Source of the DNA: Actinomycetes bacterium
GTDB taxonomy: Bacteria > Actinomycetota > Actinomycetes > Nanopelagicales > Nanopelagicaceae
Assembly (NCBI GenBank): GCA_025360085.1
Contig: JANYCW010000055.1
Coordinates: 1 to 59,240, forward strand
Length of the DNA: 59,240 nt
Direction of reading: 5' to 3'
Part shown: one piece after another, positions 1-59,240 of the stretch
Layout: each line of letters opens with the position of its first letter
Position numbering within the stretch: the first letter of the stretch is position 1
Made by a program: the position numbers and the translations under genes
The notes under the pieces: model-generated
What the model was told of the DNA's origin: nothing
Database searches by the model: none
Seen by the model: only the letters and a program-made list of their open reading frames with translations

Positions 1-17
1 TCGCTGCGGGCGCCCCG

Positions 18-36
18 CCCCCCCCCCCCCCCCCCC
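18..36. repeat. Homopolymer run of 19 C at the window edge
   Basis: Nineteen consecutive C residues follow a short GC-rich stretch with two further C-rich blocks. Nothing else in this AT-rich window looks like it. Its place at the extreme end suggests a contig edge; a G run read on the opposite strand is a known error of two-colour Illumina chemistry. A genuine homopolymer cannot be excluded. No gene function is proposed for positions 1-71 beyond a short CTGC/GCAG hairpin after the minus-strand stop. Confidence 0.7.
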
Positions 37-71
37 AACTCTTATTCTTTACTGCCTAGCAGGTACGGAGT

Positions 72-1139
72 TTAGATTCCGTTCGCTGTGCAGAGAGCTT
101 CGATGCCCTTACAGACATCTTCCTTCTTCTGGAAGCCATCAGCAATAACGTCCTTGACGTTTGCCTTTGTGATTCCAACTGGTACCAAGAGAACTGAAGG
201 CACATCTACGGTTCCGTTATTTACAGAACCTGTAGCTGTTGTTGCAGCCTCGCCCTTAAGCAATGCAATTGCTAGAGTTGCTGCGCCTTCTGCTTCGGCC
301 TTGATTGCCTTGTAAACAGTACCTGAGAGATCACCGGTAAGGATTGCACGCAATCCATCAACAGTTGCATCTTGTCCAGATACGCAGACCTTGCCATTGA
401 GCTTGTTCTTCTTAAGAACTGCTACAGCTGCAAGTCCAAGACCTTCGTTAGCTGCAACAACTGCGTCGAGCTTGCCGCCAGCCTTAGATAACTGCTGTTC
501 GAAAATGACTCCACCCTTTGCATTATCCCAATCTGGGACAGCCTGGTCATCAACGAGTGTGTAAGCCTTTGAATCGATCAAAGGACGTAGCACTGAGTCA
601 TATCCAGCCTTGAAAAGAGTTGCATTGTTATCTGTTGGTGAACCGTTCAAGTAAACGATACGTGCCTTCATTTTTCCTGCAGCATCAAGGCAAGACTTAA
701 TGCCCTCACCCTGAAGTCGGCCAACGGCCTCGTTGTCGAATGAAACGTAGTATGAAGCTGAGCCATTAAGTGTTAGACGGTCGTAGTCGATTGTCTTTAC
801 ACCTTGCTTAGCTGCTTTGTCTTGAACTGCTTTAGCTGAATCTGAGTCAAGGTTTACAAGAATGAGAACCTTGGCACCAGCTGTAAGCATTTGATCTGCA
901 ATTGTTGCAAATGCGGCCTTATCACCATTTGCATTTTGAATATCTACTTTAACTCCGGCGGCATCAAAGGCTGCTTGTAAGAAACCGCGATCAGCAGTTT
1001 CCCAACGATTTGATGATGCTGCATCTGGAAGAATTACTCCGACGAAACTATCTGCAGCTTTGTCGGCTTTTGAGCAACCTGTGAGCACGATTGCAATTGC
1101 AGCAAAAGCTGCAGTTATCGCGAGGCGGCGCTTTGTCAT
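72..1139 (-). CDS. xylF: Xylose-type sugar ABC transporter substrate-binding lipoprotein
   Basis: A 355-residue periplasmic-binding-protein-I type receptor. The N-terminus MTKRR plus a hydrophobic stretch ends in the lipobox LTGC (about residues 18-21), so the mature protein should be lipid-anchored outside the membrane. The mature part begins with VGVILPDAASSNRW, followed by NANGD and LILVNLDSD segments and a YDR motif typical of the XylF/ChvE branch, which binds xylose or related monosaccharides. The ATG at 1139 is preferred to an upstream in-frame start at 1169 because GAAAGGTG lies about 8 nt before it and the signal peptide starts there. ATPase and permease genes, if present, would lie beyond position 1. 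The exact sugar cannot be read from sequence. Confidence 0.82.
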   Translation of the reverse strand: MTKRRLAITAAFAAIAIVLTGCSKADKAADSFVGVILPDAASSNRWETADRGFLQAAFDAAGVKVDIQNANGDKAAFATIADQMLTAGAKVLILVNLDSDSAKAVQDKAAKQGVKTIDYDRLTLNGSASYYVSFDNEAVGRLQGEGIKSCLDAAGKMKARIVYLNGSPTDNNATLFKAGYDSVLRPLIDSKAYTLVDDQAVPDWDNAKGGVIFEQQLSKAGGKLDAVVAANEGLGLAAVAVLKKNKLNGKVCVSGQDATVDGLRAILTGDLSGTVYKAIKAEAEGAATLAIALLKGEAATTATGSVNNGTVDVPSVLLVPVGITKANVKDVIADGFQKKEDVCKGIEALCTANGI

Positions 1140-1237
1140 ATATGAAACACCTTTCGAAAGGAGAAGCACCCCAGGGCGAAGATTTTCCTGCCCCCATGAG
1201 GAGAGTGCATCTACCGCGCAACATTAGTAGAGATGTT

Positions 1238-1294
1238 CAATTTCGTCACTAGCCAAATTGATGAAAACCAATCAATTACCTAACAATTAGGTAA
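1238..1294. promoter_or_regulatory. Cluster of three inverted repeats in the xylF/argS divergent spacer
   Basis: Three perfect inverted repeats lie end to end. CAATTT (1238-1243) pairs with AAATTG (1255-1260), AATTGAT (1256-1262) pairs with ATCAATT (1271-1277), and TTACCTAA (1276-1283) pairs with TTAGGTAA (1287-1294). They are AT-rich with no T run after them, so they resemble operators more than terminators. The last one covers the place where the -35 of the argS promoter should lie. A sugar-responsive repressor controlling the binding-protein gene is the likely user, but this is inference. Confidence 0.45.
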
Positions 1295-1314
1295 CGCCTC
1301 AAGGGTCGCGACGG

Positions 1315-1320
1315 TAACCT
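1315..1320 (+). promoter_or_regulatory. -10 box of leaderless argS promoter
   Basis: TAACCT ends 6 nt before the GTG of argS, so transcription would begin at or next to the start codon. No Shine-Dalgarno sequence is present between them. No convincing -35 is visible; the expected position overlaps the right arm of the 1276-1294 palindrome. Confidence 0.5.
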
Positions 1321-1326
1321 TGGCAC

Positions 1327-2991
1327 GTGTCATCACAGGTAGAGATTCTTGAAACCGCGATAAAAGCCGCGATACATCGAGCTATCTCGACTGGCGAGAT
1401 ATTGAGTGCAACTCCAGCGACCATCACATTAGATCGGCCCAAGAATCGATCCCATGGTGACTATGCCACCTCCGTGGCTCTGCAGTTAGCCAAGTCGGCA
1501 GGAAAGAGCCCTCGTGATGTTGCGCAGATCATCATTGATCACTTAAGCAGCACCGATGAAATCTCAAAGTTAGAGATTGCAGGTCCTGGCTTTATAAATA
1601 TCACTTTAAATCGCGCTGGCCAAGCCAAACTTGTCTGGAAAATTTTAGAGTCCGGAAAAAATTTTGGCCATAGCAATTCGCTCAATGGAGTTCGCATAAA
1701 TCTCGAATTTATTAGTGCAAATCCAACGGGACCTCTGCATTTGGGACATACACGTTGGGCAGCGGTTGGCGATGCACTTGGAAGAGTGCTCAGTGCCGTC
1801 GGCGCCGACGTCACCCGTGAGTTTTATATTAATGACCGCGGCAATCAGATGGATCTATTCGGAGCATCTATTGAGGCGTCAGCCCTTGGCGAAGCGATAC
1901 CTGAAAATGGTTACCAAGGTGATTACATTGTTGATCTAGCCAAAGAGGTCCTTGAGGTTGATCCGACAATCGCTTCGCTTCCAGTCGGTGATCGGCTCGT
2001 CGCATTCCGCGAGGCAGCATATGTTCTGCAGTTAAAGGATCAGAAACAAACGTTAGATAATTTTGGCACGCACTTCGATATCTGGTTTTCAGAGCGCTCT
2101 TTACACGATCAAGGCGCCGTCGAGCACGGTGTCGAAAAACTTCGCGCCCAGGGTCATGTCTTTGAACTCGAGGGCGCAGTATGGTTACGCACAACTGATT
2201 TCGGTGATGATAAAGATCGAGTTTTAATAAAATCTGATGGCTCGCTTACTTATTTTTCATCTGATACTGCATATTACATTAATAAACGCGAACGCGGCTT
2301 TGATATCTGTATTTATATGTTGGGTGCTGACCATCACGGCTATGTTGGCCGGCTAAAAGCGACGGCAGCATGTGCTGGCGATGATCCCGAGTACAACATT
2401 CATGTGCTCATTGGTCAGTTAGTAAAGATTATGGAGGCAGGCCAAGAAGTAAAGCTCTCAAAACGCGCGGGTACAATTATTACTCTTGAAGAGCTAGTCG
2501 CAAAAGTTGGCGTAGATGCGGCCAGATACACATTAATTAGATATCCGGTGGATACTCCGATGGTTATGGATATTGATATTTTAAAACGCAACACAAATGA
2601 AAACCCGGTTTATTATGTCCAGTACGCCCATGCACGAATTACCGCGGTTCTGCGCAATGCAGGTGAGCTAAAAATCCCCCTTGATGTAGAGAGTTTTGAT
2701 GCATCTCAGTTAATTCATGATCGCGAAAATGAGCTTTTAGGTGCACTTGCAAACTTCCCGCGCGTTGTTGCTACCGCGGCAGAGTTGCGCCAGCCTCACC
2801 GCATTTCGCGTTATCTTGAGGATTTAGCCGGCACATATCACGGTTTTTATGCAGATTGTCGTGTGCTGCCAATGGGTGAAGAAAATCCATCGCCCCTGCA
2901 TATCGCACGGTTACTTCTATGCTCAGCCACGAGAACGGTCATTGCCAATGGACTCGATTTATTAGGTGTAAGCGCACCGGAGAGGATGTAA
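1327..2991 (+). CDS. argS: Arginyl-tRNA synthetase
   Basis: A 554-residue class I aminoacyl-tRNA synthetase that charges tRNA-Arg in the cytoplasm. The N-terminal domain (about 1-100) has the Arg-tRNA-binding fold. The HIGH signature appears as HLGH at residues 138-141 after ANPTGP, and the KMSKS signature as KLSKR within VKLSKRAGT. The C-terminus is the helical anticodon-binding domain with YVQYAHAR and a terminal GLxLLGV segment ending in RM. Length is normal. The GTG at 1327 is supported by the -10 box 6 nt upstream. It heads the argS-lysA-hom-thrC-thrB cluster; lysA begins 2 nt after its stop. Confidence 0.97.
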   Translation: MSSQVEILETAIKAAIHRAISTGEILSATPATITLDRPKNRSHGDYATSVALQLAKSAGKSPRDVAQIIIDHLSSTDEISKLEIAGPGFINITLNRAGQAKLVWKILESGKNFGHSNSLNGVRINLEFISANPTGPLHLGHTRWAAVGDALGRVLSAVGADVTREFYINDRGNQMDLFGASIEASALGEAIPENGYQGDYIVDLAKEVLEVDPTIASLPVGDRLVAFREAAYVLQLKDQKQTLDNFGTHFDIWFSERSLHDQGAVEHGVEKLRAQGHVFELEGAVWLRTTDFGDDKDRVLIKSDGSLTYFSSDTAYYINKRERGFDICIYMLGADHHGYVGRLKATAACAGDDPEYNIHVLIGQLVKIMEAGQEVKLSKRAGTIITLEELVAKVGVDAARYTLIRYPVDTPMVMDIDILKRNTNENPVYYVQYAHARITAVLRNAGELKIPLDVESFDASQLIHDRENELLGALANFPRVVATAAELRQPHRISRYLEDLAGTYHGFYADCRVLPMGEENPSPLHIARLLLCSATRTVIANGLDLLGVSAPERM

Positions 2992-2993
2992 CT

Positions 2994-4301
2994 ATGTGGT
3001 CAGTTAATGTTTTAATAGGAAATGAGTTATCAATCTCGGGTCTTACAGCAACGGCTCTAGCTAACGAGTTTGCAACGCCTGTATTTATTTTGGATGAGGT
3101 CGATTTTCGTTCTCGTGCGATAAATTGGGACCGCACCCTGAAGCTGGCTTTTAATGAAAGCGCTGGAATGGTTTACTACGCAGCTAAAGCTTTTATCTGT
3201 ACCGAAGTAGCACGTTGGATCAATGATATTGGAATTGGTATCGATGTCTGTACTGGGGGAGAGCTCTCCGTTGCCCTTGCCGGTGGAATCAATCCAGAAA
3301 AGATTGAGTTTCATGGCAATAATAAATCGTTAGCTGAAATCGATAAGGCAGTTTTGGTGGGCGTAGGAACAATCGTGATTGATTCTTTGGTTGAGATCGA
3401 ACGTGTGAGCGCCGTTGCAAATAAATATGGCGTAGTGCAGAAAATTTTACTTCGTTTAACTCCTGGCATCGAGGCGCATACGCATGAATCGATTGCAACT
3501 GCCCACGAAGATGTTAAATTTGGGTTTTCAATTGCCAGTGGCGCTGCATGGAAGGCGATTGAAGAAGTACACAAACATACTTCAATAAAACTGCACGGTT
3601 TTCATGCTCATATCGGTTCGCAGATTTTAGATACTGATTCATTTGCAATCAGTGCCGAGCGGCTGATTGCCCTGTTAGCTCAATATCGAGATGTGTTTTC
3701 TTCTGAACTCCCTGAGCTCAATTTAGGCGGAGGATATGGAATCCATTATTTGCCAAGTGATGAAGAGTTAGAACCATCAGTTGCAATAAAAGCTCTGGCA
3801 ACGTCCGTTACCACGAACTGCCGCATGCATAATTTGGCGGTGCCTCAAATTTCAATCGAACCAGGTAGGGCAATCGTTGGCCCATCAATGCTAACTTTGT
3901 ATGAAGTTGGCACTGTAAAAGATGTGGTGCTAGAAAATGGTAAGAGTCGACGTTATATTTCCGTTGATGGAGGCATGAGCGAAAATATTAGGCCGGCTTT
4001 ATATGCCGCCGATTACACTGCAGTTCTCGCAAATCGAACTAGTACCAGTGAACTCATTTCAACCCGTTTAGTCGGCAAACACTGCGAAACCGGCGACATT
4101 CTTATTCGCGACATTGCTCTAGCTGATGATATTGCTCCAGGAGATTTGCTTGCTACTCCTGCAACTGGTGCATATGGACGAAGTATGGCCAGTAATTACA
4201 ATCATGTCCCACGTCCTCCAGTTGTTGCAGTTAATGATGGAAAAGCCCGTGTGATTGTTCGTCGAGAGACTGAGGCCGATTTGTTGGGATTAGATATTTA
4301 A
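2994..4301 (+). CDS. lysA: Diaminopimelate decarboxylase
   Basis: A 435-residue PLP-dependent fold-III decarboxylase that makes L-lysine from meso-diaminopimelate, the last step of lysine synthesis. The PLP lysine is K65 in YYAAKAF. Other landmarks are HAHIGSQI, the phosphate-binding NLGGGYGI, EPGRAIVG, and CETGDIL, which carries the catalytic Cys supplied across the dimer. The ATG at 2994 has GGAGAGG just upstream and follows the argS stop by 2 nt; the longer frame reaching into argS is rejected. Cotranscription with argS and hom is likely. Confidence 0.96.
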   Translation: MWSVNVLIGNELSISGLTATALANEFATPVFILDEVDFRSRAINWDRTLKLAFNESAGMVYYAAKAFICTEVARWINDIGIGIDVCTGGELSVALAGGINPEKIEFHGNNKSLAEIDKAVLVGVGTIVIDSLVEIERVSAVANKYGVVQKILLRLTPGIEAHTHESIATAHEDVKFGFSIASGAAWKAIEEVHKHTSIKLHGFHAHIGSQILDTDSFAISAERLIALLAQYRDVFSSELPELNLGGGYGIHYLPSDEELEPSVAIKALATSVTTNCRMHNLAVPQISIEPGRAIVGPSMLTLYEVGTVKDVVLENGKSRRYISVDGGMSENIRPALYAADYTAVLANRTSTSELISTRLVGKHCETGDILIRDIALADDIAPGDLLATPATGAYGRSMASNYNHVPRPPVVAVNDGKARVIVRRETEADLLGLDI

Positions 4302-4335
4302 CGCCGTTAGCGGCATCTGTGAAAGAATAACCCGC

Positions 4336-5631
4336 ATGGACGCAGGTTTGAAAACAATCTCAATTGGGATGCTGGGTGCTGGAGTTGTGGGCAGTCAAGT
4401 TGCTCGCTTGCTTCAATCTGATCGTCAAGAACTCTCAGATCGCTCAGGTGCATTACTTGTTTTGAAAAAAGTTGGAGTACGCACCAATACGGCTCGAGAA
4501 GGAATTGACGCCTCATTGATTACTACAGACTTACATTCGATAGTTACTGACCCCGAAATCAATATTGTTGTCGAAGTTTTAGGTGGAATTGAACCAGCAC
4601 GCACCTTAATTCTAGAGGCGATTAAAAATAAGAAATCGGTAATTACCGCCAACAAAGCTCTGCTTGCAACACATGGTCATGAACTCTTTAACGCCGCAGA
4701 TGCTGCGAAAGTAGATTTGTATTACGAAGCCGCGGTTGCTGGTGCGATTCCTATTATCCGATCCATGCGTGAATCGTTGGCTGGTGATCAAATAACTCGT
4801 GTGATGGGAATTGTTAACGGAACAACTAATTATATTTTGACGAAAATGCATGAAGAAGGCCGAGAGTTTGCCGAAGTCCTACGAGAGGCACAAGAATTGG
4901 GTTTTGCCGAGGCCGATCCAACGGCCGATATTGGCGGCCACGATGCCGCGGCAAAGGCAGCCCTACTAGCAAGCCTTGCCTTTCACAGTACCGTAACAAT
5001 CGATGAGGTTTATTGTGAAGGCATTACATCAATTTCTATCGATGATGTGAATGCTGCCAAATCTATGGGCTGTATTATCAAGTTATTGGCCATAGCCGAA
5101 CTCACGGTAAAAGATGAGATTTCAGTGCGCGTGCATCCAGTAATTCTGCCCAACTCGCATCCTCTGGCCTCAGTTCGAAATGCATTTAACGCGGTGTACG
5201 TGGAGTCTGAAGCCGCTGGAGAGTTAATGTTTTACGGCCGAGGGGCAGGGGGCGCACCAACGGCTTCAGCTATTTTGGGTGATTTAGTCGCCGTCACTAG
5301 ACACCGTGCATATTCAACTGTTGGTTATGGAGAGTCTGATTACGCCGATTTAGATATTGCTCCAATGGGCGAAGTTAAATCACAGTTCTTTGTACGCTTA
5401 CAAGTGGCCGATAAATCTGGTGTTTTAGCATCTATTGCTCAAACTTTCGCAAGTGAAGATATTTCAATTCAAACTGTTCGCCAGTCAGGACTTGGCAAGG
5501 ACGCCGAACTTGTAGTCGTTACTCACGCAGCCTCTGAATCTTCCTTGACTGCCTGCATTGAGAAGTTAACGGCAATGGAAATTGTAAGTAAGGTTGAATC
5601 GGTAATTCGTGTTGAAGGCGCGGTTTCTTAA
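4336..5631 (+). CDS. hom: Homoserine dehydrogenase
   Basis: A 431-residue NAD(P)-dependent enzyme that reduces aspartate semialdehyde to homoserine, the branch point to threonine and methionine. The Rossmann dinucleotide motif GMLGAGVVG is at residues 11-19. The central part has the family segments GIVNGTTNYIL and GFAEADPTADIGGHDAA. The last ~80 residues (FFVRLQVADKSGVLASIAQTF onward) form an ACT domain, the usual site of threonine feedback. The monofunctional form without a fused aspartokinase is normal in Actinobacteria. The 34-nt gap to lysA holds a small GCCG/CGGC hairpin and no clear Shine-Dalgarno. thrC starts directly after its stop. Confidence 0.96.
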   Translation: MDAGLKTISIGMLGAGVVGSQVARLLQSDRQELSDRSGALLVLKKVGVRTNTAREGIDASLITTDLHSIVTDPEINIVVEVLGGIEPARTLILEAIKNKKSVITANKALLATHGHELFNAADAAKVDLYYEAAVAGAIPIIRSMRESLAGDQITRVMGIVNGTTNYILTKMHEEGREFAEVLREAQELGFAEADPTADIGGHDAAAKAALLASLAFHSTVTIDEVYCEGITSISIDDVNAAKSMGCIIKLLAIAELTVKDEISVRVHPVILPNSHPLASVRNAFNAVYVESEAAGELMFYGRGAGGAPTASAILGDLVAVTRHRAYSTVGYGESDYADLDIAPMGEVKSQFFVRLQVADKSGVLASIAQTFASEDISIQTVRQSGLGKDAELVVVTHAASESSLTACIEKLTAMEIVSKVESVIRVEGAVS

Positions 5632-6753
5632 ATGGCGATTTTTAAGAGATCAGTTAAGAAAGAATCTGAAAAAATTAGTGTTGTTGGGAAAGTAGGTGCC
5701 CATCAATGGCGAGGTGTCATTGAGGAGTACCGTCACCGTTTACCAGTTAATCCAAACACTCCAATAATCACATTGCTAGAAGGTGGCACTCCACTTATTC
5801 ATGCGGCATTTCTTTCAGAGTTATTAGGCAATGACGTCTGGATTAAATATGAAGGTCTCAATCCAACCGGATCTTTCAAAGATCGCGGCATGACTATGGC
5901 AATTTCAAAAGCGGCTGAAGCCGGTGCAAAGGTCGTCATCTGTGCTTCAACGGGAAATACTTCGGCTTCTGCTGCAGCGTATGCCGTAAAGGCTGGAATG
6001 ATACCGGCAGTTTTAATTCCTAAAGGAAAGATTGCAATGGGCAAACTTGCTCAAGCCCTTATTCATGGGTCAACTATTGTTCAAGTAAATGGCAATTTTG
6101 ATGATTGCTTAAGGCTGGCCCGCGAACTATCTGATAACTATCCCGTTGCACTTGTTAACTCCGTTAATCCATTTCGAATTGAAGGTCAGAAAACTGCAGC
6201 TTTTGAGGTCGTCGATATGTTAGGCAAGGCTCCAGATATTCATGCCCTGCCAGTTGGTAACGCGGGAAATATCACCGCTTACTGGAAGGGCTATAAGGAG
6301 TACCACGCAGATGGCATGGCCGCTTCTTTGCCGGCGATGTATGGCTTTCAAGCCGCTGGGGCAGCGCCGATTGTAAAGGGCAAAATCGTTAAGAACCCAG
6401 ACACCATCGCAACCGCAATTCGCATAGGAAATCCGGCCTCCTGGGAACAGGCCGTGAAAGCGCGCGATTCGTCAGGTGGTGTGATTGGCTCAGTTACAGA
6501 TAAAGAGATTCTTGCGGCATACCGTCTCATCGCAGCTAAAGAGGGAGTCTTTGTTGAGCCATCATCGGCGGCCGGTTTAGCCGGACTCATTAAATTAAAA
6601 AAAGCGCGCAAATTACCAAAGGGCAAAACCATCGTAATTACCGTTACAGGCCACGGTTTAAAAGATATTCAATATGCTTTGGAAAGTGCGAAAAAGCCCG
6701 TAGCAATTTCGGTCAATGTTCAAGCTGCTGCGAAGGCTTTAGGTTTTAAGTAA
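5632..6753 (+). CDS. thrC: Threonine synthase
   Basis: A 373-residue PLP enzyme of fold type II that converts O-phosphohomoserine to threonine. The PLP lysine is K83 in the motif GSFKDRG (80-86). ASTGNTSAS forms the phosphate/substrate loop, and GNAGN lies mid-protein. The compact length is that of the bacterial/actinobacterial subclass, not the ~500-residue fungal/plant type. Its ATG abuts the hom stop with no spacer, and thrB starts 1 nt after its own stop, so translation of hom-thrC-thrB is probably coupled. The 30-residue N-terminal extension is Lys-rich ([12 protein letters not shown]) and not conserved in my memory of the family. Confidence 0.96.
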
Positions 6754-6754
6754 A

Positions 6755-7684
6755 ATGAAACCAGTTTTTAAAGCCCAACCTATGCAGGTACAAGTGCCGG
6801 CAACGAGTGCCAATCTTGGACCTGGCTTTGACAGCTTAGGTTTAGCCCTTGCTCTCTACGACCGATACATCGCACAAGTTCTAGATGAAGTAATCATTGA
6901 TATAGATATTACGGGTGAGGGTGCTGAGAATCTGCCCCGCAATGAAAAGAACTTAGTAATTAAATCTATGTATAAAGGTTTTGAATTTTTTGGCGGAAAA
7001 CCTCGCGGAGTAGCCCTGCGTGCATTAAATGTTATTCCTCATAGCCGAGGACTTGGCTCTTCGGCAAGTGCAATTGTTGGTGGCTTATCACTTGCACGCG
7101 CACTTGTCTTAGGTGGCAATGAACGGATGAGCAATGATGACATGTTGAATTTGGCAAGTGAGATTGAGGGACACCCCGACAATGTTGCCGCGGCAATATA
7201 CGGCGGTTCAACGGTTGCTTGGCAAGAGAATCAACACGGACACGACGTGGCTCGCTCAGTGCAGTTAGAGGTTGATCCTCGAATTAGCGCCATTGCTTTC
7301 GTGCCATCGATAATGGTTTCAACATTTAAGGCGCGTAAAATGCTTCCCGAATTAGTCACGCATGCCGATGCAGTGAAGAATTCGGCAAACACCGCACTTC
7401 TCGTTCATGCGCTACAACACCGCCCTGATTTACTTCACACCGCGACGGCGGATTTTTTACATCAGACATATCGAGCCGAAGCGATGCCTGCCTCATTTGC
7501 CCTTCTCACAAAACTTCGTAAAGCAGGGGTTGCTGCATTTATTTCAGGTGCCGGTCCCACTGTTTTAGTTCTTCATATAGGGGGAGCGGTGGAAGTAGAT
7601 GAGCTCACTCGAGCCGCGGGTGAGAAATTCACCGCTATGGCCCTTGGTATATCTCGCCACGGCGCGAGTCTGATTTCTTCGTAA
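6755..7684 (+). CDS. thrB: Homoserine kinase
   Basis: A 309-residue GHMP-superfamily kinase that phosphorylates homoserine to feed threonine synthase. Motif 1 is PATSANLGPGFDSLGLAL (about 15-32), the ATP-binding motif 2 is PHSRGLGSSAS (95-105), and motif 3 is SGAGPTVLVL near the C-terminus. Length is typical. It is the last gene of the threonine cluster; a long gene-poor gap follows. An in-frame Met at residue 10 could be an alternative start. Confidence 0.95.
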   Translation: MKPVFKAQPMQVQVPATSANLGPGFDSLGLALALYDRYIAQVLDEVIIDIDITGEGAENLPRNEKNLVIKSMYKGFEFFGGKPRGVALRALNVIPHSRGLGSSASAIVGGLSLARALVLGGNERMSNDDMLNLASEIEGHPDNVAAAIYGGSTVAWQENQHGHDVARSVQLEVDPRISAIAFVPSIMVSTFKARKMLPELVTHADAVKNSANTALLVHALQHRPDLLHTATADFLHQTYRAEAMPASFALLTKLRKAGVAAFISGAGPTVLVLHIGGAVEVDELTRAAGEKFTAMALGISRHGASLISS

Positions 7685-7741
7685 TTTTTCAATCTACCCT
7701 CTGACTCTAACTATCTCACTAGGTGATCTCAGCGAGCCCTT

Positions 7742-8240
7742 GCGCTCTCTTACTGTAGCGATCTTCTTAAGGCCGCAGGTATTAACAATCCGCCTAAGAC
7801 ATGGGAGCAATGGCGCGCAGATGCAAAGACTCTCACTAATAGCTCAACTGGTAAATACGGTTATTACATTCCTCAGTGGGACAACGCCTTTCCTGTTGTA
7901 CTGACTTGGTCAGCCGGCTGTGACGTCATTGATAAAACGGAAACGTCGATCTCAATACCCCAGCATTCCGAAAGGCCGTTGATCTATATACGGGTTTCCA
8001 TGCTGACAAAAACCTGCCCTCAAATTCTGATTTCGATCAGACTCTCGAGATCTGGCCTCTTTTGGCAACACGTTATGCCAAGGAGAGAGTGGTACTTGGC
8101 TACAACCTTCTCAACGAAGCAATCTAACCCATTGGAAGGGATGCACTCGCAGGATTCTCTCACCATAGAGTACCTACAACCGGGTTAGCGCGAAGGCTTT
8201 AACTTTGAGCAGAGCGATGGCGATTCATCTTGCCTTACAC
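7742..8240 (+). pseudogene. Decayed sugar ABC transporter substrate-binding protein fragment
   Basis: Read by eye in three frames, this stretch gives a broken family-1 extracellular solute-binding protein. Frame A from 7742 reads through LLKAAGINNPPKTWEQW and TGKYGYYIPQW to about 7945. Frame B (7951-8127) continues with NTPAFRKAVDLYTGF, then LLATRYAKERVV, and stops at the TAA of 8125-8127. A third, weaker piece reads GFNFEQSDGDS around 8200-8235. The order matches the middle of a MalE/UgpB-like receptor. There is no start codon, signal peptide or C-terminus, and at least one frameshift near 7940-7951. The parts before 7742 and after 8240 show nothing recognisable. Confidence 0.72.
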
Positions 8241-8252
8241 TCACAGTGAGTG
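8238..8252. repeat. Perfect palindrome CACTCAC-A-GTGAGTG
   Basis: Two 7-nt arms separated by one A lie within the gene-poor gap, at the edge of the decayed gene. No T run follows, so it is not a typical intrinsic terminator. It might be a DNA-binding site or chance; function is unknown. Confidence 0.35.
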
Positions 8253-8392
8253 AGCGTGGTTTCAGGGTAAGTGCACAAAAGTCGGTTGGCCTATTAAGAA
8301 TTCGATTAACGTAGCACCTCCTCGTGGGTGGTTGGATGAGCTCCTGCTGTGTAAGGTTTGAGAGAACTCATTTTTGAGAACCCATCCTAATT

Positions 8393-8421
8393 TTGCTCTA
8401 AGGCGCAGCCCCTGCTACCCT
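8393..8421 (+). promoter_or_regulatory. Promoter for rho (-35 TTGCTC, -10 TACCCT)
   Basis: TTGCTC (8393-8398) and TACCCT (8416-8421) are separated by exactly 17 nt, a good housekeeping-sigma match. Transcription would start near 8428, giving an mRNA leader of about 110 nt before the rho ATG. The leader contains GGGTTT/AAACCC (8496-8501/8509-8514) and two copies of CTAGACC (8433-8439 and 8515-8521), either of which could pair with GGTC at 8449-8452. Confidence 0.5.
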
Positions 8422-8539
8422 CTAGCCATCTGCTAGACCTTTTATTTTGGTCAGAAACACATCAGATAATTAAGACACATAATCCACGGTTTTATGGGTT
8501 TTACGTATAAACCCCTAGACCAATAGCGAAAAGAAACAG

Positions 8540-10084
8540 ATGACAACAACACAAGAGCCAGTACGTTCACAGAGTCCCGAGCTTGCTGCGATGACACTCC
8601 CTAAATTAAAGGTTGTGGCCGCGCAATTAGGCGTTGATGGTGCAGCAAAAATGAAGAAAGATGCTTTAGTCGAAGCGATTGCCGATTTACAGGCTAAAAA
8701 TCGCGAAGCGGCAAAAGCAGAGCGCGAAGCGCGCCGGGAGGCACGTAATACTCGTAAGAAGGAGAGTAAGCCCGCCTCCAGTAACACCCAAGATTCAGAT
8801 GATGATTCAGATGATGAATCCCCATCTAATGTCAACGATCGAGGAAACCGTAACGACCGCAGTCGTGGGAGAGATCGAAACCGTGACCGCAATACTCGTG
8901 AGCGTGCACCACGTGAAGAGCGCGAACCGGTATTGAGCGAGGATGATGTTTTAGTTCCAGTCAGTGGTTTACTCGACATTCTCGATAGTTACGGCTTTAT
9001 CCGCACAACTGGTTATTTGCCTGGTCCAAATGATGTGTATGTAACATTGCAGCAAGTGCGCCGAAATGGACTTCGCAAAGGCGACGTCGTTACAGGCCAA
9101 GTTCGTCAAGCGCGCGAAGGTGAGCGCAAAGAGAAGTTCAACGCGCTCATTACCCTTGAAAGCGTTAATGGCATGAGCCCAGATGAGGCTCGCAACCGCG
9201 TTGAATTCGGCAAATTGACACCGCTTTATCCGCAAGAGCGCTTGCGTCTTGAAACCGAAGCACAGATTTTAACGACTCGAGTTATTGATTTGATTGCACC
9301 AATTGGTAAAGGCCAGCGCGGACTTATTGTTTCTCCACCTAAGGCCGGTAAGACGATGGTTTTACAGGCAATTGCTAATGCGATTACAACAAATAACCCC
9401 GAGTGTCACTTGATGGTTGTTCTAGTCGATGAACGTCCCGAAGAAGTGACTGACATGCAGCGCAGCGTTAAAGGTGAAGTTATCGCTTCAACCTTTGATC
9501 GCCCAGCCGATGATCACACAACAATTGCAGAGCTTGCCATTGAACGCGCAAAGCGTCTTGTCGAACTAGGTCACGACGTTGTTGTTCTTCTGGATTCGAT
9601 TACGCGCCTAGGTCGTGCATATAACATCTCTGCACCTGCATCGGGCCGTATTCTCTCTGGTGGTGTTGATTCCGCTGCTCTGTATCCACCAAAGAAATTC
9701 TTCGGTGCTGCTCGAAATATTGAAGATGGCGGATCATTAACGATTCTTGCAACCGCGCTGGTTGATACCGGTTCGCGCATGGATGAAGTTATCTTCGAAG
9801 AGTTCAAAGGCACTGGAAACATGGAGTTAATTCTGGATCGTCGTCTTGCAGATAAGCGAATTTTTCCAGCCGTTAACGTTGTTGCATCGGGTACACGTAA
9901 GGAAGAAATCCTCATGGGTTCTGAAGAACTCAATATCGTCTGGAAACTTCGTCGCGTTCTGCATGCACTTGAACCCCAAGCCGCTCTCGAACTTCTCCTT
10001 GAGAAGATGAAGGGCACAAAGTCCAACGTTGAATTCTTGATGCAGATTCAGAAGACTACTTCTGGACCTGATGACAGCAAGTAA
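8540..10084 (+). CDS. rho: Transcription termination factor Rho
   Basis: A 514-residue hexameric RNA-dependent ATPase that releases RNA polymerase. Order: Rho_N helix-extension domain (about 12-50, [17 protein letters not shown]), a charged low-complexity insert (about 52-130, acidic DSDDDSDDE then repeated RDRN/RNDR), the cold-shock RNA-binding fold (about 135-210, with [11 protein letters not shown]), and the RecA-like motor with Walker A PPKAGKT (266-272) and Walker [16 protein letters not shown]. The E. coli protein is ~420 residues; the extra length is the Arg/Asp-rich insert known from actinobacterial Rho, which adds RNA contacts. The start is preceded by GAAAAGAAA. With so few intrinsic terminators in this window, Rho may carry much of the termination load. 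Confidence 0.97.
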
Positions 10085-10208
10085 TTAGGCGTAAATTTCA
10101 TAAAAGTAGCGCTTTGGCCTACTCTTAACCACGTTAACCAATCCGCTTGGTTCACTTGCTTTCTTAAAAAAGAGTGCAGGACCCAGGCATAAAATTAGGG
10201 AAATTCAC

Positions 10209-10454
10209 ATGAAACCAGAGATTCATCCAGAGTATAAAGAGACCCAAGTTACGTGTGGCTGCGGTGAGAAGTTTGTTACTCGCTCAACAGTTGCAAGTGG
10301 CTCAATCTACGTCGAAGTCTGTTCTGTATGCCACCCCTTTTATACCGGCAAGCAGCGCATTCTTGATACTGGTGGTCGTGTGGCTAAGTTCGAGGAGCGC
10401 TTTGGAAAGCTCGCCAATAAAGAGAATGAAGCGAATTCCACGACTACTAAGTAG
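10209..10454 (+). CDS. rpmE: 50S ribosomal protein L31, zinc-binding type
   Basis: An 81-residue large-subunit ribosomal protein. Four cysteines C16, C18, C38 and C41 form the CxC...CxxC zinc site of the C+ type, which is normally made under zinc-replete conditions, while a C- paralogue elsewhere may replace it under zinc limitation. The sequence [19 protein letters not shown] is characteristic. The last ~12 residues ([11 protein letters not shown]) are a polar tail. A possible -10 TAAAAT lies at 10190-10195, giving only a 7-nt leader. An intrinsic terminator follows directly. Confidence 0.96.
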
Positions 10455-10465
10455 CTTTTTAAAGA

Positions 10466-10508
10466 GACCGCATCGCAGCCTTAATGGTTGCGCTCGCGGT
10501 TTTTTTAT
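10466..10508 (+). terminator. Intrinsic terminator after rpmE
   Basis: ACCGC (10467-10471) pairs with GCGGT (10496-10500), and inside it GCAGCC pairs with GGTTGC with one G-U. The stem is followed by seven T. One of only two clear Rho-independent terminators in the window. Confidence 0.85.
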
Positions 10509-10557
10509 TTTCTTCGCACCAAGTATGACGACACTTTAAGAGATTAGGAGGAGCCCA

Positions 10558-11640
10558 TTGAGCAACGATCGATTTGCATCAGCACACGAAATGGTTCGCG
10601 AATACGCCGAAATAGAGGCGGCAATGGCCGATCCAAAGATTCATAATGACCAAGCAAATGCCCGCAAACTGGGCCGCCGTTATGCCCAGTTAGGTCCCGT
10701 TGTCGCCGGTTTTAATGCTTGGAAATCGGCCGAAGATGACGTGTTGGCCGCTCAAGAGTTAGCCCAAGTCGATATCGACTTTGCAGTTGAAATTCCGGCA
10801 TTGGAGGAAGTTGCCTCGCGCGCGGCGCAGAAGTTAGAAGAGTTATTACTTCCGCGCGATCCAAACGATGATCGCGATGTTATTTTGGAGGTTAAAGCAG
10901 GTGCAGGAGGAGATGAATCGGCGATCTTTGCCGGAGATTTACTGCGCATGTATATGCGTTATGCCGAACGCCACAACTGGAAAGTTGAAATAATCGATGC
11001 GACTGAAAGTGAAATGGGTGGTTATAAAGATATATCTGTAGGAGTTAAATCTAAAGGAAGTTCGGCCCCTGGTGAATCCCCGTATGCGCGACTCAAATTC
11101 GAGGGCGGTGTGCACCGTGTTCAGCGCGTTCCAGAGACCGAGAGCCAAGGACGTATTCATACATCCGCGGCCGGGGTATTAATCCTGCCCGAGGCCGAAG
11201 AAGTCGATGTTGAATTAAATATGAACGATGTACGTGTGGACGTATTTCGCTCATCAGGTCCTGGCGGACAATCAGTGAATACAACCGACTCTGCAGTTCG
11301 TCTGACCCACGTTCCAACGGGGATTGTTGTCTCGTGCCAGAATGAGAAGAGTCAACTTCAAAATAAGGAGTCGGCACTTCGCATCCTTCGTGCACGTTTA
11401 TTAGCCGCCGCGCAAGAGGCTCAAGAGGCCGCGGCATCGGCCGAGCGCAAAAGCCAAGTGCGTACCGTAGATAGATCAGAGCGAATTCGCACATATAACT
11501 ATCCGGAAAATCGAATTAGTGATCATCGTGTTAACTACAAATCAAATAATTTGGATGCGGTCTTAAATGGTGATCTCGATGACATGATTCAAGCCCTCAT
11601 CGATGCCGATAAAGCTGCTCGTTTAGCCAACACAAACTAA
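10558..11640 (+). CDS. prfA: Peptide chain release factor 1
   Basis: A 360-residue class I release factor that reads UAA and UAG and triggers peptide release on the ribosome. The codon-recognition PxT motif is PET at 192-194 within VPETESQGR, and the catalytic GGQ is at 236-238 in [16 protein letters not shown]. The start is a TTG at 10558, supported by a strong AGGAGGAG at 10546-10553 and by alignment of [19 protein letters not shown] with family N-termini. prmC, which methylates the GGQ glutamine, follows 6 nt after the stop, so the two are very probably cotranscribed. Confidence 0.96.
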
Positions 11641-11646
11641 ATCTTC

Positions 11647-12495
11647 ATGGATATTAAGGCGATATTGCGCATAGCGAAGTCACAGTTAGAGCAATCAGGA
11701 ATCATTCAAACTGATGCCGAGCACCTCATGGCACACGTTTTGGGTCTGCCTCGGATGGATCTCCATAATGTGGTTCTCGTTGAAACGATGCTGTCTGCAG
11801 TTAGTGATACCGGCATCATTGAAGAGCAGTTTTTTGCATTGTTGGATCGACGAATCAATCATGAACCATTGCAATACATAACTGGTCTTGCACCTTTTCG
11901 CTATTTGGAGATTGAAGTTGGTCCAGGTGTTTTAGTACCTCGACCTGAATCTGAACTCTTAGTAGATGCGGTGTTGGCGCATATCAAGAATCTGCCAGCG
12001 CCCGTTAGTGTCATAGATCTGGGTGCAGGTTCAGGAGCACTGGCCTTGGCAATAGCAACTGAGGCACCTGAAGCCCGCGTGATTGCCGTCGAAAAATCGC
12101 CAGAGGCGATTTACTGGCTTAAACGAAACGTCTCGGTTATTGCCCACAATGTGCGCGTAGTTGAAGGTGACGTTGCAGAGGTTTTGCCCGGAGTGAAATG
12201 CGATGTTGTCATTGCTAATCCACCTTATATTCCAAATTCAGGACAACTTCCTCGTGATGTAATTGCATTTGAACCCCATATCGCGCTATTTGGCGGAGTA
12301 ACAGGAATGGAACTTCCAAAATTATTTATCGAAGCTGCGGCTAGATTGTTGAAACCAGCCGGCGTTTTAGTCATTGAACACTCCGAAAATCAAGCAATTG
12401 CAATTGCTACTGAATTAGCCGTAGATTTTGAAGATATTGCACTCCACGATGACCTCCTTGGTCGTCCCCGTTGGTCAAGTGCTGTGAGAAGGTAG
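11647..12495 (+). CDS. prmC: Release factor glutamine methyltransferase
   Basis: A 282-residue SAM-dependent methyltransferase that N5-methylates the glutamine of the GGQ motif in release factors. The N-terminal ~75 residues are the helical substrate-binding domain. Motif I is DLGAGSG (124-130), and the amide-binding NPPY is at 191-194. Another family landmark, the GVLVPRPESELLVD loop, is present. It follows prfA, its substrate gene, and ends 2 nt before the next start. The last residues (PRWSSAVRR) match the family C-terminus. Confidence 0.95.
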   Translation: MDIKAILRIAKSQLEQSGIIQTDAEHLMAHVLGLPRMDLHNVVLVETMLSAVSDTGIIEEQFFALLDRRINHEPLQYITGLAPFRYLEIEVGPGVLVPRPESELLVDAVLAHIKNLPAPVSVIDLGAGSGALALAIATEAPEARVIAVEKSPEAIYWLKRNVSVIAHNVRVVEGDVAEVLPGVKCDVVIANPPYIPNSGQLPRDVIAFEPHIALFGGVTGMELPKLFIEAAARLLKPAGVLVIEHSENQAIAIATELAVDFEDIALHDDLLGRPRWSSAVRR

Positions 12496-12497
12496 AC

Positions 12498-13142
12498 ATG
12501 GGCAAAGTGATCGATCTAAAAAAGGGCGAGCTCAGCAACCATCTAAAAAAAGCTTTAAAAGCGATTGCCGATGGATATATCATCGCGATTCCACTTGAAC
12601 ATAGTTATGTATATGCATGTGATGCATTCAAGCACGAAGCCGTACGTTCGATGCATGTGTTGAGGGGAGATCCCTTGTTTACCGCCGCACAAGTCATGGT
12701 TGGTGATTCAAAAACTGCTCAAGGTGTTGTGCGCGAAATTACGCCAGAAATCGCAGCTTTAATGAAAAAGTTCTGGCCAGGAATGTTGTCGATGAATCTG
12801 CGTCCACAAATGGGATTGAATTGGGATTTAGGTGATGCCAATCAACTAGATCGAATCAGCATTCGTGTTCCTAGAAATAAATTTGCAAAAGCGTTATTGG
12901 CAGTTAGCGGACCATTGGCCGTTGCAAGTGGTGCACGCGTGGGACGTCCATCTCCTAAAGCGCTGAGCGATATCGTTGTTCTCGACTCGGATTTAGCGTT
13001 GCAGTTTAATAACGGCGCGCTTCGCAAAGGCCCGATGACAACCGTTCTAGAGGCCGATGACACCGGCGTTCGAGTCACACGCATCGGGGCAATCACATTA
13101 CAAGAGATTCGAAGTATCGTCCCTGGAGCCACTGGACTATAA
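12498..13142 (+). CDS. TsaC/Sua5-family protein with degenerate active-site motifs
   Basis: A 214-residue YrdC-fold protein at the position where Actinobacteria carry the threonylcarbamoyl-AMP synthase of tRNA t6A modification. The fold is recognisable from YACDAF, KFWPGMLSMNL and NWDLGDANQ, which align with the usual PTDTVYGxGADAF, FWPGxLxxVL and WDLGDA segments. However, the canonical PTxTVYG is PLEHSYVY (32-39), the K-G-R substrate loop is replaced by HVLRGDPLF, and the SSAN.SG stretch is ASGARVG. Catalysis is therefore doubtful. The ATG at 12498, just after prmC, is preferred to the overlapping upstream frame. It may be a non-catalytic paralogue or a strongly diverged enzyme. Confidence 0.75.
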   Translation: MGKVIDLKKGELSNHLKKALKAIADGYIIAIPLEHSYVYACDAFKHEAVRSMHVLRGDPLFTAAQVMVGDSKTAQGVVREITPEIAALMKKFWPGMLSMNLRPQMGLNWDLGDANQLDRISIRVPRNKFAKALLAVSGPLAVASGARVGRPSPKALSDIVVLDSDLALQFNNGALRKGPMTTVLEADDTGVRVTRIGAITLQEIRSIVPGATGL

Positions 13143-13161
13143 GCCTTGAACTCCTTGGCTA

Positions 13162-13167
13162 TAAGAT
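13162..13167 (+). promoter_or_regulatory. -10 box of leaderless glyA promoter
   Basis: TAAGAT (inside CTATAAGAT) ends 6 nt before the glyA ATG. No Shine-Dalgarno sequence lies between them. TTGAAC upstream is spaced only 10 nt from the box, so it is not accepted as the -35. Confidence 0.5.
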
Positions 13168-13173
13168 TGCGGC

Positions 13174-14433
13174 ATGCCTACTTTTTATGGTCCCGATTTT
13201 GATGCGTTAACCCGACAAGATCCAGAGATAGCGCAGGTTCTTTTATCTGAACTCAAGCGACAACAAACTAATCTGCAACTCATAGCTTCGGAGAACTTCA
13301 CATCACCTGCGGTTTTAGCAGCAATGGGGTCGACGCTATCGAATAAGTACGCCGAGGGTTATCCAGGAAAGCGTTACTACGGTGGCTGCGAGGAAGTAGA
13401 CAAAGCCGAGTTTTTAGCTATCGAGCGTGCGAAAAGTTTATTTGGTGCCGATCATGCAAATGTTCAACCACATTCAGGTGCAAGTGCCAACGTCGCCGTG
13501 TATCAAGCCTTTACTAAGCCGGGGGATACCGTATTAGCGATGTCTTTGCCACACGGTGGTCACTTAACTCATGGCTCGGCAGTTAATTTTTCTGGTAAAT
13601 GGTTTAACGTCGAGTCTTACGGAGTTCGTTCCGATAATGAACTTATTGATTATGACGAATTACGCGATAAAGCTATCGCAACCAAACCAAAGATGATTTG
13701 TTCTGGTGCAACTGCCTATCCTTCGCTGATTGACTTTGAAAAGATTCGCGCAATTTGCGATGAAGTCGGTGCAATCATGTGGGTAGATGCAGCCCACTTT
13801 ATCGGTCTAGTTGCAGGTAAAGCGATCCCCTCTCCAGTGCCTTATGCCGACGTCGTCTCCTTTACAACACATAAAGTTTTGCGCGGTCCACGCGGTGGAA
13901 TGATTTTGACTAAAGCTGAACATGCCACAGCTATAGACAAGGCGGTTTTTCCGGGCATGCAGGGCGGGCCGATTATGTCGGCAGTCGCAGGCAAAGCCGT
14001 AGCGCTAGCTGAATGTGCAACGTTGGAATTTCAAAAATATGCCAAGGATGTAATTGTTAATGCAAAGGCGCTAGCCGCGGCCCTTGAAGTAGAGGGTATG
14101 CGCGCAGTATCTGGTGGAACTCAAACTCACTTAGCATTGATGGATATTCGCAGTACTGGAGTAACAGGCAAAGTAGCCGACGAGCGTTGCGGAGCTGCGG
14201 GAATCGTTATGAATAAGAACTCCATTCCAAATGATCCTCAAAAGCCAGGTATAACAAGTGGAGTCCGAGTTGGTACACCTGCGACAACTACACAAGGTAT
14301 GGGAGTGCTCGAGATGAAGGTGATTGCACAATTGATTTCGCGCGCCATTGCAAGTGATGATGCCGCAACTCATTCTGCAATTAGAAACGAAGTGCATGCA
14401 CTAACCGCACGTTTCCCTATTTATCAAGCATAA
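13174..14433 (+). CDS. glyA: Serine hydroxymethyltransferase
   Basis: A 419-residue PLP fold-I enzyme interconverting serine and glycine with tetrahydrofolate, the main one-carbon source. Landmarks are LIASENF (37-43), EGYPGKRYYGGCE (61-73), VDAAHFIGL (204-212), and the PLP lysine K234 in TTHKVLRGPRGG. Length is normal. It sits between the TsaC-like gene and wecA, and wecA starts 8 nt after its stop, so it may also supply transcripts into the ATP synthase assembly genes. Confidence 0.97.
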   Translation: MPTFYGPDFDALTRQDPEIAQVLLSELKRQQTNLQLIASENFTSPAVLAAMGSTLSNKYAEGYPGKRYYGGCEEVDKAEFLAIERAKSLFGADHANVQPHSGASANVAVYQAFTKPGDTVLAMSLPHGGHLTHGSAVNFSGKWFNVESYGVRSDNELIDYDELRDKAIATKPKMICSGATAYPSLIDFEKIRAICDEVGAIMWVDAAHFIGLVAGKAIPSPVPYADVVSFTTHKVLRGPRGGMILTKAEHATAIDKAVFPGMQGGPIMSAVAGKAVALAECATLEFQKYAKDVIVNAKALAAALEVEGMRAVSGGTQTHLALMDIRSTGVTGKVADERCGAAGIVMNKNSIPNDPQKPGITSGVRVGTPATTTQGMGVLEMKVIAQLISRAIASDDAATHSAIRNEVHALTARFPIYQA

Positions 14434-14441
14434 TTGATTTC

Positions 14442-15521
14442 GTGCGCGAGTATTTAGTAACCCTGCTTATATCAGCGGCCCTGTGCTATCTGATTACTCC
14501 GTTGGTTCGCACTCAAGCGATTCGCTTTGGCGCAGTTGCCAAAATCAGAGGCCGTGATATTCACACAACACCAACTGCCCGCTGGGGTGGGGTAGCGATG
14601 TGGATGGCAATGGCCCTTACTTTTTTAATCGTTAATCACCTTCCCTTAGTCGGTAAATCCTTTGGCCGTGAATCACAAGGGATTTTTCTAGCATCGTCGG
14701 CCATCGTTTTACTGGGAAGCCTAGATGATCGTTTTCAATTAGATGCGTTGACGAAATTAGCAGGGCAAGTCTTTGTGGCGGGTATTTTGTTGATATACGG
14801 AATCCAAATTCTCTGGTTGCCAATTAACGGTGTCATCACTTTGCCATCGAGTATTGGTCAATTAACGACTGTTTTAATTGTAGTCATCACTATCAACGCA
14901 GTTAACTTTATCGATGGCATGGATGGTTTGGCTGCTGGAATCGTTGCTATTGCAGGTATTGCATTCTTTGCTTTTGCATATCTTTTGGCGGTTGAATACG
15001 GCTTTAGCCGCGCAGGTACGCCTTCATTAATCACCGCCGTTCTAGTTGGTCTTTGCATCGGTTTTTTACCCCATAACGCACACCCTGCACGGATTTTCAT
15101 GGGTGATAGCGGATCAATGTTGCTCGGTCTCTTATTGGCAGTTGCTGCAATTACATTGACGGGACAAGTAGATCCGAATGCGATTTCAGCTGAATCTGCA
15201 GGTCCCACTCTTTTACCACTGCTGTTGCCATTTGCAGTACTTGCAATCCCATTGGCCGATTTATTGTTAGCCGTTGGTCGTCGCATAGGGGCTGGGAAGT
15301 CTCCCTTTGCACCCGATAACGAACACTTGCATCATCGTTTGTTAAGTGCCGGGAACTCACAGTTAAAGGCGGCTATTATTTTGTATTTATGGACTGCAAC
15401 GATTGCTTTCCCTGTGACTGTCTTGGCATTTGCACCATGGTGGATTGCATTACTTAGCGCCATAGTTCTCATCGTTATCACGGGCGTAGTTTCAAAAATC
15501 GGTAAAAAGGTGGCGATATGA
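14442..15521 (+). CDS. wecA: Polyprenyl-phosphate GlcNAc-1-phosphate transferase (WecA/TagO family)
   Basis: A 359-residue polytopic membrane enzyme of the MraY/WecA superfamily with about ten or eleven hydrophobic helices. It transfers GlcNAc-1-P to a polyprenyl phosphate on the cytoplasmic face, starting synthesis of cell-wall polysaccharide or linker units. The catalytic loops are LDDR (94-97), NFIDGMDGL (155-163), FMGDSGS, and a His-rich EHLHHRL that favours WecA/TagO over MraY. The start is GTG at 14442, 8 nt after glyA. The next gene overlaps by 4 nt. The same placement before the atp operon occurs in mycobacteria (rfe), from memory. Confidence 0.9.
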   Translation: MREYLVTLLISAALCYLITPLVRTQAIRFGAVAKIRGRDIHTTPTARWGGVAMWMAMALTFLIVNHLPLVGKSFGRESQGIFLASSAIVLLGSLDDRFQLDALTKLAGQVFVAGILLIYGIQILWLPINGVITLPSSIGQLTTVLIVVITINAVNFIDGMDGLAAGIVAIAGIAFFAFAYLLAVEYGFSRAGTPSLITAVLVGLCIGFLPHNAHPARIFMGDSGSMLLGLLLAVAAITLTGQVDPNAISAESAGPTLLPLLLPFAVLAIPLADLLLAVGRRIGAGKSPFAPDNEHLHHRLLSAGNSQLKAAIILYLWTATIAFPVTVLAFAPWWIALLSAIVLIVITGVVSKIGKKVAI

Positions 15522-15940
15522 GAAGCAATGAATCGCGGTTACTGCGCGGGGTTTTTTGGCCAACCCTAATTGTGAGCATCGTCTCTCTCGCAGCATCAGC
15601 CTTCTTTAGCGGTCTAAGTGGTTTCTACGGCGCGCTTCTAGCGCAGTTCGTAACAGTCATCTTTTTTATTATTCACATTGCAGTTTCGCGAATAACTAGA
15701 GACCTTGATCCAATTTCAACGATGGCGTTGGCGCTTTTTTCCTACTTTGCCAAACTCTTAGCTCTTGGGCTCTTACTCTGGGCTATCGCTAAGTTCACAG
15801 AGCGCGCTGCCATCAGTCGCAGCGCTTTTGGAGCCACCGCAGTTGCACTCACCGTGGCCTGGCTCTGGGGCGAGATTGCAAGTTTCATGAAACTTCACCT
15901 ACATTTACCTCTCCCCGATCAAAACCCGAAGGAGCGATGA
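15518..15940 (+). CDS. AtpI-like membrane protein upstream of the ATP synthase operon
   Basis: A 140-residue protein with four hydrophobic helices: about 12-31, 36-58, 66-88 and 101-120. It fits the ATP synthase I (AtpI) family by size, topology and place: ATGA overlap with wecA, and the next small membrane gene then atpB follow. Proteins at this spot are thought to help assemble the c ring. Sequence similarity is weak, as is usual for this family, so the name rests mostly on context. Confidence 0.65.
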   Translation: MRSNESRLLRGVFWPTLIVSIVSLAASAFFSGLSGFYGALLAQFVTVIFFIIHIAVSRITRDLDPISTMALALFSYFAKLLALGLLLWAIAKFTERAAISRSAFGATAVALTVAWLWGEIASFMKLHLHLPLPDQNPKER

Positions 15941-16128
15941 TGCCAAAGAGCGAAGAAAATGCGATGTGGTCAATCTTTGGATACCTTTTATCTGGCCTGC
16001 TTTTTTGGGGTGGGTTCGGCTATGGACTAGATAAGTGGTTGGACAAGAACTATTTCACCCTCATTGGCCTCTTGGTCGGAATCAGCGGGGCGATCTACCT
16101 CGTGTGGCTTCGCTTCGGGCGAGAGTGA
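15940..16128 (+). CDS. AtpZ/AtpI-like small membrane protein
   Basis: A 62-residue protein with two membrane helices joined by a short DKWLDKNY loop. The first helix, GYLLSGLLFWGGFGYGLDKW, is typical of the AtpZ/AtpI-like family, proposed to assist Fo assembly or Mg handling. Two ATG codons lie in tandem (15937 and 15940); the second is preferred because GGAG sits 5 nt before it and only 2 nt before the first. It overlaps the preceding stop by one base. The 115-nt spacer after it contains the likely atp operon promoter, but no convincing -35/-10 pair was found. Confidence 0.7.
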   Translation: MPKSEENAMWSIFGYLLSGLLFWGGFGYGLDKWLDKNYFTLIGLLVGISGAIYLVWLRFGRE

Positions 16129-16243
16129 GAGCCACGTAACTCACTGTGCCAGGGTGGCCGATTTCTCAACTACGCCCGCTTTCCCTTAGGGTTGTGCCGT
16201 CTTAGCCCGTGTCCACTACCTGTGATTTTTTAAGGAGTTTTAC

Positions 16244-17032
16244 GTGCGCGTTCAACTGCTTTCAGAGGCGCAAGGTGAGGGATTTGTTCCTCCAAGTAGT
16301 GGTGACTTTGAACTGCCACCGATTTTTGGTGAGAACGCATTGACAACAAAACCGATTTTTTTACTATTTCTTTCAGTCATTCTAATCTCAGCCTTCTTCA
16401 TCCTTGCATCGCGCAAAGCCGCTGTTGTGCCTTCTAAGCTGCAGTTCGCTGGCGAATCTGTATATGGTTTTGTGCGCAACGGATTAGCTAGAGATGTCAT
16501 CGGTCACGAGTTTTTACGCTTCGTGCCGTACCTGTTTACTCTCTTCACATTCATTTTGGTCAACAACGTGTTCGGGATTGTCCCATTACTGCAGTTCCCA
16601 ACGATGTCACGTATTTCATTTCCGTACATCTTGGCACTCTCTGTGTACCTTGTCTTTCACTATGTTGGAATTCGCAAACAAGGTGCATTTAAGTATTTCA
16701 AAGAGATTATGTTCATGCCGGGTGTACCAAAAGCGGCATACATTCTTATTACTCCTCTTGAAATCCTGACATTTTTTGTGGTGCGTCCATTGACACTTGC
16801 ACTTCGTCTCTTTGCAAATATGTTCGCGGGTCACTTGCTCTTGCTTGTCTTTATCTTGGGTGGAGAACATCTGCTCCAAGGTGTTATTGGTTTGAAGTTG
16901 ATCAGCCCATTTGCCTTCGGAATAGGTATTGTGTTGACCTTCTTTGAATTCATGGTCCAATGCCTGCAGGCGTACATCTTTACGCTGCTCGCAGCTCTCT
17001 ATATCGCCGGCGCCCTTGCCGACGAGCACTAA
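16244..17032 (+). CDS. atpB: ATP synthase Fo subunit a
   Basis: A 262-residue membrane subunit that forms the proton half-channels against the c ring. Five to six hydrophobic helices are visible. The essential arginine is R188 in LTLALRLFANMFAGH (183-197). The GTG start at 16244 is preceded by AAGGAG at a spacing of about 8 nt. The N-terminal ~35 residues are external and poorly conserved. First of eight genes in the classical order B-E-F-H-A-G-D-C. Confidence 0.95.
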   Translation: MRVQLLSEAQGEGFVPPSSGDFELPPIFGENALTTKPIFLLFLSVILISAFFILASRKAAVVPSKLQFAGESVYGFVRNGLARDVIGHEFLRFVPYLFTLFTFILVNNVFGIVPLLQFPTMSRISFPYILALSVYLVFHYVGIRKQGAFKYFKEIMFMPGVPKAAYILITPLEILTFFVVRPLTLALRLFANMFAGHLLLLVFILGGEHLLQGVIGLKLISPFAFGIGIVLTFFEFMVQCLQAYIFTLLAALYIAGALADEH

Positions 17033-17060
17033 GTAAATCACCTAGGAAAGAAGGAAGAAA

Positions 17061-17264
17061 ATGACAGGCACACTCAACCTCGTCGGTTTTGGCCTCGCAG
17101 CAATTGGTCCTGGAATAGCAACCGGACTTATCTTTGCCGCATATATCAATGGCGTAGCACGTCAGCCAGAGGCACGTAGCGTCCTACAACCAATTGCGTT
17201 CCTTGGATTCGCCCTCGCTGAAGCCCTCGCTCTCTTCGGCCTCGTTCTCGCATTTGTTCTCTAA
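17061..17264 (+). CDS. atpE: ATP synthase Fo subunit c
   Basis: A 67-residue hairpin protein that oligomerises into the rotor ring. Helix 1 has [20 protein letters not shown], the polar loop is ARQPE (33-37), and helix 2 carries the ion-binding Glu54 in [12 protein letters not shown]. No extra Na+-ligand set is apparent, so proton coupling is expected. It is somewhat shorter than the ~80-residue mycobacterial protein. AAGGAAGAAA just upstream gives a good ribosome-binding site. Confidence 0.95.
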
Positions 17265-17293
17265 ATTAAAGAATTCAAATCAAAGGACAACTG

Positions 17294-17827
17294 ATGCAAT
17301 TTGTTAACGTGGCCGCTGTCGAAGGAAAGATCAATCCACTGATCCCGCACACTGCTGAACTCATAGTCGGTGCGATCGCCTTTACCCTTCTCTTTTTAAC
17401 GCTGCGCAAATTTGTGACGCCGATGTTTGAAAAAGCATTTACTGAACGCACCAATGCAATTCAAGGTGGAATCGAACGGGCCGAAAAAGCTCAGTTAGAG
17501 GCACAGCGTGCTCTGGCTCAGTACACCGAACAACTATCCAAAGCCCAATCGGAAGCGCAGAGTTTGCGCGAAGAAGCGCGCGTGCAGGGAGCATCCATTA
17601 TTGAAGATCTCCGCGCAAAGGCACAAGAAGAGGCGGCTCGCATTACTGCAACCGCACACGCATCAATCGAGGCCGAGCGTCAAGCGGCAATCACATCACT
17701 TAGATCTGAAGTTGGTGCGTTGGCCGTTGAACTCGCTTCAAAAATTGTTGGTGAAGCACTCGATGACCATGCACGTCAATCACGTGTTGTCGATCGCTTT
17801 TTAGAAGACTTCGAAAACTCAAAGTAA
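17294..17827 (+). CDS. atpF: ATP synthase Fo subunit b
   Basis: A 177-residue peripheral-stalk subunit with one N-terminal membrane helix (about 21-40, ELIVGAIAFTLLFLTLRKF) followed by a long Ala/Glu/Arg-rich coiled coil. The rest (55-177) is charged helix with a conserved ASKIVGEAL segment near the end that meets the delta subunit. Length is normal for a single, unfused b subunit, unlike the mycobacterial b-delta fusion. AAAGGACAA precedes the ATG. Confidence 0.93.
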   Translation: MQFVNVAAVEGKINPLIPHTAELIVGAIAFTLLFLTLRKFVTPMFEKAFTERTNAIQGGIERAEKAQLEAQRALAQYTEQLSKAQSEAQSLREEARVQGASIIEDLRAKAQEEAARITATAHASIEAERQAAITSLRSEVGALAVELASKIVGEALDDHARQSRVVDRFLEDFENSK

Positions 17828-17842
17828 CCGAGGAATCGAGAA

Positions 17843-18682
17843 GTGGTAATGAGAGCTCACCTCGGAGGTAGTAGTCGTGCGTCGCTGATGTCTGCACGCG
17901 CATCGTTAGATGCTGCCGTAAGAGATGGGCAGTTAGATCACATTGGTGCCTCTACTCTGAGTACGCAACTATTTTTTGTTGCCGAAGTATTGAATACAAA
18001 CATCGCAGTACGTCGCGCATTAACAGATTCGACTCGGGATACTGCGTCAAAGGCGACTTTTGTCTCTGAACTATTCGGATCAAAGATTGGCCAAAGCGCA
18101 CTTGGAGTTATTACCGAAATCTCAACAATGCGATGGTCGGCGCCTAAAGATCTTGTACTGGTCATTGAAGCTCTTGCAATTGAGGCAGAGGCAGCAGCTG
18201 CCAATATCGCAGGTGAACTCGACCGTGTCGAGGAGGAAATCTTTACCGCAGCACGCGCAATTGCAGGCTCGGTGCAACTTCGAAAAGCGCTGACATCGGA
18301 TGCAAAACTTGCTAAGGAGACGCTCGTGAGTGAGATTCTCAAGGGTGCATCTGGGTCAACCGTAAAGTTAGTCTCACAAATTGTTAACTCATGGCGTGGA
18401 CGCAGTGTTGAATCAGCCTTTGCTGATTATGCATATGCACTTGCAGCCCATCGCAACCGTGTTATTGCACTGGTCAAAATCGCCGGCCCCATGAGTGTGG
18501 TGCAGCAAGAGCGTCTTATGGCAGTGTTAAATAAACAGGTCGGTCAACCCGTACGTATCAATATTGAGATTGATCCACATGTAATTGGTGGAGTTAGCGT
18601 CAAATTTGCAGATGAGTTAGTTGATGGAACAGTTTCAAATCGTTTGGCTAAGGCCGCTCGCGCCGTAGTCAGTGTTAATTAG
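17843..18682 (+). CDS. atpH: ATP synthase F1 subunit delta
   Basis: A 279-residue subunit linking the top of F1 to the b stalk. It is about 100 residues longer than E. coli delta; long forms of ~270 residues are usual in Actinobacteria. The OSCP-like core is visible in the C-terminal half, with [24 protein letters not shown] and the family ending [30 protein letters not shown]. The GTG at 17843 has GAGGA 8 nt upstream; an ATG two codons later (17849) is an alternative. Confidence 0.92.
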
Positions 18683-18708
18683 GTTCGACAGGAAATAGGG
18701 AGAAAAAA

Positions 18709-20349
18709 ATGGCAGAGCTCACAATCGATCCGGCAGAAATCCAAGGTGCCTTAGCGAACTTTGTTAAATCATATGATCCAGGCGTTGCCGCTCGCGACGA
18801 AGTCGGAACTGTGAGCCAAGCAGGCGACGGAATCGCGCGCGTTGAAGGGTTACCATCAACGATGGCAAACGAGTTGTTGCAGTTTGAAAACGGCACACTC
18901 GGTCTTGCACTTAACTTAGATGTCCGGGAAATCGGCGTCGTTATCTTAGGTGGTTACGAAGGAATTGAGGAAGGAACGTCAGTTCGTCGTACCGGTGAGA
19001 TTCTTTCTGTTCCGGTAGGGGATGCGTTCTTAGGTCGCGTCGTTGACCCACTGGGTCGTCCAATCGATGGCAAAGGTGAAATCAAAGCCGATGCGCGCCG
19101 AGCACTCGAACTTCAGGCTCCCTCTGTAGTTCAGCGCCAGCCCGTTAAGGAGCCACTTGCCACTGGAATTAAAGCAATCGATGCGATGACGGCAATTGGC
19201 CGCGGACAACGCCAGTTGATTATTGGCGACCGCCAGACAGGCAAGACTGCAGTAGCCGTCGACACAATTATCAACCAGAAGGAAAACTGGAAATCTGGAG
19301 ACAAGAAGAAGCAAGTTAAATGTATTTATGTGGCCATCGGTCAAAAGGGTTCGACGATTGCTGCCGTTAAAGGCGCACTTGAAGAAGCTGGAGCAATGGA
19401 GTACACAACCATTGTTGCATCTCCAGCCTCTGACCCAGCAGGCTTTAAATATCTAGCGCCATACACTGGTTCTTCAATTGGTCAGCACTGGATGTACAAG
19501 GGCGAGCATGTTCTTATCGTCTTTGATGATCTTTCAAAGCAGGCAGAGGCATATCGTTCAGTCTCATTATTGCTTCGTCGTCCACCCGGTCGCGAAGCAT
19601 ATCCAGGCGATGTTTTTTACTTGCACTCACGCCTGTTAGAGCGCTGCGCAAAACTTTCCGACGAACTCGGCGGCGGCTCAATGACTGGCCTGCCAATTAT
19701 TGAAACGAAGGGAAATGACGTTTCAGCGTTTATTCCTACCAATGTTATTTCAATTACCGATGGCCAGTGCTTCTTAGAAACAGATTTATTTAATGCAGGT
19801 GTTCGCCCCGCAATTAACGTAGGTATTTCTGTTTCTCGAGTGGGTGGTTCGGCACAGACTAAGGCGATGAAGAAGATCGCTGGTCGATTGCGTCTTGACT
19901 TAGCTCAGTTCCGCGAACTTGAAGCCTTTGCAGCCTTTGGTTCAGATTTAGATGCCGCCTCAAAGGCCCAACTCGAACGCGGCGCACGCATGGTTGAACT
20001 TTTGAAGCAAGGACAATACTCACCATACTCACTTGAGCATCAGATTGTTTCAATCTGGGCAGGTACGTCAGGGGCATTAGATTCTGTTGCTGTTGCAGAT
20101 ATTCGCCGCTTTGAAGCCGAGCTTTTAGAGTTCATCGGCCGCGAACACAAAGATATTTTTACTGTGATAGCAGAGACTAAGATGTTAGAAGATGACACTG
20201 TTGCAAAGATGCAAAGCGCTGTTGATGATTTTAAGAAGATCTTTAAATCATCGGCGGCAGTAGCCGTTAATGAGGCAGCGGCCGAAGCCCTCGATGGCGA
20301 AAGCGCAGAGCAGATCACTAAATATGTTCCTCCGGCGGTAAAGCGATAA
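18709..20349 (+). CDS. atpA: ATP synthase F1 subunit alpha
   Basis: A 546-residue non-catalytic nucleotide-binding subunit. The N-terminal beta barrel spans about 28-95, Walker A GDRQTGKT is at 173-180, and [11 protein letters not shown] and [15 protein letters not shown] mark the nucleotide pocket and arginine-finger region. Length is normal, with a ~35-residue Ala/Glu-rich C-terminal tail similar to the extension of actinobacterial alpha subunits. GGGAGAAAAAA lies just before the ATG. Confidence 0.98.
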
Positions 20350-20352
20350 CTC

Positions 20353-22697
<2,345 letters not shown>

Positions 22698-22704
22698 ATA
22701 GATC

Positions 22705-22959
22705 ATGGCTCTTACAGTCGAACTCGTATCTCCAACCGAGCGCGTCTGGTCGGGAGAGGCAATTTTTGTCTCTGCCCGAACAGTTGAAGGCGATCTCGGT
22801 ATTTTGGTAGATCACGCCCCGCTATTTGGAGTACTTGCCGATGGTGAAGTTAGTATTCAAGGAATTGACGGAGACACCACTGTATTTAACGTCAGTGGTG
22901 GCTTCTTGTCAGTGGCAAATAATCGAGTTTCGATTTTGACGGAAACTATTAGTAAATAA
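22705..22959 (+). CDS. atpC: ATP synthase F1 subunit epsilon, short form
   Basis: An 84-residue protein comprising only the N-terminal beta sandwich of epsilon: VELVSPTERVWSGEA, GDLGILVDHAPLFGVLADG, VSGGFLSVANNRVSILTE. The usual two-helix C-terminal domain (total ~120-140 residues), which binds ATP or inhibits ATP hydrolysis, is missing; the frame stops right after the sandwich. Function in coupling c ring to gamma should remain, while epsilon-type inhibition of hydrolysis should not. One base separates its stop from the stop of the convergent glpX. Confidence 0.93.
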   Translation: MALTVELVSPTERVWSGEAIFVSARTVEGDLGILVDHAPLFGVLADGEVSIQGIDGDTTVFNVSGGFLSVANNRVSILTETISK

Positions 22960-22960
22960 C

Positions 22961-23881
22961 CTATTTCAAGTGATGCTCGGTTTCAATCAATCTAACTGTC
23001 TTTGACTGACCGCGCATCACGATAGATTGGCTGATAGCACCATAACTTGTGTAGCGGATTCCTTTAATTAATTCTCCATCAGTAATGCCAGTTGCTGCTA
23101 AAAAAACATCTTCAGAGTTTATGAGATCCTTTGTGTATAAAACTCCACCCGATGTTTTGCCATCGATATGAAGTTGACCCTGAATCGCACCGCCTAAACA
23201 AATCATCGCCGCAGCAGCAATAACACCTTCAGGTGTTCCACCAATCCCCATCAAGAGATCAATACCGGTGTTTGGTCGCGCCGTTTCAATTGCAGCAGCT
23301 ACGTCACCATCTTGAATGAGGCGGATTCGCGCGCCTGCTGCTCTAATTTCTTCAATCAGCTGAGCATGACGCGGTCGATTTAAAACAACTACGGTTACAT
23401 CGCTAACCGCTAAATTCTTTGCATTGGCAACGGCAATAATATTTTCGGCCGTAGTTGCATTTATATCAATTACATGCGCGGCCTCTGGCCCAGTAACTAT
23501 TTTATTCATGTAAAAGGAAGTTTTTGGGTCATACATTGTTCCACGTGGGGACAAAGCGATAACTGAAATGGCTCCATTCATTCCATTTGCCGTTAGTGAT
23601 GTTCCATCAATGGGATCAACGGCAACATCGCAGGATGGTCCTTCTTGGTTTCCAACATGTTCACCGTTATGGAGCATCGGAGCGTTATCTTTTTCACCCT
23701 CACCAATAATTACTACACCCGCCATGTCGACTGTATTAATCATCTGCCGCATCGCCTCAACGGCCGCTTTATCGGCCAGATTTTTCTCACCTCGCCCAAC
23801 CCAAGGAGCAGCGGCAATCGCTGCCGTCTCTGTAACACGGATTAATTCAAGAGCTAAGTTTCGATCTGGAATGGGAGGCAC
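22961..23881 (-). CDS. glpX: Fructose-1,6-bisphosphatase class II
   Basis: A 306-residue Li-sensitive metal-dependent phosphatase of the GlpX family that makes fructose-6-phosphate in gluconeogenesis. Motifs are [12 protein letters not shown] (59-70) and the metal site VDPIDGTSL (88-96); GIGGTPEGV and [10 protein letters not shown] are further family marks. The GTG start shares one base with the murA stop (TAGTG), so the pair is probably translationally coupled. It is normally the only FBPase in Actinobacteria. Confidence 0.95.
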
Positions 23882-25140
23882 TATTCACGGCTCACTTTCG
23901 CACCTAAGGAACACAAATGTTCGGCAAAGTTAGGATATCCACGATCGACGTGAAATGCGGCATCTACAGTAGTTTCGCCCTCACTCACGAGCGCGGCTAA
24001 TACCAGCCCAGCACCGGCCCGAATGTCAGTAGCTTCAACGGGTGCACCAGATAGTTCGGGTACCCCATTGATCGATGCATGATGGCCATCGACTGAAATC
24101 TGGGCACCAAGACGGATGAGTTCATTAACAAACATAAATCTTGATTCAAATACATTTTCAGTGACTAAGGAGTGTCCATCGGCGATTGCATTAAGCGCGA
24201 TAACCATAGGTAGCAGATCGGTTGGAAAACCGGGGTAAGGAAGAGTGGCAACATCTATAGCTTTAGGACGTGAATCCATTCGTACGCGAATGCCATCTGC
24301 GGTTGATGTAATGATTGCACCGGCACTTGCTAATTTTTCAAGTGGGAGTTCTAAGTCAACAGCACGCCCACCATGAATTGTTATATCCCCCCGAGTCATT
24401 GCCGCGGCAAAGGCCCAAGTTCCGGTGATGATGCGATCGGGAATCGTTGAATGTGACGTCGGCTTCAAGCTCTCCACACCAGTTATAGTCAGAATTGAGC
24501 TACCAAGTCCATGAATGCGCGCTCCCATAGAAATAAGGAACTCACCAAGATCCACTACATCCGGCTCGCGCGCTGCGTTATCGATTGTAGTAATTCCTTT
24601 GGCCAATACCGCGGCGGTCATAATATTTTCCGTTGCCCCAACACTTGGAAAATCTAGTTCAACGCTGGCTCCGATTAATCCATGAGGCGCGCTCGCAATT
24701 ACATATCCATGTTCAATATGTGCTTTTGCACCCAAATTCTCTAAGCCCTTGATATGAAAATCCAAACCACGAGAACCAATTGCATCCCCACCAGGCAGGG
24801 CCACTTCGGCTTTTCCGATTCGCGCAACTAAGGGACCTAAAACATTTATTGATGCGCGCATTTTGCGCACAAGATCATAATCGGCTCGATGTCCGAGGCT
24901 TTCTGGAACATCTATTATTACGCAATCTCTTATATGGGTGACGCTACAACCCAATCGCGTCAGCAAATCAGACATAATGTCGACGTCGGCAATTTCAGGC
25001 ACGTTTGTAATAGTTGTTTTGCCAACTGCCAAAAGTGAAGCGGCCATGAGTTTTAATACCGAGTTCTTAGCTCCAGTAACGCTGACTTCTCCGCACAGTT
25101 GAGCTCCACCCACAACTCGGAATCGATCCAAAGATGCCAT
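23881..25140 (-). CDS. murA: UDP-N-acetylglucosamine 1-carboxyvinyltransferase (MurA) with catalytic Asp
   Basis: A 419-residue enolpyruvyl transferase that commits UDP-GlcNAc to peptidoglycan. The two-domain inside-out barrel begins with [18 protein letters not shown]25 and N26 are the substrate-binding pair. The loop that usually reads PGGCAIG has Asp at 119 ([10 protein letters not shown]; codon at 24784-24786). Asp at this site, as in M. tuberculosis MurA, keeps activity and blocks fosfomycin alkylation. Transcription should start at the ATG from a -10 TAGACT (25147-25152) 6 nt upstream. Confidence 0.97.
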
Positions 25141-25146
25141 TGCCGC

Positions 25147-25162
25147 AGTCTACTTATAGGGT
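25147..25162. promoter_or_regulatory. Back-to-back leaderless promoters for murA (-) and pduO (+)
   Basis: In a 28-bp spacer, the minus strand has TAGACT (25147-25152) 6 nt before the murA ATG and the plus strand has TAGGGT (25157-25162) 6 nt before the adenosyltransferase ATG. The two -10 boxes are 4 bp apart, so each promoter's -35 region must lie at or inside the other gene's first codons. Confidence 0.6.
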
Positions 25163-25168
25163 AGAGGC

Positions 25169-25741
25169 ATGGTTAATTTAACGCGTATTTACACCAAGAC
25201 TGGAGATGACGGTACAACATCTCTCGGCGATATGAGCCGAACTTCAAAGAATGATCCGCGTCTTGAAGCATATGCCACCGTTGATGAAGCAAACTCATCT
25301 ATTGGCGTTGTATTGGCTAATGATGGATTAAGTGAAAGCGTACGTGCATTACTGGTGCGAATCCAAAATGACCTATTTGATGTTGGCGCAGATTTATGTA
25401 CACCAGTAGTAGATTCTCCCGCTTTTGAGCCGCTTCGTGTTTTGGAGTCACAGATTACTTACTTAGAAGAGCAGATTGATAGTTACAACGCGCAACTTTC
25501 GTCGTTGCGTTCTTTTGTTTTACCTTCAGGAACTCAAGCGGCTGCGCATCTTCACGTCGCCCGGACCGTCATTCGCCGTGCTGAGCGATGCACATGGGCA
25601 GCAATCCATGCATTTGGTGGCGGCGTTAATCCCACAACGGCAAAGTATCTCAATCGTTGTTCTGACCTACTCTTTGTTCTAGCGCGATATTCAAATAAAG
25701 AGATTGGTGATCAGCTGTGGGTACCCGGAGCTAATCGTTAA
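25169..25741 (+). CDS. Cob(I)alamin adenosyltransferase, PduO type
   Basis: A 190-residue PduO/MMAB-family enzyme that transfers adenosyl from ATP to cob(I)alamin, giving coenzyme B12. The N-terminal ATP loop TRIYTKTGDDGTTSLGD (5-21) is diagnostic; YATVDEANSSIG and the C-terminal RTVIRRAERCTW and YLNRCSDLLFVLAR helices follow. Its stop overlaps the stop of the convergent downstream gene by 4 bp. A gene of this family also lies next to murA in mycobacteria, from memory. A B12-dependent user is not in the window. Confidence 0.94.
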   Translation: MVNLTRIYTKTGDDGTTSLGDMSRTSKNDPRLEAYATVDEANSSIGVVLANDGLSESVRALLVRIQNDLFDVGADLCTPVVDSPAFEPLRVLESQITYLEEQIDSYNAQLSSLRSFVLPSGTQAAAHLHVARTVIRRAERCTWAAIHAFGGGVNPTTAKYLNRCSDLLFVLARYSNKEIGDQLWVPGANR

Positions 25742-26406
25742 TTCCCGCTTTGGGTGTAATTCGTGCTCGGTATTTTTTCACTCGTAGCATCGTGATGACA
25801 GTTAGCTGCGATGTCAGTAACCGCGTGTTTAAACTCCAATGGCTCTTGGCTAATTAAAAGAACGGTAGCAATTTGTTTTGGCGCAGTCGACTTAACTAGA
25901 GTGCGAATAGTGCCAAAACTGCGAATTGTTTTATCCTCGGCGGAAACCTCTCCAACTAGTGTGGCAGTTATTTCCCACCACGTACATCCGTTAAGCGAGG
26001 CTAACTGCACCGCACCACACGAGTATTTTTCGCAAATCGGAACACCATCGATTCGTTGTGCTAGTTGCCGAGTTAAAATTGCACTATTAGAAGCCGTACT
26101 AATCAACTCTTTTGCCGTCGGAATTTTGGCATAAACCTCGGCATTTGACTTAAAACCTTTAGGCGGCCACTTAGGCGAAGGCGAAGGTGAGAGTTTCGAT
26201 TTTGTTCTCTGCTTTGTCTTGGTCGCAGTTCTCTTTTTTATCACTGGTTTTTTAGTAACTGCAACCTTCTTAATACTAGATTTTGATGCTGGCGTTCTTT
26301 TAACATTACTTATTTTTGAGTTTGGAGATGGCGATTTACTCGCCGCTTCCGCCGATGGCGCAAGTAATGAGACTGCAATAGCCAAAATAAGTAAAGGTCT
26401 AATCAC
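25738..26406 (-). CDS. Secreted protein of unknown function with Lys/Thr/Ser-rich linker
   Basis: A 222-residue protein. The GTG at 26406 has AGGTGGG immediately upstream and starts a Sec signal peptide, IRPLLILAIAVSLLAPSAEA, with an AEA cleavage site. Residues about 24-80 are a very basic, Pro/Ser/Thr/Lys-rich linker with repeats such as KKxxxKK. The C-terminal ~130 residues form a small domain with cysteines in ICEKYSCG, LNGCTWW and ANCHH, suggesting disulphides outside the cell. I do not recognise the domain. It overlaps the ABC permease gene upstream by 8 bp and should be expressed with it. Confidence 0.75.
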   Translation of the reverse strand: MIRPLLILAIAVSLLAPSAEAASKSPSPNSKISNVKRTPASKSSIKKVAVTKKPVIKKRTATKTKQRTKSKLSPSPSPKWPPKGFKSNAEVYAKIPTAKELISTASNSAILTRQLAQRIDGVPICEKYSCGAVQLASLNGCTWWEITATLVGEVSAEDKTIRSFGTIRTLVKSTAPKQIATVLLISQEPLEFKHAVTDIAANCHHDATSEKIPSTNYTQSGN

Positions 26407-27193
26407 GATCCCACCTAAATTTACGTACCGAAAAAAACACCCCAATTGCCAGCCAAAGAGTGAGCATCATGAAAGTTCGACCGCTTTCCCAAGATTTTGC
26501 AACCTCTTGTCCGGCAAATGAATCGGGCAAAAATACTGATCGCATTCCTTGGGTAAGCCACTTGAGTGGAAAAATTGCTGCAATTTGCTGCATCCACGGT
26601 GGCAACTGAGTGAATATAAAAAAGACACCACTGAAGAACTGCAAAATAATGACGATGGGAGATACGACGGCAGAAGCACCCCTGCCACTCTTTGGAACTA
26701 CTGAAAATGCGATTCCAAGTGCGGTCGAACAGGCGCTACCAAGAAATGTTAGCCAAAAGAAAGTAATCCATTTATTAATATCAGTTGGCATGTGTAGACC
26801 AAAAAAAACGATCCCAAATCCAAGCAGCATGAGAATTTGTATCAGCATGCTGACCGTGACCAATATAGCTTTGCCTATGAAATAACTTGAAGCCGGCATT
26901 GGTGTACCACGTAATCGTTTCAAAGTACCAAAGTCACGCTCGAGCGGAATCGTAATTGCTAGGGCTTGAAAACCAGTATTCACGAGACCTGAAGCAATCA
27001 TTCCAGCGACAAAATACTGTGAGAAAGTTACGCCCGGCGCGATCGTGTCTTTAAATACCGAGCCAAAGATTGCGAGCAAAATTACTGGAAATAAAAGTGT
27101 AAAGACAACGGATTCACGTTGGCGCAAAAATTGACGAATTTCTAATCTGCCACGTCTGAGACCTAAAGCTAATGCGCTTGGAATTTCACTCAT
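26399..27193 (-). CDS. ABC-2 type transporter permease
   Basis: A 264-residue integral membrane protein with six hydrophobic segments, the exporter permease partner of the ATPase encoded just upstream. After a cytoplasmic start, FLRQRESVVFTLLFPVILLAIFG is helix 1; ERDFGTLKRLRGTPMP is the coupling-loop motif shared by DrrB/NodJ-type permeases. The ATG at 27193 has AGGAGAG before it and overlaps the ATPase stop by 8 bp. Substrate unknown; drug, lipid or polysaccharide export are all possible for the family. Confidence 0.9.
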   Translation of the reverse strand: MSEIPSALALGLRRGRLEIRQFLRQRESVVFTLLFPVILLAIFGSVFKDTIAPGVTFSQYFVAGMIASGLVNTGFQALAITIPLERDFGTLKRLRGTPMPASSYFIGKAILVTVSMLIQILMLLGFGIVFFGLHMPTDINKWITFFWLTFLGSACSTALGIAFSVVPKSGRGASAVVSPIVIILQFFSGVFFIFTQLPPWMQQIAAIFPLKWLTQGMRSVFLPDSFAGQEVAKSWESGRTFMMLTLWLAIGVFFSVRKFRWDRD

Positions 27194-28037
27194 CAATCTC
27201 TCCTATCATTCTTAGATAGACATCTTCAAGTGACGGTCGAGTGATAGTTAACTCTGGAATTTCACCATTAAAGTCGGCGCCCAGGTTATTGACAAAGGCG
27301 GTTGGATTGTCGGTAGTTTGAGACTTAAGTACAGTGCCATCACGCCATGAAACGCGAGCTTTCGACGTACTTCGCCCACCGAATTCAGAGGGAGTTGATA
27401 TTTCAAGGATTTGACCATCACTCATTACTCCTACGCGGTCGGCTAGCGCTTCGGCTTCATCTAGATAGTGCGTCGTCAAGACGATAGTGGTCCCATTGCC
27501 ACGAAGTTCTTGAATCAGCGCCCAAAAGGATCGACGGGCTTCGGGATCAAAGCCAGTTGTGGGCTCATCGAGAAATAAAAGTTTGGGATTACCAATAATG
27601 CCCAGTGCGACATCAAATCTTCTGCGCTGTCCTCCGGAGAGTTTTCTAATAAGCGAACCAGCTTTTTCATCCAAGCCAACTGCGTTTATTACTTCGTCTA
27701 CATTTCTCGGATTAGAGTAATAGCCGCTGAAATGTTCGATTGTTTCGATGACCGTCAAATCTCCAGAATCTGAAGTTGTTTGCAGGACGATTCCAATACG
27801 ATTTCTCCACTCACGGGCGACATGACCCCGTGTACGGGGATCAAAACCTAGGACCTGGACTTCTCCGCTATCTTGAGTACGAAAGCCTTCAAGGATTTCC
27901 ACCGTAGTTGTTTTTCCGGCACCGTTTGGACCTAGTAAGGCAAAGATTTCACCCGTACTAATACTCAGATCTATCCCACGAACTGCATCAACGGGGCCGT
28001 AGCTTTTCCTTAAGCCCGTCACCTCAATAGCGTTCAT
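27186..28037 (-). CDS. ABC transporter ATP-binding protein (DrrA-like)
   Basis: A 283-residue ATPase. Walker A LLGPNGAGKTTT lies at about 34-45, the Q-loop is within IGIVLQTT, the signature is RKLSGGQRRR, and Walker B is LLFLDEPTTGFDP, followed by the H-loop LTTHYLDEAE. The C-terminal extension ending SLEDVYLRMIGE is that of the DrrA/CcmA-like ABC-2 exporter class. Cotranscribed with the permease and the secreted protein. The start codon is one half of a CATATG; the box TAGTAT (28044-28049) lies 6 nt upstream of it. Confidence 0.93.
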   Translation of the reverse strand: MNAIEVTGLRKSYGPVDAVRGIDLSISTGEIFALLGPNGAGKTTTVEILEGFRTQDSGEVQVLGFDPRTRGHVAREWRNRIGIVLQTTSDSGDLTVIETIEHFSGYYSNPRNVDEVINAVGLDEKAGSLIRKLSGGQRRRFDVALGIIGNPKLLFLDEPTTGFDPEARRSFWALIQELRGNGTTIVLTTHYLDEAEALADRVGVMSDGQILEISTPSEFGGRSTSKARVSWRDGTVLKSQTTDNPTAFVNNLGADFNGEIPELTITRPSLEDVYLRMIGEIDE

Positions 28038-28043
28038 ATGGTG

Positions 28044-28053
28044 ATACTACTAT
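28044..28053. promoter_or_regulatory. Interlocked -10 boxes of two divergent leaderless promoters
   Basis: Minus-strand TAGTAT (28044-28049) is 6 nt from the ABC ATPase ATG. Plus-strand TACTAT (28048-28053) is 8 nt from the plus-strand ATG at 28062. The boxes share two base pairs in a 24-bp spacer, so polymerase can melt only one at a time. Confidence 0.55.
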
Positions 28054-28061
28054 GCGAAAAT

Positions 28062-28379
28062 ATGCCTATGAGTCCGCGAAGAAACTACCCTAAAAATAAG
28101 CGGCCAAAATCCGATGATCGTGACCCTACGACGTCGAATCAAACATTTGAAGAACATCATGAGGGTCTTTACACAGTCCGAAAGTTAACTGGATCTGCAT
28201 CTAATAAACCTTATCGATGTCCCGGATGTGATCAGTTAATTCCATTGGCTACTCCACATGTTGTTGCGTGGTTAGAGGATGAGGAAGATAGTCGTCGCCA
28301 CTGGCACAACGCATGTTGGTCAAAGAAAGATAAACGTCGACCTAACACAGAGCGAACTCGAAATGCACCTCGATATTAG
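28062..28379 (+). CDS. Conserved actinobacterial small zinc-finger-like protein
   Basis: A 105-residue hydrophilic protein. A basic N-terminus (MSPRRNYPKNKRPK) leads to a compact core with CPGCDQLIPLATPHVVAWLED and RRHWHNACW. The CxxC, His and C residues suggest one zinc site. Proteins of this pattern are widespread in Actinobacteria and often labelled hypothetical or ATP/GTP-binding without evidence. Start at 28062 or 28068 is preferred to 28038, because the -10 box lies in between. Its stop overlaps the convergent aldehyde dehydrogenase stop. Confidence 0.8.
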   Translation: MPMSPRRNYPKNKRPKSDDRDPTTSNQTFEEHHEGLYTVRKLTGSASNKPYRCPGCDQLIPLATPHVVAWLEDEEDSRRHWHNACWSKKDKRRPNTERTRNAPRY

Positions 28380-29857
28380 CCCAAGCGGCCCTTTAGAAAT
28401 TTAGTCAATTTAATTACTAGCGCAACTTCTCGTGGGCGCCGACTAAAGCTCAATAAATGTAGCGGCAGATTAAAACGTGTGCGAACAACGGTACGTGCAA
28501 ATGTATATTCCAACAAACCTTCGGGGCCATGTACTCGGCCCGAGCCACTATCTTTCACACCGCCAAAGGGCAATGATGCAATCGCCGCAAAGGCAAACGT
28601 CGAATTAATTGCGACCATTCCACAGGTTAATTGTGATGCTATTTTTTTTCCTTTGCGTCTCGACCAAACATTCGCGCCAAGTCCATAGTTTGACTCATTT
28701 GAGAGTTTTACCGCATTACTCATCGATGCAACTCGGTTAATAATTATTATTGGTCCAAAAGTCTCCTCACGCATTGCAATTGAATCCTCTGGAACGTCGA
28801 TAAGAATCACCGGCTCAACAAAGGGAGCCTTAACAGATAGGGGACCCCCATACACACACGTTCCACCATCGGCAATGGCGGCTTTGATGTGAGAGGCAAT
28901 TACTTCAATCTGCGAAGGCATAGTTGCCGGGCCGTAGTCACCGTTGCCGGGTGCGCCAGCGTGAATCGTTGCCGCAAGAGCAATCGCTCTAGCGATAAAA
29001 TCGTCGGCAATTTTTTCATGGACATAAACACGCTCGGCACCGATACAAGACTGGCCAGCGTTTGCCATTGCCGACCACATCGTTGCATCAACTGCACGCT
29101 TAATGTCGGCATCAGCTGCCACAATGACAGGGTCTTTTCCACCACACTCAAGAATTACTGGCGTCATAACCGATGCGCATTGAGCGGCTACTAACTTTGC
29201 CGTACGTGTCGAGCCAGTAAATGAGAGTTTGTCGATATCACTGATGCAAAGCGCACCACCGGTTTCACCTAATCCTGTGATTGTTGTAAAAATATCGGCA
29301 AAAGGTGCGACTTCATTAAAGACATCTTCCAGCCACTTTCCGACCCCAGGTGTGAACTCACTTGGTTTAAAAACAACGGTATTACCAGCGGCCAAGGCAT
29401 ATGAAATGGAGCCCATTGGAGTAAAGATTGGATAGTTCCAGGGTCCGATTACTCCGATTACGCCCATAGGCGATCGCTCAACAGTTGCCGACATATTGGA
29501 CATTAATAATCCCGGACGCCGAAAAGATGTTCGCATAACCGATTCGCCATGGCGAGCGGCCCAACCGATATGGCTTACTGCGATTGTAACTTCAAGTTTG
29601 GCATCGCCCACAGGTTTTCCAGTTTCTAGGGAAATTAATTGCGCAATCGTATCGATTTCCTTGATGATAAGTGCGCTCCACTGCAAGAGAATTTTTTTAC
29701 GAGCGTTAAAACCCAACGCATGCCACTTAGAACTCGCAGTGCGAGCATGAGAGACACATACAAATACTTCTTCCTTACCCATAATTGGATACGTGCCAAC
29801 CACCTCACCAGTAACTGGATTATGGGAATTAAAAGTGGATTTGAGTTTAGTTACCAT
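28376..29857 (-). CDS. Aldehyde dehydrogenase family protein
   Basis: A 493-residue NAD(P)-dependent dehydrogenase. Family marks are IGPWNYPI (137-144), FKPSEFTP, FTGSTRTAK, general base E237 in LECGGKDP, and catalytic C271 in NAGQSCIGAERVYV. The C-terminus PFGGVKDSGSGRVHGPEGLLEYT is typical, with a basic amphipathic tail after it. Close to the succinate-semialdehyde/long-chain aldehyde group, but substrate cannot be assigned. The ATG at 29857 is chosen over an upstream frame because of the -10 box at 29865-29870 and because the N-terminal FNSHNPVTGEVV aligns with the family start. Confidence 0.9.
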   Translation of the reverse strand: MVTKLKSTFNSHNPVTGEVVGTYPIMGKEEVFVCVSHARTASSKWHALGFNARKKILLQWSALIIKEIDTIAQLISLETGKPVGDAKLEVTIAVSHIGWAARHGESVMRTSFRRPGLLMSNMSATVERSPMGVIGVIGPWNYPIFTPMGSISYALAAGNTVVFKPSEFTPGVGKWLEDVFNEVAPFADIFTTITGLGETGGALCISDIDKLSFTGSTRTAKLVAAQCASVMTPVILECGGKDPVIVAADADIKRAVDATMWSAMANAGQSCIGAERVYVHEKIADDFIARAIALAATIHAGAPGNGDYGPATMPSQIEVIASHIKAAIADGGTCVYGGPLSVKAPFVEPVILIDVPEDSIAMREETFGPIIIINRVASMSNAVKLSNESNYGLGANVWSRRKGKKIASQLTCGMVAINSTFAFAAIASLPFGGVKDSGSGRVHGPEGLLEYTFARTVVRTRFNLPLHLLSFSRRPREVALVIKLTKFLKGRLG

Positions 29858-29864
29858 AGTTTGA

Positions 29865-29888
29865 AGCGTAGTGGTGAGTCGATACAAT
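29865..29888. promoter_or_regulatory. Divergent leaderless promoters for aldehyde dehydrogenase (-) and hydrolase (+)
   Basis: Minus-strand TACGCT (29865-29870) lies 7 nt before the dehydrogenase ATG. Plus-strand TACAAT (29883-29888) lies 7 nt before the hydrolase ATG. The whole spacer is 38 bp, so each -35 overlaps the other promoter's core or its gene. Confidence 0.55.
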
Positions 29889-29895
29889 TTGAAGT

Positions 29896-30606
29896 ATGGC
29901 CGAGATTGTTAGACCCAGTACCATCTTGCCCGCTTTACGCACACAAATTCATGTGCTAACCAGTGATGGCGTAGATCTCATTGGAGAAGTTGCTGCTCCG
30001 ATAGGTACGAGCCGTGGGGGAATTCTCTGTTTTCATCCCTTGCCGACGGCTGGCGGAATGATGGACAGCCATGTATTTAAAAAAGCCGCAAATAGATTGC
30101 CCGCAATGGCGGGCATAACCGTAATACGCTTTAATTCACGTGGTACTACAAGTGCGGCTGGCAGAAGCACGGGCAGTTTTGATAATGGTCGTGCCGAAGC
30201 CTTAGATGTCCAAGCGATGCTTACTTATTGTTTTGAAACTTTAAAGATTGAAAATCTTTGGGTTCTTGGCTGGTCATTTGGAACTGATTTGGCATTACGC
30301 CATGCAAAAGATATACGACATAAGGGTTTGATTTTATTGAGCCCACCACTTCGCACAACGAGGGATGAGGATTTACTCTATTGGAAGCGCGATCTACGCC
30401 CAATAACAGTTTTCGTTCCAGAGTTTGATGAATTCTTAAAACCTCAAGAGGCACGACAACGCTTCTCAATACTTCCATCAATAAAGGTTGTTGCCGTTGG
30501 AGGCGCTAAGCACTTGTGGCTTGGGGAACCGTTTGTGCATCGCATACTCTCCGAGATTAACTCTATCGTGACGGGCGACACTCAGAGCTTACCCCTGGAG
30601 TTTTAA
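29896..30606 (+). CDS. Alpha/beta hydrolase
   Basis: A 236-residue protein with the alpha/beta hydrolase fold. The nucleophile elbow is GWSFGTD with Ser127, the oxyanion segment is FHPLPTAGG (46-54), and the likely catalytic His is in GGAKHLWLGEPF near the end. It resembles the small cytoplasmic hydrolases with an FNSRGTTSAAGRS strand annotated as dienelactone-hydrolase-like or serine aminopeptidase-like; the substrate is unknown. Stops overlap with the convergent AI-2E-family gene by 4 bp. Confidence 0.85.
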   Translation: MAEIVRPSTILPALRTQIHVLTSDGVDLIGEVAAPIGTSRGGILCFHPLPTAGGMMDSHVFKKAANRLPAMAGITVIRFNSRGTTSAAGRSTGSFDNGRAEALDVQAMLTYCFETLKIENLWVLGWSFGTDLALRHAKDIRHKGLILLSPPLRTTRDEDLLYWKRDLRPITVFVPEFDEFLKPQEARQRFSILPSIKVVAVGGAKHLWLGEPFVHRILSEINSIVTGDTQSLPLEF

Positions 30607-31730
30607 GTCGCTCTCGCGCGGGGAATAATCACTTCGTCCAAAATTAAAATTATGGCTGCAGCCACGGGGACAGCCAGTAATCCACCTACGAGCCCTAAAA
30701 GAGATGAGCCGATAAGTGCAGAGATAATCGTTACTGCCCCTGGCACTGACATTGTCTTTTTCATAATACGTGGAGTAACAAGATAATTTTCAACTTGAAC
30801 ATAAATAACATAGGCACAGAATGCAATTAATGCCAAAAGAATTGATTGAGTTAAAGCAATAACCGTCACGATACTTATGCCAATAAAATGGCCTATCAGC
30901 GGAATAAGTCCGCAGACTAAAATAATCATGGCTATTGCGATGGGCGATGGTAAACCTAAGACTATTGAGAGAATCAGCACGAAGACCGATGCCAACATTG
31001 CAATAATTATTTGGCTGCCAACGAAAGAACCAAATCGTCCAATAATTGCTTCGGTTAAGCGACCTACGCGTTCGCGTCGACTGGCAGGTACCAGTGAGAG
31101 ACCAAGATCCACCATTTGAGGTAGAGATGTAATGAAATATAAGGTGAGAACTAAAACCGTAAGGAAAGAGAAGAAACCTGATAAAACCGATCTTCCAACT
31201 CCGATGACACCGCCAAAGGAATTAAAAAATAAAGTGCCATTGGAAGTAACCGATTTCAACTTGATCTGTAGAGTATCAATGATTCCATATTGATTATTGA
31301 GTTTATTGATAGCGGTATTATTAGTTAACTCGCGCAACAATTGTGGAGCTCTGTTAATAAGTTGAGTTCCTTGAGAAACGACTGGGGGTATAACAATAAA
31401 AATAAAAAAGATAACAAAGGCGATAACTAAGGTAAAAATTACTGTAACTGCCGATGCTCGCGATAAATTTCTACGGCGTAACGCTTCTACTGCGGGATTA
31501 AGTCCTGTAGCTAAAAATAGGGCGATGAGGATGAGAACAAAAATTTGGCTAACGCTTGCTAAAGCGCGCATGAAGAGAATGGCTGTGAGTACACCTAGAG
31601 TCGCGATGAAGCCGAAGTAGAACGGGTGGGAACGATTAATTGGAACGCCTAATGCGCCGTAATCTGCTGGAGAAATTGGAGGTTTTGCAGGTCGCTGTGT
31701 GACCTTCTTTATGTTTGCTGAAATCGCCAT
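30603..31730 (-). CDS. AI-2E family membrane transporter
   Basis: A 375-residue polytopic protein of the TqsA/PerM (UPF0118) family. Two N-terminal helices (about 36-80), a pair after ASAVTVIFTLVIAFVIFF, a cytoplasmic or external region with NRAPQLLRELTNNTAINKLNNQ, and a C-terminal four-helix set with GLIPLIGHFIGI and VENYLVTPRIMKKT, the last being a family signature. Members export varied small solutes or ions; quorum-signal transport should not be assumed. Start supported by TAGAAT (31737-31742) 6 nt upstream of the ATG. Confidence 0.9.
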   Translation of the reverse strand: MAISANIKKVTQRPAKPPISPADYGALGVPINRSHPFYFGFIATLGVLTAILFMRALASVSQIFVLILIALFLATGLNPAVEALRRRNLSRASAVTVIFTLVIAFVIFFIFIVIPPVVSQGTQLINRAPQLLRELTNNTAINKLNNQYGIIDTLQIKLKSVTSNGTLFFNSFGGVIGVGRSVLSGFFSFLTVLVLTLYFITSLPQMVDLGLSLVPASRRERVGRLTEAIIGRFGSFVGSQIIIAMLASVFVLILSIVLGLPSPIAIAMIILVCGLIPLIGHFIGISIVTVIALTQSILLALIAFCAYVIYVQVENYLVTPRIMKKTMSVPGAVTIISALIGSSLLGLVGGLLAVPVAAAIILILDEVIIPRARAT

Positions 31731-31736
31731 GTGTGT

Positions 31737-31742
31737 ATTCTA
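31737..31742 (-). promoter_or_regulatory. -10 box of leaderless AI-2E-family gene
   Basis: On the minus strand TAGAAT ends 6 nt before the ATG at 31730, with no Shine-Dalgarno between. On the other strand, TTGTTA (31766-31771) and TATAGG (31788-31793) could drive the divergent DUF4032 gene, which is a weaker match. Confidence 0.5.
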
Positions 31743-31807
31743 AAACCCTCCTAGAGTTGTCGGTGTTGTTAATCTGACCGACACATTTATAGGCAAGAAT
31801 AGGCGTT

Positions 31808-33034
31808 ATGGCCCTGCGAATAACTGGATTAGGCGAAGAGATTGCGGCAGTCACTGGTCTACCGTGGCACCAAAGTTTGGAGGAGTGGCCAGAGGATCCA
31901 GAGTTAGCTGAAAAACGAGGAATTTCGCGCCATGTAGTACGCCTAGTGCGTGCCACAAAGGATCCAAACTCTCAAGTGTACGCCGTGAAAGAGACGGTGA
32001 GTGAGTTTGCTAATCGAGAGTATAAAATTCTTCGCGAATTAAGTCACCTGCACGCCCCATGCGTAGAACAGGTAGCTGTAGTTGAAGGCCGAACCGATAA
32101 AAACGGAGAGGAATTGCCTTGTGCAATTGTTACACGATTTCTTCCCTTTTCGCTGCCTTACCGAGTTCTATTGTCGGGTTCAGTCACAGCTCATGACATA
32201 ACGACCATGGCGAGTGCGCTTGCGCTCTTACTCGTTCGCTTGCATCTTCTTGGCTTCTGGTGGGGCGATTGCTCATTATCAAATACCCTCTTTAGGCGTG
32301 ATGCCGAAGGTTTTGCGGCCTATCTTGTGGATGCCGAAACCGGCGAGTTTCAAAAAACATTAAGTGATGGTCAGCGCGAACATGATTTAGATATAGCGAT
32401 GTTTAATGTAGCCGCAGAACTTGAAGATCTTTCATTATCAGGAACCCTCTCGCCAGCAATGGATCCGGTCCGCGCCGCCGAGACTGTCATTCGTCGATAC
32501 CGTCGAATTTGGGCGGCATTAAAAGAGCGACAACTTCTTGACCCTAATGATCGCCATGCAGTCGAACGTGCAATGCGCGCTTTGCATGATTTAGGCTTTG
32601 CTGTTGAAGAAGTATCAATCACAATCGATGGGGACACTCAGATGCTTTCATTCCAGCCAAAGTTAGTTGCCGCTGGATATCACGTAGCTCGCCTTCGTGA
32701 ATTAATGGGATTAGAAACGCAAGAGTTGCAGGCCAAGCGATTGCTTGCCTCTTTTGATCGCTATCGTGCTCGCGAAGAGAAAACGGGGGCCTCGGTAACT
32801 GAGATGGCCAAGACGTGGTTCATTGAAGTATTCGAGTCAATAATTAATCGCATTCCAGAAGAGATGCGTGGTCGCGTCGAACATGCGCAAATGTTTCACG
32901 AAATCCTTGAAAATCGCTGGTATTTAAGCGAACAGAAAGGCGTCGACGTTGGTTTGGAGTTTGCCACTGAGAACTACATCACACAGTTTCTTCCCTACCG
33001 CCGAGATTCTGGGGTTGATATAGGCGCACAGTAG
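31808..33034 (+). CDS. DUF4032 protein with lipopolysaccharide-kinase-like domain
   Basis: A 408-residue actinobacterial protein. The first ~260 residues look like a protein-kinase-like fold: YAVKE with K61, E71 in NREYKIL, the catalytic loop WGDCSLSN (152-159), and VDAETGE (174-180) as the metal-binding segment. The HGD of kinases is WGD here. The C-terminal ~150 residues are the DUF4032 domain (DRYRAREEKTGASVTEMAKTWF). The substrate is unknown. Its TAG stop is also the first three bases of the next gene's -10 box. Confidence 0.85.
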   Translation: MALRITGLGEEIAAVTGLPWHQSLEEWPEDPELAEKRGISRHVVRLVRATKDPNSQVYAVKETVSEFANREYKILRELSHLHAPCVEQVAVVEGRTDKNGEELPCAIVTRFLPFSLPYRVLLSGSVTAHDITTMASALALLLVRLHLLGFWWGDCSLSNTLFRRDAEGFAAYLVDAETGEFQKTLSDGQREHDLDIAMFNVAAELEDLSLSGTLSPAMDPVRAAETVIRRYRRIWAALKERQLLDPNDRHAVERAMRALHDLGFAVEEVSITIDGDTQMLSFQPKLVAAGYHVARLRELMGLETQELQAKRLLASFDRYRAREEKTGASVTEMAKTWFIEVFESIINRIPEEMRGRVEHAQMFHEILENRWYLSEQKGVDVGLEFATENYITQFLPYRRDSGVDIGAQ

Positions 33035-33037
33035 GAT
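33032..33037 (+). promoter_or_regulatory. -10 box overlapping the DUF4032 stop codon
   Basis: TAGGAT starts with the TAG stop of the DUF4032 gene and ends 6 nt before the GTG of the next gene. The spacer TGCCCA contains no Shine-Dalgarno. Confidence 0.5.
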
Positions 33038-33043
33038 TGCCCA

Positions 33044-33904
33044 GTGAGCAATCCCCCTAATTTCGCACGAGCAGTGGATTTGAGTTCGCTAGGAAAGCCT
33101 AAGCCAGCGCCTCTCGCGGCTATGCCGGGGCTAGAAGTAACGGCACATAATTTAAAATCTGAGTTTTTACCGATTTCAAGCACTAAGCCGGTCATTGTTA
33201 TTGCCTGGTCGGCTCGTTCGCCCGAATCGATTGAGATGGTTAGAACTCTTGGAGCAATCGAAAATTCATATCAGGGAAGTTGGGTTCTTGGGCGCTTAGA
33301 TATCGATGCCGAACCTCAGGTCGCTCAGGCCTTTCAAACTAAGAGCATACCTTATGCAATCGCACTCATAGCAGAGCAGATGGTTCCACTCTTTGAACAG
33401 AGCTATCCCGAAGCACAAATTCGATTAGTGCTCGATAAAGTTATAGCACTTGCCGCAGAACAAGGGGTTGGAGCCGCGCACGTTGAAGTCAGCGAGCCTG
33501 AAGAAGATGAAGCGATAGTCGCACTTGAAATTGGCGATTTTAAAGCGGCCGAAGCTGCATATAAAAGACTACTTGTCCGCAAGCCCACCGAAACTATTGC
33601 GAAATTAGGTCTGGCGCAAACGCAGCTTTTGATCCGTACCGATGGCTTAGTTCTTGCAACCATTATCAAGCAATCCGTGGATAATCCAAGCGAGATTGGA
33701 TTACAGCTGCAGGCCGCTGATATGGAGATGGTCAATGGCAAGGTAGAGGCGGCATTTGATCGTTTGATTCACTTAGTAAAAACTACAACGGGGGATGAGC
33801 GAAATAAGGCCAGAGAACATTTGTTAGCGCTTTTTGCCTTGGTAGATCCATTAGATCCCCGTTTAGCGCTCGCTCGCAGTGCGCTCGCGAATGCCTTGTT
33901 TTAG
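33044..33904 (+). CDS. Thioredoxin-like/TPR protein (YbbN/CnoX-like) without CxxC
   Basis: A 286-residue cytoplasmic protein. Residues ~40-140 have a thioredoxin fold (PVIVIAWSARSPESIEMVRTL, LGRLDIDAEPQVAQAFQTKSIPYAIALI), but the active-site position reads WSARSPES (55-62), with no cysteine at all, so it cannot catalyse redox exchange. An acidic hinge (VSEPEEDEA) leads to a helical TPR-like half with EIGDFKAAEAAYKRLLVRKP and KVEAAFDRLIHLV. This is the co-chaperone-type architecture of YbbN/CnoX. Leaderless GTG start; the next gene begins inside its stop (TAGTG). Confidence 0.82.
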   Translation: MSNPPNFARAVDLSSLGKPKPAPLAAMPGLEVTAHNLKSEFLPISSTKPVIVIAWSARSPESIEMVRTLGAIENSYQGSWVLGRLDIDAEPQVAQAFQTKSIPYAIALIAEQMVPLFEQSYPEAQIRLVLDKVIALAAEQGVGAAHVEVSEPEEDEAIVALEIGDFKAAEAAYKRLLVRKPTETIAKLGLAQTQLLIRTDGLVLATIIKQSVDNPSEIGLQLQAADMEMVNGKVEAAFDRLIHLVKTTTGDERNKAREHLLALFALVDPLDPRLALARSALANALF

Positions 33905-35088
33905 TGAAAACACTATCGACGAAAAGAGAGCTCAATTATTTAAAATCGCTTTTTTTCCTTTTTGGATTTCTTATTATGTCTTGGTTGCCTCGATTTCCGG
34001 AAGTTAAGGAGAATTTGGGGCTATCTAATGGAGAGTTCGGAACGCTCATAAGTATTTCTGCGATCGGTTCAATTCTTTCTCTCTTTACCGTCGGACACTT
34101 AGTTCATAATTTAGGTGTGAAATTGATCTTAAGTACAGCCACAGTTGCAATTGGACTTAGCCTGATACTCCTAACTACGACGCAATCAACGTTCGTTTTT
34201 CTCTTAAGCAATATCATTCAAGGGGCCGCCATTTCAGCGTTCCATGTCTCAATAAATGCTCAAGGATTCAATTTTCAAGATCGCAAAAAAACCCACGTAA
34301 TAACCCTTTTAAGTGGGTTCTGGAGTGCCGGCGCCCTTGTAACGGCCGTCATTTCTGGATTGCTTGTTAATCGAGTTTCATTACACGTTCACATGATTAT
34401 CCTTTCATCAACTCTGTTGGTTGTCATGCTTTTTCTAATCTCTGCATCAAGTGAAAATTTAGTTAAGCCAAACCAAAATATTGAAACTGCTTACAAAATT
34501 ACAGATTTATTTAAGGGCTTTCAAATCGATGCAATCGTATCGGGAGCTTTATTTTGTGCAATTTTTCTTGAGTTTAGCGTAGGTGATTGGGCTGCAATAT
34601 TAGTCAAAGAAGATGTTGGCATAAAGAGTGGACTTCATACGCTTCCATATATTCTCTTTACTTTTGCAATGATTACGGGTCGCTTGACGGTTCACCACCT
34701 CTTAGAACGATATCCCATGCAGCTCTTAGTCAAAGTCGCCTCACTAACAGCTGGAATATCTTTTTTAGTAGGCGTAAATACAACTAGATTTATTAGTCAT
34801 GAGTATAAAACGCTTTCGCTCGTTATTTTAAGTATCAGCTTCACCATCGCCGGCTTAGGCTCGTCATTTCTTGGACCAAGCATTATGAATGCGGCAAACA
34901 CGAGATCACAATTACCTTCAAGTGTCGTAATAGGTCAATTAGGGGTTATTAATACTATCGCGGTCTTTATCATGCGGTTATTAATCGCATGGACCGCACA
35001 GGCATTTTCGCTTTCTATCGCCTTGATGATTCCAGCCTTATTGCTCTTTACAGTCCCGTACTTTTCAAAAATGTTTAAGCGCGTTTAA
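33904..35088 (+). CDS. MFS permease
   Basis: A 394-residue major facilitator with 11-12 hydrophobic helices. Signs are [26 protein letters not shown] between helices 1 and 2, and the [16 protein letters not shown] stretch in helix 5. It recalls the YbjJ/FucP-like group, but sugars, drugs or other solutes are all possible. The GTG start shares one base with the previous stop, so it is probably coupled to the TPR gene. The last 14 bp overlap the 3' end of convergent glgB. Confidence 0.85.
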
Positions 35089-36949
35089 ACCAGATAGTTG
35101 CAAGTGGCGGGATTGCGATCTGCGCGATGAGATATCCGCCATCAGTCAATGTTATGGGTGAATTAGTAACACCGCTCCCACCAAAGGACAAGTCATCAGT
35201 ATTGAGAACTTCGCTCCACGTGCCAGTAGTTGGAAATGGAAGTTGATAGCGCTCATGGGGAATAGGCGAAAAGTTAGTCACACACACCAATGGATTGGCC
35301 CGTTCATCCCACCGAGCAAAAGCTAAAACATTTGCGGCGCCATCATTGCCTACCAGCCAAGTAAAGCCTTCTGGAGATGTATCTAATACCCATAAGGCGG
35401 GGGTATTTACATAGAGAGAATTTAGCGCGCTAACGGTTTTTTGTACGCCTCTGTGTTCGTTAAACTCGGTTAAGTACCATTGCAAGCCCGCACTCTCACT
35501 CCACTCGTCATTTTGGGCAAACTCGCAACCCATAAAGAGAAGTTTCTTACCAGGGTGCGCCCACATATAGCCATAAAGTGCGCGCAGAGTTGCCAACTTT
35601 TGCCAGCGATCTCCGGGAAACTTATTTGCTAATTGGCCTTTACCATGTACGACTTCGTCATGAGAGAGAGGCAACATAAAGTTTTCACTCCATGCATAGA
35701 GAATTGAAAATGTAATTTCTCCGTGGTGATAAATTCGATGAATCGGATCGTGCGCCAAATATTGGAGCGTGTCATGCATCCAGCCCATGTTCCATTTGAA
35801 ACCAAAACCAAGTCCACCAGAAGTTGTATCACGCGTAACTCCTGACCAAGCAGTCGACTCTTCAGCAATCATCATGATTCCTGGATGTGTTCTATATGCA
35901 GTTGAAGTCGCCTCTTGTAATAACTCGACAGCTTCTAAATTCTCTCGGCCTCCATTTTTGTTGGGGAGCCACTGACCTTCTTCGCGTGAGTAATCCAAAT
36001 ACAACATGGATGCCACGGCATCAACGCGTAATCCATCTATGTGAAACTCAGTGAGCCAATACAGCGCACTGGCAACCAAGAAGTTTCGAACTTCATTTCG
36101 TCCGAAGTTAAATATTAAAGTGCCCCAATCTGGATGTTCTCCAAGACGTGGATCGGCATGCTCATAGAGCGCGGTGCCATCGAATTTAGCCAGTGCCCAC
36201 TCATCTTTAGGGAAATGTGCAGGGACCCAGTCAAGAATCACCCCGATTCCTGCAGCATGCAGGGCATCCACTAAAAATCTAAATTCGTCTGGGGATCCAA
36301 ATCGTGAAGTTGGTGCAAAAAATGAAGTGACTTGGTATCCCCAAGAAGGACCATATGGATGTTCGGTTACTGGCAAAAACTCAACGTGGGTAAAACCCTG
36401 CGCAGTTATATAAGCGACGAGCTCGCTCGCAAGTTCGAGGTAGTTCAAACCTAACTTCCACGAGCCTAAGTGAACCTCGTACACACTTATCGGTGCTCGC
36501 CAAGGCTTAAAACGCTCACGCGCACTCAACCACGCACAATCAGCCCATTGGTATGTTGACTCTTCAATAATCGATGCTGTCAATGGCGGTATTTGCGTCG
36601 CACGTGCCAGAGGATCTGCGTGATCTACCCAGCGACCGTCAACTCCGCAGATTGCAAACTTATATTTGCTTCCAGAGCCAATATCGGGGATGAAAATCTC
36701 CCAAATTCCATATGAGCCGATACGTATCATCGGATGCACTTTTGAATCCCAGTAATTATTGTCGCCGATTAAAGATACTTTACGAGCGTTAGGTGCCCAC
36801 ACAGAAAATGTTGTACCGATGAGCGTTCCATCGCTATCTCGACACACATGAGCACCGAGTGCCTTCCAGAGTTGCTCATGTCGACCTTGTGAAATTAAAT
36901 GTAAATCAAGTTCACCTAAAGTTGAGTGTGGATTTAAATAAGTTGTCAT
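35075..36949 (-). CDS. glgB: 1,4-alpha-glucan branching enzyme
   Basis: A 624-residue GH13 branching enzyme that makes alpha-1,6 links in glycogen. After an N-terminal beta-sandwich (CBM48, with [20 protein letters not shown]), the barrel has [24 protein letters not shown] with the Asp nucleophile, MMIAEES with the Glu acid, and [11 protein letters not shown]. It lacks the extra ~100-residue N1 domain of the E. coli enzyme. The ATG at 36949, 2 nt after the glgE stop, is chosen; the longer frame runs into glgE. It is third in aceE-glgE-glgB. Confidence 0.95.
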
Positions 36950-36951
36950 GA

Positions 36952-38688
36952 CTAAGTCAATACTTGGCAGATATGGGCGACTTTGCCTACAGGGCGAGTT
37001 GGATCTAGAGATACATAAGTATCTGGTGACCAATTAAAAGTGGAACCATCGAGTAAATCCTTCACGGTAAAGTTGGTTGGATTCAGACCCAAGGCTTTCA
37101 TATCCCAGTGAACAATCGTGCCTTGGGCACAGTTTGGATCAAGATTTACCACGACTAAAATTACATTATCTGCCTCGCGCTTGGAATAAGCGATAATCGC
37201 GTCGGAATCGGTATTGTGAAAAACTAAATTACGAAGACGCAAAAGAGCTGGGTTACTCGCGCGAATGCTATTTAAGGCCGTAATAAAAGGTGCAAGTGTT
37301 AAGCCATTTTTAACTGCCCCATCCCAGTCACGAATCTTGATCTGATACTTTTCTGAATCTAGATACTCTTCGCCATCCAACTTTAAAGGCAGATGTTCAT
37401 ACAGCTCATAACCGGAGTACATTCCCCACGAAGGCGCCAGCGTTGAAGCCAAAACGGCGCGTAAGGCAAAGATTGCTGGATTTCCACTGTGTAAGTGAAA
37501 GGGATTTATATCTGGGGTGTTAACCCAAAAATTTGGTCGAAAAAAAGCGCTGGTATGTGTCGAAAGCTCGCGTCCGTAATCAATGAGCTCAGATTTACTC
37601 GTGCGCCACGTGAAATAGGAATACGACTGGTGGAATCCGACTTTACCCAAGGCGTGCATCATGGCTGGGGAAGTGAATGCCTCGGCCAAAAAAATTACAT
37701 CTGGGTTTTCCATTCGGACGATTTCGAGTAAATCCTGCCAAAAATGAACTGGTTTAGTGTGTGGATTATCAACTCGAAATATTTTTACCCCTTTAGAAAT
37801 CCAGAGGCGAATGATGCGCAACACTTCGTCACGAAGACCTTCATAGTCATCATCAAAGTTCAGCGGATAGATATCTTGATACTTCTTAGGCGGATTTTCT
37901 GCGTAGGCGATTGTGCCATCGGCGCGCTTGTTAAACCATTCAGGATTTGATTGCACCCATGGATGATCTGGCGAAGTTTGTAGTGCAAGATCTAAAGCAA
38001 TTTCAACTCCAAGTTTTTGTGCCTCCAAAACAAAATCTTCAAAATCAACCATTGTGCCAAGATCGGGATTGATTGCATCATGGCCACCATCGCTACTACC
38101 GATGGCCCAAGGTACGCCTGGCTCCGTTGGCGTAGGAGTTAACGCGTTATTGGCGCCCTTTCGATGCGATATTCCAATTGGGTGAATTGGAGGAAGGTAC
38201 AAAACATTAAAACCCATTGCCGCAACTTCCGAGATTCTGCGTGTCGCAGTTTTAAATGTTCCACTCGTAATACTTCCATCAAGGTTTCTAATGGCGCCTT
38301 CACTACGCGGAAAAAACTCATACCACGAGCCTGCTAGTGCCCGCTCTCGATCAGTACGGATTGGATATTTTTCACTCGATCCAAAGACCGTGCGATATTG
38401 CGACGTACTATCGGCTTCAACAATAAAAAAGAAGTCACCTTCGGTTGGGATTGTCATTAATCCCTCAAATCGGTTGGTCCCTGGCCAGTTTTCAGCCATT
38501 GGGTGCCGTGAAATAACTTTTCCATCAACACCGTGCAGGACTACCTGAGCCGATACTTTTTCATGGCCTTCTATAACTATCGTTGCACTTACTTCAATCA
38601 CCTCACCAGGAACGGCTTTCACGCAAAGAAATTCTCCCCCGTAGAAGACTGCGGGGGAGATATCACTTATTGAAATTCTCGAGATCAA
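36952..38688 (-). CDS. glgE: Alpha-1,4-glucan:maltose-1-phosphate maltosyltransferase
   Basis: A 578-residue GH13 subfamily 3 enzyme that elongates alpha-glucan with maltose-1-phosphate. GlgE marks are [26 protein letters not shown], the nucleophile D307 in [10 protein letters not shown], acid E336 in LAEAFT, and D393 in NTPDINP. The family is usually ~650-700 residues, so this is a compact version; the N-terminal beta domain (1-110) is present. The trehalose synthase and maltokinase that make its donor are not in the window. Its start overlaps the aceE stop by ATGA. Confidence 0.95.
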
Positions 38689-41405
38689 CCTGAACCTTCG
38701 GTATTGCCAGCTTCGGCCGCGGATACGTCGTCAATACGATACCTATCCATGGCCGATTTAACAACACTCTTCTTTATTTGGCCAAGCTTCTCTAACTCTT
38801 GAAGCGTTGCAATAGCGATGGATTCAGCATCGACTTTAAAGTGCCGGCGAAGAGCGCCGCGCGTGTCGGATAGTCCAAAGCCATCGGTTCCTAATGAGAT
38901 AAATGGGGATTGCACCCATGGAGCGATTTGATCTTGCACCGCGCGCATGTAATCACTCACGGCTATAACTGGGCCACTATGCCCGTCGAGTTTGTTTGCG
39001 ATATATGCACGGCGTCTATCATGTGGATTTAGTAAATTATGGCGATCTACATTTAATCCATCACGACGAAGTTCATTCCATGACGTAACCGACCAAACTC
39101 CAGCCTCAACGCCCCAATCTTGGCGTAGAAGTTTTTGAGCCTTTAACGCCCAATTTACGCCAACGCCCGATGCCAAAATTTGCGCATTCTTTTTACGTTG
39201 GTGATTGGCTGGAGAATATAAGTAGATTCCCTTTAGCAATCCAGCGACATCTAAGTTGGCAGGTTCGGCCGGATGTACATAAGGCTCGTTATAGACGGTG
39301 AGGTAGTAGTAAATATTCTCGCTATCTTCGCCATACATACGACGAAGTCCATCTTTAACGATATGCCCAAGCTCAAATGCAAATGCTGGATCATATGCGA
39401 CCACAGCGGGGTTGGTCGAAGCCAATAAATGAGAATGTCCATCTTCATGTTGAAGGCCTTCGCCGTTAAGCGTCGTTCGACCAGCGGTAGCACCGATAAC
39501 AAAGCCACGAACTAATTGATCTGCCGCCGCCCAAAAGGCATCGCCGGTACGTTGGAAGCCAAACATTGAATAAAAGATGTACATCGGAATCATCGGCTCG
39601 TCATGTGTTGAGTAAGAAGAGCCAACTGCAGTGAAGGAGGCAACCGAACCCGCCTCGTTTATCCCCTCATGTAAAATTACGCCCGTTATAGATTCTTTAT
39701 ATGAGAGCATCAGTTCGCGATCAACGGCCTTGTACTTCTGACCATCGGGTGAATAAATCTTTAATGTTGGAAAGAGTGAATCCATTCCAAATGTACGCGC
39801 CTCATCGGGAATAATTGGAACAATTCGTGAGCCAAGTCCAGGGTCTTTCACGAGATCTTTTAGCATCCGAACAAATGCCATTGTTGTCGCGATTTCCTGT
39901 TGTCCTGAGCCTCTTTTGGCCGAATCGTAAACTGAGTCGGCTGGTTGAATGAGTGGGCGCGAAATTGAACGCCTCCGTGGTATCGATCCACCTAAGGCGA
40001 CGCGGCGTTCTACTAAGTACTTCGCTTCTTCTGAATCATCGGCAGGCTTAAAGTATGGGGGTAGATATTTATCTAATTTTTCATCAGGAATTTCTAAATG
40101 CAGCGTATCGCGAAAGCGTTTTATGTCCTCGAGATTCATTTTTTTCATTTGGTGAGTCGAGTTGCGACCTTCAAATGTTGAACCCAATGTCCAACCCTTT
40201 ATTGTTTTAGCCAAAATAACAGTTGGACGACCATTATGTTGTACTGAGGCTGTATATGCAGCAAATAATTTCTTATAGTCGTGACCGCCGCGTTTAAGAT
40301 TCCAAATCTTTTCATCGCTCCAGTCGGCAACCATTGCCGCGGTTCGAGGATCTCGTCCGAAGAAGTTCTCACGAATGTATGCGCCAGACTCGGCCTTAAA
40401 AGTCTGATAATCACCATCGAGAGTCTCATTCATTAATTTAACGAGCGCGCCTTCGCGATCTTGGGCCAATAGTGGATCCCAATCGCGACTCCAAACTACC
40501 TTAATAACATTCCAACCTGCGCCACCAAAAATTGACTCAAGCTCTTGAATAATTTTGCCATTACCTCGCACCGGACCATCAAGGCGTTGTAAGTTGCAGT
40601 TAATGACAAAGGTTAAGTTGTCTAATTTTTCACGAGTTGCAAGACCAATTGCACCAAGTGAATCAACTTCATCGACTTCGCCATCGCCTAAGAATGCCCA
40701 AACGTGCTGTTCGTTTGTATCTTTGATTCCACGGTTATGGAGATAACGGTTGTAGCGGGCTTGATAAATCGCATTCAATGGTCCAATGCCCATCGATACT
40801 GTTGGGAACTGCCAGAAATCTGGCATTAAACGAGGGTGCGGATACGAGGACAAACTGCCAGTTGGATGAGAGAGCTCTTGCCTAAAACCATCTAACTGCG
40901 CTTCTGATAAACGTCCTTCAAGAAACGCACGTGCGTACATTCCGGGGCTTGCGTGGCCTTGGAAAAAAATTTGATCTCCACCACCGGGATGATCTTGCCC
41001 TCGAAAAAAGTGATTAAAGCCGACCTCGTAAAGAGCGGCCGAGGATGCATATGTTGAGATGTGTCCACCGACTCCAACTCCTGGACGTTGAGCACGATGT
41101 ACCAACATCGCCGCGTTCCATCGGTTGATAGCACGAATCCGACGTTCAATATTTTCATCTCCTGGGAAAGCCGGCTCATTTTCAGGGGAGATAGTGTTGA
41201 TGTAGTCGGTCGTTCGAAGTGATGAAAGCCCAATGTTTTTTTCGTGTGCTCGCTTTAAAAGACTGAGCATTAAATATCGAGCGCGCACGGCTCCTGCATG
41301 CTCCAAAGCGGCATCAAATGACGCTCGCCACTCTGCCGTTTCCGCGGGATCGGTATCCACCAACTGGTCGATTATCTGATCAAGGGCTTCAAAATTTTCG
41401 CTCAT
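38685..41405 (-). CDS. aceE: Pyruvate dehydrogenase E1 component, homodimeric
   Basis: A 906-residue thiamine-diphosphate enzyme that decarboxylates pyruvate for acetyl-CoA. The TPP motif starts at [11 protein letters not shown] (240-250) and ends in [20 protein letters not shown] (113-123) and the C-terminal domain with [12 protein letters not shown] and DGFGLSDTR are typical of the single-chain E1 of Actinobacteria and Gammaproteobacteria. AGGGGAGG lies upstream of the ATG, so this gene has a normal leader. It is the first of three genes linking acetyl-CoA supply and glucan storage. Confidence 0.97.
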
Positions 41406-41502
41406 AGCCCCTATCCTCCCCTGAAATCTCTGTTAAGTCGAAATGAAAAATAATAGCCCAAGACCCCTTGCTTATCCCTGCCAGATTCGGTGGACTTAGC
41501 AA

Positions 41503-41895
41503 GTGCCGACCAGAATGGGGATGAAGAAGGGTGACCTAATTTTAGAGGTTGGCTGTGATGAATCCAGCGATGCCGGCCTTCGAGAGCAGATTCGTGCAAT
41601 TACTGGAAATGATTTTTTAACTAATAATTCACAAGAAGTCGTCGATGCCGTCATCATCTGGTGGCGCGATGGTGACGGAGATTTAGTCGATGAATTAATG
41701 GACTCGCTCACGTACTTGAGTGAGCGCGGAGCAGTTTGGGTCTTGACACCTAAAGTCGGACGCTATGGCCACGTTGAGCCAAGTGAAATTCAAGATGCTG
41801 CACCGATTGCCGGCTTAAGTCAAACGTCAACGCTCTCGGTTGCCCCAGATTGGAGCGCATCTTGTCTAGTGGCACGCAAGCTCATCAAACGGTAG
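41503..41895 (+). CDS. DUF3052 domain protein
   Basis: A 130-residue small acidic protein of the actinobacterial DUF3052 family: KKGDLILEVGCDESSDAGLR, DAVIIWWRDGDGDLVDELMDSLTYL, VWVLTPKVGRYGHVEPSEIQDAAPIAGLSQTS. Function unknown. The neighbours aceE, DUF3052 and ahpE occur in the same order in M. tuberculosis, from memory. The start is uncertain: GTG at 41503 (TTGCTT 41468-41473 and TGGACT 41491-41496 spaced by 17 nt could make it leaderless) or ATG at 41515. Its TAG stop is the start of the ahpE -10 box. Confidence 0.88.
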   Translation: MPTRMGMKKGDLILEVGCDESSDAGLREQIRAITGNDFLTNNSQEVVDAVIIWWRDGDGDLVDELMDSLTYLSERGAVWVLTPKVGRYGHVEPSEIQDAAPIAGLSQTSTLSVAPDWSASCLVARKLIKR

Positions 41896-41898
41896 ATT
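41893..41898 (+). promoter_or_regulatory. -10 box overlapping the DUF3052 stop codon
   Basis: TAGATT starts with the TAG stop of the DUF3052 gene and ends 7 nt before the GTG of ahpE. No Shine-Dalgarno is present in the 7 nt. Confidence 0.5.
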
Positions 41899-41905
41899 TA
41901 ATGGC

Positions 41906-42376
41906 GTGACACACGATAATCTCCACTTATCAATCGGATCGCAAGCACCGGATTTTGAATTAATGAATCAGCATGGTGAAAAAATCTCTCTCTCATCCTT
42001 TAAAGGTGAAAAAGCCGTCGTACTTCTGTTTTATCCATACGCATTTTCTGGCACATGCACTGGAGAGCTCTGCGGACTACGCGATAACCTCTCGGCATTT
42101 CAAAATGAAAATCTACAGTTATTAGCAATCTCTTGCGATCACATGTTCTCTCAACGCGTTTTTGCTGATCTGGAGGGTTATACGTTTCCATTACTCAGTG
42201 ATTTCTGGCCACATGGGGAGGTTGCAAAGTCCTATGGAACCTTTGACGATACACGCGGATGTGCTACGCGTAGTAGCTTTGTGATTGATAAGGAAGGAAT
42301 ATTGCGCTGGCAGGTTAACAATGGCTGGGTTGCGCGAGATATTGGGGATTACAAAACTGCGATTGCGGCGCTTTAA
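41906..42376 (+). CDS. ahpE: AhpE-type peroxiredoxin
   Basis: A 156-residue thiol peroxidase that reduces hydroperoxides and peroxynitrite. After APDFELMNQHGEKISLSSFKG the active site reads YPYAFSGTCTGELCGLRD with peroxidatic C51; a second Cys lies at 56. C-terminal FVIDKEGILRW is typical of the AhpE/BCP-like group. The reductant is not visible in the window. The GTG at 41906 is supported by the upstream -10 box. Confidence 0.93.
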   Translation: MTHDNLHLSIGSQAPDFELMNQHGEKISLSSFKGEKAVVLLFYPYAFSGTCTGELCGLRDNLSAFQNENLQLLAISCDHMFSQRVFADLEGYTFPLLSDFWPHGEVAKSYGTFDDTRGCATRSSFVIDKEGILRWQVNNGWVARDIGDYKTAIAAL

Positions 42377-42393
42377 AGGCGATTTAACTATTA

Positions 42394-42437
42394 TTACTTT
42401 CCTGAAGTAAGATTCGTCAGTACTCGACAAGAGTACT
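42394..42437. promoter_or_regulatory. Tandem inverted repeats and -10 box before tRNA-Val
   Basis: TTACTT (42394-42399) pairs with AAGTAA (42405-42410), and AGTACTC (42419-42425) pairs with GAGTACT (42431-42437), the second ending just before the tRNA. TAAGAT (42408-42413) between them is a good -10 and would start transcription near 42420, making the second repeat a 5' hairpin of the tRNA precursor. The -35 is unclear. Confidence 0.4.
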
Positions 42438-42438
42438 C

Positions 42439-42510
42439 GGGTGCTTAGCTCAGTGGTAGAGCGTCTCGTTTACACCGAGAATGTCGGGGGTTCGAAACCC
42501 TCAGCGCCCA
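42439..42510 (+). tRNA. tRNA-Val (anticodon UAC)
   Basis: The cloverleaf folds by eye. Acceptor GGGTGCT (42439-42445) pairs with AGCGCCC (42503-42509) with one G-U. The D arm is in GCTCAGTGGTAGAGC, the anticodon stem is TCTCG/CGAGA with loop TTTACAC and anticodon TAC at 42471-42473, and the T arm is GGGGGTTCGAAACCCTC. The discriminator is A, and no CCA is encoded (ACAA follows). Confidence 0.97.
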
Positions 42511-42533
42511 CAAGAATCTTGAAGGAGTCGATC

Positions 42534-43262
42534 ATGAATGCAAGTCCAAGTGATCAACAAAAAATATTGGAGATTGCAGGCTTGGATCAAAGGGCTACAG
42601 CACTCAACCATAGAGCCCACACTCTGGCCGAGCACGCGCTACTTGTAAGCGTTGGCACTAAGTCACAAAACATTCGCGATCTTCGAATCGCGGCACAGAC
42701 CGAACACAGTGATGTCAAGCGCGAACTTCTTCGCGCCGAGGCCGATGTTGAGCAGGTTGTTATGCGAATTACGCGCGACGAGGCGCGACTTAATGGTGGA
42801 TCGGCTTCACCTAAAGAGTTAGAGCAACTCCAACATGAAGTCGGAACTCTTAATCTTCGTCGGACTGAACTTGAAGATATTGAACTCGAAGTATTGATGC
42901 GCATAGATGATATCAATGTGCGCACTACCGAGCTCACTGTGCAGGAAACTGCATTTGTCGCCGAAGTATCCGACTTACAGATTCGCAAAGAAAATGCGCT
43001 CGCCGCATTTAACTCTGAACTCGAAACTATTGCTAAGGCGCGCATGGAAACGCTTGTCTTGGTGTCGCCAGAGTTCATTGCATTGTACGAAAAAATTCGT
43101 GCCTCCAATAATGGCACTGGTGCGGCACTTCTACTCGCCGGAACATGTAACGGTTGTCATTTATCCATTAACGCCGTTGAACTCCAAAGGATTTCAAAGC
43201 TGGCCCAAGACGAAGTTATTCGCTGCGAAGAATGTCGATGTATTTTGGTGCGCGGAGTTTAA
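42534..43262 (+). CDS. C4 zinc-ribbon coiled-coil protein
   Basis: A 242-residue protein. Residues ~10-180 form a long charged coiled coil, and the C-terminal ~45 residues are a zinc ribbon with two CxxC pairs, CNGCHLSINAVELQRI and IRCEECRCILVR. This matches the zf-RING_7/CT398 family, implicated in secretion or RNA-related roles but with no firm function. GAAGGAG at 42521-42527 supports the ATG at 42534; a longer frame would start inside the tRNA. It is next to the RNase H/phosphatase gene in many Actinobacteria. Confidence 0.87.
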   Translation: MNASPSDQQKILEIAGLDQRATALNHRAHTLAEHALLVSVGTKSQNIRDLRIAAQTEHSDVKRELLRAEADVEQVVMRITRDEARLNGGSASPKELEQLQHEVGTLNLRRTELEDIELEVLMRIDDINVRTTELTVQETAFVAEVSDLQIRKENALAAFNSELETIAKARMETLVLVSPEFIALYEKIRASNNGTGAALLLAGTCNGCHLSINAVELQRISKLAQDEVIRCEECRCILVRGV

Positions 43263-43266
43263 GTAG

Positions 43267-44349
43267 ATGGCGCGTCGATTTTTACTAACTGCCGATGGCG
43301 GTTCTCGTGGTAACCCAGGCCCAGCAGGGTATGGATCGGTCATTACCGAAAATGGATCGGTCATCGCTGAGATCTATGACGTCATTGGAATTGCAACCAA
43401 TAATGTCGCTGAATATCGTGGACTCATCGCGGGCTTAACTGCAATTAATGCGATTGATCCGCAAGCAACAATTGATGTGAAGATGGATAGTAAATTAGTT
43501 GTTGAGCAGATGTCAGGACGTTGGCAGATAAAGCATGCCGATATGCGTTCCCTTGCCCGAGATGCCCGTTCGGCTCATTCGCCTGACCTGGTTTCTTATA
43601 CATGGATCCCGCGAGATGAAAACTCTCATGCCGACCGACTTGCTAATAAAGCACTTGATCAAGAATCTGGCGGGAGAGAGGTAATCTCGGTTCAAAAAAA
43701 TTATTTGACGGAGCGCTTATTATCAACTGAAATTGCGACGACTATATTTCTTATCCGTCATGGCGAGACCCCTTTGACACCCTTAAAGAAGTTTTCAGGT
43801 GATGGACCCCTCAATCCAGAGCTAACGGAAATGGGTTTGCAGCAAGCCCAGCTTGTCGCGGCCGCCGTTGCAAACCTAAACCCTGAAATAGTAATTTCAT
43901 CGCCGCTAAATCGAACTAAACAGACTGCCGATGCAATTTCGCGTGCTACAGGCCTTGCCGTGAATTACGACGATGCTTGGATTGAATGCTCATTTGGAAT
44001 CTGGGATGGAATGTCAATCGATGAAGTCAAAGATACATATCCAGATGATTACCAATCATGGATCTCATCAACTGGATTTTCTCCCCCTGAAGGTGAGTCT
44101 TATGATGAAGTAGCAATCCGAATCGATCATGCTCTCGAGCACATCGTCAAGCTGTATCCGGGGCAACGAGTGGTCGTTGTCAGTCATAACGGAACAATCA
44201 AGTCTGCCGCCAAAATCGTTGTAGGTGCACCCGCCGATTCAATTTTTCATATCGATGTTTCACCTTGCTCTATAACGACAATTTCCATCTGGCCAAGTGA
44301 TGGCTTGCGCGCACTTCGCACCTTAAACGAACAGGCTCATTTAAGATAA
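43267..44349 (+). CDS. Bifunctional RNase H / histidine phosphatase
   Basis: A 360-residue fusion. The N-terminal domain (1-135) is RNase HI with D10 in TADGGSRGNPGPAGYG, E49 in NVAEYRG, D74 in KMDSK and D123 in HADRLANKA, cutting RNA in RNA-DNA hybrids. The C-terminal domain (155-360) is a phosphoglycerate-mutase-like phosphatase with RHG at 164-166 and the second His in VVSHNGT; the mycobacterial homologue has alpha-ribazole-phosphate phosphatase activity. This links to cobalamin use suggested by the adenosyltransferase. It follows the zinc-ribbon gene by 4 nt. Confidence 0.93.
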   Translation: MARRFLLTADGGSRGNPGPAGYGSVITENGSVIAEIYDVIGIATNNVAEYRGLIAGLTAINAIDPQATIDVKMDSKLVVEQMSGRWQIKHADMRSLARDARSAHSPDLVSYTWIPRDENSHADRLANKALDQESGGREVISVQKNYLTERLLSTEIATTIFLIRHGETPLTPLKKFSGDGPLNPELTEMGLQQAQLVAAAVANLNPEIVISSPLNRTKQTADAISRATGLAVNYDDAWIECSFGIWDGMSIDEVKDTYPDDYQSWISSTGFSPPEGESYDEVAIRIDHALEHIVKLYPGQRVVVVSHNGTIKSAAKIVVGAPADSIFHIDVSPCSITTISIWPSDGLRALRTLNEQAHLR

Positions 44350-44385
44350 ATCTTCGTTATAAAACGTGAGCAGAGCCGAAAAATC

Positions 44386-44414
44386 TTGGCGAAAATCCCT
44401 CTTTCCTCTAGAAT
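44386..44414 (+). promoter_or_regulatory. Promoter of the peptide transporter operon (TTGGCG / TAGAAT)
   Basis: TTGGCG (44386-44391) and TAGAAT (44409-44414) are separated by exactly 17 nt. The transcript should start near 44421 and carry a leader of about 90 nt. The best two-box promoter seen in the window. Confidence 0.6.
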
Positions 44415-44420
44415 CTAACT

Positions 44421-44511
44421 AACATCGAGGGCAGGGATGCTTAATTTACAAACAACCTCGATTTCCATGCGTTGACCCTCGTTAACGCAGTTATTAAAAA
44501 GGATGGTTTAC
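44421..44511 (+). promoter_or_regulatory. Potentially structured mRNA leader of the peptide-binding gene
   Basis: ATCGAGG (44424-44430) can pair with CCTCGAT (44456-44462), closing a 25-nt loop. GCGTT (44469-44473) and AACGC (44484-44488) can form a second hairpin whose loop contains CCCTCG (44476-44481), which could alternatively pair with CGAGGG (44426-44431). The two pairings are mutually exclusive, as in attenuators or riboswitches. AAAGGATGG (44498 onward) is the ribosome-binding site. I do not recognise a known riboswitch class. Confidence 0.35.
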
Positions 44512-46137
44512 ATGAAGGTTCTATCTCTAGGAAAGCGAAGTGTTGCAGTTTTGGCTGCAGTTGGCCTTGCAGTTGGCGGAACAATTGTTTCGGCACACGC
44601 TGCGACGGCTCCGACGTATATTGATTGTCAACTATTTTCTGCCGGTGAACCGGATTTTATTGATCCAGCTCTCACCTCAACATTAGTTGGTGCAAATCTT
44701 GCCACCATGTTATTTGATGGTCTTACCGACACTGATGCCTCTGGAAACCTCTACGGTGAAGTTGCTTCAAAATGGGTTACAAAAGACGGTGCTAAGACAT
44801 GGGCCTTCACGTTAAAGAAGAATTTGAAATTCTCTAATGGAGAAGCTGTTCTTCCTTCTTCATTTGTCACGGGCTGGAAGCGCGCATTTGCCGCTTCAAT
44901 GGCCTCTGAAGTGGCCTACCACTCTTACTTTATTGCTGGAATGGAAGAGTACAACACAGGCAAAGGCGGATGGCCTTCAGCATCTGTTGTTGCAGATGAT
45001 TCTGCAATGACACTTACCATTAAAATGGTTAATCCAACTGCAGATTGGCCATCAATTGTTGGCCACTCCGTATTCTCACCAATTCCAACAACAATGGCAT
45101 CTGCATCAAGTAAAGTTGAAGAAGATGGAACAAAGTTAGTTGGAAATGGTCCATTCATGTTAGAAAAGGCGATCACCAAGCGCGCAGGTGGCGAAGTTGT
45201 TATCGTTCCTAACCCTAACTACGGTGGAAAAGCCCCATTACTTTCAAGGGTTACATTTAAGATTTCATCTGATGTAAACGCTGCATATAACGCATTTGCT
45301 TCAGGCCAGTGCGACAATGGTCCAATTCCAGCCGGTCGTTATACAGAGCTCCTTACTAAGTGGGGAACTAAGGGTGTAAAGACAACTCTTGGAACTGACT
45401 ATTGGGGCTTTAACTGGGAAGATCCAACAGTTGGCGGAACACAGAACAAGTATCTTCGCTCTGCGATTTCAAAGGCCATTGATCGCACTCAGATCTCCAC
45501 GGTTATCTACCAAGGCGTACGTAAGCCAGCTTCGGGTCTACTTCCACCAGGACTTCCTGGCTATAAGGCTGGACAAGGTCTTACTTCTTCACGTGATCTA
45601 AATGGTGCGATATCCGATTACAAGAGATGGCTAGCACTTGGTAACAAGACTCCCGCACCTATACGTCTTTCATACAATGACGGTGCCGGTTGGGACAAAG
45701 TCGCATCAATTATCATCGCTAACTTAAAAGATGTAGGTATTCCTGCCAAATTGGATCCATATCCAGCCGATGGAACTTATTTCTCGAAGATGCGATCGGG
45801 TAAGGGTCAGATGATTCGTGCAGGTTGGTTTGCCGATTACCCAATCGCCGACAACTTCCTGTTCCCACTGCTTCATACAAAGTCAATCGATGGTGACAAT
45901 TTAGAACGCTATTCCAGCGTCACTTTTGATGCCCTTGTTGATTCAGCTCGTTCTACGACGAATAAGTCATTTGCGCAGAGCCAGTACCGTCGCGCTGAGG
46001 TACAAGCACTTCGCAAGGACGTCGCCTTGACACAGACCGTCAACCGTGGAATTGCGACAGTTCTAGCAGCAAGCACCACGTCATTTCCAATAACACCACT
46101 CGGAATGATTGCATTTGATCAAATCGTAAAGAATTGA
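44512..46137 (+). CDS. oppA: Peptide ABC transporter substrate-binding protein
   Basis: A 541-residue family-5 extracellular solute-binding protein (OppA/DppA). Signs: FSAGEPDFIDPALTSTLVGANLATMLFDGL, the GNGPFMLEKA segment, PNPNYGG, and LPPGLPGYK. The N-terminus is a plain Sec signal (KRSVAVLAAVGLAVGGTIVSAHA) with an AHA cleavage site; there is no lipobox Cys, which is odd for a monoderm. ATG at 44512 is chosen because of the ribosome-binding site and the signal peptide. Followed by an intra-operon hairpin and the permease genes. Oligopeptides are the probable ligand. Confidence 0.93.
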   Translation: MKVLSLGKRSVAVLAAVGLAVGGTIVSAHAATAPTYIDCQLFSAGEPDFIDPALTSTLVGANLATMLFDGLTDTDASGNLYGEVASKWVTKDGAKTWAFTLKKNLKFSNGEAVLPSSFVTGWKRAFAASMASEVAYHSYFIAGMEEYNTGKGGWPSASVVADDSAMTLTIKMVNPTADWPSIVGHSVFSPIPTTMASASSKVEEDGTKLVGNGPFMLEKAITKRAGGEVVIVPNPNYGGKAPLLSRVTFKISSDVNAAYNAFASGQCDNGPIPAGRYTELLTKWGTKGVKTTLGTDYWGFNWEDPTVGGTQNKYLRSAISKAIDRTQISTVIYQGVRKPASGLLPPGLPGYKAGQGLTSSRDLNGAISDYKRWLALGNKTPAPIRLSYNDGAGWDKVASIIIANLKDVGIPAKLDPYPADGTYFSKMRSGKGQMIRAGWFADYPIADNFLFPLLHTKSIDGDNLERYSSVTFDALVDSARSTTNKSFAQSQYRRAEVQALRKDVALTQTVNRGIATVLAASTTSFPITPLGMIAFDQIVKN

Positions 46138-46158
46138 TCTAAGCAGGTAATTAATTAG

Positions 46159-46200
46159 AGTGAGGGGTTCTCTATTGGGAGCCCCTCACTTTAATTTTCT
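46159..46200 (+). terminator. Strong hairpin between oppA and the permease genes
   Basis: AGTGAGGGG (46159-46167) and CCCCTCACT (46182-46190) pair perfectly and can extend inward with G-U pairs to about 14 bp, followed by TTAATTTTCT. Partial termination here would leave oppA mRNA in excess over permease mRNA. Confidence 0.75.
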
Positions 46201-46230
46201 TGGCTTTGTTAGTTTTCAAAATTTTATGGT

Positions 46231-46236
46231 TAAGAT
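46231..46236 (+). promoter_or_regulatory. -10 box before dppB
   Basis: TAAGAT ends 8 nt before the dppB ATG. With the terminator just upstream, an internal start could restore transcription of the permease and ATPase genes. TTGTTA (46206-46211) is 19 nt away, so the -35 is weak. Confidence 0.35.
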
Positions 46237-46244
46237 TGCGAGCG

Positions 46245-47234
46245 ATGTTTACTTACACTATTAAGCGATTGTTACAGAGCCTTATTGTTGTGTGGGCGGC
46301 AGTCACCTTAATGTTTGCACTCTTCTTCATTATTCCTGGTGACCCAATCTCTCTTAAGAGTGGCGAAAAATCATTGCCACCCGGGATTTTGGCGAACATC
46401 ACCGCAAAATACGGTTTAGACCAACCGACTTATGTCCAATACTTTCGCTTCTGGGGCCACTTATTTAAAGGCGATCTTGGTTACTCCTACAAAAATGATA
46501 AATCAGTCAATACGATTTTGCATGACGGATTATCCACCAGCGCAAGACTTCTATTCTGGGGTGCGCTGTTGCAACTCATTATCGCGCTTACCGTTGGTTT
46601 AACGAGTGCAATTAAGCGTGGCTCGCTTGGAGATCGTATTGGAACAATCTTTACCGTCGGAATTCAAGGAATCCCGGTATTTGTTTCAGGACTACTCGCG
46701 CAGTATCTTTTTGGCGTCCTGCCTTTTCAAATGCACTGGGACTGGCTCAATTTCTTCAAGCCATGGCCGCAAAGTTGGACGGCCGGTGTAATTCCAACCG
46801 ATAGTTGGAAAGGCATAATCCTGCCGGCACTAGTCGTGGCCGTCGTTGATGCTGCATTCATTGCACGAATGTTGCGTTCGTCATTGCTGGAGGTTTTGCG
46901 CGCTGACTATATCCGCACCGCATTTGCAAAAGGACTTTCGGCGCGTCGAGTTTGGTTTCACCACGCTCTACGAAATGCAATGATTCCGGTTGTAACGGTG
47001 TATGGAACATCTTTAATTGCAATTTTTGGTGTTGCGGTTCAGACGGAGAAGGTTTTCTCATTGCCTGGCATGGGTTCGACGATTGCAGATTCAGCTCTGT
47101 CGCAGGATGCACCAGTAGTTCTTGGCCTTGCAATTGTCGTCATTGCATTTGGCGCAGTTGTGAACTTAGTTGTTGACTTAAGTTATGCCCTCATTGATCC
47201 CCGAATCAAAATTGATTCAAAGGCGGTCCACTAA
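46245..47234 (+). CDS. dppB: Peptide ABC transporter permease, DppB type
   Basis: A 329-residue inner membrane subunit with six helices. It starts MFTYTIKRLLQSLIVVWAAVTLMFALF, with PGDP in the external loop, and carries the coupling EAA-like loop RADYIRTAFAKGLSARRVWFHHALRNA, which docks on the ATPase. The end has LSYALIDPRIK, a family ending. The ATG at 46245 is preferred to an upstream start whose extension overlaps the T tail of the hairpin. Its stop and the next start share one base (TAATG). Confidence 0.93.
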   Translation: MFTYTIKRLLQSLIVVWAAVTLMFALFFIIPGDPISLKSGEKSLPPGILANITAKYGLDQPTYVQYFRFWGHLFKGDLGYSYKNDKSVNTILHDGLSTSARLLFWGALLQLIIALTVGLTSAIKRGSLGDRIGTIFTVGIQGIPVFVSGLLAQYLFGVLPFQMHWDWLNFFKPWPQSWTAGVIPTDSWKGIILPALVVAVVDAAFIARMLRSSLLEVLRADYIRTAFAKGLSARRVWFHHALRNAMIPVVTVYGTSLIAIFGVAVQTEKVFSLPGMGSTIADSALSQDAPVVLGLAIVVIAFGAVVNLVVDLSYALIDPRIKIDSKAVH

Positions 47235-48109
47235 TGTCAGAGTTCGAGCAAATCCCGCAATCTCTTTCATATTGGCAAGATGTTCGTGCGCGTTTTTTTG
47301 CAAATAAAATCTCAATTCTTGGTTTAGTGATGCTCGTATTATTGATATTTATTGGAATTATTGGACCTTTTATTAGTGGTTGGAAATATGACGAATTAGG
47401 CCCAGATATTTTGAGCGCACCATTTCAAAAAGGGCACTGGTTTGGCACCGATGATTTAGGCCGTGACTTATTCACCCGAGTAACGTATGGCATTCGTTTA
47501 TCTTTGACGGTAGCGATTATCGTGACGATAATCTCTGTTTTTGTCGGAGTGACACTCGGCGGTCTTGCTGGATATTTTGGTGGCTGGATTGATACCTTAA
47601 TCAGCCGCTTCATCGATACATGGCAGGTAATTCCATTTGTTCTCATCGGTTTTGCAATTATTACCGTGTTTGGCTCATCCTTTTGGGTTATCGTCGCCGC
47701 CTTAGTTTTTACGGGTTGGTATTCAACAACCCGCCTGTTTCGCGCCTCCGTGATGCAAGTTAAGTCCCTTGAGTATGTAGAAGCCGCGCGCGCAACTGGT
47801 GCAACTACGAAGCGGATTATTTTGCGCCATATTGGCCCAAATGCAATTCCTCCCATTATCGTCGTTCTTGCATTTTCAGTGGCCGGGGCTATCTTGAGTG
47901 AGTCTGTATATGCATTCTTAGGAGTAGGTTTTCGCGAACCAACACCATCCCTCGGCGTAATGATCTCTGGTTCTCGAAATTTTTTGACCGAAAAACCATT
48001 TGTGTTTTTTATTCCGGGCTCGGTGTTGGTATTACTTACTCTTTCAATTGTCCTCATTGGCGATGGCTTGCGCGATGCTTTGGATCCTAAGTTACGAGGA
48101 GTCAAGTGA
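47234..48109 (+). CDS. dppC: Peptide ABC transporter permease, DppC type
   Basis: A 291-residue second permease. The N-terminal segment WQDVRARFFANKISILGLVMLVLLIF is the OppC_N domain, followed by HWFGTDDLGRDLFTRVTYGIRLSL, a strong DppC/OppC signature. The coupling loop VEAARATGATTKRIILRHIGPNA and the ending RDALDPKLRG are typical. It overlaps the next gene by 4 bp (GTGA). Confidence 0.95.
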   Translation: MSEFEQIPQSLSYWQDVRARFFANKISILGLVMLVLLIFIGIIGPFISGWKYDELGPDILSAPFQKGHWFGTDDLGRDLFTRVTYGIRLSLTVAIIVTIISVFVGVTLGGLAGYFGGWIDTLISRFIDTWQVIPFVLIGFAIITVFGSSFWVIVAALVFTGWYSTTRLFRASVMQVKSLEYVEAARATGATTKRIILRHIGPNAIPPIIVVLAFSVAGAILSESVYAFLGVGFREPTPSLGVMISGSRNFLTEKPFVFFIPGSVLVLLTLSIVLIGDGLRDALDPKLRGVK

Positions 48110-49104
48110 GTCAGCCTCTATTACATATTGATGATCTTTATGTTCATTTCAATACATCAGATGGGGTGGTGCAGGCGATAAATGGTGCCTCGCTCACCTT
48201 AAATCCAGGGGAGATCGTTGGCCTTGTTGGCGAATCGGGCTCAGGAAAATCGGTTACGGCCATGAGTATTTTGGGTCTTGTTCCCAAACCACCCGCAATA
48301 TATCCAAAGGGCCGCATCTTATGGAAAGGAATCGATCTCTTAACAACACCAGATCGAGAACTTCGAGAGATTCGCGGTGGTGAAATCTCAATGATTTTCC
48401 AAGATCCAATGACATCGTTAAATCCGGTTTATACAATCGGCCACCAAATCTCTGAAATGATTCGGGTTCACTCGCGAATATCAGCTAAAACGGCGAAACT
48501 TCGATCCATTGAGATGCTCGATCTTGTAGGTATGCCAAATCCTGCGCAACGTATCGATGATTATCCGCACCAGTTTTCTGGTGGAATGCGCCAGCGCGCA
48601 ATGATTGCAATGGCGCTATCATGCTCTCCAGAGTTACTCATTGCAGATGAACCAACAACGGCACTTGATGTAACAATTCAAGCCCAGATTTTAGAAATTT
48701 TAGAAAAATCTGCCCGAGAATTAAATGTTTCAGTCTTACTTATCACGCATGACCTTGGAGTGGTTGCCGGCATTTGCGACCGAGTTGCCGTTATGTATGG
48801 CGGGCGGATCGTTGAAGAAGCACCAGTGGATGATTTATTTGAGCGCCCATTAATGCCTTACACATGGGGGCTTATGCGCTCGATTCCCCAGATGGACAAA
48901 GTATCCACGAAGCGTCTTTACACGATTCCAGGCTCACCGCCAGTTATGTCAAGGCCACCCAAAGGTTGCGCTTTTGCTCCACGATGCGAATTTGTTATCG
49001 ATAGATGCCACACAGAAGTACCGCAGCTTATTGAGTATGCGCCTCATCGTATGGTGCGTTGCCACCGCGTGAGCGAGCCAGATTTTATTGCGGTTCTTGC
49101 ATGA
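48106..49104 (+). CDS. dppD: Peptide ABC transporter ATP-binding protein, DppD type
   Basis: A 332-residue ATPase. Walker A is GESGSGKS, Q-loop [12 protein letters not shown], signature [15 protein letters not shown], and Walker [13 protein letters not shown], with the H-loop LITHDLGVV. The C-terminal oligopeptide-transporter extension with cysteines ([20 protein letters not shown]) may hold an iron-sulphur cluster as reported in this family. GTG start overlaps the dppC stop. Confidence 0.95.
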
Positions 49105-50078
49105 GTGAGCCACTATTAAAAGTCGTTAACTTAGAAAAGAAATTCCCAATTCAAAGAGGGTTTCTAAAACGCACGGTCGGACAGATTCATGCCGTTGATG
49201 GCGTTTCGTTTGAAATTGGCCATGGTGAAACTCTCGGACTTGTTGGTGAATCTGGTTGCGGCAAGTCAACCACTGCGCGGTTAATTTTGCGTCTTCTTGA
49301 TCCTACTTCCGGTGAGATTTTTTTCAATGGAAAAGAAATTCACACACTTTCAAGGCAAGAGATTCGGAAAGAACGAAAAGATATGCAGATTGTTTTTCAA
49401 GATCCTTATGCATCGCTAAATCCCCGAATGACGATTCGACAAATTGTAGCCGAACCTTTAATTGTTCATGGCCTTGCGAATGATGATGCCGATCCTGCAG
49501 TCGATGAAATGATTGAACTATGTGGACTTTCCCGCGAATTTGGGAATCGATATCCCCACGAATTCTCTGGCGGGCAGCGCCAACGTGTGGGTATCGCGCG
49601 TGCTCTCATTACCCGACCTAAGTTAGTCGTCCTTGACGAGCCAGTCTCTGCTCTAGATGTTTCTGTTCAGGCGCAAATTTTAAACCTTCTCGATGATTTA
49701 CGCGAAAAGTTTGATTTTAGTTATCTTTTTGTTGCCCATGATCTTTCGGTCGTCTCACATATCTCTACTCGTGTGGCGGTCATGTATTTAGGAAAAATAG
49801 TTGAAATCGGCAGCCGCGAAGAGATTTTCGATAATCCACATCATCCTTACACAAAAGCGTTAATTTCGGCGGTTCCTTTAGCAAATCCAAAGCAGGAGCG
49901 AATTCGAAAAACAACGAGAATTGTCTTAACGGGAGATGTTCCAAGCCCGGCCAATCCACCATCAGGATGTCGATTCCGCACGAGATGCTGGAAGGCACAA
50001 GAGGTTTGCGCAACTTCTGAGCCCGCATTATTAAAAATTGGAAACTCTTACGTCGCCTGTCACTTTCCTGAAATGTAA
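49101..50078 (+). CDS. dppF: Peptide ABC transporter ATP-binding protein, DppF type
   Basis: A 325-residue second ATPase of the pair. Landmarks: [23 protein letters not shown], Walker [26 protein letters not shown], signature [29 protein letters not shown], and [13 protein letters not shown]. The C-terminal Cys cluster ([14 protein letters not shown]) mirrors that of DppD. ATG at 49101 overlaps the dppD stop (ATGA); the longer frame is rejected. Confidence 0.95.
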
Positions 50079-50081
50079 TTC

Positions 50082-50708
50082 ATGGAAATTCTTTCGATAA
50101 ATATCACCGCGACCGTACATGAAGGCCAGTGGACGGGGAGCATGGGTTCAACTGGAATCGATAAACAGAGTGTCAGTGGTAAGGTAGTTTTTGCTAACGA
50201 TGGTGTAATCAATGATGTGATTGTGGATCGTGAGCATCATGGGGGATTTGATCAAGCCGTTTATGCTTATGCTCGTGAAGATGCCAATTGGTGGCAGATA
50301 CAACTTGGTATTCAGATTGAAAATGGCCGCTTTGGCGAGAATTTGACGACATTGGGTTTAGATGTTAATTCCGCCCTCATTGGAGAACAATGGAAAATTG
50401 GGAGTGCCATTCTTGAAGTCTCTCAACCTCGGATCCCATGTCGAACTTTTGCAGGATTTTGGCAACGACCAACTTTAATTAAAGAGTTTATGGCCGCCGG
50501 TCGGCCTGGCACATATCTGCGAATTATTCAAGAAGGTGAAATTGCTACCGGTGATTCGATTGACATTATTTCAAAACCCAATCACACCATTACAATTGCC
50601 GACTTGTATGCCGCAAAAAATGGAGAGCGTTCAAAGGTCCAAGAGATTGCCGACGTTAAAGAACTGTCACACAGTTACCGAGAGTGGGCCAAAAACCTCG
50701 CTTTGTAG
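50082..50708 (+). CDS. MOSC domain protein (YiiM-like)
   Basis: A 208-residue protein with the MOSC fold: DREHHGGFDQAVYAYAREDANWW, GRFGENLTTLGLD, and the conserved Cys in QPRIPCRTFAGFW. The C-terminal helical tail DLYAAKNGERSKVQEIADV fits the 3-alpha domain of YiiM-like proteins, which handle N-hydroxylated or molybdenum-cofactor chemistry. It begins 3 nt after dppF, so it is likely carried on the transporter transcript, but no functional link is evident. Confidence 0.88.
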   Translation: MEILSINITATVHEGQWTGSMGSTGIDKQSVSGKVVFANDGVINDVIVDREHHGGFDQAVYAYAREDANWWQIQLGIQIENGRFGENLTTLGLDVNSALIGEQWKIGSAILEVSQPRIPCRTFAGFWQRPTLIKEFMAAGRPGTYLRIIQEGEIATGDSIDIISKPNHTITIADLYAAKNGERSKVQEIADVKELSHSYREWAKNLAL

Positions 50709-50734
50709 CCCTTTCTAAGGCATGGTTACACCGA

Positions 50735-50740
50735 TACTCT
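50735..50740 (+). promoter_or_regulatory. -10 box of leaderless hutU promoter
   Basis: TACTCT ends 7 nt before the hutU ATG, with no Shine-Dalgarno between. It would drive hutU-hutI-hutH. No repressor site was recognised in the 39-nt spacer. Confidence 0.5.
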
Positions 50741-50747
50741 TGCTCGT

Positions 50748-52409
50748 ATGAGTTCTTCAGCCCGCGTTTTGCATGCGGCTACGGGTACAAATCTAAGCGC
50801 CAAAGGGTGGGCGCAAGAGGCCGCGATTCGAATGTTGCATAACAACTTGGACCCAGCGGTAGCCGAGCATCCCGAGAATTTGATTGTCTATGGTGGAACT
50901 GGAAAAGCGGCAAGAAATTGGCCGGCCTTTGATGCCATCGTAAAGAACTTGACTGCCTTAAAAGATGATGAAACTTTGCTTGTTCAATCAGGCAAGCCTG
51001 TCGGCGTTTTTCAAACGCATGAATGGGCGCCGCGAGTTCTCATTGCCAATTCAAATCTTGTCGGTGATTGGGCGAACTGGCCAGAGTTTCGGCGCCTCGA
51101 ACATTTAGGTTTAACGATGTACGGGCAGATGACAGCAGGTTCTTGGATTTACATCGGTACCCAAGGGATTTTACAAGGCACCTATGAAACTTTTGCTGCC
51201 GTTGCCCAAAAACGTTTTAACGCCACATTGCAAGGGACTCTAACTCTGACTGCCGGTTGCGGTGGAATGGGTGGGGCACAGCCCTTAGCTGTAACGATGA
51301 ATGGTGGTGTCTGTCTCATTATTGATGTAGATAAGTCGCGCCTCGAAAAACGAGTGGAAACGAGATATTTAGATGAGATCGCCGATGGCGTTGATGACGC
51401 CGTTGCACGTGTTCTCAAAGCTAAAACTCTGGGAGTTCCTCTTTCGGTCGGCCTAGTTGGTAATGCTGCTCAATTATTTCCGTTATTGCTATCCATGGAT
51501 GTACCAATAGATATTGTCACTGATCAAACTTCGGCGCATGATCCGTTTTCATATGTTGCTATCGGAGTAGATGTTAACGATGCCGCCAAAATGGCCAAAA
51601 ATGGACCAGAGGATTACACCAAGCGCTCTCAAGCCTCGATGGCCAAACATGTTGAGGCCATGGTTGGTTTTATGGATAAAGGTGCTGAAGTATTTGATTA
51701 CGGAAATTCGATCCGAGATGAGGCGCGCCAAGGTGGATATTCACGCGCATTTGCATTTCCTGGCTTTGTTCCAGCATATATACGCCCGTTATTTTGTGAA
51801 GGTAAAGGCCCGTTTCGTTGGGTCGCTTTATCGGGAGATCCAAAAGATATTTACCGCACGGACAAGGCCGTCCTCGATCTGTTCCCTGAAAATGAAGGCC
51901 TGCATCGCTGGATAACGATGGCGCAGGAAAAGGTCGCTTTTCAAGGCTTACCTGCTCGTATCTGCTGGCTTGGTTACGGCGAGCGCGATAAAGCAGGTTT
52001 GGCTTTCAATGATTTAGTGGCACGTGGGGAAATATCGGCACCAATTGTCATTGGTCGTGATCATTTGGATTGCGGCTCCGTTGCCTCGCCCTATCGCGAG
52101 ACCGAGGCAATGCTAGATGGCTCGGATGCAATCGCAGACTGGCCGCTCTTAAATGCGATGGTCAATATCTCTTCAGGTGCATCATGGGTTTCAATTCATC
52201 ATGGTGGCGGCGTTGGAATGGGCCGTTCAATTCATGCCGGACAAGTCTCAATTGCCGATGGAACAAAGTTAGCTGCGCAAAAATTGGCACGCGTGCTCAC
52301 AAATGATCCTGGTATGGGCGTCATCCGCCATGCCGATGCAGGTTATGAGCATGCAATCGATACGGCAAAAGAGCGGCATGTACATGTACCGATGTTAGAT
52401 ATTGAATAA
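50748..52409 (+). CDS. hutU: Urocanate hydratase
   Basis: A 553-residue NAD-cofactor enzyme converting urocanate to imidazolone propionate, step 2 of histidine breakdown. Landmarks: [70 protein letters not shown], and the active-site stretch [19 protein letters not shown] with the conserved Cys. Length is normal. First gene of the hutUIH set; the next start is 3 nt after the stop. Confidence 0.97.
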
Positions 52410-52412
52410 AGT

Positions 52413-53588
52413 ATGACAAGTACCTTAATTACCAATATCGGTCAGTTAGTGACTAACGATCCAAGCCACGACGGTACCAAACTGGGTTTAATTAAAGATG
52501 CTGCCCTTCTCATTGAAGATGGCGTTATTGCTTGGGCCGGACCAAATTCGCAGGCACCAACTCACCACATAAAGAAAACTATCGATGCCGAAAGCAAATG
52601 CATTGTGCCTGGCTATGTTGATAGCCACACGCACATGATTTTTGCGGGGGATAGAAGCAATGAATTTCGCGCCCGAATGTTGGGTGAGATGTATTCTGCA
52701 GGTGGAATTACATCCACTGTTGAAAAAACACGCAAAGCTAGTAGCGAACTTCTACTCAATCACGCACAATTTTTATCGGCCGAAGCTAATGCTGGTGGGA
52801 CAACCACGATTGAAATAAAGTCAGGCTACGGTTTAACGCTAAAAGATGAGCAAAGGTCACTAGAAATCGCAAGAAAAATCAGCGATGAAACAACTTTTCT
52901 AGGTGCTCATGTCGTACCCGTTGAGTACAAAGATTCACCACATGACTACGTTGATTTGGTCTGTGGCCCGATGCTTGAAGCTGTGCAACCTTATGCAAAA
53001 TGGATTGATGTCTTTTGCGATAAAGGCGCTTTTAGCGTTGATGATGCACGAAGAATTTTAAAAGCTGGAATTGCAAGGGGATTAATGCCACGTTTGCATG
53101 CCAACCAATTACAAGAGGGTCAAGGGATAGCGTTAGGCGTCGAACTTGATGCAGCATCGGTAGATCACGTGTCGCATGTGAGTGAAGAAGATATCCAACT
53201 GCTCTCAACTTCAAACACGGTCGCAACGTTATTACCTGGCGCTGAATTTTCAACGAGATCGGCATATCCGGATGTCCGTCCACTACTTGAGGCAAGTATT
53301 ACGGTAGCTCTTGCATCAGACTGTAATCCAGGATCCTCATATACAACGAGCATGGCATTTATTATCGCGGTGGCAGTGCGCGAAATGCACTTTTCGCCGG
53401 AACAAGCAGTATGGTCGGCAACAATGGGCGGGGCGAAGGCTCTGCGCAGGAATGACATCGGCCACTTAGTCGAAGGCGCCTGCGCAGATTTTCAGATTCT
53501 CAATGCGCCGTCATATATTCACTTGGCATATCGCCCCGGCGTTAACTTAGTAGAACAGGTTTGGCGAAATGGCCTCCAACTCATCTAA
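52413..53588 (+). CDS. hutI: Imidazolonepropionase
   Basis: A 391-residue amidohydrolase opening the imidazolone ring to N-formimino-glutamate, step 3. Metal ligands are in PGYVDSHTHMIFAGDR, with FLGAHVVPVEYK, MPRLHANQLQEGQG and SDCNPGSSYT as further conserved blocks. Its 3' end overlaps the first 20 bp of hutH, implying coupled translation. Confidence 0.96.
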   Translation: MTSTLITNIGQLVTNDPSHDGTKLGLIKDAALLIEDGVIAWAGPNSQAPTHHIKKTIDAESKCIVPGYVDSHTHMIFAGDRSNEFRARMLGEMYSAGGITSTVEKTRKASSELLLNHAQFLSAEANAGGTTTIEIKSGYGLTLKDEQRSLEIARKISDETTFLGAHVVPVEYKDSPHDYVDLVCGPMLEAVQPYAKWIDVFCDKGAFSVDDARRILKAGIARGLMPRLHANQLQEGQGIALGVELDAASVDHVSHVSEEDIQLLSTSNTVATLLPGAEFSTRSAYPDVRPLLEASITVALASDCNPGSSYTTSMAFIIAVAVREMHFSPEQAVWSATMGGAKALRRNDIGHLVEGACADFQILNAPSYIHLAYRPGVNLVEQVWRNGLQLI

Positions 53589-55122
53589 AACAATCACGGT
53601 CTCGACTTCAGGTGTAACGCTCGAGGATGTGATTGCAGTTGCTCGTCATGGCGCCCATGTTCAACTTTCGCAAAGTTCCATTAATGCGATGAATACAACA
53701 CGTGCATTTATTGAGAGCTATGCCGCAGGCGGTCTGCCCGTATACGGTGTATCAACGGGATTTGGCGCACTGGCTAATCGACACATTGATGTGCAAGATC
53801 GAGTGCAGTTACAAAAATCTCTCATTAGATCGCATGCCGCAGGAGTAGGACCAGCAATTGAGCGCGAAGTAGTGCGGGCATTGATGTTCTTGCGCCTACG
53901 CACGATGGCGTCGGGGCGTACAGGTGTGCGTGTTGCACTTGCACAGACTTACGTTGAGTTCTTAAATAAGGGCATAACACCAGTGGTTCCAGAGTTTGGC
54001 TCCCTTGGTTGCAGTGGAGATTTAGCGCCTCTCGCGCACTGCGCACTTGCACTCATGGGTGAAGGTCGTGTGCACGATCCACATGGTGTTGAAATGCCTA
54101 CGATGCAAGCATTAAATACCGCGGGGATTATTCCAATTGAGTTAGAGGCCAAAGAGGGTTTAGCTTTAATTAACGGCACAGATGGAATGCTTGGAATGTT
54201 AATTATGGCCTGCGCCGATCTTGGACATCTGTGCACCGTCGCTGACATTACAACGGCGATGAGTATTGAGGGCCTTCTCGGTACTGATCGCGTTTTTGCG
54301 CCAGATCTCCATGCACCTCTGCGACCGCAAGTTGGTCAAGCCATTAGTGCGGCAAATATTTATGCAACTCTCAAAGGCTCTGAAATTATTGCATCCCATC
54401 GTGAAAATGATTCGCGCGTTCAAGATGCTTATTCACTTCGTTGTGCACCTGCGGTGACCGGTGCTGTACGAGATACCGTTGCTTATGCATCCACAATCGC
54501 TACGCGTGAATTAGCAAGTTCAATCGATAACCCAGTGGTGATGCCCGATGGCCGCGTTGAATCCAATGGGAATTTCCATGGCGCACCAGTAGGTTATGTT
54601 TTAGATTTTCTGGCAATCGCCGCGGCTGATTTAGGTTCAATGTCCGAGCGCCGGACTGATCGCGCCCTTGATCAACACAGATCTGCTGGTCTGCCAGCGT
54701 TTTTAGCTCATGATCCCGGAGTTGATTCTGGCTTAATGATCGCCCAATACACTCAAGCCGGCCTTGTCAGTGAAAATAAGCGCCTTGCAGTACCGGCAAG
54801 CGTGGATTCCATTCCATCATCTGCCATGCAAGAAGATCACGTCTCGATGGGTTGGTCGGCTGCTCGCAAACTTCGCAAAGTTATTGAAAACTTAACCAGA
54901 ATTTTGGCAATTGAGTTAGTGACATCAGCGCGCGCAATTGAGTTGCGAGAGCCCCTAAAGCCTTCGCAAGCAACGGCTCGAGTTGTGCGAGAGTTACGTA
55001 AAACGGTGCCAGGGGCTGGTCCTGACCGCTTTTTATCTCCAGAGATTGAAGCGGCAACGTTACTAGTTAACTCGGGTGCTGTGGTTGGCGCTGCGCGAGA
55101 AGTTATTTCAGAGATTATCTAG
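53569..55122 (+). CDS. hutH: Histidine ammonia-lyase
   Basis: A 517-residue enzyme making urocanate from histidine, step 1. The MIO prosthetic group forms from C148-S149-G150 in FGSLGCSGDLAPLAH; most HALs have Ala-Ser-Gly here, and the Cys variant is what I recall for Streptomyces. Other conserved blocks: YGVSTGFGALANR, SSIDNPVV and the QEDHVSMGWSAARK stretch. It overlaps hutI by 20 bp and hutG (opposite strand) by 8 bp. Confidence 0.97.
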   Translation: MASNSSKTITVSTSGVTLEDVIAVARHGAHVQLSQSSINAMNTTRAFIESYAAGGLPVYGVSTGFGALANRHIDVQDRVQLQKSLIRSHAAGVGPAIEREVVRALMFLRLRTMASGRTGVRVALAQTYVEFLNKGITPVVPEFGSLGCSGDLAPLAHCALALMGEGRVHDPHGVEMPTMQALNTAGIIPIELEAKEGLALINGTDGMLGMLIMACADLGHLCTVADITTAMSIEGLLGTDRVFAPDLHAPLRPQVGQAISAANIYATLKGSEIIASHRENDSRVQDAYSLRCAPAVTGAVRDTVAYASTIATRELASSIDNPVVMPDGRVESNGNFHGAPVGYVLDFLAIAAADLGSMSERRTDRALDQHRSAGLPAFLAHDPGVDSGLMIAQYTQAGLVSENKRLAVPASVDSIPSSAMQEDHVSMGWSAARKLRKVIENLTRILAIELVTSARAIELREPLKPSQATARVVRELRKTVPGAGPDRFLSPEIEAATLLVNSGAVVGAAREVISEII

Positions 55123-56014
55123 AGGCAAGACCTGTCGCGGCCTCAAGTACAAGTAATGCGGCCAGACGTACAGTTCGTTGATCTGGGCTATCTAAATTGG
55201 CGTCGATTTCAGTTATATCTATCGCCCGCACACGTTTATCGCAGGCGAGCAAAAATGTCGCTTGGCGCAGTTCATCGGCAGAGATTCCACCCGGCATTGC
55301 GGCAGGACATGCTGGAACAACACTTCGATCACAGACATCGACATCTAAATCAACATAGATTTCACGTCCATCCGCACCGGCTATATCCAACGCCGATTTA
55401 ACAACATCGGCAATCGATCTCATTCGAAGTTCGGCCCGTGAAATGACTGTGATGCCGTTATCTTTTGCACGCGCCGAGTATTGAGCGCTATTAGCAAAAT
55501 CAGCAATACCAATCTGCACAATGTTTTTGCCTGGCAGACCTGTTTGAATTAACTGCCAGATAGGCGAGCCATTAGATTGACCATCGCGTACATCATGGTG
55601 GGCGTCAAAAGTAATAAGGCCAATGTTAGATAGATCCGACCATAGGGCAGATGCAACCGAGTAAGTAATTGAATTATCTCCACCGAGTACAACAACCAAT
55701 TTGTGCGCGTCGAGCAAGCCATGGGCAGCAGCTTTAACTCTGGCAAAACCTTTGATTCCATCGGGATTTTCAACATCACCTAAATCTACAAAAGTATTTC
55801 CGATTAAATCCATCGTAGCCGAGGTTGAAAAAGTTGAATACCGTGCAAGTGCCAACCTGATAGCGGCCGGAGTCAAGTGGGCATTCGATTGCGAAATCGA
55901 GCTTTCATGAGCAGGCACACCAATAAGTGCAAAGTCAGCACGGCCATCACTTGTTGAAAACAAAGTATTGGCACGGACCCATTTCGGATCATCTGGCAAC
56001 TCTGGAGGTGACAT
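55115..56014 (-). CDS. hutG: Formimidoylglutamase/agmatinase-family ureohydrolase
   Basis: A 299-residue binuclear manganese hydrolase. Metal-binding motifs: LGGDNSIT, FDAHHDVR, YVDLDVDVCD and DITEIDANLD. In this context it most likely splits formiminoglutamate to glutamate and formamide, step 4 of histidine breakdown, although agmatinases share these motifs. The GGDNS in place of GGDHS is seen in some HutG. Converges on hutH; its own leaderless promoter (TACGAT 56021-56026, 6 nt before the ATG) lets it be controlled separately. Confidence 0.85.
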   Translation of the reverse strand: MSPPELPDDPKWVRANTLFSTSDGRADFALIGVPAHESSISQSNAHLTPAAIRLALARYSTFSTSATMDLIGNTFVDLGDVENPDGIKGFARVKAAAHGLLDAHKLVVVLGGDNSITYSVASALWSDLSNIGLITFDAHHDVRDGQSNGSPIWQLIQTGLPGKNIVQIGIADFANSAQYSARAKDNGITVISRAELRMRSIADVVKSALDIAGADGREIYVDLDVDVCDRSVVPACPAAMPGGISADELRQATFLLACDKRVRAIDITEIDANLDSPDQRTVRLAALLVLEAATGLASR

Positions 56015-56020
56015 GGGTTT

Positions 56021-56026
56021 ATCGTA
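56021..56026 (-). promoter_or_regulatory. -10 box of leaderless hutG promoter
   Basis: On the minus strand TACGAT ends 6 nt before the ATG at 56014; the six bases between hold no Shine-Dalgarno. Confidence 0.5.
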
Positions 56027-56027
56027 G

Positions 56028-56171
56028 ACGGATAGTGATCAATTTTTGCGGCGAAAGCAGGGTGAACCACTTGTTGCATCTGCAGGAGTTGGAGCAATAA
56101 TTTCAACGCTTATTGGTAAAGTAAGTAATCATATGGTGGCCCATACTGAGCAGTTAATTGACTCAATGTGA
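56028..56171 (+). other. Short open stretch of unknown nature in the hutG/MFS spacer
   Basis: Open on the plus strand from 56028 to a TGA at 56169-56171, with a possible TTG start at 56046. Its translation, GEPLVASAGVGAIISTLIGKV followed by MVAHTEQLIDSM, looks protein-like with an amphipathic helix, but no family was recognised and no ribosome site precedes it. It may be a gene remnant. The rest of the 184-bp spacer holds the two flanking promoters. Confidence 0.25.
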
Positions 56172-56186
56172 ACTTCTTTAAGAAGA

Positions 56187-56192
56187 TAGTCT
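56187..56192 (+). promoter_or_regulatory. -10 box of leaderless MFS gene
   Basis: TAGTCT ends 6 nt before the GTG at 56199, which therefore is preferred to the ATG at 56214. Confidence 0.5.
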
Positions 56193-56198
56193 TGGCCG

Positions 56199-57386
56199 GT
56201 GCAAGAGCCAGCCATGACAAATCGAGAAGCAATTGCTAAAGCCTTACCTATTTTTATTGCTGCAATCAACATGCGTGCCGGCTTAACAATAATGAGTCCT
56301 CTTATACCGATTTTGAAGGATCAATATCACTTGAGCTCTTTTCTGCTCTCTTTTCTGACTTCTCTAACCGTATTGTGCTTTGCTGGAAGTGCATTCCTTA
56401 TGCCTTTTGTTGGCAAAATTGGAGGTACCAACCGCGTAATCTCAACTGCCCTCATCGTATTGACCGCTGCCATCTTCGTACGAGCAGTTGGAAATATGCC
56501 TATGCTATTTATTTCATCGTTAACTATTGGGATAGCCGTAGCAATTCTAAATTTCTCACTTCCGGTCTGGGTTAAAGAGAATACTTCTGAGCACTCAGGT
56601 TTAGTCACAGGAATTTACATAACCACCATGGGGGTTTTTGCCGCCATTTCGATTGCCGTTGCCGTGCCCTTAGCGCACGCAACTTCATGGGGCTGGCGAT
56701 TGGCAATGGTTCCATGGATTGTGATCGGTTTTGTCTCCTCTCTTTGGTGGATTGCACGAAACTCAAAGAGTTCAGATAGTTCACATTTGCCGATTTCATC
56801 GAAGTTTTACGTAGAGTTACTGCGTAAGCCTGGCGCTTGGAGCATTGCCGTTTTCTTCGGCTTACAGTCAATGCTCTTTTATGGAACGGCAACGTGGATG
56901 CCGACGATATTTGTCTCAAAAGGCTTCACTTTAAGTAACGCGGGATATATCGTTTCAATTACTGGTCTCATAGGTTCGGTGATTGGAATAGCGGCTCCGC
57001 ATTTCTCATCCAAGTTAGGCGACCTAAGGGCTTTGTTAGCCATTCTTGGCGGAGTGCTCTCTCTTTCTTTCGCTGCCATGATTATTGATGATGGCTGGCG
57101 TTTAATTGTCTGGTTTCTTATCGTTAACATCGCGCTAGCCATTAGTTTTCCGCTTTCACTTCTCTTGACCGTTACACGAAGTGTGCATGCCGCTGAGACT
57201 CGTTCCTTATCAATAATGGCCCAATCAATTGGCTATTTAATGGCCGCCTTTGCGCCGGGAATTGTCGGGGCCATCTTCGATGTAACACTGAATTGGGATA
57301 TCGCACTTGTGTTTCCAATAATTCTCGGAGTTATTTTGGGTGCAGTGGGTTACTTTGCAGGTCGCCCTGAGAAAATCCACATTTAG
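56199..57386 (+). CDS. MFS permease, CynX/NimT-like
   Basis: A 395-residue transporter with 12 predicted hydrophobic helices. The N-terminal AINMRAGLTIMSPLIPILKDQYHLSS, with Arg in helix 1, is a hallmark of the CynX/NimT (cyanate/2-nitroimidazole) branch. Helix 5 has LVTGIYITTMGVFAAISIAVAVPLA, and the PGIVGAIFDVTLNW stretch occurs in helix 11. The substrate is unknown; histidine or a breakdown product is possible from its position beside hutG but not shown. Confidence 0.85.
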   Translation: MQEPAMTNREAIAKALPIFIAAINMRAGLTIMSPLIPILKDQYHLSSFLLSFLTSLTVLCFAGSAFLMPFVGKIGGTNRVISTALIVLTAAIFVRAVGNMPMLFISSLTIGIAVAILNFSLPVWVKENTSEHSGLVTGIYITTMGVFAAISIAVAVPLAHATSWGWRLAMVPWIVIGFVSSLWWIARNSKSSDSSHLPISSKFYVELLRKPGAWSIAVFFGLQSMLFYGTATWMPTIFVSKGFTLSNAGYIVSITGLIGSVIGIAAPHFSSKLGDLRALLAILGGVLSLSFAAMIIDDGWRLIVWFLIVNIALAISFPLSLLLTVTRSVHAAETRSLSIMAQSIGYLMAAFAPGIVGAIFDVTLNWDIALVFPIILGVILGAVGYFAGRPEKIHI

Positions 57387-57409
57387 GCGCGTGGCAAGTA
57401 ACTTATTCT

Positions 57410-59008
57410 TTAAATACCAGCTGCATTTCCCTCACACCTTGGATCGGAGCCGAATGCGTAAGTGCCGTTAGGCAAGACCTCCAACATTTGAACCGAAGAC
57501 CCATGTGCCCATGCACCAATCAGCGAGATTTCATGGTCTTTTGCGCGCAAGGCTTCAATAACAACCGAACCCACACGGTTTTCTATCTCTAAAACTCCGC
57601 TTCCATTTTCAACTAACGAACTCTGCCCTGCAACATTTAAATGTTGCCAGCGCGGCGCCTCGATTGCCTCTTGCACGTTCATTTTTAGATCCACAACATT
57701 AATAATTAACTGGAGATTAGTTTGAACTTGGATATTTGCACCCGGTGTTCCACCCACTAAATAAAGAGAGCCGTCATCGCGCGTAGCACTCCATGCATTC
57801 AGCGTATGGGCAGGGCGTTTGCCAGGTTCAATACAGTTGGGAGAGCGTGGATCTAAAGAAAAGCCAGTCAAGCGGTTATTTAAAACGATGCCAGTGCCGG
57901 GGATCACCCAAGAGCTGCCAAAACCATGGAAGACCGATTGAATCCAAGAAACGGCGTTGCCCTCATCGTCTGCGACTAAGAAATACGTTGTATCGCTTCC
58001 TTCAGCCGCCGCTTTACTGTCATTATTTGCTTCGTCAATATTGATTTGTGAGAAACGCCAATCTATGTTTTCTTTTCCTAAAATCTGCTCAACATTGACA
58101 TCACAAAACTCAGGATCGGCCAGAATCAAATTTCTATCAGTAAAGCCAATTTTTTTACTTTCAACGCTAATGTGGATCCGATCGACGTCACTCATAGTTG
58201 AAAAATTAAATCGCTCACACAGAAGTAGCTCTTCCATCAAAATCATTCCTTGCGCTGGTGGTGGCTGTCCATAGATAATGATGTCGCGATATTTTATCGA
58301 CAACGGCGCCAATACTCGTGTGGAATGTGATTTCAAATCCTCTGCACTAAACCAGCCATCTGAGCCATCGATGAGTTGTTTTGAAATTACACCGTCATAG
58401 AATGCGTCTCGGCCCCCAACGGCAATTGCACGAAGGGATTTCGCTAAGTCTTTTTGAATAATCAAATCGCCGACTTTACTTTTGGCGTCAATGCCCATAT
58501 CTCTAAATAACTCTGTATCAGGTGCAATAGTTAAATGGTTAGCGATTCTCTGAATAAATCCGGGGGTAGCAGCGAAACCATTGTCAGCGTAATCAATGGC
58601 AGGTTCTAACAATTCGGCAAAGGGTAGTTTTCCATAGTGCTTGTGAGCTTGAAACCACGTCGAAACCAGACCAGGGATTGTTCCTGATTTAAATCCATGC
58701 AGAGGAATTCCATCAGGGTAGGCTCCTGCCATTGCCATATGCGGTGCTTCTCCGCTGCCATTAAAGGCGAGATTCTCCTTGGTTTTTGCGTGGTGAGTAA
58801 TGAGGAAAGCATCGCCACCCAAGTGAGATGCGCCAGGTTCAATGACGCAAATAACCGCACTTAACGCAATTGCGGCATCGATGAATGAGCCGCCTCGATT
58901 AAGTATTGCGATTGCCGTACTCACGGCTAGCGGTTGACTGGCGGCGGCTCCACCCTTTTTAGAATAGATAACACCGCGTCCCGTTTGCACATGCGCACTC
59001 TTTCCCAT
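57410..59008 (-). CDS. ggt: Gamma-glutamyltransferase family protein
   Basis: A 532-residue Ntn hydrolase. The self-cleavage and catalytic threonine is T340 in GSDTTYFLVADDEGNAVSWIQS; the large-subunit part has GGSFIDAAIALSAV and LGGDAFLI, and the C-terminus GGTPGANIQVQTNLQLIINVVD. It lacks a signal peptide (starts MGKSAHVQTGRGVIYSKKGG), so it should act in the cytosol on gamma-glutamyl compounds or related amides, unlike the secreted glutathione-degrading forms. It is the only gene between the MFS gene and rnpB. Confidence 0.9.
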   Translation of the reverse strand: MGKSAHVQTGRGVIYSKKGGAAASQPLAVSTAIAILNRGGSFIDAAIALSAVICVIEPGASHLGGDAFLITHHAKTKENLAFNGSGEAPHMAMAGAYPDGIPLHGFKSGTIPGLVSTWFQAHKHYGKLPFAELLEPAIDYADNGFAATPGFIQRIANHLTIAPDTELFRDMGIDAKSKVGDLIIQKDLAKSLRAIAVGGRDAFYDGVISKQLIDGSDGWFSAEDLKSHSTRVLAPLSIKYRDIIIYGQPPPAQGMILMEELLLCERFNFSTMSDVDRIHISVESKKIGFTDRNLILADPEFCDVNVEQILGKENIDWRFSQINIDEANNDSKAAAEGSDTTYFLVADDEGNAVSWIQSVFHGFGSSWVIPGTGIVLNNRLTGFSLDPRSPNCIEPGKRPAHTLNAWSATRDDGSLYLVGGTPGANIQVQTNLQLIINVVDLKMNVQEAIEAPRWQHLNVAGQSSLVENGSGVLEIENRVGSVVIEALRAKDHEISLIGAWAHGSSVQMLEVLPNGTYAFGSDPRCEGNAAGI

Positions 59009-59019
59009 CTTGTGAGCAA

Positions 59020-59049
59020 TTACAAGAACAGTGCTTATGGCCGTATCCT
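59020..59049 (+). promoter_or_regulatory. Candidate promoter for RNase P RNA
   Basis: TTACAA (59020-59025) and TATCCT (59044-59049) are spaced by 18 nt, placing the start near 59056, just before the first recognisable rnpB bases. Confidence 0.45.
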
Positions 59050-59060
59050 TAAGGTAAGAA

Positions 59061-59240
59061 GAGTCGCCCGGATCACCGCGTTGACGCTAGTTTTCTAGTG
59101 GCACCGAGGAAAGTCCGGACTCCATAGAGCGAAGTGGTGGGTAACGCCCACCCGGAGCAATCCGCGGGAATAGTGCAACAGAAAGCAGACCGCCTTTTAG
59201 AAATAAAAGGTAAGGGTGAAACGGTGGTGTAAGAGACCAC
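59061..59240 (+). ncRNA. rnpB: RNase P RNA, 5' part (cut by window end)
   Basis: The catalytic RNA that trims tRNA 5' leaders. Universal conserved regions are recognisable: GAGGAAAGTCCGGACTCC (59105-59122, first half of P4), CAACAGAAAGCAGACCGCC (59178-59196), and AGGGTGAAACGGTG then GTAAGAGACCAC (to 59240). These match the bacterial type-A order. The 3' half, with the second strand of P4, lies beyond the window. The exact 5' end is estimated. Confidence 0.93.

Follow-up and report, generated by a model that had tools for sequence, protein, structure and literature searches.

A protein of TsaC descent, encoded in the 59,240-nt stretch of DNA analysed here (the window) and by relatives throughout the same family, keeps the genomic position and the predicted fold of the first enzyme of tRNA t6A synthesis and has lost three of the four residues of its ATP-binding tetrad. 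At the level of sequence, the catalytic motifs are gone, the residues replacing them are conserved, the gene is under selection, and a full-length Sua5 accompanies it in the near-closed genomes of the family. Sua5 has probably displaced TsaC in t6A synthesis in this lineage, the old TsaC being retained and rewired as a non-adenylating protein. No description of this TsaC-like protein was found in the literature searched, from whose reach most subscription papers were excluded.

The TsaC-like ORF is intact and opens with an ATG at 12498 (Table 1). Pfam PF01300 matches residues 22-197 (E 1.6e-20; 73.8 bits against a curated cut-off of 25.1), which places the protein in the Sua5/YciO/YrdC superfamily. 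TIGR00057, the NCBIfam equivalog model of threonylcarbamoyl-AMP (TC-AMP) synthases, scores 92.6 bits on it, under the cut-off of 123.2, and the copies of P. lacus and IMCC19121 also stay below this value (105.2 and 100.5 bits). PF03481, the C-terminal Sua5 domain, was not found on the window protein, for which Pfam returned PF01300 only, even with the E limit relaxed to 10.

Table 1. The TsaC-like gene of the window, its neighbours and the sites discussed in the text
Feature	Position	Strand	Evidence
prfA, release factor 1 type, neighbour	10558..11640	+	Pfam PCRF, RF-1
prmC-type methyltransferase, neighbour	11647..12495	+	Pfam PrmC_N, MTS
TsaC-like CDS, 214 aa	12498..13142	+	ORF, PF01300, TIGR00057, residue alignment, fold
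IPLEHSYVYA, residues 31-40, in place of xPTDTVYGxx; T33 lost, Y37 kept	12588..12617	+	Alignment
HVLRGD, residues 53-58, in place of xxxKGR (K56 to R, R58 to D); H-x-L-R-x-D conserved in the family	12654..12671	+	
WDLGD, residues 109-113, as in canonical actinobacterial TsaC	12822..12836	+	
SGARVG, residues 144-149, in place of SANxSG; S143 equivalent kept, N145 equivalent lost	12927..12944	+	
TT, residues 181-182, equivalent of S181-T182, kept as S/T	13038..13043	+	
R195, kept in 126/126 readable distinct family copies	13080..13082	+	
glyA, serine hydroxymethyltransferase, neighbour	13174..14433	+	Pfam SHMT; synteny

The prfA-prmC-tsaC-glyA surroundings are those that we take to be the usual actinobacterial place of tsaC, which is in keeping with the presence of prmC upstream of tsaC in all 15 outgroup loci. 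A gene of the glycosyltransferase-4 family is also among the neighbours in the window (Pfam). Directly downstream, glyA is found in all of the 41 loci from other genera, which were chosen by the authors from 113 other-genus genomes, and in 78 of the 80 loci of the best 80 of 151 relatives. Eleven of the 41, all belonging to two genera (g27 and g29), have no prmC upstream; an HflX-like GTPase takes this place in the six of them that were read (identified by Pfam in one, by eye in the others). Since glyA is also found in 9 of the 15 outgroup loci, the argument from this neighbour is a lead only. The prmC-tsaC-glyA order places the protein in the orthologous position, at what the initial annotation had called the conserved tsaC locus.

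Residues were numbered through a phmmer alignment to Sua5 of P. abyssi, which has no gap at the motifs. PMC10321239 describes K56xR58/S143xN145 as ATP-binding and T33, S181 and R195 as threonine-binding, all of these residues being required in yeast Sua5. Against the P. abyssi sequence, the window protein shows T33 changed to L, K56 to R, R58 to D and N145 to A, with S143, Y37 and R195 kept, so that the tetrad reads R, D, S, A. The initial annotation had reported PLEHSYVY for PTxTVYG, no KGR loop and ASGARVG for SSANxSG; these changes are borne out, the S143 equivalent still being a serine. It had also named the finding that would overturn it, an alignment in which the changes were merely shifted and the catalytic residues present; the absence of gaps at the motifs led to the rejection of this explanation. 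A sequencing error in the window is excluded, the loss of K56, R58 and N145 being common to all readable family copies, none of which has any of the three. These copies number 126: the 151 family rows reduce to 127 that are distinct over residues 10-200, and L172, unreadable at the tetrad, was removed (it was also kept out of alignment A4). L172, which seemingly corresponds to G241:C9:4444-5061, has an in-frame TGA and ends in a fragment after the stop, reflecting either a sequencing error or a real pseudogene.

What replaces the lost residues is itself conserved. Among the 126 copies, R56 and L55 each occur in 114, H53 in 111 and D58 in 105, with H56 in twelve copies and S58 in ten. Ranked by conservation among 207 columns (54-row sample), R56 is 18th, H53 36th, L55 38th and D58 52nd, which argues that the new residues are not the product of drift. 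Y37, like R195, is invariant among these copies, S143 is retained in 119, and WDLGD and R195, both present in the window protein, are ordinary features of actinobacterial TsaC. The complete KRSN tetrad is found in 14 of 15 outgroup TsaC and in all of 15 Sua5 (12 from the family and 3 from outside). This outgroup was obtained by dropping L094, L095 and L099, which are Sua5, and L100, an odd second copy from G003. The latter (G003:C13:8672-9262) is a very divergent TsaC-like protein in a single bin of the genus, with an end branch of 3.2 changes per column, possibly a contamination. With K56, R58 and N145 gone, the window protein is unlikely to adenylate, and TC-AMP synthesis would have been lost with them. 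The change of K56 to R is conservative, which counts against displacement.

An AlphaFold2 model, computed with 44 sequences of the lineage, has a mean pLDDT of 87.6. Searches with Foldseek and VIA-align rank Sua5/TsaC2 structures first (Foldseek E 6.8e-18), with a best superposition at Z 26.8 and an rmsd of 2.2 over 209 residues; the retention of the fold, asserted from the letters alone in the initial annotation, is thereby upheld for the predicted structure. Carbamoyl-adenylate domains of HypF, TobZ and GdmN match more weakly (Z about 10 to 19), and they are parts of larger proteins. Although the catalytic domain of Sua5/TsaC2 provides the best structural matches, the window protein lacks both the C-terminal Sua5 domain and the KxR/SxN residues, and the Sua5 of the lineage is a separate gene. 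TsaC (YrdC) is resembled in fold, length, locus in the prfA-prmC/glyA context, WDLGD, the Y37, S143 and R195 positions, and tree placement; unlike it, the window protein is devoid of T33, K56, R58 and N145, falls below the TIGR00057 cut-off, and co-occurs with Sua5 in near-closed genomes.

YciO, a PF01300 paralog, also shares this fold (E. coli YciO, PDB ID: 1k7j, Z 23.4), which raises the question of whether the window protein is of this known type outside the t6A pathway. PMC12506659 reports that YciO does not do the job of TsaC in vivo, and that it retains most of the TsaC active-site residues together with a conserved basic patch; the window protein, in contrast, does not retain most of these residues, and its pocket is rewritten. 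Furthermore, its gene lies where tsaC is expected, and the protein falls among actinobacterial TsaC in trees limited to TsaC and Sua5 sequences; an assignment to YciO is scarcely credible. An RNA-binding surface as in YciO was considered and dropped because pI, the sole property computed, is not conserved across copies: those among the best 80 of 151 are mostly basic (median 8.67; 9.6 for the window protein), whereas the other-genus copies are acidic (median 4.84).

Besides 'Candidatus Planktophila', 13 further genera of the family are represented among the 126 readable distinct copies. A scan of the GTDB collection (best 80 of 151) finds relatives in 'Candidatus Planktophila', 'Candidatus Nanopelagicaceae' and other actinobacteria, and the gene is present in complete genomes, including those of P. 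lacus MMS-21-148, IMCC19121, IMCC26103 and IMCC25003. The record titles of several bins of the lineage, L132 and L140 among them, name organisms like Bifidobacterium breve or Streptomyces griseus and look mislabelled. In trees, the family copies cluster together inside TsaC and apart from Sua5, with a support of 98 (one long odd row lying inside) and of 95 in a second tree, and the window protein joins outgroup TsaC against Sua5 with a support of 100, in agreement with TsaC descent. Median dN/dS is 0.059 for the TsaC-like gene (57 usable pairs), 0.050 for prmC (60), 0.028 for glyA (43) and 0.017 for prfA (54), as estimated by the Nei-Gojobori method on the 60 most similar, overlapping pairs among 81 loci. 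The TsaC-like gene is under purifying selection at a level like that of its neighbour prmC.

These data bear on whether the gene is a decaying, functionless remnant. Loss of the catalytic residues, the in-frame TGA of one copy and the varied tetrad changes seen elsewhere would suit such a remnant. Yet the dN/dS and the high conservation of the replacement residues point the other way, as does the gene's persistence beside glyA where prmC is no longer upstream. Moreover, the family alignment finds a match in 194 of 201 genomes of the order and in 107 of the 108 high-quality ones, in a group whose abundance and genome streamlining (acI) are described in PMC5301498. Decay is therefore highly improbable.

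The t6A modification is nearly universal, and the enzyme that starts its synthesis serves as a marker for the pathway. The initial annotation had offered two readings: that there is a second, true TsaC, the present copy having taken on a new role, or that the enzyme of this lineage is unusually changed. A true TC-AMP synthase does exist in the lineage, as judged from its sequence: each of the 18 sampled family genomes assembled in at most 3 contigs has a full-length Sua5 besides the TsaC-like gene. Sua5 is seen in 123 of the 201 family genomes sampled; among drafts that are 95% complete or more, the figure is 32 of 47 (a Fisher p of 0.0065 is reported for the comparison with the near-closed genomes), where presence means a PF01300 match at E below 1e-40, to which two partial genes (G005, G209) were added. 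The family Sua5 measure 310-348 aa (17 loci read), and the tetrad is intact in the 12 in which it was read, 9 of them from the 18 near-closed genomes. The one scanned with Pfam, from G015, has both PF01300 and PF03481, and the two scanned with TIGR00057 (G015, G062) pass its cut-off with 180 and 186.5 bits. According to PMC10531406, the gene named tsaC2 there is essential in M. tuberculosis. Sua5 usually lies near a gene for a SIMPL-domain protein in the family loci. This SIMPL (DUF541) gene, for example L062 9685-10428, is on the strand opposite to the nearby Sua5 in most family loci read.

The expectation of a second synthase is thus satisfied for the lineage and fails in the assembly to which the window belongs: in this genome, 99.36% complete, a PF01300 search returned the TsaC-like gene once and no second YrdC/Sua5. 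TsaE, TsaB and TsaD are present, close together on contig C51. The SIMPL gene was not found there either, whether searched for with one sequence or with an alignment. Fourteen further drafts of at least 95% completeness likewise show no Sua5 (15 of the 47, the window's included), and a subclade of four genomes (G195, G034, G240 and G144; loci L279, L031, L282 and L283) has none in any member and is a candidate for real loss. These observations would fit a TsaC-like protein that is still the organism's TC-AMP synthase, working with an active site changed to R56 and D58. Against this, three of the four tetrad residues are lost in every readable copy, those of Sua5-carrying genomes too, and Sua5 is universal among the near-closed genomes. 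Sua5 and SIMPL are also missing together, the latter being absent from 73 of the 78 Sua5-less genomes (among 201 genomes, both are found in 108, neither in 73, only Sua5 in 15 and only SIMPL in 5). Very close sisters in the tree are split by the presence of Sua5, such as G024 and G115, or G074 and G104. On these grounds, continued synthesis of TC-AMP by the window protein is very unlikely.

Because Sua5 and SIMPL drop out of drafts jointly and even very close relatives disagree in having Sua5, its absence from the window's assembly is probably an assembly gap, less probably a real loss, and the organism itself probably has the gene. When mapped on a tree of the TsaC-like gene with 90 copies from the genus, the state "Sua5 absent" (37 genomes) requires at least 23 changes, of which starred branches force 15; the Sua5 status of some of these genomes is taken from their number of matches. 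Absence is mildly clustered on the gene tree, 9-10 of 500 shuffles being as low. Among the 30 best-scoring loci, 27 are from drafts, and in 15 of these drafts no more than 2 kb separates Sua5 from a contig end, versus 8.9 expected for a uniform position. The nearest copy of the TsaC-like protein among the relatives (80% identity) is that of G024, in which Sua5 is cut by the contig start. In G015, G073 and G063, the surroundings of Sua5 are mostly made of genes not seen in other loci, those of G015 looking like sugar and glycosyltransferase genes (proteins read by eye). PMC7771536 describes an island of this sort, with envelope-sugar genes, in another class (Actinomarinales) and states that similar islands have been reported from most bacteria. 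Many Sua5-flanking genes are common to the complete genomes G062, G064, G070 and G072, and a variable island therefore explains the drop-out only in part.

Outside the family, every altered TsaC observed belongs to a genome that also has Sua5, but the reverse does not hold, since Sua5 can accompany a canonical TsaC. TsaC was read in 18 actinobacterial genomes, chosen by the authors, that carry a full-length Sua5. Eleven of them, representing six families (f2, f5, f25, f29, f31 and f33), show an altered PTDTVYG, and the other 7 (f17, f19, f20 and f37) retain it; nine of the 18 have the full KRSN in their TsaC. Both KRSN and PTDT[VL]YG are present in all 21 genomes without Sua5 among the matches listed (to E near 1e-42). 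A rule by which Sua5 leads to TsaC erosion was rejected, fully canonical TsaC being kept by G292, G303, G283, G328 and G306; G052 also combines Sua5 with a canonical TsaC. The altered outside copies group with those of the family (support 86, unstarred), which may reflect one old event or a long-branch grouping. Few species encode both TsaC and Sua5 according to PMC10321239; that count appears to have kept only tetrad-bearing sequences, so pairs of an altered TsaC and Sua5 would escape it. Three genomes, G261, G306 and G299, have a further PF01300 protein (L304, L323 and L325, respectively) with RLTL at the tetrad positions, which may be YciO; neither prmC nor glyA was seen beside these three genes.

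The displacement of TsaC by Sua5 can be pictured as follows. An ancestor would have acquired a full-length Sua5 (TsaC2), and this enzyme would now supply TsaB, TsaD and TsaE with the threonylcarbamoyl-AMP needed for tRNA t6A. The single-domain TsaC, the older of the two, would have stayed beside glyA, losing T33 and, on the ATP side, K56, R58 and N145, and would have been rewired around H53-x-L55-R56-x-D58 with retention of the fold, Y37, S143, the S181/T182 positions and R195. S181 (as S or T) and R195 remain of the threonine residues, T33 being lost, which favours a protein that binds a ligand without adenylating it. The ligand, guessed to be an amino acid or another carboxylate, would be seated by R195 and the S181/T182 loop. 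The protein would then exert its effect through binding, regulating translation or serine/glycine/threonine metabolism or serving as a partner in one of them. That it is a ligand-binding regulator is a tentative proposal, in which both ligand and partner are guessed. The main rival to ligand binding is a non-catalytic role within the t6A machinery, the protein serving Sua5, TsaB, TsaD or TsaE, for instance as a scaffold or regulator. The TsaC fold, the retained part of the threonine-side residues and the pathway genes of the window genome are compatible with such a partner; the loci read, in contrast, give no linkage to sua5 or tsaBDE, and this role is judged unlikely. A more specific form of the ligand-binding proposal, that the displaced TsaC is an ATP-independent amino-acid sensor or regulator coupling serine/glycine/threonine supply (GlyA) to translation in a Sua5-using branch of Actinomycetes, and that its rewiring (H-x-L-R-x-D) has gone furthest in the streamlined acI, is doubtful. 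As for the new role put forward in the initial annotation, purifying selection, the conserved replacement motif and retention in small genomes speak indirectly for one, its nature still being a guess.

The positional ortholog of the first enzyme of t6A synthesis has lost activity residues across a whole family, which includes the most abundant freshwater actinobacteria. Locus and fold alone are therefore insufficient to name such genes tsaC. The small conserved protein, adjoining release-factor and one-carbon genes, is directly testable, and the retention of its gene in spite of small genomes would make it a case of displacement followed by reuse.
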